Source: a virus. Taken from it: 32,191 bases of DNA. The stretch spans positions 1 to 32,191 of the IMG/VR virus record IMGVR_UViG_3300006086_000021. One strand, given 5' to 3'. Positions 1 through 32,191 of this stretch are shown piece by piece (within the stretch, counting starts at the first letter, position 1; the number at the start of each line of letters is the position of its first letter). The notes below the pieces were generated by a model. The model was not told the DNA's origin. It ran no database searches and saw only the letters and a list, made by a program, of their open reading frames with translations. The translations under genes and the position numbers were made by a program.

Positions 1-506
1 CCGAAGAGGAACTTCGGCCCCGGGGCGGTGGCGGCCTGGGCTTCGCCGTTGGCCTTCCCTTCATCGGTCTGTGGGGCCGTAGGGGCGGCGTCGGCCGGGC
101 GCTGCTCGGGTGTCGGCGTCGGGACGTTCTGGGCGACCGATATACCGGGGGCCGCAGCGCGACCCTCGGTGGGCAAGGTTCGAGCCTCGATCTGGTCCGT
201 CGCCGCCGCCACCGCGACCGCAGCCGGATGGAGGCCGGTGGTCGGGCTGGTCGGCGTACCGGGATCGCGGCGGCCCGCAGCGGGTGACGCTAGGCCGACT
301 GGGTTCGGGGGCTTCACTGCCCCCTTCCAACTCTCCGCCTGAAACGGGTCATGACCAAAGAGACACGTCACTGCCGACGCCAGGATGCCAGCGTGCTGGT
401 TCTGCGCGTCGGGGAGAAGACCGCCCGTGAGGGCGCTCGTCAGGTTAGAGAGGGTATTCCCGAGCCCCGTGAGGAGGTCGGGTGACGTGGGTTGTTGATC
501 TGACAT
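1..506 (-). CDS. Internal virion protein D (gp16-like), N-terminal part, cut by window edge
   Basis: The frame opens with ATG at 506, in a TAATG overlap with the stop of the gp15-like gene, and stays open to base 1, so about 168 residues are visible. It starts MSDQQPTSPDLLTGLGNTLS and then becomes a Pro/Ala/Thr-rich low-complexity stretch. In T7 the gene after 15 is 16, the large ejected virion protein with an N-terminal lytic transglycosylase. The visible part shows no transglycosylase motif, so the identity rests on position, the coupled start and the open frame. If this is gp16, the long disordered leader before any enzyme domain is unlike T7. It could also be a different virion or lysis protein. 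The frame and start are well supported; the function is inferred. Confidence 0.6.
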   Translation of the reverse strand, partial: MSDQQPTSPDLLTGLGNTLSNLTSALTGGLLPDAQNQHAGILASAVTCLFGHDPFQAESWKGAVKPPNPVGLASPAAGRRDPGTPTSPTTGLHPAAVAVAAATDQIEARTLPTEGRAAAPGISVAQNVPTPTPEQRPADAAPTAPQTDEGKANGEAQAATAPGPKFLF

Positions 507-2590
507 TACAGTCCTGAACTATAAACGCTCGTGTCTCCGGTGCTGTTAGCGGCCGGGGCGTGACTGGCCTTGAAGGCGTTGTGTGCGTCGGTGACGGCCT
601 TGGCGGCGTTCTGCCGCTCGGTCTGAGCCCGCTGTGCCGCGATCTGCTCCGACGTGATGACGTGCGGGTTCGAGGTCACGCCACCGTCGTTACGAACGAT
701 TACGAACCGTCCGGGGGCGATGGGGTGGATAGACATCTGAGAGGCGTCGGTGATGCCGTCGCCCTTGAAGTCCGCCTTGTTGGCCGCGAGCGTGTTGGCG
801 ATTATCGTCTTCACGTGCGGGTAGTCTTCTGGCGACACTTCGGCGGAACTCACCGCTACGCCGTTAAGAGTTGGGTAGCGCTGCTTGATCGCGTCGCGGG
901 CCTTCTCGATGGCCTTGTCTTGGTCCATGCCCTCGATCTGCGAGTAGGCCGTGGCAAGGTCCGTGATCTTCTTTCCAATCTCGCCACCGTTAACGGTAGT
1001 GATGCCAGCGGCGGCCTGTTGGATGGTGTCGGTCTGCTGGTGCGAGAACGTGACGGGGTCGTGCTTGTCCTTGAGCTTGTAGGCTCCGAGTTCGGCCGTG
1101 GCCGCCTCGTTTGTGCGGCCGCCGTCCTTCGTGAGTAAGTCGAACTTGTCGATCATGTCTTTGGTCGACTTGTTCATGTACTTCTCGGCCCATCCAGGGT
1201 TCTGGGCTTGGGCGTAGTGGTATAGCTGGGCGGCCTGCTCTAGCGACTTCTGCTGGTCCTGTGGCGACGCGGTCGCGCTGCCGACGACGCTGGCCGACTG
1301 TTCGAGCGCCGACATCACTTGTGGATGCGGAACGTCGTTCTGGGCGCAGAGCCGAAGTTCCTTCGGGAGGTCGGGTTGACCACCGTTCTGGGCGCGTATC
1401 TGGTCGATGGCACCGCTTACGGCAGCCTTCGTCCGCAGGTCAGACGACATCTTCGGAACGTCGGACCCGTAGGAGGTCTGCGGCGGGGCCTGCTGCACAC
1501 GCGCCGCCAGCGACTTGTCGCCTTGGAGGGCGGCAGCGATGTCGGCTTTGTGTGTGGCGTCGGCGATCTGGCCTTGCTCGGCCGTGTCGAGGGTGTGTGC
1601 GACCTTAGAGGCGATGCGGTCGTATTGGGCTTTATTCGACGGAGAGGCGGCGAGAGAGGGGACCGCGTTACCGTCCGCGTCGGTGCGCGGGGCCTGCATG
1701 ATCGCGAGAGCACGCTTGGCGGTCTCCGGGTCGCTGGCCTTGTCTTCGAGAATTTGCATCTCGATCTTGTCGTTGTGGGTTCCGGTCAGGGAGTAGGGAC
1801 CAGTACCGCCAAACGCGGGATCGTGTGCTTGGAAGACGGCCCGCATACGATCACTCGTTTGCTGCGGGGTCTCTTGGTTCAGATGCGAGCTATCGAAGGC
1901 TTCGGCCGCCTCGGAGTAGTTGACCGTAGCGTTCTTATTCTGAACCGCCTCACCGAGGGCTTTCGTCTGACGTTCGTCGACGGCCGACCGCATTGGGTTC
2001 AGCCGGGCCGCGAACTGCTTCGACATTACGGGGTCGCTGTCGACGCCGTACTTCTTCTTGATGTCGGCGGCCTGCGTTAGCAGGTCCTGTTGCGCGTTAA
2101 AGCCGTCAGTACCGTAGGGTATCTGCCCGCCTTGCTCGCGCTTCGTCATCGTCTCCGACAACTCATCGGCGGCCATGTTGGCAGCCGAGTGCATGTAGAG
2201 GTCGTGGGTGTAGGTGCCGTTCGCAAACGCGGGCACCCGCCCGTTGATGTAGTCGTCGCGCTGCTGCTGCGCCGTGGTCGAGGACTGGTAGCTAGAGAGA
2301 GCAAGCTGCTGCTTGTTCATCTCGGCCTGCTTGGCCTGTGCCTCGGCCTGACGGTCTTGAACGAGTTTGTCGTTGGCGCTGCGGGCCGCCATCATGCCTT
2401 CCACCCGGTCGAGGTGGTTCACGCCGTGCGAGAACATGTCGAGCGACTGTGAGAGGCGTTCCCAATTGTTATTTGAAGGGACAAACGCGACACCTTTGTT
2501 GGTGTCGCCTTGGATCGCGCTAGGCGTTACCTGACCGGCCGGGCCAATCGGCGCGGCTTCGGCGATGCTGCTAGGTAGGTCATTGGCCAT
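506..2590 (-). CDS. Internal virion protein C (gp15-like)
   Basis: This 694-aa protein is mostly helical and rich in Gln, Ala and Asp, with long charged segments (for example residues 70-120, many Q/K/E) and no membrane segment. T7 gp15 (747 aa) is an ejected core protein that forms part of the conduit for DNA entry with gp14 and gp16; length and gene order match that role. Its ATG overlaps the gp14-like stop as TAATG, and its own stop overlaps the gp16-like start in the same way, so 13-14-15-16 form one coupled block. Internal virion proteins diverge quickly, so the call rests on order, size and composition more than on motifs. Confidence 0.8.
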   Translation of the reverse strand: MANDLPSSIAEAAPIGPAGQVTPSAIQGDTNKGVAFVPSNNNWERLSQSLDMFSHGVNHLDRVEGMMAARSANDKLVQDRQAEAQAKQAEMNKQQLALSSYQSSTTAQQQRDDYINGRVPAFANGTYTHDLYMHSAANMAADELSETMTKREQGGQIPYGTDGFNAQQDLLTQAADIKKKYGVDSDPVMSKQFAARLNPMRSAVDERQTKALGEAVQNKNATVNYSEAAEAFDSSHLNQETPQQTSDRMRAVFQAHDPAFGGTGPYSLTGTHNDKIEMQILEDKASDPETAKRALAIMQAPRTDADGNAVPSLAASPSNKAQYDRIASKVAHTLDTAEQGQIADATHKADIAAALQGDKSLAARVQQAPPQTSYGSDVPKMSSDLRTKAAVSGAIDQIRAQNGGQPDLPKELRLCAQNDVPHPQVMSALEQSASVVGSATASPQDQQKSLEQAAQLYHYAQAQNPGWAEKYMNKSTKDMIDKFDLLTKDGGRTNEAATAELGAYKLKDKHDPVTFSHQQTDTIQQAAAGITTVNGGEIGKKITDLATAYSQIEGMDQDKAIEKARDAIKQRYPTLNGVAVSSAEVSPEDYPHVKTIIANTLAANKADFKGDGITDASQMSIHPIAPGRFVIVRNDGGVTSNPHVITSEQIAAQRAQTERQNAAKAVTDAHNAFKASHAPAANSTGDTSVYSSGL

Positions 2591-3159
2591 TAGTAGTTCC
2601 CGCTATAGTCCGACACACTCGTGTCCGTGTAAGACATGTTGCGGAGACCGGATGCGTAAGCGTTGGTGACGCCGCCAAGTGCGGCAAAGACGGTCGGGAG
2701 CGCCGACACGGGACCGGCGCTGGCCTGCCCGTTGATGCGGGCGGTCGACTGGTCATTCGTGGCGATGAGTTCGTCGGAGTAGTGGGACTGGTCGATCTTG
2801 TACTGCCCACGGATAACGTCGCCCTGACGATCTTGCCGGGCGAGGTAGTCACCGAGGAGGGCGGTCTGCGACGTGCCGGTGGTGCCAGATTGAGCCCCTG
2901 CGACGCGGGCTCGCGCCGTGGCCTGTAGGTCTTCGATCTGCTTGTTCTGTAGCTCTTGTGACTTCGACAGGCGGTCTTGCTGATCTTGGGCGTTGAGCGA
3001 GGCGTAGCGGTCGGATTGCGCCGCCACTGTGCTCTTGAAGTTCTCGTCCCACATCGCATTGACGCGGTCGGCTTGTTGTACTTGGGCCTGCTGGCCAGCC
3101 ATGGCCCCACCGATGGAGAGGCCAGCACTTAGCAGGGGGAGGGCGGCTGGTGCGCACAT
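2590..3159 (-). CDS. Internal virion protein B (gp14-like)
   Basis: The start is ATG at 3159, in a TAATG overlap with the preceding stop. The frame extends upstream to 3246, but that part is Arg/Pro-rich and lies over the preceding gene. The 189-aa product begins with a small hydrophobic Ala/Gly/Leu stretch (APAALPLLSAGLSIGGAMAG), followed by a Gln-rich helix (residues about 20-90) and a Ser/Tyr-rich tail ending SDYSGNY. T7 gp14 (196 aa) is an ejected protein thought to form a pore in the outer membrane; the N-terminal hydrophobic stretch followed by a coiled Gln-rich region fits this family. The size, the position between the 13-like and 15-like genes and the coupling all agree. Confidence 0.82.
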   Translation of the reverse strand: MCAPAALPLLSAGLSIGGAMAGQQAQVQQADRVNAMWDENFKSTVAAQSDRYASLNAQDQQDRLSKSQELQNKQIEDLQATARARVAGAQSGTTGTSQTALLGDYLARQDRQGDVIRGQYKIDQSHYSDELIATNDQSTARINGQASAGPVSALPTVFAALGGVTNAYASGLRNMSYTDTSVSDYSGNY

Positions 3160-3629
3160 TAGGGGCGTATGCTCGCGAACTCTAGGAAGGGGAGGCCGTG
3201 GGCACCGTAGTGCTCGACGCGGCGGAGGAAGCGTCCACCAAGCCACGTAATCATCTTGTGATGTCCGTGGTTTTCGGCGTACGTGAAATTAGTCATCACC
3301 TCGAAGTCTTTGTGCATTTCGGCCCAATAGTGGCGGGCGCTGACTGCTAGCTCGACGGGGTGGGTGTAGATGGAAGGGCTCGACAGCATCCAGACCACCC
3401 CGGTATCGGGGTAGCCTGGAACCGCGTCGACACCCCAGAGAAGTTCGACCTCCTCCGGGGTGTCGGAAAAGCCGCTCGCCCGTGTATTAGGGGTCAGAGC
3501 AAGCGGCAGAGCGATAGCGGGCGGAAGACCGGAGACCGCAGTTACCTCTACGAGGTCGGGTCCGATCAGCTTATGCGCGAGGTTCAGCGCGTCGGCTTTA
3601 GTGGCTGTACGCGTGAACAGTTTGCGCAT
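3159..3629 (-). CDS. gp13-like internal virion protein / acyltransferase-like
   Basis: This 156-aa protein fits the phage Gp13-type family, which is distantly related to GNAT acyltransferases. Its C-terminal half (HPVELAVSARHYWAEMHKDF, then FTYAENHGHHKMITWLGGRF) looks like the acetyltransferase pattern of an N-x-HhxxxkWL..LGF helix-strand. T7 gp13 is needed for virion morphogenesis. Here the gene sits directly after tail tubular protein B, with its ATG 1-2 bases beyond that stop, and it shares a TAATG with the gp14-like gene. Whether the acyltransferase fold is still catalytic cannot be told from sequence; such domains often act only structurally in these virions. Confidence 0.75.
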   Translation of the reverse strand: MRKLFTRTATKADALNLAHKLIGPDLVEVTAVSGLPPAIALPLALTPNTRASGFSDTPEEVELLWGVDAVPGYPDTGVVWMLSSPSIYTHPVELAVSARHYWAEMHKDFEVMTNFTYAENHGHHKMITWLGGRFLRRVEHYGAHGLPFLEFASIRP

Positions 3630-3630
3630 G

Positions 3631-6021
3631 TTATCCGCCTCGGTTGCTTGGGGTGAAGGTGCCCCTCCACTGTCCTTCTGAGAACGTGGACGGCAACCAG
3701 CTATCGTTGACTAGGCTGATCGTTACTCGATCATGACGTGAGAGGATCGGGCAAGAGAAGCGCCCGTCCCCGACTACGAGGGACCCGAGTTCTCCGGACC
3801 CATCCAATTGATCGCCGTTGAACTCGTAGATGCGCTTGTCGCGCCCCACGGCCTGTACCTCGACGCGGAAATAACCGCTGTTGGAGTACGAGAGTTCAAA
3901 GTCGATGATCTGCGTTCGCCCGTTTGTCTGTACGATCTTCGGCTGCCCCATCTGTAAGACGGCGGAGTAGAAGAACGGCGACAGGTCGTGTTTGCTCGCG
4001 AACGGCGTCCCCGTGATAAACGGCTGTCCCGTCAGGTTTCCCCGCACGATGACCGTGGTTTGTCCGGGGTTGTCGCTGGCGACGTTGGGGTTCGTCAGTG
4101 TAAGCTGCACTCCGAACGGCTGTGTGCCGCCGAAGTCGGTTAGCGCGACCATGCCAGACGGCATGACGTAGGGAAGCGTAGCGGTGCTCAAATTCGTGAC
4201 GGCATTGTACGACCACGCGGAACCGGGGTAGCGCGTGAACTGGTCGAGAGCAATCTCGAACGTGAGCGGACTGTCGACAACCTTCTGCTCGCAGCGGATG
4301 GTCTCAATCGAGACGGCGCCGCCGCGCATGAGCAGGACGAACATGGACCCCTTACCGTCGAAGGCAAGGTCGAGAACGCGTTCGGCGTTCGGGAACTGCC
4401 ACTGCGACCACGCGGACTGAACTTTGTCCTGCCCGCTGTAATGGTACATGTAGACGTAGATGGACTGCGGATCGCCGGAAGTCAGAACGGCAGCCATGTC
4501 GAGGTTGCTGCTGGCGATCAGTCGCGTAACCCCGGACGGGATGTAGTACGGAACATGCGACGTAGACGAGGTGGCTTCGGCCGTCTGGTACGCCTTGTTC
4601 AGGAACATCTCGTACAGTTGTGCGTACCCGTCTAGCTCCGAAATAAAGAAGGCAGACGACGCAGTCGGCACCGGCCGCACCGACGCGCTGTTGATATAGC
4701 TTGTCAACGGCGTCGAGGACACGGTGGCAGGTGTGAGCAGATTATTTCCCTGAGCGGCGGCAACGAGGAACTGCTGTTGTGTCGAGAACAGGAGCAAGAG
4801 CCCCTGCAATACGCAGTAGTTCTGTAGCAGCGACACTTGGGTGCTGGTCACACCGAGGTCGATGGGGTCGGTATCGAGGACCGTCGTCTTGGTCTCACGA
4901 TAGAAGTTGTAGAACTCCCCGGAGGACGACAACACGACGTTGGCCTCGGTGAGGAAGCCTAGCCGGTCGTTGAAGAACAGAACGTCGTAGATGGTCTGCC
5001 CGACGAAACTCGGGTCGGGGACCGACGTGAAGTCGCCGCACTTTCGCGGCAGCCACGTGGCGGCCTGGAACGTGAAGGTGCCATCACTGTTGCGCGTGAG
5101 CGTGTGCGGCATCGTCGAGGCGCCGAGGCCAAGGTTCGTGGCGGGGGCCACGGTCTCGGTCCAGATGCCGTCCGCGTTGAGCATCGCGTAGTAGGTCTCG
5201 GCATTGTTGCCGGAAGACCCCGTGACGGCTACGACGAACCCGGCCGGACCGTAGGTGGGGAGGTTCGAGAACTGCTGAATGGAGCCGATCACGGCCTGAG
5301 AGGCGCGGCCGCCGTAGCCGTCGTCCATAGACCCCGTGAAGTTCAGGGTCGTCGAGGCGACGTAGACGCAGGGGCCGTACAGGCCGACCGTGTAGCCCGC
5401 TGGCACGAGGGTGGTGAGCGCGTTGGCGTAAAGCTGTGAGGCAATGTACTCGCTGCTCACGTAGGCTTCGTGGCTGACAGACGAGCTATCCGGGGTCGTG
5501 TAGGTGGCGACAACGCCGCCGTTGATCGTGATGCTGTACGTCTTCGAGTAGTTTCCCGACTGGACGTAGAAGAGGGCCTCGTACGGCCGACCCGGCGACG
5601 CCGCTGTTCCATCCGTGACCACCACGTCGTGGTTGGTGACGAACGTGTAGTCGGCGATGGTCAGGGCTTTCAACTTCTGCGGCATCGGGTCGGTCCCCGC
5701 CGCGAGGTATGCCGAGCCGGTGTTGGTCACGGTGTGCTCTGTGCCGGTCGGGTCGAAGACGCGGATGGAGCCGTCGCTGAAAAAGAACGCCGCGTACTGC
5801 TCGGTCTGGTCTCGGATGATGAGATGCGTAAACGTGTTGATGGGGTCGAACGTCGGCAGCAGCTTGGCGAGCCACGTCGTGCGTGGGCGGCGAGCCAGCC
5901 CGTTGACCACGGTTGGGAAGTAGTTGACGGAGGCTTCGGCCTGTGACGGAAGTCGTAGGACTGTGGCCTGTTGCGACACCCCATTGATGAAGTTCGGGAT
6001 GTTGCCGATGATCTTCGGCAT
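3631..6021 (-). CDS. Tail tubular protein B (gp12-like nozzle)
   Basis: This 796-aa protein (T7 gp12 is 794 aa) is Ser/Thr/Gly/Tyr-rich and beta-strand-rich throughout. It begins MPKIIGNIPNFINGVSQQ, the hallmark start of the T7 gp12 family, with GVSQQ near residue 15 and LPSQAEASVNYFPTVVNGLA soon after. Near the C terminus, RDKRIYEFNGDQLDGSGELG and FTPSNRGG are also family-like. The protein forms the hexameric tail nozzle to which fibres attach. The start ATG overlaps the tail tubular A stop as TAATG. No frameshift or truncation is visible. Confidence 0.95.
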   Translation of the reverse strand: MPKIIGNIPNFINGVSQQATVLRLPSQAEASVNYFPTVVNGLARRPRTTWLAKLLPTFDPINTFTHLIIRDQTEQYAAFFFSDGSIRVFDPTGTEHTVTNTGSAYLAAGTDPMPQKLKALTIADYTFVTNHDVVVTDGTAASPGRPYEALFYVQSGNYSKTYSITINGGVVATYTTPDSSSVSHEAYVSSEYIASQLYANALTTLVPAGYTVGLYGPCVYVASTTLNFTGSMDDGYGGRASQAVIGSIQQFSNLPTYGPAGFVVAVTGSSGNNAETYYAMLNADGIWTETVAPATNLGLGASTMPHTLTRNSDGTFTFQAATWLPRKCGDFTSVPDPSFVGQTIYDVLFFNDRLGFLTEANVVLSSSGEFYNFYRETKTTVLDTDPIDLGVTSTQVSLLQNYCVLQGLLLLFSTQQQFLVAAAQGNNLLTPATVSSTPLTSYINSASVRPVPTASSAFFISELDGYAQLYEMFLNKAYQTAEATSSTSHVPYYIPSGVTRLIASSNLDMAAVLTSGDPQSIYVYMYHYSGQDKVQSAWSQWQFPNAERVLDLAFDGKGSMFVLLMRGGAVSIETIRCEQKVVDSPLTFEIALDQFTRYPGSAWSYNAVTNLSTATLPYVMPSGMVALTDFGGTQPFGVQLTLTNPNVASDNPGQTTVIVRGNLTGQPFITGTPFASKHDLSPFFYSAVLQMGQPKIVQTNGRTQIIDFELSYSNSGYFRVEVQAVGRDKRIYEFNGDQLDGSGELGSLVVGDGRFSCPILSRHDRVTISLVNDSWLPSTFSEGQWRGTFTPSNRGG

Positions 6022-6719
6022 TACTCTATGCCGTACCCGGCGTAGCGCATGTAGTCGCCGCCGATGCCGGTGTTGCTACCCCAGCGATTAGCCTTCATCC
6101 GCTTGGAGAGGCCGCTGTAGTGCAGCATGTTCCAGTCGGCAGCTTCGTGCTCGAAGTTGAGGAACGCGACCCATGCGGTCTTCTCGTCCATCATCTGGAA
6201 GCCGTGCAGGCTCGTGTCGGCTTGTAGGCGATCTTGGAACTTGCGAGCCGCACGGACGAGGGTCAGGCGACGGACGGCCTCGGGGCAGTCGTCGAACTGT
6301 AGGCCCATCGTCATGTCGCATTGGACGGGGACGGAGAATTGGAAGGTCTGTAGACGGCGGTCGTAGAGGCGCTGGCCTCGCTGCACGACGCGGTCGTTGG
6401 TGTGGTAGTCGAACGGCTGCACCGCTGGCGCGGGCTGGTTCGGGGTCGAGCACACGCGCCGGATGTTGTAGACGCGTAGCGTGTTCTGTTGAAGGTTCAG
6501 GAACCCGTTTGTGTCCGGGTTGATAACGACCCCGATGTCCGTGTTGAACGTCCACGTACCATTTTCGAGGGCACGGAGTTCTTGGTGGAGGAGGTCGCGG
6601 GCGGTGGCCGCATCTGCGAACGACTGATTGAAGTTGTCAATCTCGTCTTCACCGATGGCGGACAGCATCTGGTTGACGGCATCAAGCTCCGACGTGGGGA
6701 GCATCAGTTGTTGGGACAT
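6021..6719 (-). CDS. Tail tubular protein A (gp11-like gatekeeper)
   Basis: This 232-aa protein (T7 gp11 is 196 aa) contains ELDAVNQMLSAIGEDEIDNF near the N terminus, the typical opening of the family, and RLTLVRAARKFQDRLQAD in its helical part. It forms the dodecameric adaptor between portal and nozzle. It is the first gene after the terminator that follows the capsid gene, so it is probably expressed by read-through, as in T7, where T-phi sits between genes 10 and 11. It is coupled to the tail tubular B gene by a TAATG overlap. Confidence 0.95.
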   Translation of the reverse strand: MSQQLMLPTSELDAVNQMLSAIGEDEIDNFNQSFADAATARDLLHQELRALENGTWTFNTDIGVVINPDTNGFLNLQQNTLRVYNIRRVCSTPNQPAPAVQPFDYHTNDRVVQRGQRLYDRRLQTFQFSVPVQCDMTMGLQFDDCPEAVRRLTLVRAARKFQDRLQADTSLHGFQMMDEKTAWVAFLNFEHEAADWNMLHYSGLSKRMKANRWGSNTGIGGDYMRYAGYGIE

Positions 6720-6731
6720 GTGGCCTTGAAG

Positions 6732-6763
6732 AAAAAAAGGGGCCTCCGGTTAAGGAGACCCCT
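6732..6763 (-). terminator. Rho-independent terminator after capsid gene (T-phi-like)
   Basis: On the minus strand a 10-bp stem (AGGGGTCTCC with GGAGGCCCCT, one G-U pair) and a TTAACC loop are followed by seven T residues. It lies 7 bases past the capsid stop and just before tail tubular protein A, exactly where T7 has T-phi. It should limit transcription after the capsid gene and so make capsid mRNA the most abundant. Confidence 0.92.
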
Positions 6764-6769
6764 GGGGTA

Positions 6770-7705
6770 TTAGGTCGTAGCGAGTTCGAGAGCGCAGTCC
6801 GGACGCAGCGTGCCATGGCCAACCGCCATCTTGGCAACGACGAACGTGCCCTGACGACGCGGCTCGTAGTCACTCTCCATCGAGATGTCAGCCAACTGAA
6901 CCGTACCCACGGCCCACTTGTTGGTGATGACGGCGACCGTCTTCGAGAAGTCGCCCTGGTACTTTGCCAGACCCGTGGTGATTACGTTGCCGTTCGGCAT
7001 GTGGATCGACTTCACGAGTTCGATGCCCGAGACCGTCTTGACCTTGCCGGTCGAGATGTCAGCCGAACCGCCGTACTCTTTGAAGAGCAGCTTCGGGTTC
7101 TGGGCGAGCAGGTAGTACTGCGCAGGTGCGAGGAAGCACGTGCGATCTTCGCTCATGACGAACTTCTCGTCGAGCGACTGGCTGGCAGCGAAGAACGATG
7201 CAGTCAGGATGTCCGCGTCGGTTGCCATCGTGGCAGCCGAAATGGTCGAACCACCGGCGCGGCCGTTCAGCGGCGATGCGCTGCGGGCTGCGAGGATCGA
7301 CTGGATAGCGACCTGCTGGTCGTAGGCGCGGGCGAGCGAGCGGCCGAGTTCCGTCGAGTACGGTCCACGAACGTCGTAGTGGTTTTCCAGTTCGTCGATC
7401 TGGTTCACGAACACTGCGGAGACGAGTAGACCGTCTACCGAAATGACCTGCTGAGCCTGATTGATGTTCTGGCTGTCGATCCAGTCGCCCGTATTGTGAT
7501 AGCCGCTGGTTGCGAGGCCGATCATCGGGAACTGTGCAGACTGTCCATGGACGATCTGGCGCGTGAAGTGGCGCGACTTGAACACGCAAGCCTGCTCGAA
7601 CTCGGTCAGGACTTCGCCTGAGAACTGAGTGAGGAACAGGGCATTGGTGGCACCGGCTTCGTTGATCTGGCCGATGTTAGAGACGTTGGTACTATAGTTT
7701 GCCAC
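6770..7705 (-). CDS. Major capsid protein (gp10A-like)
   Basis: The protein is 311 aa with the chosen GTG start at 7705, which has a GGAG 7 bases upstream and gives the product MANYSTNVSNIGQINEAG. The frame extends to another GTG at 7738, but that start has poorer spacing. Family-typical parts are FLTQFSGEVLTEFE, the HG-rich strand after RHFTRQIVHGQSAQFP, FVNQIDELENHYDVR and LARAYDQQVA in the HK97-fold capsid. It builds the icosahedral head. A strong terminator follows. T7 makes a minor 10B by frameshifting near the gene end; no evident slippery site or extended frame was seen here, since the terminator begins 7 bases after the stop. Confidence 0.95.
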   Translation of the reverse strand: MANYSTNVSNIGQINEAGATNALFLTQFSGEVLTEFEQACVFKSRHFTRQIVHGQSAQFPMIGLATSGYHNTGDWIDSQNINQAQQVISVDGLLVSAVFVNQIDELENHYDVRGPYSTELGRSLARAYDQQVAIQSILAARSASPLNGRAGGSTISAATMATDADILTASFFAASQSLDEKFVMSEDRTCFLAPAQYYLLAQNPKLLFKEYGGSADISTGKVKTVSGIELVKSIHMPNGNVITTGLAKYQGDFSKTVAVITNKWAVGTVQLADISMESDYEPRRQGTFVVAKMAVGHGTLRPDCALELATT

Positions 7706-7815
7706 GAGGTGGCTCCGTGTGAAGAGGGAATGTCCCACTCCAATCGGACTTCGGCGGCAGATTATTCGCGGCGAGAGACCTCAGTCCCGAGCCGTCGAGT
7801 TCCTTGTCGTCGTCT

Positions 7816-8505
7816 TCATGTAGTCTGGGCCTCCGCCTCAAAAGGCAGAGAGGCTATTCCTGCGTCGAGCACGCCGTAGTGGTTGGTGTCGAGCAGTCCA
7901 GACTTTGGTGTGATGGCGCGGATGCCGAGGCGGAAGCACTCTGCATCTTGGTCATCCATGTTGCCGGTGCCCTCTTCGAATATCGCCCACGGCGCGAAGA
8001 AGGCGGTCGGCAGCAGTTTGCGAAGAACGTCGACGGGCACGTTCTTCATCATCAGCTTCGTCGTGATGCCTGCATTGCGCAGATCATCTTCCAGCTTGGC
8101 GAAGTAGGAGAGGTAGTCGTTGGTCGACTTGAGGCCGCCGTCGAGGTTGTCGATTTCGATGCTGTAGGCGTTGTAGGTGTCGTGGTAGTACTTGAAGAAC
8201 GACCACACGTACTTTCGCCAGCCGGTATCATTCCATCGTGCAAGCCACAGGCTCCTGTCGGTGTCGACGTAGCCGTACATTTTGGCTAGCCACTTGATCT
8301 GCTCTGCTTCCTGCGACGACCACGACACCATGCCGGGGCCGACGCAGTAGAAGTGCATCCGGCTGCCGTGGACTTGCTTCATGAAATCGAGGGCGACATC
8401 GGACGGCGCGAACTGGTCGCCGGGGTCGACACCGTAGAGACCGTTCGGGTCTACGCGGTCTACGCGGCGGTCGTCGCTATGGAAGTAGAAGCGTGTCGGG
8501 GTCAT
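7816..8505 (-). CDS. Unknown 229-aa protein, possible glycosidase-like fold, in the lysis/capsid interval
   Basis: I do not firmly recognise this protein. It starts with ATG at 8505 and has many aromatic and Asp residues: FYFHSDDRR at the start, HFYCVGPGMVSWSS near residue 52, and NAYSIEIDNLDG near 118. The last segment faintly resembles the Asp-bearing strand of TIM-barrel glycosidases such as GH114 (DNxDG-like). There is no signal peptide or membrane segment. It sits between a tRNA/hairpin block and the capsid gene, on the same strand as the holin- and spanin-like genes, so a role in lysis, wall degradation or a virion-associated enzyme is possible. A head decoration role is also possible. 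The coding status looks sound: a long frame with normal codon use. Confidence 0.5.
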   Translation of the reverse strand: MTPTRFYFHSDDRRVDRVDPNGLYGVDPGDQFAPSDVALDFMKQVHGSRMHFYCVGPGMVSWSSQEAEQIKWLAKMYGYVDTDRSLWLARWNDTGWRKYVWSFFKYYHDTYNAYSIEIDNLDGGLKSTNDYLSYFAKLEDDLRNAGITTKLMMKNVPVDVLRKLLPTAFFAPWAIFEEGTGNMDDQDAECFRLGIRAITPKSGLLDTNHYGVLDAGIASLPFEAEAQTT

Positions 8506-8553
8506 GGTGTCTCGGGAGTTGGAGCCCCGCCTTAGAAGGCGAAGACTGTGAAT

Positions 8554-8631
8554 TGGCGCTGCAGCTGTGGCTCGAACACAGATTTCCGCCCTGAGAGGGG
8601 TGGTGTCCTATTCCAATTAGACGAACGCAGC
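8554..8631 (-). tRNA. tRNA-Glu-like (CTC) with an 8-nt anticodon loop
   Basis: The minus strand folds as a cloverleaf. The acceptor is GCTGCGT with CTGCAGC (one G-U and one mismatch). T8 and C9 are followed by the D-arm GTCT-AATTGGAAT-AGGAC. The T-arm CTGTG-TTCGAGC-CACAG is perfect, and discriminator G with encoded CCA completes the 3' end. The GGACACC run between the D and anticodon arms is typical of bacterial tRNA-Glu. The anticodon arm CCACC-CCTCTCAG-GGCGG has one A-C mismatch and an 8-nt loop. Deleting one C would give the normal loop CTCTCAG, anticodon CTC. It may be a decayed tRNA or one that reads with a shifted frame. Confidence 0.65.
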
Positions 8632-8632
8632 A

Positions 8633-8704
8633 TGGGCCAGGGGTGGGGAATGACCCCACATCTCCGAGGGTGTCCCCGGCGCTTTCCGTATAAGCTATCC
8701 CTTG
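8633..8704 (-). ncRNA. tRNA-like element, degenerate, directly upstream of the tRNA-Glu-like gene
   Basis: On the minus strand this has a weak acceptor (CAAGGG with CCCTGG, one mismatch), TA at positions 8-9, a D-arm GCTT-ATACGGA-AAGC, an anticodon-like arm CCGGG-GACACC-CTCGG with a 6-nt loop and no T33, and a T-arm-like hairpin GTGGG-GTCATTC-CCCAC. It ends in CCA one base before the next tRNA. The arms fall in tRNA order, but the loops lack the usual invariant bases, so it is probably a tRNA relic or an unrelated folded RNA. Confidence 0.35.
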
Positions 8705-8713
8705 CATCTAACA

Positions 8714-8775
8714 CCTCCGTCCGTGTGGCTCGTACGGTTCCCCAAGGGAGCGACTAAAACGGCTACGGACGGAGG
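8714..8775 (-). other. Long hairpin in non-coding block
   Basis: Two arms of 11 bp, CCTCCGTCCGT at 8714-8724 and its perfect complement at 8765-8775, enclose about 40 bases. It belongs to a stretch of roughly 385 bases (8506-8893) that holds no convincing gene but contains the two tRNA-like elements and a 6-bp hairpin at 8528-8541. No T-run follows, so it is not a clear terminator. It may be a processing site or a third decayed tRNA. Confidence 0.45.
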
Positions 8776-8893
8776 CGAATGGTACGCCCCCTCCCAAGGC
8801 TTACGGCACATGGGAAGGGGACTAGCCGCGCACTGCCGGTGGCCCTCGCGTAGGGTCGGCGCCTGTTGCAACCAGGGTGTGCGTCGGGATTGG

Positions 8894-9139
8894 TTACGCG
8901 GCCGGAGTGGCGACCACGGTGACAGCCGGTACGACTGCCGGGGCGACCGGAGCGGCGGACGGCAGCGTGACGGCTGCGACGGCGCCGGAAGCGGCCTTAG
9001 ACACGCCGGTAGCGGCGGCCGAGGCGGCCTTCGAGACGCCACTGGCAACTGCCGAGCCAGCCATCTTGAAGAGCGAGAGAATGGCATTGTCGAGGTTGGC
9101 GAGCAACGCGACAAGTGCCTTGAGAATGGATTGGATCAT
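8894..9139 (-). CDS. Small hydrophobic Ala-rich protein, holin-like candidate
   Basis: The protein has 81 residues and starts with ATG at 9139, in an ATGA overlap with the spanin-like gene's stop. The longer open frame to 9535 is Arg-rich and shadows the spanin gene, so it was not used. Residues 3-35 (SILKALVALLANLDNAILSL) form a hydrophobic or amphipathic helix. They are followed by a near-repeat GVSKAASAAAT / GVSKAASGAV and an Ala/Pro/Val tail. It could be a second holin, an antiholin or a lysis regulator, or a minor virion protein. The coupling to lysis genes is clear; the function is a guess. Confidence 0.6.
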   Translation of the reverse strand: MIQSILKALVALLANLDNAILSLFKMAGSAVASGVSKAASAAATGVSKAASGAVAAVTLPSAAPVAPAVVPAVTVVATPAA

Positions 9140-9426
9140 TTTTGGTCCTGAGCGAATGGGTCGAACTTGGTGGGAATTTCGTCGGGGTGGTGCAGCCAGT
9201 AGTCGATCTGGGCTTTGCACTTCGACGACCCGATGGCGTCGTTGCGACGCTCGATCATCTGCTTGCTCGCGAGCGCGTTGGCGTTCGCCAGGACTAGCTG
9301 GTGAGTGAGACGTGCGTTGCTCTCCGCCAGCGCCGCCAGCTTGTCTACGTACGACCACCCGAAAGTGGCGGCAGCGACGACGGCGAGCAGAGCGATGAAG
9401 CCGAGGAAACTTTTGATTTGCGTCAT
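9136..9426 (-). CDS. Rz-like inner-membrane spanin candidate
   Basis: This 96-aa protein has an N-terminal membrane anchor (residues about 5-25, FLGFIALLAVVAAATFGWSY), then a helical periplasmic part with Ala, Asn and Gln (residues 28-60), and a charged C terminus. This is the layout of Rz i-spanins, which bridge to the outer membrane at lysis. Its start ATG is in an overlap with the holin-like stop at 9423, and its stop overlaps the next start as ATGA. No Rz1-type lipobox gene was found in the other frames, so either the partner lies elsewhere or the assignment is only to an Rz-like topology. Confidence 0.65.
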   Translation of the reverse strand: MTQIKSFLGFIALLAVVAAATFGWSYVDKLAALAESNARLTHQLVLANANALASKQMIERRNDAIGSSKCKAQIDYWLHHPDEIPTKFDPFAQDQK

Positions 9427-9623
9427 GGCTGCTTAGCCTCCGGCGTGACGATGCCGCCGACGACTTCGACGCGCTTGTACCATTTGCGGTACGGGCTCGA
9501 CGGGTCCGGCGTAGTTGTGAAATTGCATACGGCAAGGGCGAACGCGTGGATCGCTCCGAGCACGTCCATAATCCCCTGCCAGTGGTCGAGGAGCCACCCG
9601 ACCACGGCTAGGGCGTACGACAT
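9423..9623 (-). CDS. Holin-like small membrane protein
   Basis: This 66-aa protein has a long hydrophobic N-terminal stretch (residues 2-34, ALAVVGWLLDHWQGIMDVLG then AIHAFALAVC) that could form one or two short membrane segments. It is followed by a short loop (TPDPSSPYRKWYKRVE) and a polar end. Small class II-type phage holins have this shape, and the KWYKRVE...TPEAK tail resembles phage proteins found in lysis cassettes. It directly follows the scaffold gene: its ATG overlaps the scaffold stop at 9623. With the Rz-like gene next, this is the start of a lysis cassette, placed unusually before the capsid gene. Confidence 0.65.
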   Translation of the reverse strand: MSYALAVVGWLLDHWQGIMDVLGAIHAFALAVCNFTTTPDPSSPYRKWYKRVEVVGGIVTPEAKQP

Positions 9624-10420
9624 TACAGTTTGCTCCGTCCGAGCTTCGCCTTCACGCTGTCGCGGTAGGCGGGGTCGGTCTTGTACTTCGGGTCGCGCAT
9701 GGCGACCTGCATTTCAGCGGTGCTGCGGAACACGTCACCGTTGTCGGCTCCGGGGAACGTCCCCTTGAAGCGAACCGGCTCCGCGCCGTTGGCCTTGGCG
9801 AACCGGCTGCGCAGCGCTTCGACGGCGAACATAGCGGTGTGGAGATTGCCGCTGTTCACCTGCGCATTGTACGCCGCCTGTTCGACCGGGGGCAGGGCTG
9901 TCGCCGCCCACTGGACCATCGTGTTGTAACCGTCGACACCACCGGCAGCGCCGTGTAGCTGAGCGGTGTTCGCAGCGGCACGCGTTTTCTGGCCGTCGAT
10001 GTAGTTGTCGACAACTTCGCGGGCTTGAGGTCCCAAGACTTTTTCCAGCCCCTTAGCGATTGCCTCGCGGGAAGCCGGAGCAACATCGCCGGTCGCATCA
10101 AATTCCGCTGAGAACGGAGCGACGTTGAAACCGGAAGCGTCAACCACTTTCGAGGCCGCGTCAGGCTCTGGGGTGGCAGGAGCGTCGCCGGTTTTGGGTT
10201 CGACCACCGGCGCAGCCGGATCGACCACGGGGATACCTGTCGGCTTCGTTGCCGGGTCCGCGCCCGGAGCCACCGGCGTCGCAGGCGTAGAGCCTTGCTT
10301 GAGCCGGGTGAACTCGGCTTGCAGCGTTTTGTACTGAGCTTCGTAGTCGATTGGAGCGGCGGGCGCTGGCGGTGCAACACCCGTAGTCGGATCGGTTTGG
10401 AGAGTGACACTGGTGGTCAT
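9623..10420 (-). CDS. Capsid assembly scaffolding protein (gp9-like)
   Basis: The protein is 265 aa, acidic and Ala/Pro-rich. The N-terminal half (residues 15-100) is disordered-looking, with repeated Pro-Ala and Val-Asp-Pro-Ala. The C-terminal part, FRSTAEMQVAMRDPKYKTDP followed by AYRDSVKAKLGRS, is the conserved end of T7-type scaffolding proteins that contacts the capsid shell. The scaffold guides procapsid assembly and then leaves. ATG at 10420 has AAGG 6 bases upstream. In T7 the capsid gene follows directly; here about 1.9 kb of other genes intervenes. Confidence 0.93.
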   Translation of the reverse strand: MTTSVTLQTDPTTGVAPPAPAAPIDYEAQYKTLQAEFTRLKQGSTPATPVAPGADPATKPTGIPVVDPAAPVVEPKTGDAPATPEPDAASKVVDASGFNVAPFSAEFDATGDVAPASREAIAKGLEKVLGPQAREVVDNYIDGQKTRAAANTAQLHGAAGGVDGYNTMVQWAATALPPVEQAAYNAQVNSGNLHTAMFAVEALRSRFAKANGAEPVRFKGTFPGADNGDVFRSTAEMQVAMRDPKYKTDPAYRDSVKAKLGRSKL

Positions 10421-10444
10421 AGGGGCCTTAGAAGGGGGCTAAGA

Positions 10445-10840
10445 TTAGAGTACGAAGGTCGCCCAATTGGCGGCGCCTGCGTAGTTCGAGACCGGAGCGA
10501 CACCGGCAACTGTCGTGACGATGAGGTTGTTCGCCGTGTCTACGACGCCGCCAGCGGACGTGACCGCGTGGAGGTCGCCGCCCGTGGTGTGCGCCGCCGT
10601 CTCGGAGCCGGTCGTGATGGCCGTCGAGGTCGGAGCGGACGGGTTCGGCTGCGGGAAGGGAAGACCCTCGTGCGCGTTGGTCGTGTCGACGGTGTAGCCG
10701 GATGCTACGGCGCCAGCGGCGGCCAAAGCGGCAATGGTGTCGGCCGCAATCTCGGCTGCCGTCTCGGCTTGGAGGTTGGCGACCGGGATGTTAGCGGCGG
10801 AGAAGTTGTAGACGTTCGCGGGGGAGACGTACTGTGACAT
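10445..10840 (-). CDS. Ala/Thr-rich virion-region protein, unknown
   Basis: This 131-aa protein starts MSQYVSPANVYNFSAANIPV and is dominated by Ala, Thr, Val and Gly, with an Ala-rich helix (residues 25-45) and a beta-prone second half ending NYAGAANWATFVL. There is no membrane segment or known motif. It lies between portal and scaffold, where T7 has no gene, next to two other small Ala-rich genes. Such composition suits a minor head or decoration protein, but this is inference. ATG at 10840 lies 3 bases after the upstream stop. Confidence 0.6.
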   Translation of the reverse strand: MSQYVSPANVYNFSAANIPVANLQAETAAEIAADTIAALAAAGAVASGYTVDTTNAHEGLPFPQPNPSAPTSTAITTGSETAAHTTGGDLHAVTSAGGVVDTANNLIVTTVAGVAPVSNYAGAANWATFVL

Positions 10841-10843
10841 GGT

Positions 10844-11074
10844 TTACCGGGTGTTGATGAACAGACCCTCGGGCAGCGCCTGCGACGCCGCGATGGCGAC
10901 GGACTTGCCGTGGGTGAGTGCTGCGAGGGGTCCGGTCGTAACCGGCGTGGCGATGATGCCGCCCTTGACCGGCGCGTTAGTCGGCGCGTCGGAGGGAACA
11001 CCGGCGTCGATGGCGGTGAAGTTTGCGGCGGTCTGCGGAAGGCTCTTGAGAAAGTCGGCTTGGGCCTTGGACAT
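10844..11074 (-). CDS. Small Ala-rich protein 2 of portal-scaffold interval, unknown
   Basis: The start is ATG at 11074 (MSKAQADFLKSLPQTAANFT), in a TAATG overlap with the preceding stop; the frame further upstream to 11221 is Arg-rich and overlies the neighbour. The protein has 76 residues and ends GKSVAIAASQALPEGLFINTR. That end resembles the end of its upstream neighbour (ANAIAVASASGLFYTGH): both have an Ala-rich run followed by GLF and a few residues. The two may be duplicates. Function unknown. Confidence 0.6.
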   Translation of the reverse strand: MSKAQADFLKSLPQTAANFTAIDAGVPSDAPTNAPVKGGIIATPVTTGPLAALTHGKSVAIAASQALPEGLFINTR

Positions 11075-11286
11075 TAGTGACCTGTGTAGAAGAGGCCGCT
11101 CGCGGATGCGACGGCGATAGCGTTGGCGACCCCACTCGTGGAGGCCCCGAGCGGACCATGAAGGGCGAGCGGCACGTACGTGACGCGGGCCGGAGCGGCG
11201 GCCTGCGCCGTTGCGGTCCACGTAGATGCGGGCGCTGCCTGCGCGAAGGCTGCGAGGGCCTGCGCGTCGACGGTTGTATTAGCCAT
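11074..11286 (-). CDS. Small Ala-rich protein 1 of portal-scaffold interval, unknown
   Basis: The protein is 70 aa (MANTTVDAQALAAFAQAAPA at the start, ASASGLFYTGH at the end), Ala-rich, without Cys or a membrane helix. Its ATG overlaps the last codons of the portal gene by 8 bases, and its stop overlaps the next start as TAATG, so it is translationally linked on both sides. No family was recognised. It may be a duplicate of the next gene, which has a similar Ala-rich end. Confidence 0.6.
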   Translation of the reverse strand: MANTTVDAQALAAFAQAAPASTWTATAQAAAPARVTYVPLALHGPLGASTSGVANAIAVASASGLFYTGH

Positions 11287-12892
11287 TGGACTTGCCTTGT
11301 GATGCGGCCTGCTGGTTCGCCATGCCTTGCTTGGCGACGCCTGCGGCGGCGTTGATGCCGGGGCCGATGGCCTGCTGCATCATCTGTTGTTTCATCTGCT
11401 GTTGCTGTGCCTGCTGCACCTCTTGGTCGGACTTGACCAAGCCTTCGGGGTCGATTGAGTACCCCGCAGCGGCCCGTTTCAGGTACTCGCCAGGGTTCAT
11501 GTACTGCATCGCGATCTGCGGGGTGAGAACCTGAATGACATCCTGCGTAAACGCTTGGAGGTTCTTCTGGTCGTGACCGCGCCCGATGGCGTCGAGACCC
11601 GAGATAAGGGTGGGGTGCACTGTGTCAGGCGGGAGCGGCGGGGCTTTAAGCCGCTTCTCCATCCGCTTCTCGAAGATCGGAATTGCAGGAGCCTGGAAGT
11701 CGGCGGCTAGCAGCGTGTAGACGCCGCCTAGACCGTCGTCGAGTTCCGACGCCATGTACCGAATTTCTTCGGCGGTGACGCGCTCGCCTTTGCGCTGGAT
11801 CGAAGAGTGTAAGAGGAACGCATACGACAAGCGTGTGCTGATTTCTTCGGCCTGTGATTTTGCAATCGCCAAGTCTCCGCCCTTCGCGACCTGCATCACG
11901 TGCACGTCGTTGGCGTCGCCGGAGATGGTCGCGCCGGTCTTCGCTGTTGCCACCGCCTTGAGCGTGGTTACACCGGAAGGGTTGACCATGAAGACGATCC
12001 TAGCCGAAGCGGCCGAACCCTCAACAAGGGCTTCGGATAAGGCTTCGAGACTGTCGAGGTCGCCGAGGTACTCTTCGATGTAACCACGCCCATAGTTCTC
12101 GCCGGGTTGCGACGAGAAGCGGAGGAAGAAGTAGGGGAGAGCATCCTTTTTAAAGGTGCCCTCGCTGCCGTCAATTTTGACGCCGCATACTTCCTGATGC
12201 ACATTCCACATGGAGCCGTCGTCGTTGAGACAGATCACAGTGTAGAGTTCCACGTCCTTTTTGGACTTGTGGTCTTGGCTCTCTTTAAACTCTTTCGTCT
12301 CCGCGACCATCTGGGCCGTCTTCGTCGGAAGCGTTCGGATGTCGAGCTTCTCTAAGATCACGGCTTCGAGCAGGTTGCCCGAGGGGTCGCGCCGCGTGAC
12401 GTACTGGTCGATGCGGAATACCTGAGTGCGATCCTTCTGTTCCAACGGAACGTAGATGCCCGCATTGCCGGTTACGATAAGGTGCATAAGCGCCTGGAAC
12501 GCGGCGGGCCGGAAGACACACACGTCTAACTCGGTCATCGTGGCCCGCTCGCGCGAGGCGAGGGCCTTCTCCAAGTCGCCACGTTGGGCGCCTAGCTTGG
12601 AGAGTGTTGCGTCGTCGATCTTCCACTCGAAGAATGGCGTCCCCGACGGGAACAGTGAGAGGAGTAGTTTCGACGCTAGGGTCCGGACGCCACGGGCGCC
12701 AAGGGACTGGTAAGGGGTGGTGAGACGGCTGGCGCTAGTCCAGCCTTCGGGCGGCAGTATGGCGGGGATCGTGAGGAGAGAACACTCGCGGCCACGCATC
12801 AGAAACTGCTGACGGTCGGCCATCATCTCACTGTAGCGCCACTTCGCGCTGCCGCGTTCATCGGCCGATTGGCCGGACGACGGGAAGTCCAA
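11279..12892 (-). CDS. Portal (head-tail connector, gp8-like)
   Basis: The protein is 537 aa (T7 gp8 is 536). A TTG start at 12892 is used because it gives the family-typical N terminus and lies 2 bases after the upstream stop. Family features are LTTPYQSLGARGVRTLASKL and LLSLFPSGTPFFEW near residues 55-95, then GRGYIEEYLGDLDSLEALSE near 265. The C-terminal tail is Gln/Met-rich (QQAQQQQMKQQMMQQ), as in many portals. It forms the dodecameric gate for DNA packaging. It follows the three MCMG genes and is intact. Confidence 0.95.
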   Translation of the reverse strand: MDFPSSGQSADERGSAKWRYSEMMADRQQFLMRGRECSLLTIPAILPPEGWTSASRLTTPYQSLGARGVRTLASKLLLSLFPSGTPFFEWKIDDATLSKLGAQRGDLEKALASRERATMTELDVCVFRPAAFQALMHLIVTGNAGIYVPLEQKDRTQVFRIDQYVTRRDPSGNLLEAVILEKLDIRTLPTKTAQMVAETKEFKESQDHKSKKDVELYTVICLNDDGSMWNVHQEVCGVKIDGSEGTFKKDALPYFFLRFSSQPGENYGRGYIEEYLGDLDSLEALSEALVEGSAASARIVFMVNPSGVTTLKAVATAKTGATISGDANDVHVMQVAKGGDLAIAKSQAEEISTRLSYAFLLHSSIQRKGERVTAEEIRYMASELDDGLGGVYTLLAADFQAPAIPIFEKRMEKRLKAPPLPPDTVHPTLISGLDAIGRGHDQKNLQAFTQDVIQVLTPQIAMQYMNPGEYLKRAAAGYSIDPEGLVKSDQEVQQAQQQQMKQQMMQQAIGPGINAAAGVAKQGMANQQAASQGKSNG

Positions 12893-12894
12893 GG

Positions 12895-13077
12895 TTATCC
12901 TGGGATGTTGAGGGAGCTATTCGTGCTCGTGGTCGCCGCTGACGTTGTCGCCGTTGGCTTGATGGCCGCCGAAGGGGCCGGAGTAGGAGGCGGAAGCACC
13001 GGGGCCGCTGGGGCGCTGGTTGATGCTCCGAAGGCCGGGATTACCGGCGCGGCTTGTGAGCCGCCACCCATGCACAT
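12895..13077 (-). CDS. MCMG-family small protein, copy C
   Basis: This 60-aa protein starts MCMGGGSQAAPVIPAFGAS, is Pro/Ala/Thr-rich in the middle and ends NSSLNIPG. It is one of three tandem paralogues sharing the MCMG start and an LNIP end. Small proteins starting MCxG and ending in a short conserved tail are common just before portal genes in podoviruses; their role is not settled. The start overlaps the previous copy's stop as TAATG; the stop is 2 bases before the portal TTG. Confidence 0.75.
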   Translation of the reverse strand: MCMGGGSQAAPVIPAFGASTSAPAAPVLPPPTPAPSAAIKPTATTSAATTSTNSSLNIPG

Positions 13078-13265
13078 TATGCTGCTGCCGGGATGTTAAG
13101 AGAGGAGTTGACGGTGCCCGTCGCGTTGTTCGGATTGGCCGACATCTGCGGCGGCGCGTTGGCGGCCTTGGCCGCAGGGGCCGTGACGGGGTGATTGACG
13201 GGCGTGGCTGGGGTCGGAAGGACCTGGGCCGTCGCAGGGGGAGTTACGCTCCCGCCCATGCACAC
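13077..13265 (-). CDS. MCMG-family small protein, copy B
   Basis: This 62-aa protein starts with GTG at 13265 (GTG-TGC-ATG-GGC, MCMGGSVTPPATAQ), is Pro/Ala/Asn-rich and ends VNSSLNIPAAA. The ends match those of its neighbours, while the middle is divergent, as expected of old tandem duplicates with an unstructured linker. Cys at position 2 is conserved in all three copies. It is coupled to copy C by a TAATG overlap. Confidence 0.75.
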   Translation of the reverse strand: MCMGGSVTPPATAQVLPTPATPVNHPVTAPAAKAANAPPQMSANPNNATGTVNSSLNIPAAA

Positions 13266-13267
13266 GG

Positions 13268-13492
13268 TTATGCCGCCGCCGTTGGGATGTTGAGACCGCT
13301 TCCACCAGTAACGGCAGAGCTAGCCTTGTCGATGCGGAAACCGTTCGAGCCCGCCGAATTGGCGGCCATCAGGTTTTCGTTGTTCGCTACTGCACCGTTA
13401 ACCACGGGGGCCACCGGCGCGGCCGGGGCCGGAGCCGGGGCAGCGGCCGGTGTGGCCTGTGGCGGTGCGCTTGGGGTGGAGCCCATGCACAT
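13268..13492 (-). CDS. MCMG-family small protein, copy A
   Basis: This 74-aa protein starts with ATG at 13492 (MCMGSTPSAPPQ). The frame continues to 13540 but would add an Arg/Pro-rich leader absent from the sister copies, so the MCMG start was chosen, although no strong ribosome site lies before it. The middle carries a run of Ala-Pro repeats, then ENLMAANSAGSNGFRIDKAS, and the end is GGSGLNIPTAAA. It is the most divergent and longest of the triplet. Confidence 0.72.
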   Translation of the reverse strand: MCMGSTPSAPPQATPAAAPAPAPAAPVAPVVNGAVANNENLMAANSAGSNGFRIDKASSAVTGGSGLNIPTAAA

Positions 13493-13505
13493 TAGAGGAG
13501 GTCTT

Positions 13506-13655
13506 TCATTTGGCGAGGGCCTCGGCAGCCGCCGTGGCAAGGTAGGTGATGACCTGTTGCTGCCCCACCATCCGGTCGTAGTCTCGCAGGGTGTGGTCCT
13601 GGTGGACCGAGGGGGCGAAGACGTGGCGAAGATGGGCGATAAGGGCGGCGTCCAT
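13506..13655 (-). CDS. Small protein at the start of the late operon, unknown
   Basis: The protein has 49 residues from ATG at 13655: MDAALIAHLRHVFAPSVHQD, then LRDYDRMVGQQQVITYLATA. The frame is open to another ATG at 13775, but that extension overlaps the previous gene and the candidate promoter. The segment from 13655 resembles short helical proteins seen beside podovirus portal genes (a LxxHLxxVF...LRDYD..xGQQxVI pattern). No strong ribosome site was seen. It would be the first gene transcribed from the promoter at 13690-13714. Confidence 0.6.
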   Translation of the reverse strand: MDAALIAHLRHVFAPSVHQDHTLRDYDRMVGQQQVITYLATAAAEALAK

Positions 13656-13689
13656 GACGGGATTGGTTAAGATCGCGGAATGGGGGTCT

Positions 13690-13714
13690 GGTGTGTAGGG
13701 TATACGGGGGTTAA
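13690..13714 (-). promoter_or_regulatory. Candidate phage RNA-polymerase promoter before the head genes
   Basis: This intergenic site, read on the minus strand, has the core CCGTATACCCTAC after TTAACCC. It matches 20 of 25 bases, without gaps, at two other intergenic sites (22395-22419 and 32072-32096). The eight bases before it (TGAACCAG) also match the copy at 32 kb. It sits between the pyrophosphohydrolase stop and the first head-region gene, the right place for a late promoter. The upstream TTAACCC followed by a TATA-like step recalls the layout of T3-class promoters; the polymerase preference itself is inferred. Confidence 0.6.
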
Positions 13715-13719
13715 CTGGT

Positions 13720-14244
13720 TCATCCTGCTCGCGGATTAGCCGTGCTGATGAACGCCTGGGTGTGTCGATATCCATTCAGAAACTCCGTCCTCTTTAGCCG
13801 CAAATCGTTCTTCGTGTCGTCCCAATTCCCGAGGTCGGTGTCTTCCTCTTTGACCACACCGAGGTGAGGGGTCTGCGAGTAGACCTCTAGCTCGGGGCCG
13901 TCGCCAGCTTCCGACCGACAATACGTCGTGCGGTCGTCGGTGCCGTCGCCTCGGACCTCGAAGGCGATTAGGAACGAGAGGTTCGTCATGGCGTGCCAGA
14001 GGTGCGGCATCCCGCTCTCCGGGTCCTCGTCTTCGCCCGCCGACCACGCGGTGAGGTGGCGCATAGCGGCGCCGTAGAGACGACCCCACGCCATACCCTT
14101 TTCCCAATTGCGGGCGGCGTACTTCTGCGCCCCGAACCCGAGGACCTCCCCGAGAGCCATGAGGGCCTCGGGCGGTATCAGGTCCATGCGCGGCTTGCCG
14201 TCGTCTTTTTTCGTGCCGACCGCCAGTGTTGCATCTGCCTTCAT
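13720..14244 (-). CDS. dATP/dGTP pyrophosphohydrolase-like (MazG-type NTP-PPase, DUF5664-like)
   Basis: The start is ATG at 14244, in an ATGA overlap with the exonuclease stop and with GGAGAG just upstream; an earlier ATG at 14277 is less likely. The protein is 174 aa. The core FGAQKYAARNWEKGMAWGRL followed by HLTAWSAGEDEDPESGMPHL and HAMTNLSFL is the all-alpha phage NTP-pyrophosphohydrolase pattern, with the Glu/Asp cluster expected to bind Mg. Known relatives hydrolyse dATP or dGTP and are thought to tune nucleotide pools. The C-terminal 60 residues are not recognised. It pairs logically with the HD phosphohydrolase in the same operon. Confidence 0.8.
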   Translation of the reverse strand: MKADATLAVGTKKDDGKPRMDLIPPEALMALGEVLGFGAQKYAARNWEKGMAWGRLYGAAMRHLTAWSAGEDEDPESGMPHLWHAMTNLSFLIAFEVRGDGTDDRTTYCRSEAGDGPELEVYSQTPHLGVVKEEDTDLGNWDDTKNDLRLKRTEFLNGYRHTQAFISTANPRAG

Positions 14245-15050
14245 ACTGTCTCTCCAAGTGTAACCGATGGGTTCCATAGAATGGGCTGCTTTTTTGTGAA
14301 GTCGTAGGTCTCGCCGGTGAGGATGCGAGCGAGGTTGAACTGGTCGACTGCGTCCTGTTGGGTCAGCCCTGCTTTGAGATAGGCCATGGTCAGGCTCTTC
14401 TCGGAGTGTCCGTGCTGTGCGAGCCAGCGTTCGGCTCGTACTGGTCCCATGCCGGGGCAGCCGCCGTATCCGTCTGTCGGATCGCCGGTTAGCGCCTGCA
14501 TGTAGAGGTGGTGTTCGGCGGCTTCATCGGTGACGGTGAAGATGCCGAGTTCGGGTCGGTTCGGGTTTATGTGGTCGCCGGGGATTTGTAGTAAATCCTT
14601 GTCGACCGAGACGACGACAACCTGATCGCCGGTCTTCCAGCCATACTTGGCGAGAAGCGACGGAACCGTAGCCAAGATGCCGAGCACGTCGTCCGCTTCG
14701 AGGTGGTCGCGGGTGTAGCTAGGGTACTCGGCTTCGGCCCATGCTCTAACGTCCCGCAATCCGAGGGGCGGGTCTCCCGTGCGACCTGATTTGTAGGATG
14801 CGGATACGTCGTGGCGGTGGTAGCGGCGTGTGGGACACGACCAGCACATGACGACGGTCGGGGGATGGCTATCAATGGCGCCGTCGTATCCAGATAGTTC
14901 GATGAGTTCTGCAACGCGGGTGGCGAACACATGCTTGGCTTGGTCCATGCTGATGTGAGTGGTGATGACATCGTCGTCCCACTTGATTTTTTCCTGACAT
15001 CCAGCGGCCGTGCTGAACGCCAGGAAGTCCGCGTCAATTAGTAGGATCAT
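14241..15050 (-). CDS. 5'-3' exonuclease (gp6-like, FEN/PIN fold)
   Basis: The protein is 269 aa (T7 gp6 is 300). It starts MILLIDADFLAFSTAA, the metal-binding Asp strand of 5'-3' exonucleases. HLEADDVLGILAT, VVSVDKDLLQIPG and GDPTDGYGGCPGMGPVRAER follow, the last being the helix-hairpin-helix with its Asp pair. In T7 this enzyme removes RNA primers and degrades host DNA for nucleotides. ATG at 15050 has GGAG 6 bases upstream and overlaps the end of the GIY-YIG gene. It is coupled to the next gene by ATGA. Confidence 0.93.
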   Translation of the reverse strand: MILLIDADFLAFSTAAGCQEKIKWDDDVITTHISMDQAKHVFATRVAELIELSGYDGAIDSHPPTVVMCWSCPTRRYHRHDVSASYKSGRTGDPPLGLRDVRAWAEAEYPSYTRDHLEADDVLGILATVPSLLAKYGWKTGDQVVVVSVDKDLLQIPGDHINPNRPELGIFTVTDEAAEHHLYMQALTGDPTDGYGGCPGMGPVRAERWLAQHGHSEKSLTMAYLKAGLTQQDAVDQFNLARILTGETYDFTKKQPILWNPSVTLGETV

Positions 15051-15591
15051 GTCGGCTCCATGAGGGAAGGGCGGTTAGCAGTGCGACCGCATCGGTTGGA
15101 TGAAGCTGGAACCACTCACCGAGAAGGGCGTGCCCTCGAAGAAGTTCGGCGGCGGCACTCTCAGCGGAGGCGGCGTCATGAACGGGAACGACAGCTGCAA
15201 ACTTGTAGCGTCGTCCCGGACATCCAGTGTTGTAGGTGGATAGACGCTGCCTGGGGCTGTTGGTGCGCCCGACTTTGACGCTGCCAGGGAAGGCGGGATG
15301 CGTGAGCACATAAACGAAACCTTGATCCTCTTTGGAGACGGGCTGGCCGCCCCGGTTGAAGTGAATGTTCGCGCATTTGTGACTACAAAACCTAGCGTTC
15401 TGGCGGGTTGTGGGTTCCCCACAGACTTCACACGGTGAGTTGTCATCAGCCTCGGGCTCTCCCCGCTTGCGCCGGGTGTAAGCCCGCATCCGACACTGTT
15501 CTGAACAGAACCGTGCGGCCGGGGATGTGGATGCGAACGGGCGCCCGCAACACGCGCACGCTTTAGTGGGTCTTTGACCAGTCAGGTCCAA
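15034..15591 (-). CDS. Zinc-finger GIY-YIG (T5orf172/MUG113-like) nuclease, homing type
   Basis: The start is TTG at 15591 with GGGAG 8 bases upstream, inside the 3' end of the polymerase gene. The protein is 185 aa with three parts. Two treble-clef-like zinc modules come first (CACCGRPF...RFCSEQC and CEVCGEP...RFCSHKC, residues 11-75). A GIY-YIG-type domain of the T5orf172/MUG113 kind follows (FVYVLTHPAFPGSVKVGRTN, then RLSTYN), and last a helix with the expected Glu (AESAAAELLRGH). T7 has no such gene between 5 and 6. Free-standing homing nucleases near DNA polymerase genes are common in phages; this is the likely nature, inferred from position and domains. Confidence 0.82.
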   Translation of the reverse strand: MDLTGQRPTKACACCGRPFASTSPAARFCSEQCRMRAYTRRKRGEPEADDNSPCEVCGEPTTRQNARFCSHKCANIHFNRGGQPVSKEDQGFVYVLTHPAFPGSVKVGRTNSPRQRLSTYNTGCPGRRYKFAAVVPVHDAASAESAAAELLRGHALLGEWFQLHPTDAVALLTALPSWSRHDPTN

Positions 15592-17410
15592 CTTTGAAAC
15601 TCCCAGTTAGGGGACACCGGAAGCTGTAGAAGGTTCCTGATGCTGTGATTGCAGATGCGGCGGCCTTGCCGATGGTGTCGGCGAGGTCGGGACGGCAGGT
15701 TATCTGCCACTCATCGTGAACGAGGAGGATGATCGCGTAGTCTTTGCCCCAAGTAAAACACTGCAACGTGTCGTACAAATGGACAAGGCCACGCTTCATT
15801 TGCACTGCGCCAGCAGATTGGAGCAGAGTGTTAAGAGCCGCATTAGCAGCCCGAGCAACCAGCCTACGGCCATCAAGACCGACCAGATAGCCACGCGTCT
15901 CAGCCGCTGCTTGAACAGCCTTGACGAGGGAGCCGAGCGCAGGGATGCCCGCCAACAGAGCTTCACGCGACTGGCGGCCTGCGAGCATTTGGCGTCGACC
16001 TGAGAAGCCAAGGATGCGCCCCAGATTTTGATCGCCACTACCGTAGATGAGAGCGTACACGTAGGTCTTCGCAACGTCGCGAGTACAGCCGAGCAGCTTC
16101 GCGTTAATCGAGTGCATATCCGTGCCAAGTTTTTTGTCTCCTCTTAGGGCGGTTTCAATGAAGTCGCCACCGTCGTAGATGGCCATGTATCCGGCTAGGT
16201 CGCACAGTTCCAACGCATCCGCATCGCATCCAACGAGGACGTGACCGGGGTCGGCGATGAAGCAAGCGCGACACTCCTTACCGTAGGGAGCATCGTTCGC
16301 GGGCACCTGAGCGAGGTTCGGGCTGCTGTGGGTCATTCGGCCTGTGTGCGCTCCGTTGGACCGGATACGACCATGCAGGCGTCCATGACGTTCATGCCTG
16401 AACCACGCCTCGTTGCCGTTGGCGATGGTTCCGAGGCGCTTGTCGACGACGAAGTATTCGGCGAGTAGTTGCGCTTCGGGGTACGGTAAGGCTTTGAGAA
16501 TTTCGTCGTTTATCGTAGGCGCACCGTCCGCCCCGAAGGCCGAGGGCTTCCAGCCGAGGTCGATCATACGACGACCGATTTCTTGGCGGGACCCAGGGTT
16601 GAAGACGACTTCCCATCGCTTCGTGAAAGGAACTCCCTTCACGTAGCCGCGCGACTTGTTGTTGACCTTCGGAACGAAGACCTCCTCCATGACGCGCGGC
16701 TTGAACGTGGATTGTATGCTCTCAACGAGTGTCTGCCGCTTGGCAGACAATGTGGCAACAAGGTCGATGGCCCGGCGTTGATCGAAGTTGACGCCGTGGC
16801 GTTGGACCTTCTCAACGATGGCGGCTACGCGGTGTTCGAGCGCGATGCAGTCCTTACGAGGTGGCGGGTTGTCGTCGCACAGCGGGACATCCCATTCTTT
16901 TGCCTCTTGCTCGATCCGCTTCCATAGGGCGAGGGTTACTTCCACGTCCTGCTTGTTGTAGTCGTACATGTCCTTAGAGAACGTCTGCCAGTCGCCGCCG
17001 TCGAAGGCGCCCTTGAAGGTGCCTAGACGGTAGCCCCACGCTTCGAGCGACTGCCGCCCGATCATGTTGCCCGGCATCAGCTTGGACCGAGCGCGGTCGA
17101 AGTCGCTCTCTTTGATGTGCGGCCACATGAGCGACGTGCACACCATCGTGTCTCGCACCACCACGGGCGGCTGAAACTCTACGCCGTACACTTTCGTGAT
17201 GGCGGGTAAGTCAAAGCCGATGACGTTGTGGCCGACGAGAACGTCAGCGGTGAGCAGCCACGCGAGACCATCGTTGATCGGCGTGTAACCGGGTTCGTCC
17301 GAGTATCCGCGTATCTCTCCGGTGGCCGGGTCGGCGACCCACATGCAGTGAAGTTTAGTCAGGCTGTCGAGCAGCCCATCGGTTTCGATATCGAATACGA
17401 GGGTCTTCAT
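15563..17410 (-). CDS. DNA polymerase (T7 gp5-like, family A)
   Basis: The start is ATG at 17410 with GGAG 6 bases upstream; the frame further out to 17524 is Arg/His/Pro-rich and overlaps the HD gene. The protein is 615 aa. The exonuclease part has FDIETDGLLD, VGHNVIGFDLP and YDYNKQDVEVTLALW (exo I-III). The polymerase motifs are GCDADALELCDLAGY (A), KTYVYALIYGSGDQNLGRIL (B) and LVHDEWQITC (C). The end, VGPDWSKTH, is family-typical, so the gene is complete. Loss of fidelity is not indicated, since the exo Asp and Glu are present. T7 polymerase uses host thioredoxin; that dependence cannot be judged here. Confidence 0.96.
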   Translation of the reverse strand: MKTLVFDIETDGLLDSLTKLHCMWVADPATGEIRGYSDEPGYTPINDGLAWLLTADVLVGHNVIGFDLPAITKVYGVEFQPPVVVRDTMVCTSLMWPHIKESDFDRARSKLMPGNMIGRQSLEAWGYRLGTFKGAFDGGDWQTFSKDMYDYNKQDVEVTLALWKRIEQEAKEWDVPLCDDNPPPRKDCIALEHRVAAIVEKVQRHGVNFDQRRAIDLVATLSAKRQTLVESIQSTFKPRVMEEVFVPKVNNKSRGYVKGVPFTKRWEVVFNPGSRQEIGRRMIDLGWKPSAFGADGAPTINDEILKALPYPEAQLLAEYFVVDKRLGTIANGNEAWFRHERHGRLHGRIRSNGAHTGRMTHSSPNLAQVPANDAPYGKECRACFIADPGHVLVGCDADALELCDLAGYMAIYDGGDFIETALRGDKKLGTDMHSINAKLLGCTRDVAKTYVYALIYGSGDQNLGRILGFSGRRQMLAGRQSREALLAGIPALGSLVKAVQAAAETRGYLVGLDGRRLVARAANAALNTLLQSAGAVQMKRGLVHLYDTLQCFTWGKDYAIILLVHDEWQITCRPDLADTIGKAAASAITASGTFYSFRCPLTGSFKVGPDWSKTH

Positions 17411-17417
17411 GGTTCTC

Positions 17418-18110
17418 CTACGCGCCGTCACCTTCCCCGAGGGAGTAGGCGGGCGGCGGCGGTGCAAATGATGATGGCGGCGGGAGCAGACGTTGCTCGG
17501 GTCCGGGGATATCGAGACCAACACACTGCGCTACGGCAGCGTTGAACTCGTTATACCAACACCGTGCAACGTGTAGCCAATCGCGGTCCGGCATGATCTT
17601 CGCGAACGAAGGGCCGTACGGCAGCATGTCCCACGGGCGGTCGCACGGGGGCATGAGGTCGCGCTTCTCAGTAGATGACGCGATCCAATCCGCCCGCTTG
17701 ACCTCCGCAGCAATGTGCTCCGGGATCGGGTGACGGATACCGACGATGCCAAAGATGGCGGCCTCGGCAGCGTGTTCGATCTGCTTATATTTGAAGAGGC
17801 CATCGGCACCGAGGGCCAGCTTCATCGGGTAGGAGAGGTCCTGTACCACGGTCTCTGCCACGTCGTGCAGAAGCGCGTAGACCTTGACCACCGGGTGTGG
17901 ACGGACGAGCGCGGCGACCAGCATTGAGTGCTGCGCTACGCTGTACGGCGTGGTCGTGTGGCCCGTGTAGCGATTGATCTTCGCGAGGGCGAGGGCCACG
18001 TCGTACATTGAGACCCCGTCCGGCATCTTGTCGGAACCAATGATGTAGGCTTTAGTCCCGTACTGCATAAACGGCGTGGCCGCCGCTGGCGAACCTTCCG
18101 AATTTGTCAT
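17418..18110 (-). CDS. HD-domain phosphohydrolase (YfbR-like 5'-nucleotidase family)
   Basis: This 230-aa protein has an HD domain: YSVAQHSMLVA (first His), then ALLHDVAETVVQDLSYPMK (His-Asp pair) and KRADWIASSTEKRD (second Asp). YfbR-type enzymes dephosphorylate deoxynucleoside monophosphates; with the MazG-type gene this points to control of dNTP pools during replication. The C-terminal 30 residues are Pro-rich and probably disordered. The ATG at 18110 overlaps the HNH gene by 59 bases, and an alternative ATG at 18068 lacks a ribosome site. The stop lies 7 bases before the polymerase ATG. Confidence 0.82.
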   Translation of the reverse strand: MTNSEGSPAAATPFMQYGTKAYIIGSDKMPDGVSMYDVALALAKINRYTGHTTTPYSVAQHSMLVAALVRPHPVVKVYALLHDVAETVVQDLSYPMKLALGADGLFKYKQIEHAAEAAIFGIVGIRHPIPEHIAAEVKRADWIASSTEKRDLMPPCDRPWDMLPYGPSFAKIMPDRDWLHVARCWYNEFNAAVAQCVGLDIPGPEQRLLPPPSSFAPPPPAYSLGEGDGA

Positions 18111-18321
18111 GGATAAGACCTGAGTTGGCGTGGTTCACCGCTTGGGGAACGTCGCGTAGATTGATGATGCGGTTGTCATCCCGCTTGCGGTTCTTGTGGT
18201 CGATATGCTTGGATGGCCAGCGTCCGTTAACGGCGAACCAAGCGGCGCGGTGTGCCCACACTTGAATTTTCTTCCCGCCTTCACGCCACTGCAAGGGAAC
18301 GTAGCCTGTTGAGCTACGCAA
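18052..18321 (-). CDS. HNH homing-type endonuclease
   Basis: This 89-aa protein has a standard phage HNH pattern: QVWAHRAAWFAVNGRWPSKH, then IDHKNRKRDDNRIINLRDV (DH, the N of DDNR and the NLR motif), then QAVNHANSGL. The TTG start at 18321 lacks a clear ribosome site but overlaps the 26-residue ORF stop. The last 59 bases overlap the HD gene. It is probably a mobile intruder between primase and HD genes. The core is complete; the short N terminus may mean slight truncation. Confidence 0.82.
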   Translation of the reverse strand: MRSSTGYVPLQWREGGKKIQVWAHRAAWFAVNGRWPSKHIDHKNRKRDDNRIINLRDVPQAVNHANSGLIHDKFGRFASGGHAVYAVRD

Positions 18322-18394
18322 AAATAAGGGCCACCGCCGTCAAGGCGAGGCCCCACCCCGTGCCGATGGCAAGGGTAAGCAGAACGATATTCAT
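18314..18394 (-). CDS. 26-residue membrane peptide
   Basis: The ORF runs from ATG at 18394 to TAG at 18314, with AAGGA 6 bases before the start. The peptide MNIVLLTLAIGTGWGLALTA ends VALIFA and is almost wholly a single membrane helix. It lies 8 bases after the primase stop and overlaps the HNH start. It is too short for most gene finders. The good ribosome site favours a real gene, perhaps a superinfection or host-membrane effector; no function is known. Confidence 0.5.
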   Translation of the reverse strand: MNIVLLTLAIGTGWGLALTAVALIFA

Positions 18395-18402
18395 TGAGTT
18401 CC

Positions 18403-20010
18403 TTAAAAGGGTGCATCCGCTCCGGTGGCAATCGGCGCCATGGCCAACCGCTCCGAGACGATGTTGCGTTTGTGGTCGTAGACGACCTCGGTAATCTCCC
18501 CGAGCGCCCGCCCGAGGTATCGGTCTTTCAGTCCACGAACCGTGGTGGGGTCCTTGGTCTGCTGGTTGCGCTCCAACGCAAAGACGAATGATGGCCAGAT
18601 GCCCATCGCTCGCGAGCCTCGAAGGTGCTTAATCTCAATCCGACCTCCTTCCTCGTGTGCCGTTCCCTGTGGAGAGGAGCAGTGCGAGACTAGGCATATC
18701 CAGATGTTGAGTTCGCGGGTGAGGTTCGCCATCTCTTTGATGATCTTGTCGATTGATGCGCGTTCGTTGTCGCCCTGGTCACAGAGCGCCGTCATGTTGT
18801 CGATGTAGAAGAGACGACAGCCCTTCGAGTGCACGAGGAAGCGGATGCGTTCGCGCACGTAGTCCCACTCGGAGTTACCCATGTGGTCGTAGATTGTGAG
18901 ACGCGGTTCGAGGCGGTCGCACGCCTTGTCGAAGGCGGCTCCGTCGCGGGCATCGTCCCACACGTGATAGAACTTGCCGTCGCCTTGGCCCGTGATGCGC
19001 TGCAACGTCTCGACGGGGTGCTGCTCGAAGGCAAACATAGCCACCGGCTCGCTGAGTTCGTCCATGTCGAACACGGCTTGCTGCTGGATGAAGGCCGACT
19101 TGCCAGCGCCCGCGCCAGCCGCGATGACCACGAGTTCGCCCATGCGGCGACCGTAGGTTTTCGAGTTGAGCGTCGGGTAGCACCACGGTAGACCGGCCTC
19201 GGGCGGCGTGTTGGCAGCCTTCCGAAGGTCGTTGACCGACAGCAGCCCCTCGGGCCGGTACACCGGCGCGTCCCACAGTGCCTTCACGAGTTCGGCGGTG
19301 CGATCCGCCTGCATCATGTCGGAGGCGTCTTTGAGAGGCAGGTGTACGATGTGCACTTTGCCCGCCTTGAACAGTCCGACGCAGTCCTCCACGGCGTCGC
19401 GGCCGGGTTCGTCCATGTCGAAGCACAGCACGACCTTTTCGTACTGGTTCAGGTACTCAAGGTTCGCCGCGAGCGCCTTCCGGGCTCCGCTAGCCCCGTT
19501 GGGAATAGAGACCACCGGCCATTTGGTTCCCATCGCTTGGTCGATGGTCATCGCATCGACCTCGCCTTCGGTCACATAGATGCGAGACCCCGACCCACGC
19601 CAAAGGTGTCGGCCGAACAGCACCGCTTGCTTGAGGTCGCCAACGACGAAGAAGTTCTTGTCCGGAGAGCGTATCTTCTGCGCACACACGGCGCCTTGCG
19701 CGTCGCGATACGGGAAGACGACGCCACCCGCGACAACGCCGACGCCCCACCGCTCCATTGTGGAAGAGGTGAGGCGACGCTTGTCATTCGGCGGAAATTG
19801 CGTGACGAGGTATAGGTCGTCCCTCACAGTCGGAACGCGTGAAGTTGCGGAGGCGGTGTTTTCGGCGGCGGCATACCCTGCGGTGTAGACACCACACGAG
19901 AAGCAAAAGGTGTGACCGTCGTCGTAGGTGCAGCAGGCGTCTGAACTCCCGCAACTATCACATGGTCCCTTGGAGACCAGAGCACTGTCTTCATGGCTGT
20001 CGCGTCGCAA
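18403..20010 (-). CDS. DNA primase-helicase (gp4-like)
   Basis: The start is TTG at 20010 with GAGGA 6-7 bases upstream; the frame extends to ATG 20082, but that part overlaps the HNH-AP2 gene and is Arg/Lys-rich. The protein is 535 aa. An N-terminal zinc motif (Cys 17, 20, 36 and 39, CDSCGSSDACC...CFSC) is followed by TOPRIM (VTEGEVDAM near 146, CFDMDEPGRDA near 197) and a RecA-like helicase with Walker A AGAGAGKSA near 299-306. T7 gp4 primes and unwinds at the fork; both activities look intact. The C terminus ends ADAPF, with an acidic residue and terminal Phe like T7 gp4, where this tail binds polymerase. Confidence 0.94.
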   Translation of the reverse strand: MRRDSHEDSALVSKGPCDSCGSSDACCTYDDGHTFCFSCGVYTAGYAAAENTASATSRVPTVRDDLYLVTQFPPNDKRRLTSSTMERWGVGVVAGGVVFPYRDAQGAVCAQKIRSPDKNFFVVGDLKQAVLFGRHLWRGSGSRIYVTEGEVDAMTIDQAMGTKWPVVSIPNGASGARKALAANLEYLNQYEKVVLCFDMDEPGRDAVEDCVGLFKAGKVHIVHLPLKDASDMMQADRTAELVKALWDAPVYRPEGLLSVNDLRKAANTPPEAGLPWCYPTLNSKTYGRRMGELVVIAAGAGAGKSAFIQQQAVFDMDELSEPVAMFAFEQHPVETLQRITGQGDGKFYHVWDDARDGAAFDKACDRLEPRLTIYDHMGNSEWDYVRERIRFLVHSKGCRLFYIDNMTALCDQGDNERASIDKIIKEMANLTRELNIWICLVSHCSSPQGTAHEEGGRIEIKHLRGSRAMGIWPSFVFALERNQQTKDPTTVRGLKDRYLGRALGEITEVVYDHKRNIVSERLAMAPIATGADAPF

Positions 20011-20405
20011 AGCGCTTCCTCGTATGTTTTTCGCTGCGGCCCATTGTGGGTCTTTCCGTTTACGCACATATTGGCGAACCACGATTTGAGTTTTTTGTTC
20101 CTGTAGACATGGCGAGCCTTCACGCTTTGCTCTTTGTTGAGGTTATTTTCGCGAGAGCTTACGATGCGCAGGTTCAACCAACGATTGTCGGTCTTCACTT
20201 TGTTGATGTGGTCGACCTGCTTCCCTTTCGGCGGGAACTCTCCGGTCACTATCCAGATGATGAGTTTATGGGCGCGGTCTGTCTTTCCGTGGACCCACGC
20301 CGACAAGTACCCGCCGCTATCTATGGCGCGAACCAAACACCCGAAAGGGGTCCACAAGTCCCCGGTGAGGGAATTGTAGACCCACCCATCACGGGTGTGC
20401 GTCAT
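19824..20405 (-). CDS. HNH endonuclease with AP2-like DNA-binding part
   Basis: The start is ATG at 20405, in an ATGA overlap with the HTH gene's stop. The protein is 193 aa. An HNH part (HKLIIWIVTGEFPPKGKQVD, then HINKVKTDNRWLNLRIVSSR, NN) is followed by an AP2-like strand-helix (SWFANMCVNGKTHNGPQRKT, YEEALCDATAM) that binds DNA in many phage HNH proteins. About the last 60 residues (after SPRDHVIVAGV) come from the primase start read in another frame and are Pro/Thr-rich, so the functional protein may end near residue 135. The overlap suggests the nuclease inserted just before the primase and lost its own stop. Confidence 0.82.
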   Translation of the reverse strand: MTHTRDGWVYNSLTGDLWTPFGCLVRAIDSGGYLSAWVHGKTDRAHKLIIWIVTGEFPPKGKQVDHINKVKTDNRWLNLRIVSSRENNLNKEQSVKARHVYRNKKLKSWFANMCVNGKTHNGPQRKTYEEALCDATAMKTVLWSPRDHVIVAGVQTPAAPTTTVTPFASRVVSTPQGMPPPKTPPPQLHAFRL

Positions 20406-20626
20406 GCGGATCGCCCCATAAACGCGTACCGCACATACCGCTGCCCCGTCGTGTCGCGCTTCGTCGTGCGACTGAACGAGTAGCCATCGGCTTCGAGGTC
20501 GTTGATGCGGCGCGAAAGGCTGCGGATGCGGAACATGGCCCCGGCTTCGATGGCCGAAATGTCGGGGCGGGCTTTGAAATGCGTGAGCAGCATTTCGGTC
20601 TGCGATTTCTTACCGAGGGTTGCCAT
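20402..20626 (-). CDS. Small winged-HTH protein
   Basis: This 74-aa protein starts MATLGKKSQTEMLLTHFKAR and continues SAIEAGAMFRIRSLSRRIND, LEADGYSFSR, a helix-turn-helix followed by a basic wing. It fits small phage HTH proteins (HTH_39-like). It may regulate transcription or assist replication. ATG at 20626 has AAGGA about 10 bases upstream; the stop overlaps the HNH-AP2 start as ATGA. It is placed between endonuclease I and primase, where T7 has small genes such as 3.5 and 3.8. Confidence 0.7.
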   Translation of the reverse strand: MATLGKKSQTEMLLTHFKARPDISAIEAGAMFRIRSLSRRINDLEADGYSFSRTTKRDTTGQRYVRYAFMGRSA

Positions 20627-20639
20627 AGAGGCGTTTTCC

Positions 20640-21113
20640 TTATGAGGAAGTCTGCGTCGTGGCAGACTTTAGTGCGCGAAGGCGCGTGGGGTTTGGCGGC
20701 TCGTGGAGCCATGCGGCGGGTATCTGTCGATCTGCGTACGGGATGCCAAGCCGTGTGCAGTACATGGCGTAGGAGGTCCGCGACTTTTTCCCGATGGTCG
20801 ACTGTGGGTTAGAGAAGACGAACCGTAGGTCTAGGTCTGGAAACTGTTCGCGGATTAGCTTGTGCTTTTTGCGTTCTGCCGTCTCGAAGACGCCTTTGAC
20901 TTCGATGACGATGCCGTTGGGGAGCACGAAGTCGGGAGTGTACCGACCATGCTCCTGCGGCTTGATGTAGTAGATCGTGCGGGCTTCATACTCGAACGGG
21001 ACCTTGGCCGCCGTGAGTTGTGCCGCGACGCGTTGCTCTAAGTTAGAGGAGAAGCCAGCGGCAATGCCTTTAGCTCCTCCCTTACTGTGCGTCTGAGCGT
21101 ATCCCCACGCCAT
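20640..21113 (-). CDS. Endonuclease I / Holliday-junction resolvase (gp3-like)
   Basis: The protein is 157 aa (T7 gp3 is 149). The catalytic set is intact: Glu26 (SSNLEQRVA), Asp61 (YTPDFVLPNG), Glu71 and Lys73 (IVIEVKG), all six residues later than the T7 Glu20, Asp55, Glu65 and Lys67. It resolves branched DNA and helps degrade host DNA. Its start overlaps the stop of the DNA-binding protein gene at 21113. It is followed by the small HTH gene after a 13-base gap. Confidence 0.95.
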   Translation of the reverse strand: MAWGYAQTHSKGGAKGIAAGFSSNLEQRVAAQLTAAKVPFEYEARTIYYIKPQEHGRYTPDFVLPNGIVIEVKGVFETAERKKHKLIREQFPDLDLRFVFSNPQSTIGKKSRTSYAMYCTRLGIPYADRQIPAAWLHEPPNPTRLRALKSATTQTSS

Positions 21114-21817
21114 CAGAAGTCGATGGTGTCCACCGCAGTGTCAGCGATCTTCTCGGCCTGCGTCATGTCCTGCGTGACATAGCCGTCGTCGAGAACACCG
21201 AAGCCGAGGCTTTCGGCCGACCGCTCGCCCTTGGCGACAAGCGTGAACAACTGCACACCGATCATGCGCGTCGAGATGCCCGTGAGGGCCGTCGCGTTCA
21301 TGAAGAAAGGTGCCGCCGAGAACGACACACGGCCCGTAGACCCGCCCCAGATTGCTGGACGCGGGAACAGGCGGCGTCCCGACGCGTCGTAAATTTGCGG
21401 CTCGGCCGTCCACGCCTTGCCCTGGTTCACGCCGGACTTGTAAATGCCGGATGCCTTGAGCTTGAATTTGAAAACCACGTTGCCAGTCGGCTCCTCGGTT
21501 TCCTTGTCGTAGTCAATGTTGAACAGCGGATGCACGACCGGCTGCTTGAGCTTGTCACGCGACGCACGGGGAAGTTCGGCGAACGCTTGGTCTCCGAGGG
21601 CGAGCGCCTCCTGATGCAGCGGCGTGAGCAAGGCGATGAAGTCCTGCGTGGCCTTTTCTGACTGCGGGAGGAGGAGGTCGAGACCGTAGACACCGTCCGG
21701 CGTCGGGAACTCTTTCGACCCATAGCTCGGCTCCTGCAAATGCGGGTAGCGGAACGTGCCGATAGGCGACGTGAACTGCGGATCGCGCTTTTTCTTCTGC
21801 TTGGTATTCTCTGCCAT
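21113..21817 (-). CDS. Single-stranded DNA-binding protein (gp2.5-like)
   Basis: The protein is 234 aa (T7 gp2.5 is 232). FTSPIGTFRYPHLQEPSYGS and KEFPTPDGVYGLDLLLPQSE form the beginning of the OB-fold typical of the family, and the C terminus is acidic with a final Phe (DTAVDTIDF). In T7 this tail contacts polymerase and helicase. The protein coats single-stranded DNA and promotes annealing. ATG at 21817 has AAGGA about 9 bases upstream. Confidence 0.93.
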   Translation of the reverse strand: MAENTKQKKKRDPQFTSPIGTFRYPHLQEPSYGSKEFPTPDGVYGLDLLLPQSEKATQDFIALLTPLHQEALALGDQAFAELPRASRDKLKQPVVHPLFNIDYDKETEEPTGNVVFKFKLKASGIYKSGVNQGKAWTAEPQIYDASGRRLFPRPAIWGGSTGRVSFSAAPFFMNATALTGISTRMIGVQLFTLVAKGERSAESLGFGVLDDGYVTQDMTQAEKIADTAVDTIDF

Positions 21818-21830
21818 TTGGTAATGGTCC

Positions 21831-22115
21831 TTAGAAGGAGTAGTCGGGGTGAGCGTCGATGATGTAGCCCATGCCCATCAGGCGGAAGGCTTCGTCGAGC
21901 GGGAGAGTGCGGTCGTCGATCAGACCGATGACGTTCGGGTTGTAGTCCTTGCCCACGTAGTCGCAGACATCGAGATACGTGTCGAAGACATCGGACCAGA
22001 ACGCGCAATCTGGACAGAGGTAGTCTTCGTCGTTGTCGTGCAGCGGCGTGTTGTCGTTGGCTGCAACGTAGTCGTCGAAGTCGTCGGCGACCGGATAGAA
22101 CTGGTTATTTGCCAT
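21831..22115 (-). CDS. Acidic small protein, unknown
   Basis: The protein has 94 residues from ATG at 22115 (MANNQFYPVADDFDDYVAAN). The frame extends to 22205 over the previous gene, but the coupled start (11-base overlap) is favoured. It is strongly acidic (many Asp), with a CPDC motif near residue 35 and a second Cys at DVCDYV. In T7 the RNA-polymerase inhibitor gp2 lies just before gp2.5, and a similar host-takeover role for this acidic protein is conceivable from position only. No homology to gp2 is visible. Confidence 0.55.
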   Translation of the reverse strand: MANNQFYPVADDFDDYVAANDNTPLHDNDEDYLCPDCAFWSDVFDTYLDVCDYVGKDYNPNVIGLIDDRTLPLDEAFRLMGMGYIIDAHPDYSF

Positions 22116-22377
22116 TGCGTAGCTCGTGTTTCGCGTAGAGTTGAAGAGCCGAATATTCGGCATTGTGATCGTCGTGAGCGGCCCGAGCCATATGCGCCGC
22201 GACATTCAAAACCCCGCGCCCATCCACACGGTGCACAGCACACACCTCGCGAAAGAGGATAGCGACGGCAGCGCATTGAATGTGTGCGGGGTGGGATTGA
22301 ATGGCGGTTATCATTTGGTAGGCCGCCTGAATAGCTTCCTTAATGGGAGCGTTGTTCAAGGCGTCGTCTGGGGACAT
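22105..22377 (-). CDS. Small protein, first gene after RNA polymerase, unknown
   Basis: The protein is 90 aa and mainly helical (MSPDDALNNAPIKEAIQAAY at the start, then AHIQCAAVAILFREVCAVHR), with His-rich DDHN and HELRNGK at the end. ATG at 22377 has GAGG 7 bases upstream and lies about 20 bases downstream of the candidate phage promoter, so it would be the first middle gene. No family was recognised. Confidence 0.6.
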   Translation of the reverse strand: MSPDDALNNAPIKEAIQAAYQMITAIQSHPAHIQCAAVAILFREVCAVHRVDGRGVLNVAAHMARAAHDDHNAEYSALQLYAKHELRNGK

Positions 22378-22394
22378 TCTGTTAACCTCGTCGT

Positions 22395-22419
22395 GGTTTG
22401 TAGGGTCTACGGTGGGGAA
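22395..22419 (-). promoter_or_regulatory. Candidate phage RNA-polymerase promoter after the RNA polymerase gene
   Basis: On the minus strand the core is CCGTAGACCCTACAAACC, 20 of 25 bases identical without gaps to the site at 13690-13714. It lies between the RNA polymerase stop (22458) and the first middle gene (22377), with a perfect 10-bp hairpin just upstream. This matches the T7 plan in which phage promoters start right after gene 1. Direct proof of use is lacking. Confidence 0.55.
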
Positions 22420-22425
22420 TTAGTA

Positions 22426-22450
22426 CCACGGCGAATTGTCTTCGCCGTGG
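22426..22450 (-). terminator. Hairpin after RNA polymerase gene (early terminator or RNase III site)
   Basis: A perfect 10-bp stem (CCACGGCGAA with TTCGCCGTGG) and a 5-base loop lie 8 bases past the RNA polymerase stop. No T-run follows on the minus strand, so it is either a weak terminator or an mRNA processing site, as T7 uses between early genes. It separates the early transcript from the candidate phage promoter. Confidence 0.6.
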
Positions 22451-22457
22451 CAGAGAA

Positions 22458-24878
22458 TTAGGCAAAGAAGTACTTGCTCGAATTTACGAGTTCAATGTCC
22501 AGGTTGCCCATGCACGGAAGTTCCGGCCAATCCGTTCCGGTAGGTGCCCCCTCTTGAGCCGTCGAGAGGAGGTCGCCGAGCACGTCGTGGTCTTGATACA
22601 TCTGCACGAACTCCGCACGTAGACAGACGGCGAGCGCCTGCGTGTCGCTGGCGTGTGTGCCGTAGCTATCGTGGATCATCGCAAAGTGTGTAATCCCCAC
22701 CGTCGTTGCCGCGTTGATGGTGAGAACCATCGCCGCCGCGTCCAGCGAGTGGACGAAGTTCGGGCTAGACGCCGATGTCTGGCGCCTTACGTCGATCTTG
22801 TCCGTCTGCTTGTACTCAACGAACTTGCGTATCGTGCCGTTGAAGCGCGTCTCAACGCGACCTTCCTTATCGGTGTGATACGCCTGATAGACCTTGAAGC
22901 CGCTCGGAGTGGTCCACAGCAACGGTGCGTTTACCCGCGCCGCGCTCCTCGCCACGCCTTGAATGAAGTCCATGGCGCGTCGACCCGCCACGACGACCTC
23001 GCCCATCGCCTGCCAGACAAGCTGGGCGAGGAACGTGCACGCTTCGCGGGATTGCTCGCCGAACGGGTTCTCGCCCATCTCCTCGAAGGCGTCGATCACG
23101 TAGGCTTGGCACGACCGGAAGGTTCCGCCGTAGGGCAGCACCATGACTGGCCGCTTCGTGATCTTCCGAGAGACGCCCATGCGGAGCCATTCGGTAGCCA
23201 TCCAGCCCTTGTCTTGGTCTTTGGGGTGGTCGACTAGCAGACGCGTCACCATGTCAGCGACACGCTGATAGATGTCCTGCGGCGTCTCGCCGGGGACCAG
23301 ATTGACCGCCTCGCCAGTGGTCTGGTCTCGCAGCATGGCCGCGAAGTGTTGCAGCCCGTTGCACGTCCCGTCGAGAGCGACGGGCATATGCGAGACGTGC
23401 TCGTAACCGTTGGCGATGTAGCCGCCCCACTCGAAGCAGAACGCGAGGAACGACCACGGCTTGTCTGCCGACACCCACATACGATTGGTGAGAGGGTCGC
23501 GGGCCACGTCGCACATTTCTGTCGAGTGCGCGTAGGACCACGCCTCGCGGTCGGCCAAAGACACCTTGTCGTTGCCATACAGGTTAGCGCCGTGGATCGC
23601 GAACCACGTCGGGCCTTGGTCGTTTCCGAGCGGCTTGCCGACCGCGAACTCCAAGAGAGACCGAACGGTGTCGTCGCCTTGCGGGTTCAACGCGTCGCAG
23701 CGCGAGTAGACGCGGCCGCGGAAGTCGCAGACCTGCGGAAAGTAGAACTCCGGAAAGCCTTTGAAGTCGGTCGCCGCACGTAGGCGCCGGTCGAAGGTGT
23801 AGCGCTTCGAGGCGTTCTGCACGTTCTTCGCGTGAACGTCTCGCATCGCTCGCTTCCACTTCGCCCGCTCCGGGTTGTCGCTTGGCAGGCTCGCGACGGT
23901 GCCGGGCATCTTGATCACTGGCTCGTCGCCGCGCTCCGGCATTTCGCCGATGACGAGGCCGTGGTCCCACGCATGTTGCATGACCTCCAACACGCGATTG
24001 TTGATCCGCCACGACGTGTCTTGGACCGCATTGAGGGCGGCGTAGACCTTGGTCATGTCGGCCGTCTGTAGGCGCTCGATCTGCCCCGGACGATTACCCG
24101 TGATGATTGGCACCGGAAGCGTGGCCGACGTGTAGTAGCCGCCGCCCATGAGTTCTACCCACGGCGCGGGCGGGATGACTGAGGGCAGGTTAAGAGGGCG
24201 CGTCAGCATCGACGCCGCGTTAAACCGCTCAAACCAGACATCCGCGCCTTCGGCGAAGTAGAGGCGGTACGGACTTTTCGTGCCTTCGTCGGCGCGGATG
24301 ATTACAGCCACGTCGAGGGTTGCAACCGTCAACTCGACGAGAGCATTGCCCACGTGGGTCCGCTGGTTCTTCGTCCAGCCGGGTATTTCGAGAGCGAACT
24401 TCGAGGCCGCCTTGTGCAGCGAGTTCGCCACGCGTGGTCCAGCGGTGCCACGGGCGGCACAACCGTTGACGATGGCGTGATAGAGGCCGGGGTTCAGGTC
24501 CTCGAATTTCGCGGCGCGTAGCTCGCCGTCGAGGCGCTCGCCTGCCCACTTTGCGGCCATCTGCAAAGTCGCGTTGCTGGCACACGCGCTGATGGTCGCT
24601 CGCACCGCGAGGAACGCGGCTAGCTCCGGGTCGACGCCTTCGAGGAGCAGCGCAGCGCTGTTCTTCCGGCCGGGTCCCCCGCCTAGCGCGTAGGTTGTCC
24701 ATTCGGTGATTGCCTGCGCCACCGGCAAGATGGCCCGCCGCGCCATGGCAATGCCCGCGGGCGTCGAGACCGCGTCGTGCCGTGACAGATGCTTGTTGAT
24801 GTTGGTCAGGGCGCGTTGGCGGCCCGCTTCGGCCATGCGTGCTTCAATTCGAGCCTGCGTTTGTGTCGGTCGTCCCAT
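22458..24878 (-). CDS. Single-subunit DNA-dependent RNA polymerase (T7 gp1-like)
   Basis: The start is ATG at 24878 with AAGGTG upstream (MGRPTQTQARIEARM). Two earlier in-frame ATGs (24929, 24920) lack ribosome sites and would run through the repeat-palindrome element, so the product is taken as 806 aa (T7 has 883). Catalytic residues are Asp503 (ALDGTCNGLQHF), Lys575 (TKRPVMVLPYGG), Tyr583 and Asp737 (MIHDSYGTH), matching T7 Asp537, Lys631, Tyr639 and Asp812. It ends KYFFA, like the T7 FAFA foot. The specificity-loop region before NFVHSLD is short and diverged, so the promoter should differ from that of T7. Transcribed by host polymerase after the int terminator, it switches on middle and late genes. 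Confidence 0.95.
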   Translation of the reverse strand: MGRPTQTQARIEARMAEAGRQRALTNINKHLSRHDAVSTPAGIAMARRAILPVAQAITEWTTYALGGGPGRKNSAALLLEGVDPELAAFLAVRATISACASNATLQMAAKWAGERLDGELRAAKFEDLNPGLYHAIVNGCAARGTAGPRVANSLHKAASKFALEIPGWTKNQRTHVGNALVELTVATLDVAVIIRADEGTKSPYRLYFAEGADVWFERFNAASMLTRPLNLPSVIPPAPWVELMGGGYYTSATLPVPIITGNRPGQIERLQTADMTKVYAALNAVQDTSWRINNRVLEVMQHAWDHGLVIGEMPERGDEPVIKMPGTVASLPSDNPERAKWKRAMRDVHAKNVQNASKRYTFDRRLRAATDFKGFPEFYFPQVCDFRGRVYSRCDALNPQGDDTVRSLLEFAVGKPLGNDQGPTWFAIHGANLYGNDKVSLADREAWSYAHSTEMCDVARDPLTNRMWVSADKPWSFLAFCFEWGGYIANGYEHVSHMPVALDGTCNGLQHFAAMLRDQTTGEAVNLVPGETPQDIYQRVADMVTRLLVDHPKDQDKGWMATEWLRMGVSRKITKRPVMVLPYGGTFRSCQAYVIDAFEEMGENPFGEQSREACTFLAQLVWQAMGEVVVAGRRAMDFIQGVARSAARVNAPLLWTTPSGFKVYQAYHTDKEGRVETRFNGTIRKFVEYKQTDKIDVRRQTSASSPNFVHSLDAAAMVLTINAATTVGITHFAMIHDSYGTHASDTQALAVCLRAEFVQMYQDHDVLGDLLSTAQEGAPTGTDWPELPCMGNLDIELVNSSKYFFA

Positions 24879-24910
24879 TTTGCCACACCTTTTTGCCACA
24901 AGTCTTGTGG
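24878..24910. promoter_or_regulatory. Direct-repeat pair plus palindrome at the RNA polymerase start
   Basis: The plus strand has TTTTGCCACA twice, 13 bp apart (24879-24888 and 24892-24901), running into the perfect inverted repeat CCACAAG-T-CTTGTGG at 24896-24910. The same repeat unit occurs as a second pair at 25154-25175. The element overlaps the RNA polymerase translation start region, so a bound protein could repress lytic development; equally it could be integrase arm sites. Confidence 0.5.
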
Positions 24911-24954
24911 TGGTTGTCATTGTCTGCATTATGGCAGAGATTGGTCGTGAATAA

Positions 24955-24976
24955 AAGCCCCGTTTTACAGGGGCTT
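24955..24976 (-). terminator. Terminator between integrase and RNA polymerase
   Basis: On the minus strand a 7-bp stem, AAGCCCC with GGGGCTT, and an 8-base loop are followed by TTAT. It lies just past the integrase stop (24988). It should insulate RNA polymerase from lysogeny-block transcription, though the T-run is short. Confidence 0.65.
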
Positions 24977-24987
24977 AGAGGTGTTTT

Positions 24988-26505
24988 TCAGGGTTCGTTA
25001 CCATCTGGAATAGGTGGTATTTCGTCTTTTAAGGATTGTTGTGCGGTCCCGTCATCAGACCCGATTTGCGCAATGATTGCAGGCATTTGGCACAACGGGA
25101 CGATACCGTATCCGAGGTCCGCTTGAGGCAATTTCAGGCCGTTTGCCCCATCATTTGCCACACGGTTTGCCACACCCCAATCGTTGTCGCCGAAGGCAAA
25201 GTCGAAGGCTTGCTTCTGCCGGTTTTCGGTGACGGTGAGGAGTTGCAGATTGTCGATATCATTGTTCATCGGGTTGCCGTCCTTGTGGTCGACCTCATAG
25301 CCTTCGGGGATAGCCCCATTGGCCTGAGACCACACGTAACGGGGCCAGCTTTCCGTTCGCCTTGACTTCGACACGAGGTCGTAGTGTACGATCCGCATCC
25401 GGCCGTCTGCGCAGAGATACGGGCCGTAGACTTTTGGGGGCGTGTCGAAACTGGTAAACGAAGCCGATTTAAAATCGGCCGCCTTCGGGCTTACGGGTTC
25501 AACTCCCGTCGCCCCCACTTCGAGCGACGCAGCCATAGCGCCATACGTTTTCGGTGCCAAGTGCGCGTATCGCATCGTCATCGTCAGCGACTTGTGCCCC
25601 ATCCAGCGTTGCACGTGGTATAGGTCGTGGCCCGCCTGGACCAACCTAGACGCGCAGGTGTGTCGGAACGTGTGCACGACCGTGTCCGCACCCATCCAGG
25701 GTAGCGTTCCGCGTAGTTTTTCCCACAACACGCGGAGCGTGTTCCGAGACAGGCCGCTGAAAGGGCCGGTCCAGGCGGAGTGCGACTTCTGCACCTGCGC
25801 CGCGCGACGTGCCTGCGTGGTCATCGGCACGGCCCGCGTCTCCCCGTTCTTGGTGTCGCAGAACGTCACGGTCGACCCGCTACAGTCCGCCCATGCGAGA
25901 CCTTCCGCCTCACCGAGGCGAGCGCCGGTGTCTACTAGAAACGCGAACAAACGGGCGTAGTCGAAGTATCCGAGGCGTTGCGTTTCCCCAAGGATGGCCG
26001 CGACCTCGTCTTGCGAGTAGAAGCGGATGCGCGACATCCCTTCGCGTTGCCACTTGAGTTCGGGCAGCGACGCGATTTGCCCTTGCCTTTTCGCTTCCTT
26101 TGCCATGACCGAGACGGCGGCGAGACGGCGGTTAACGGTGCCGCTGGCGAGGCCCGCCCGTTCCAGAGACAACACGTAGTCTCGAAGCTGCGCTTCGGCG
26201 AAAGCGTCGGATACCGCGACCTTGTTACCGACGAAACGGACATAGAGCCGACCGTTGCGAGATAGCGTCTCCTCGGACTTGAGGCCGCGCCAATGCTTCT
26301 CGGTGACAAGGTCGCAGAGTGCCCCGAGCGTCGTGCCCTGCATCTTGACCGACGCCACCGGCATGGGTTTGCCGAACTTCGCCGCTAGGCGTAGCTCGGC
26401 CTCGAAGGCTTCCGCCTCGGTCGCGGTCGTAAAGGTGTGGCGGTGACGCTTGCCGTCGATCATTGCCGCCATGAGGTAGCCGCTACCCCGCTTAGATACG
26501 CTCAT
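24988..26505 (-). CDS. int: Tyrosine integrase fused in frame to an HNH nuclease domain through the attP/tRNA-Leu sequence
   Basis: The protein is 505 aa in three parts. Residues 1-329 are a complete tyrosine recombinase: Arg196 (TGARLGEAEGL), His278/Arg281/His282 (HTFRHTCAS), His304 (MGHKSL) and the nucleophile Tyr313 (MRYAHL). Residues 330-357 (VGATGVEPVSP...) are the antisense translation of a whole tRNA-Leu gene, the likely attP core. Residues 358-430 are an HNH domain (YGPYLCADGRM, EGYEVDHKDGNP, NNDIDNLQLLT). The tail to 505 reads through the second repeat pair. The ATG at 26505 overlaps the MarR gene's stop as ATGA. Integration in the tRNA would cut the reading frame after the active site. 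Confidence 0.93.
   Translation of the reverse strand: MSVSKRGSGYLMAAMIDGKRHRHTFTTATEAEAFEAELRLAAKFGKPMPVASVKMQGTTLGALCDLVTEKHWRGLKSEETLSRNGRLYVRFVGNKVAVSDAFAEAQLRDYVLSLERAGLASGTVNRRLAAVSVMAKEAKRQGQIASLPELKWQREGMSRIRFYSQDEVAAILGETQRLGYFDYARLFAFLVDTGARLGEAEGLAWADCSGSTVTFCDTKNGETRAVPMTTQARRAAQVQKSHSAWTGPFSGLSRNTLRVLWEKLRGTLPWMGADTVVHTFRHTCASRLVQAGHDLYHVQRWMGHKSLTMTMRYAHLAPKTYGAMAASLEVGATGVEPVSPKAADFKSASFTSFDTPPKVYGPYLCADGRMRIVHYDLVSKSRRTESWPRYVWSQANGAIPEGYEVDHKDGNPMNNDIDNLQLLTVTENRQKQAFDFAFGDNDWGVANRVANDGANGLKLPQADLGYGIVPLCQMPAIIAQIGSDDGTAQQSLKDEIPPIPDGNEP
25154..25175. repeat. Second TTTGCCACAC direct-repeat pair, inside the integrase C-terminal tail
   Basis: TTTGCCACAC occurs twice with 12-bp spacing (25154-25163, 25166-25175), matching the pair at the RNA polymerase start. 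It encodes the odd GVANRVANDG tail of the fused integrase. Short direct repeats about 0.3 kb from an attP core fit arm-type integrase or excisionase sites. Confidence 0.5.
25436..25517 (+). tRNA. Complete tRNA-Leu(UAA), probable attP core, antisense to integrase
   Basis: All arms fold on the plus strand: acceptor GGGGGCG with CGCCCCC, D-stem TCG/CGA with GG in the loop, anticodon arm GCCGA-TTTAAAA-TCGGC (anticodon TAA), long class II variable arm GCC-TTCG-GGC, T-arm ACGGG-TTCAACT-CCCGT and discriminator A. CCA is not encoded (CTT follows). It lies wholly inside the integrase frame on the other strand. Most attP sites carry only the 3' part of a tRNA; here the full gene is kept, so it may either be functional or reflect a long attB identity. 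Integration at the host tRNA-Leu(UAA) gene is inferred. Confidence 0.9.
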
Positions 26506-26846
26506 GCCTTGCCTTTCATGACGCGAACAAAGTCGCCGAATAGGCGCTCGCCCGCTGGTGTTAGTTTCAGGATGCGCTGACGCCGGTCGAGAGGGTTTTC
26601 ACGACGGTCTATCAGTCCGAGACCGTCCTTTTTACGATTGCCCAGCGAGGTGAGAATAGACGCGGTGCGACTTGCGGCGCCGTTGGAACAGCCAAGGGCT
26701 TTTAGCAAGTCTTTTTGTTCAATCCCCGGCTCGGCCGCTACGATGCCGAGGGCTTGGACCTGTAAAGCGGTTATGCCCGTGTGTTCGTCGCGGAGGCGCT
26801 GCATCATATAGACAAGCCCTTCTGCGAGGCGCTGCGTAGGTGTCAT
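26502..26846 (-). CDS. MarR-like winged-helix regulator
   Basis: The protein is 114 aa. ALQVQALGIVAAEPGIEQKD, LLKALGCSNGAASRTASILT and then a wing with RRENPLDRRQRILKLTPAGE form the MarR-family DNA-binding domain (helix-turn-helix, then the DxRxRxLxLTxxG wing). The dimer helices are short. MarR proteins bind palindromes; a perfect palindrome lies at 24896-24910 by the RNA polymerase start. Its stop overlaps the integrase ATG (ATGA), so the two are made together and may control lysogeny. Confidence 0.82.
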   Translation of the reverse strand: MTPTQRLAEGLVYMMQRLRDEHTGITALQVQALGIVAAEPGIEQKDLLKALGCSNGAASRTASILTSLGNRKKDGLGLIDRRENPLDRRQRILKLTPAGERLFGDFVRVMKGKA

Positions 26847-26887
26847 GATCCTAACCTATCCTTTACCCATCGAAGACATTGCCCATC

Positions 26888-27103
26888 TTAACCGTTTACC
26901 ACGGCGAAGACAAGTGCCCACACGATAGCAGGAAATTTCTTCCCGCGTGGGTCTAATTCATATTTCCGACAAAAAGCCTTCGCCGACGCAATGTCGCCTG
27001 CGAGTGCCCGTGCAAGTTCGTCGCGGTCGTAGGCGTCTCGCAAGTCAGCGAGTGCCACCGGATCGAACTTTTCCAAATACCCCGTGATGGAGTAGGTTTG
27101 CAT
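26888..27103 (-). CDS. Small protein of the lysogeny block, unknown
   Basis: The protein is 71 aa (MQTYSITGYLEKFDPVALAD, then DAYDRDELARALAGDIASAK), helical and ending in a hydrophobic stretch AIVWALVFAVVNG. The ATG has AAGGA 7 bases upstream. It is the first gene after the early terminator and precedes the MarR-like gene, so it may belong to the integrase operon. The hydrophobic end may be a buried strand or a membrane tail. No family was recognised. Confidence 0.6.
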   Translation of the reverse strand: MQTYSITGYLEKFDPVALADLRDAYDRDELARALAGDIASAKAFCRKYELDPRGKKFPAIVWALVFAVVNG

Positions 27104-27139
27104 TGGTTTTCCTTATGGTCAATCAACCCACGGTTAGAG

Positions 27140-27171
27140 AAAATGGACGCTATCGGTTAAGATAGCGTCCA
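27140..27171 (-). terminator. Terminator closing the early gene block
   Basis: On the minus strand a perfect 11-bp stem, TGGACGCTATC with GATAGCGTCCA, and a TTAACC loop are followed by TTTTCTC. It lies 19 bases past the peptidase stop. The loop is identical to that of the terminator after the capsid gene. Confidence 0.88.
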
Positions 27172-27189
27172 CAAACTATCTCCAAGTTA

Positions 27190-28224
27190 TTACAGTCCCT
27201 TTCCACCTGCGCCGTATGAAGACAATTCGTCGGCTAAGGTCTCGCTGTCGTAGCCGTACTGTTCTAGGATATCGGCTACCAGGGCCGGGTAACTCTCGAC
27301 AAGCGAGAGCAGAGAAGGCCCTTGCCTTTTCCTTTCTGAGGTGGCGGGGAAATCATAGGCGTCGTCGTCAAGCCATCCGCTATGCGTGCCCCATCGGTCG
27401 CCTACGCCGGTGAAGTAATTAAACCGATCCTCTTCGTCCGGTTCGCGTGGGTCGCGGGCGGCGACCAGCGACGACCAATCGAGAGAGAGGAGCGAGGCGA
27501 GTAGCTTGGCAAGGTGGCAAACGTCTAGGGTTTCCCGTGGCGAGTGTTCGTGGTCAAAACCCACGCTTATGTTGGTGCACTCACTGATTAGGTCGGAGTA
27601 GCTTGCCGTGTCCGTGAACGTCCCGCCGTCGTCTTTGCGGAGAGGCATACACGAGGCCGCGATAAAGCTATTGGCGAAGGCATCCGAACACGTGCGACCG
27701 CCAAATTGATGCGTGATGACGCTAGTCGTCCCGCGTCGGTCAAAGGCAATCGCAATCTCGATGCCGGCTAGGACGCCGGGCGTATGCTCCGCAATCCAGC
27801 GCGACCCTAGACCGCCGCACTCCTCGCCTCGGTGGAACACATACAAGCCGGGAGTGCCCGCCTTGATTAGCTCCATAAGCAGCCACACGCCCGCAGTATT
27901 GTCGGCGCCCAGGCAATTGCTTATGCGTTCGTCAGGATGTAGCCGAACAAGTCCCGACCCTTCGGCCGCGCTACACTCTTGCTTACCACCCGACCTGTGT
28001 ACCGTGTCAGTGTGTGCGCAAAACATCACGCGCGGATTGTCGCCGATTTCGAGCATGAGGTTGCCGAAATCATCTTCGATTACGCCAAGCGGTCGCAGAA
28101 ACCGATTGATGAATTTGCGCTCTGTCTTTGAATTGTGCGGACGACGATACCGCAACATAGCGGCAAGAGCGGACCAATCGGCCCGCTCTAACACGCTCTC
28201 CTCGGTCGTGGGTTGTAAGGTCAA
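27190..28224 (-). CDS. M20/M28-type zinc metallopeptidase-like protein
   Basis: A TTG start at 28224 is used: it overlaps the previous stop (TTGA) and has GGAG 8 bases before it. The product is 344 aa. The metal and catalytic motifs of the MH clan are in order: MFCAHTDTVH near 67-76, GADNTAGVWLLMELI near 106, HRGEECGGLGS near 131 (the Glu pair), AFDRRGTTS near 161, and a late His in GFDHEHSPRET near 225. Relatives remove N-terminal or blocked residues from peptides; the substrate is unknown. Such an enzyme is unusual in the early region of a T7-like phage and may act on a host or defence peptide. Confidence 0.82.
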   Translation of the reverse strand: MTLQPTTEESVLERADWSALAAMLRYRRPHNSKTERKFINRFLRPLGVIEDDFGNLMLEIGDNPRVMFCAHTDTVHRSGGKQECSAAEGSGLVRLHPDERISNCLGADNTAGVWLLMELIKAGTPGLYVFHRGEECGGLGSRWIAEHTPGVLAGIEIAIAFDRRGTTSVITHQFGGRTCSDAFANSFIAASCMPLRKDDGGTFTDTASYSDLISECTNISVGFDHEHSPRETLDVCHLAKLLASLLSLDWSSLVAARDPREPDEEDRFNYFTGVGDRWGTHSGWLDDDAYDFPATSERKRQGPSLLSLVESYPALVADILEQYGYDSETLADELSSYGAGGKGL

Positions 28225-30251
28225 ATAGCCAACTCCGCTTGTGCCGTACGTTCGGCAAGGTTTGTGGTGCGCTGCGACGTGGTCCACACGGTTCCGCGTT
28301 CGTCTGCTTCGTAGTCATCTGCGTTTTGGTCGCGGCGATCTTCCGGGCCTTCACCGTGTGGATAGTTGTCACCGTCCCACGCTTCGTGTCCGTTTTCTTG
28401 GAAGTGGGATAGAGACCACGTAGACCCGTCGTGCATTTCGACACATGGGTGGCGGTCAGAGAACCACTCGCGCGACCCATCGCAGTAATATGCGTCGCTA
28501 TCCCGTGCGCTCTCGCACCAATACTCGGTGTCGAACGTGCTACCATTGCGGCGCGGGACTTCTACAGGGTAGGTTTCCCCGCGCTGATACTCCGAGGTGT
28601 GGTCGCAGTAGCTAAACAAGTCGTCGTGGCATGACTGGCAATATATCTCGCCATCGTCGTAGGAGTGGCATTCGTCGCGGTCAACGGGGTCGTTACAATT
28701 GCAGCACTGGCTTCCGGACACAACGGCCGTGCCATCGGTGCTGCGGACTTCTATAGTCCCCCCATCGTCTAGCACCACAAACTTGCCGCAGTCCGATATC
28801 GTGGCGTACCCCACGCAATCAATGTACGGCATAATCAACGTATGCTCGTCTTTGTTGGTGTAAACGCAACGTACTTTCGCGCCCTTGATATCTTTTTGCT
28901 CATAGCCCATCGCGTCGAGGCGCGGCTTCAAGCGGTCCTTATCGCCATAGATGCGTCCGTAGCGTTTCTTTTCTTGCCAGCACACAGCCCGCGCAATCGG
29001 CTCGCCATTCGCGCCGTTTAGATAGGCGATGACCACGTCGCCGGGCGCCCCGTAGACTTGCGCCGGGTGGCGAGTGGTGCCCAAACTTTTCTTGCCACCC
29101 ATGCACGAGCCAGGGCCGTTGATGTAGACGCGGACACATTCATCAGGTGTGGTCGCGAATTGCACCGAGTTTGACTTGTCGAGTAAGGCTTGCCACGCCC
29201 GCACGTCGTCGGCAGACAGATGCGGATAAAATTTCGAGAGGTATCGACCCGGCTTGCTTACCACGTAGATGTGGCGGGCGCCCTTGTCCGCGTTCTCAGT
29301 GTAGCGAACCTGCGACCCGTCCGAGGGATTGGTGTGGACGTAATGCCCCTCGATTGGCGTCAACGCTGGCAATTGTACCGTGTAAGCCTCGCGACCCGGC
29401 TTGTCGCCGCGCGGCAATTGCGCGGGAACTTCGTAGCTTCCGGCGTTGTGCCACGGCACCGGCATGTAGCAACCCGTGTCAAAACGCAGTTGCTCACGTT
29501 CGGCATAAGGCATGTCGAAATAACGCAGGACCATGCCACCATTCATGTTCTCAGACGTGTTCGTGTCGTGCCGAACGATGCCGGGAAACTCGCAACGGCG
29601 TCGCAGGCTTTCCCACGCCGGAAAGGCATGGTCCAAATGTTCAAGAGAGTAGCACGCGTCCATCATGACGGACGGCAGATTAAATGCGTGCGTTATGCCA
29701 TTGTTCTCACAACGCTTCGCGGCCGTTAGGAGAGTCCATGACACGGTGATATTAGGGCAATCTTGCTCACGCGCCGCGATGCCAGCCTCAATTATTGCAG
29801 CGAGCCGATCAATTAATACCGACCACTTGAAATCGACGGGCGCGTAATCGCCATATCCGGACGATGTCAACACCGACGTGCGGTCAAGGTCCGACGACGC
29901 GCGTAGCAGGTACAATGCCCACGACAAACGGTCGTGAACTAGCTCATCATAGTGGCGAGCAAACGCTGGTGCAATCCGCAACGGCGGGCAATCGAGCGGA
30001 TCGACACACGGGCGCGGGATACGGACGGCCACGGGCGCACTGTTAGGCACAAACGGACGTAAGTACATTAGCGCTTGCATGTCGCGAGACGACAAATAGC
30101 GTTCGGCGGCGTCTCGCACGTGTGGCGCCACGCCGGGCATCTGCACAAGCTGTGTGGCCGTTGGCCAGTCCGCACTAGCCGTATCGGCTCGCATCGGTTC
30201 AGGCTCTATGTCGGAAACGTCGAGACTAAATGTAGAATTGATGCGCGGCAT
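28221..30251 (-). CDS. Large early protein with cysteine-rich zinc-binding C-terminal part
   Basis: The protein is 676 aa. The N-terminal 330 residues are not recognised. A middle section (PGRYLSKFYPHLSADDVRAW, VRVYINGPGSCMGGKK, then a GDVVIAYL strand and YGRIYGDKDRLKP) looks like a conserved phage early-protein module. Residues 510-560 hold Cys pairs CCNCND, CHSYDDGEIYCQSCHDD and SYCDHTSEY, probably zinc ribbons. The tail is very acidic and rich in Asp, Asn and Glu. It is the largest early product, so a role in host takeover is likely, but no activity can be named. The start has GAGAGG, rather distant (about 12 bases). Confidence 0.75.
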   Translation of the reverse strand: MPRINSTFSLDVSDIEPEPMRADTASADWPTATQLVQMPGVAPHVRDAAERYLSSRDMQALMYLRPFVPNSAPVAVRIPRPCVDPLDCPPLRIAPAFARHYDELVHDRLSWALYLLRASSDLDRTSVLTSSGYGDYAPVDFKWSVLIDRLAAIIEAGIAAREQDCPNITVSWTLLTAAKRCENNGITHAFNLPSVMMDACYSLEHLDHAFPAWESLRRRCEFPGIVRHDTNTSENMNGGMVLRYFDMPYAEREQLRFDTGCYMPVPWHNAGSYEVPAQLPRGDKPGREAYTVQLPALTPIEGHYVHTNPSDGSQVRYTENADKGARHIYVVSKPGRYLSKFYPHLSADDVRAWQALLDKSNSVQFATTPDECVRVYINGPGSCMGGKKSLGTTRHPAQVYGAPGDVVIAYLNGANGEPIARAVCWQEKKRYGRIYGDKDRLKPRLDAMGYEQKDIKGAKVRCVYTNKDEHTLIMPYIDCVGYATISDCGKFVVLDDGGTIEVRSTDGTAVVSGSQCCNCNDPVDRDECHSYDDGEIYCQSCHDDLFSYCDHTSEYQRGETYPVEVPRRNGSTFDTEYWCESARDSDAYYCDGSREWFSDRHPCVEMHDGSTWSLSHFQENGHEAWDGDNYPHGEGPEDRRDQNADDYEADERGTVWTTSQRTTNLAERTAQAELAI

Positions 30252-30271
30252 GGCGTGGCAACCTCTCTAAT

Positions 30272-30325
30272 CGTTGGCCTAATCCAACGGCATAAGGCAC
30301 ACACTGCCATGTGGCAGCGTATGCC
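30272..30325. other. Hairpin cluster between early genes
   Basis: CGTTGG-CCTAAT-CCAACG (30272-30289) and CTGCCA-TG-TGGCAG (30304-30317), the latter flanked by the arms GGCATA and TATGCC, lie in the 87-base gap between two early genes. No T-run follows. Possible mRNA processing sites, as between T7 early genes. Confidence 0.4.
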
Positions 30326-30338
30326 TTAAACGCTTGGA

Positions 30339-30614
30339 TCAAACGGCGCCGTTAGTCGCGACGACCACGCCGTAGTGCGAAATTTCCACGCGGTCGTAGC
30401 GTCCCCATGCTGCGTCTAGGGCGCCGATGCCGATTTGCTTGGCTTGCCGCATCGTGGTCGCGTAGCCGACGATCACGAAACGACGGCCCGTCGCCTCACG
30501 TGCTGTCACCTCGTAGCTATCGACATAGGCCGATATCAGCGCCACGGGCGGGTGGTCGCGGTCGAATAGTTCGTCGGGCGCGTTAGCGGCCATGCGATCT
30601 AGCGTAATGCTCAC
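30339..30614 (-). CDS. Small early protein, unknown
   Basis: The start is GTG at 30614 with GAGG 7 bases upstream, in a GTGA overlap with the previous stop. The protein has 91 residues: MSITLDRMAANAPDELFDRD at the start, then VALISAYVDSYEVTAREATG and a mixed alpha/beta segment with RFVIVGYATTMRQAKQIGIG. No known motif. The alternating strands and helices suggest a small compact fold. Confidence 0.65.
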   Translation of the reverse strand: MSITLDRMAANAPDELFDRDHPPVALISAYVDSYEVTAREATGRRFVIVGYATTMRQAKQIGIGALDAAWGRYDRVEISHYGVVVATNGAV

Positions 30615-30769
30615 AGTGAAACCTCGGTGTTGAGCCAAGCGACGATGCGCGACCAAAGCGACGGCTTGGCGATACCGTAACGCTTGCGGAGACGGTCCAT
30701 TGCGCGACGATTACAGTCAGCGGCTGCAACGTGGTCGTGACCATAACGGCGGGGCATTGGGCGGGCCAT
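30611..30769 (-). CDS. 52-residue basic early protein
   Basis: The ORF has ATG at 30769 with AGGA 6-7 bases upstream. It begins MARPMPRRYGHDHVAAADCN and ends WSRIVAWLNTEVSL. It is Arg-rich at the N terminus and helical at the C terminus, and its stop overlaps the next gene's GTG start. It is too short for many gene finders, but its position, ribosome site and coupling favour a real gene. It is the first gene after the divergent promoter region. Confidence 0.6.
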   Translation of the reverse strand: MARPMPRRYGHDHVAAADCNRRAMDRLRKRYGIAKPSLWSRIVAWLNTEVSL

Positions 30770-30825
30770 ATTGTGTTCCTTGCGTTGGTGTCTGACTGCA
30801 AGAATACTCTGCCACAGCGAAAAGG

Positions 30826-30854
30826 TTGCGTCACGCGTCGTCGTGTGATATCCT
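30826..30854 (+). promoter_or_regulatory. Sigma70-like promoter for the plus-strand HTH gene
   Basis: TTGCGT at 30826-30831, a 17-base spacer and TATCCT at 30849-30854, about 32 bases before the ATG at 30887. Both boxes match the consensus only partly. It lies in the gap between divergent genes, so binding of the HTH product here could control both directions. Confidence 0.5.
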
Positions 30855-30886
30855 TAATAGATCACTAACTCAAAGGACTAGCGCCG

Positions 30887-31225
30887 ATGTTTGCGAAACT
30901 GTGGCAAGCCAAGCCCGCAACAATTGCGGAGACCACGCAGAAACCACGCAGACTGCCGGGAATGAGCAAGCGACAAGCCCGCGAACAATTGCGACACTTG
31001 CCAAGCGGCTGCAATGGCGTGGACTTGGCGCGTCGATTTGGAGTTCACCCGTCCACGATCACGCGGTGGCTCAAAGACTGGCAACGCGACCACATCGTGA
31101 GATGCGACCGCGTTGGGAGAGACTGCATTGTGTCAGTGATTGAACCGAGGCAGACAATCCCGCCACCACGATCCATCGTCGATATCATTCGCGGGCCGTC
31201 GCACACAAACTCACTAACTGCGTGA
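30887..31225 (+). CDS. Plus-strand HTH DNA-binding protein, candidate lysogeny repressor
   Basis: The protein is 112 aa. A helix-turn-helix is clear at residues 46-62 (VDLARRFGVHPSTITRWLKD), with basic residues around it (RRLPGMSKRQAREQLR; QRDHIVRCDRVGRD). ATG at 30887 has AAAGGA about 9 bases upstream and a sigma70-like promoter. It is the only convincing plus-strand protein gene in the window. It is divergent from the early genes on its left and convergent with the 31185-31448 gene, whose end it overlaps by about 40 bases. That arrangement suits a phage repressor or Cro-like control gene; it is not a known CI family. Confidence 0.7.
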   Translation: MFAKLWQAKPATIAETTQKPRRLPGMSKRQAREQLRHLPSGCNGVDLARRFGVHPSTITRWLKDWQRDHIVRCDRVGRDCIVSVIEPRQTIPPPRSIVDIIRGPSHTNSLTA

Positions 31226-31448
31226 GTTGCTCGGCTGGTGTGCCGACCAATGTTGCGGCGTAGCGCTTGCATCCACGTCGCACAATCACGCGCGTGTTGA
31301 TTAGGTTGTCGTCGGCATGGCGATGCAGAACGTCGGGGCCTTCGATCAATCGTGGATTGGTCGGCGGTCGTGGCTTGGCGCTACCCACTACAGCGGCGAT
31401 GGCGACTACAGCGGCAAGCACTGCAACGGTGTGTGTGACGATGCGCAT
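31185..31448 (-). CDS. Small exported or membrane-anchored early protein
   Basis: The protein is 87 aa with a signal-peptide-like start (MRIVTHTVAVLAAVVAIAAV, then VGSAKPRPP). The mature part has two Cys (RRGCKRYAATLVG and LVSLCATARE) that could form a disulphide in the periplasm. It is the first minus-strand gene after the control region. Exported early proteins in temperate phages often block superinfection; this is only a possibility here. Its end overlaps the plus-strand HTH gene on the other strand. Confidence 0.6.
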   Translation of the reverse strand: MRIVTHTVAVLAAVVAIAAVVGSAKPRPPTNPRLIEGPDVLHRHADDNLINTRVIVRRGCKRYAATLVGTPAEQLTQLVSLCATARE

Positions 31449-31510
31449 GGCTCAAAATCCTATTCGTTGACACATTGCAGACAATGCCACATCGTAACGA
31501 TACCGCCTAG

Positions 31511-31639
31511 CACCGATGGAAAGAGTGGTTAATCAGTGGTTATCGCCGGTCGTCGTCGCGCCGCCCTTGCGCCGCCTGTTGACCGCAGTGAGACCGCAGT
31601 GAGACCGCAGTGTGCACCGATGGGAACAGTGGTTAATCA
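31511..31639 (+). repeat. Two plus-strand copies of the CGATGGGNACAGTGGTTAA motif
   Basis: The copies at 31511-31535 and 31615-31639 agree at 23 of 25 bases. Two more copies lie on the minus strand at 31944-31962 and 32029-32047, so the set is arranged head-on. The motif was not seen elsewhere in the window. It could be an operator, an origin element or a promoter part. Confidence 0.6.
31581..31613 (+). repeat. Tandem 11-bp repeat, three units
   Basis: GACCGCAGTGA occurs three times in a row (last unit ends T), just before the second 19-bp motif. The 11-bp period is about one DNA turn, so three protein subunits could bind on one face. Confidence 0.75.
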
Positions 31640-31943
31640 CCTCTCTCCCTCTCCATCTACAGGCGGCATAAGGCTAGCGAGGTGCAAAAACACTGGGGCG
31701 CTGGCATGAGTGTGTGAGCGAATGTCAAACCGCTCGATTGCCGCCTGCATACCGCAGTCAACGCGATGCTTTATCTCGTTGTGTGACCAGTGATTGCTGC
31801 GGTCATCGCGCGGTGTGTGGCAATGCACGAGGCAAACGACGGATGGTGCCCGGTCGCAAAGAGCGGCCGAAGGGTGGTCGACGGGGGGATAGCGCGGCGG
31901 TTGAAAATCGATACCAGGAAATGCGGGTGCACCAAATTGGTCG

Positions 31944-32047
31944 TTAACCACTGTGTGCATAGGCCTATAGGAGACCCCCCCGACCTGTTCTGAGTACCGC
32001 AAGGACTGCCGGTGATGGCTACTGTATCTTAACCACTGTGCCCATCG
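31944..32047 (-). repeat. Two minus-strand copies of the CGATGGGNACAGTGGTTAA motif
   Basis: The copies lie at 31944-31962 (diverged in the first half) and 32029-32047 (one base from the plus-strand form). Together with the plus-strand pair they flank about 300 bases. Confidence 0.55.
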
Positions 32048-32071
32048 TTACTACTGTATGTATGGAAGGGA

Positions 32072-32096
32072 GATGAGTGGGGTATACGGGTGGTAA
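32072..32096 (-). promoter_or_regulatory. Candidate phage RNA-polymerase promoter at the right end (phiOL-like)
   Basis: On the minus strand the core CCCGTATACCCCAC, preceded by TGAACCAG and TTACCA, matches the site at 13690-13714 at 28 of 33 bases. It points into the early region, where T7 has phiOL. Two copies 18 kb apart, both intergenic and both on the transcribed strand, are hard to explain by chance. Confidence 0.6.
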
Positions 32097-32191
32097 CTGG
32101 TTCACCCTTCCCCGCCACAGACCCTCACACCTCGGTAGCGCTAGCTACTGTGGTGTGGGTATGTGAGGACGGGCAGGGCGAGGACGTTAGG

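Follow-up and report, generated by a model that had tools for sequence, protein, structure and literature searches.

How is a phage integrase to be understood whose reading frame continues, without a stop, through a tRNA gene and into a nuclease, and what would integration do to it? The frame in question occupies positions 26505-24988 on the minus strand of a 32,191-base virus record, the whole of which was analysed and is called the window here, and it comprises 505 codons. A preliminary description of this DNA had placed it correctly at 24988-26505. Its first 328 residues (25522-26505, minus strand) are a tyrosine integrase: the Phage_integrase domain PF00589 is matched over residues 164-318 (2.1e-20), PHROG_1 is matched at 1e-47, and R196, K219, H278, R281, H304 and Y313 form the complete catalytic set. 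Domain and R, K, H, R, H, Y residues together place the protein among the tyrosine recombinases/integrases and agree with the earlier reading of a complete recombinase with Tyr313. The integrase is modelled with confidence by AlphaFold, with a C-terminal helix predicted at residues 318-330; past it, residues 338-353 are of low confidence, a hairpin appears at 358-376 and nothing further on is confident (pLDDT <50 over residues 376-497), the model of the HNH part having been built without an alignment and being uninformative there.

The genome around the frame is that of a T7-like phage (Autographiviridae), since the window encodes a single-subunit RNA polymerase and a T7-type set of SSB, endonuclease I, primase-helicase, DNA polymerase, exonuclease, portal, capsid (major head protein) and tail genes. 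A MarR-type regulator (26502-26846, minus strand; PF12802, 2.1e-7; PHROG_9665) overlaps the integrase start by 4 bases, and the RNA polymerase (22458-24929, minus strand; PHROG_414, 3.3e-246) lies on the other side, its start probably being ATG 24878, as homology begins near residue 22. The MarR-int-RNAP order is common to LUZ100, Roseobacter phage CRP-113, RHEph21 and HTVC019P, and a tRNA-Leu is found near int in LUZ100, Pasto and others. A hairpin resembling an intrinsic terminator, 3' of the frame at 24958-24972 (minus strand), is a candidate end of a MarR-int-HNH operon; three such hairpins were found against 2.0 expected by chance, so the support it lends is weak. In LUZ100 a terminator lies directly downstream of int (PMC10134795).

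Three other observations concern the window at large. Near one contig end, ACCGCAGT occurs four times at 31582-31758, three of the copies 11 nt apart, and at 8554-8631 ARAGORN reports a doubtful tRNA with a two-base anticodon. The annotated proteins include no terminase, and at 32 kb the contig falls short of the roughly 40 kb of related phages; it is therefore probably incomplete, truncated at the end represented by positions 1-506.

Residues 330-357 of the frame, 28 in number, come from antisense reading of an entire tRNA-Leu gene, as had been noticed before; it is a tRNA-Leu(UAA) (25436-25518, plus strand), called by ARAGORN and, at 56.7 bits, by Rfam (RF00005). Open reading through the tRNA is unremarkable by itself, since 23 of the 51 antisense frames of 17 tRNA-Leu genes (45%) are open; given that such an insertion exists, an HNH in frame beyond the tRNA would arise by chance with a frequency of ~0.15 (23/51 x 1/3). 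The CCA is not encoded and no sigma-70-like promoter was found near the gene, so the phage tRNA may not be expressed. Exact matches of its 30-nt 3' segment and 21-nt D-arm segment were found in none of 84,980 genomes.

An HNH endonuclease domain, residues 358-442 (25180-25434, minus strand), begins 1 nt from the tRNA. It matches HNH_3 (PF13392) over residues 389-429 at 3.8e-16, and its score of 58.9 bits against a cut-off of 24.8 makes it an HNH_3 endonuclease. Homology to free-standing HNHs begins at K358, beside the 5' end of the tRNA, and the start codon of the HNH is therefore missing; the homology ends near residue 442, where a cluster of repeats that we call arm cluster A begins, so the C-terminal zinc ribbon is gone as well. 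The nearest free-standing relatives begin M-KxYGPY (the M is present in L161 and L162) and mostly possess a C-terminal zinc ribbon (L161, L162, L207, L208 and L095), and in the window neither an own start codon nor a zinc ribbon or other DNA-binding part is present. The HNH that had been called intact is thus intact as a Pfam domain but not as a protein, since the start Met and zinc ribbon of its homologues are missing. The attP region supplies the remainder of the frame, a C-terminal extension of residues 443-505 and the stop (24988-25179, minus strand). The integrase has a GC3 of 0.78 and the HNH core one of 0.75; the linker stands at 0.62 and the tail (residues 441-505) at 0.48, a tail composition that resembles non-coding DNA and suggests that the HNH may be a remnant.

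Where does such an HNH come from? All five full-length relatives that align over its N-terminus have a tRNA-Leu gene at a distance of 250 nt or less, as against none of 76 other HNHs, only one of which is near any tRNA. Of the 71 members of the wider subfamily, which is defined in this analysis (L241-L311), 44 have a full tRNA no more than 300 nt away, and the number rises to 52 when orphan 3' halves are counted as well; some L241-L320 loci are the same places as L161-L240 loci, so the two counts are not independent. HNH and tRNA do not always have the same orientation to each other, which speaks for an association formed repeatedly and not for a single cassette passed on by descent. By homology and by its position beside the tRNA-Leu(UAA), the HNH of the window very probably derives from this tRNA-associated subfamily, and we infer that its origin lies in homing; phages are known to have free-standing homing endonucleases beside tRNA genes, SegB being one (PMC2988022, PMC13096335).

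Several loci of the subfamily are of interest in their own right. In L241-L311, several orphan tRNA 3' halves lie directly 3' of the HNH. On a 176-kb phage contig (L162:2340-2940, a locus also numbered L241) an insert consisting of a full tRNA-Leu(UAA) and an HNH interrupts a tRNA-Leu at the anticodon loop and looks like a homing cassette with a replacement tRNA. At L208:2441-4062, an integrase, a tRNA-Leu(UAA) and an HNH of the same subfamily are adjacent and unfused.

The recurrence of the HNH-tRNA-Leu association in unrelated phages also bears on the integrity of the contig. An assembly chimera or sequencing error could account for the missing int stop or for a union of unrelated sequences, the frame being found on a single virus contig with no near relative in the collections searched: the whole protein, the HNH part and the window DNA have no direct relatives among viral contigs or phage records. 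But the MarR-int-attP-RNAP order runs on both sides of the frame as it does in relatives, and with the recurring association this makes an artefact very unlikely.

The preliminary description took the tRNA itself, at 25436-25517, for attP; integration would then separate the recombinase from a start-less HNH, and the fusion would exist only in the free phage. tRNA genes are common attachment sites, and the whole tRNA gene directly abuts int. T7-like cyanophages, moreover, use tRNA-Leu for attachment (PMC8776855). The arrangement of repeats around the frame points elsewhere. Five arm-type sites (TGTGGCAAA/TGGGGCAAA) bracket 24901-25141, downstream of the HNH. Arm cluster A (25142-25174, minus strand) consists of TGTGGCAAA, TGTGGCAAA and TGGGGCAAA in 12-nt steps and is read in the frame as VANRVANDGAN, residues 445-455; arm cluster B (24879-24900, minus strand) consists of a pair of TGTGGCAAA with a 13-nt step, immediately ahead of the likely RNAP ATG 24878. 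The 9-mer TTTGCCACA, which is TGTGGCAAA read in the int direction (TGGGGCAAA is one variant copy), occurs in four exact copies of one orientation, all within 24879-25174 (296 nt), where 0.10 copies are expected in the 32-kb window. A chance origin is ruled out by this expectation and by shuffling, none of 100 shuffles having any 9-mer at four copies in 320 nt. Analogous repeat clusters are found at the int end and before the RNAP in several relatives; at one locus (L146) pairs of the same 9-mer flank a tRNA-derived core beside an integrase, and cluster A encodes the Int end there as VAKNVAN. Position, spacing and recurrence all suggest that the repeats are arm-type sites of the integrase. Pairs of TTTGCCACA were also seen in 34 viral contigs (L127-L160), nearly all in 12-nt steps and in seven of them within 600 nt of a match to a T7-type integrase model, which raises the possibility that integrases widely use this motif as an arm site.

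Midway between the two clusters, at 25033-25027, lies CTTAAAA, the anticodon loop of tRNA-Leu(UAA). Fourteen T7-like loci, the window among them, have a full tRNA-Leu close to int, and in each of these the loop heptamer of the matching isoacceptor (UAA in 8, UAG in 5, CAA in 1) is found in the int-RNAP gap outside the full tRNA. The product of the per-locus chances is ~1e-12, a value that presumes independence although some of the loci are related, and for the window alone the chance of the heptamer in the gap is 8%. The flanks of the heptamer in the window, AATC and GACG, are unlike tRNA stem, and no tRNA half was found in its int-RNAP gap; two relatives (L077 and L080) have a long tRNA-Leu 5' half in the gap and no full tRNA-Leu there. 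By the isoacceptor rule and the junctions of the integrated relatives described below, we propose ATCCTTAAAAGACG (25023-25036, minus strand) as the attP core. The phage tRNA, a tRNA-Leu(UAA), is of the isotype to which this core would belong, the core being equal to the UAA anticodon loop. That attP lies between clusters A and B is highly probable. The tRNA at 25436-25518 was rejected as attP core on arm geometry and the isoacceptor rule, for both clusters lie beyond the HNH and flank another site, and the heptamer lies outside the full tRNA at every one of the 14 loci.

Integrated relatives show the same layout from the other side. In IMG/VR records from isolate genomes, int is at one end and the RNAP at the opposite end, as expected if attP lies between them. 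On the int side of one such record (G001), arm-like repeats are followed by a full tRNA-Leu(UAA), GGGACTTAAAATCCC and the 3' half of a tRNA-Leu, terminated by CCA; CTTAAAA thus comes after the full tRNA-Leu and before the host half, a junction that adjoins the full tRNA rather than lying inside it and that counts further against an attP in the tRNA. On the RNAP side of two others (G004 and G005), a host tRNA-Leu 5' half runs up to CTTAAAA and is followed by phage DNA. A full tRNA-Leu(UAA) precedes int in G004; in G005, where the broken 5' half is present, the portions examined yielded no spare tRNA. The host tRNA-Leu is therefore cut at the anticodon loop in 3/3 integrated relatives, with an intact spare tRNA-Leu(UAA) in 2/3. 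Judged by its junctions, this layout is that of tRNA-dependent lysogeny, described in 2024 for actinobacteriophages (PMC10865867): recombination at a short core disrupts a host tRNA that the cell needs, and one encoded by the phage stands in for it. An attP within the tRNA of the window is, on all these counts, very unlikely.

The position of the core decides what integration would do to the frame. Recombination at 25027-25033 keeps residues 1-493 on one side, the proposed core being codons 491-493, past Y313 and the HNH, so the exchange would be confined to the stop and the ~12 codons before it, and Int and HNH would not be split; if the host half were that of G001, to take one example, the frame would end at 497 residues. 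The earlier proposals that integration separates the recombinase from the HNH, and that the fusion is a built-in sensor of integration state, find no support here, as the two parts would remain joined after integration. The observation of a recombinase-HNH frame running through a tRNA antisense, on the other hand, was right, and the fusion is borne out as a predicted protein, whereas attP was most likely assigned wrongly to the tRNA, and the splitting model most likely does not hold.

Is the fusion made? With no stop between int and HNH and no clear internal ribosome-binding site, a 505-aa protein is the simplest product, and we give its production as one predicted polypeptide an even chance. 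Separate production of the HNH from an internal start appears unlikely: GTG 330, ATG 370 and GTG 378 are all in frame, and ATG 370 would spare the whole Pfam HNH_3 domain, but none is preceded by a clear ribosome-binding site and ATG 370 would cut the conserved N-terminal KxYGPY hairpin. A stronger competitor, to which we give somewhat less than an even chance, is that a damaged HNH gene happens to lie in frame with int and that the extension is tolerated, with no HNH function. The 45% of open tRNA antisense frames, the absent start codon and zinc ribbon and the tail GC3 of 0.48 all fit such an accident, as does the failure to find a second fusion among the other integrase-bearing T7-like loci (L001 of that set, the window itself, left aside), 50,697 phage records and 72,556 plasmid records. 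A search of the phage and plasmid records for other recombinase-tRNA antisense-HNH proteins, which the preliminary description had suggested, thus leaves the fusion known from this contig only. Against accidental read-through, the HNH core residues and a core GC3 of 0.75 are kept, and about 175 codons past the Int end are without a stop. A functional fusion and a captured remnant are about equally likely.

The plasmid and chromid records were also considered as possible carriers of T7-like prophages and were rejected as such, as the annotated integrase matches (two records are without annotation) adjoin porin and transposase genes instead. In L098 (S. meliloti pSymB) and L099 (a P. flavum plasmid), both of Rhizobiaceae, site-specific integrase genes lie beside or between porin genes, possibly a porin switching system.

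We propose that the window contains the integration module of a temperate T7-like phage, most likely one of tRNA-dependent lysogeny. Int would recombine CTTAAAA at 25033-25027, between arm clusters A and B, with the anticodon loop of the host tRNA-Leu(UAA), which would thereby be broken, and the intact phage tRNA-Leu(UAA) at 25436-25518, which we consider quite likely to be its replacement, would take over. A homing-type HNH would have entered the space that separates this tRNA from arm cluster A and been captured there, losing its start codon and zinc ribbon, and int, having no stop before the HNH, would then encode the predicted 505-aa Int-linker-HNH. In the prophage, Int and HNH would remain joined on the int side (attL), with the last ~12 codons changed. 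Taken whole, a tRNA-dependent lysogeny module with a captured HNH is the best explanation of the locus and a likely one.

If this is correct, T7-like phages of several Gram-negative hosts target the tRNA-Leu anticodon loop by tRNA-dependent lysogeny, which would explain the tRNA-Leu genes beside T7-like integrases. The nuclease subfamily, repeatedly found on phage tRNA genes, at least one of them split with a full tRNA present, would be the homing counterpart. The Int-HNH fusion is also a naturally occurring case in which to ask whether a recombinase can direct a nuclease. The earlier suggestion that the HNH could cut an empty attB gains some indirect support from the location of its subfamily on tRNA genes, often those for tRNA-Leu(UAA), any such cleavage being a prediction. 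A more far-reaching reading, which we consider unlikely, is that the HNH, without a zinc ribbon of its own, is aimed by Int and would nick or cut the tRNA-Leu(UAA) anticodon-loop site, in an empty attB or a rival attP, so that homing of a tRNA-plus-nuclease cassette would be coupled to tRNA-dependent lysogeny.

The module is probably a new setting of tRNA-dependent lysogeny, one in which a tRNA-associated HNH has been captured into the integrase frame. The study of that lysogeny treats actinobacteriophages and does not mention Autographiviridae (PMC10865867), and a literature search of partial coverage found no report of it in T7-like phages. Like Fionnbharth and Gaia (PMC10865867), the latter of which uses tRNA-Leu-CAA and an 8-bp core, the phage of the window has a tyrosine integrase, arm-type sites and a phage tRNA of the same isotype, and the short core in a host tRNA that is not rebuilt is proposed here as well. 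Unlike them, it is T7-like, its core is proposed at the tRNA-Leu anticodon loop, its tRNA is antisense to int within the int frame, and an HNH is fused to Int. LUZ100 (PMC10134795) shares the MarR-int-RNAP order, a tRNA-Leu by int and CTTAAAA between repeat clusters in the int-RNAP gap, but its tRNA is upstream of int and it has no HNH; its authors regarded the tRNA-Leu as a possible remnant of, or recruited by, imprecise excision. As in the Mx8 integrase (PMC6070905), the attP core lies within the integrase frame, so that integration alters the 3' end, although the core proposed here sits close to the end of a C-terminal extension, past an HNH domain. The suicidal SSV-type archaeal integrases (PMC8371274) likewise have the recombination target inside the integrase gene and are split into two inactive parts, whereas the position of the proposed core past Y313 and the HNH sets the present integrase outside that type and would keep catalytic domain and HNH together. 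Finally, SegB, a homing endonuclease of T-even phages located by tRNA genes (PMC2988022, PMC13096335), is also a phage nuclease tied to phage tRNA genes, but it is a free-standing, unfused GIY-YIG enzyme, and the nuclease described here is an HNH fused to an integrase.
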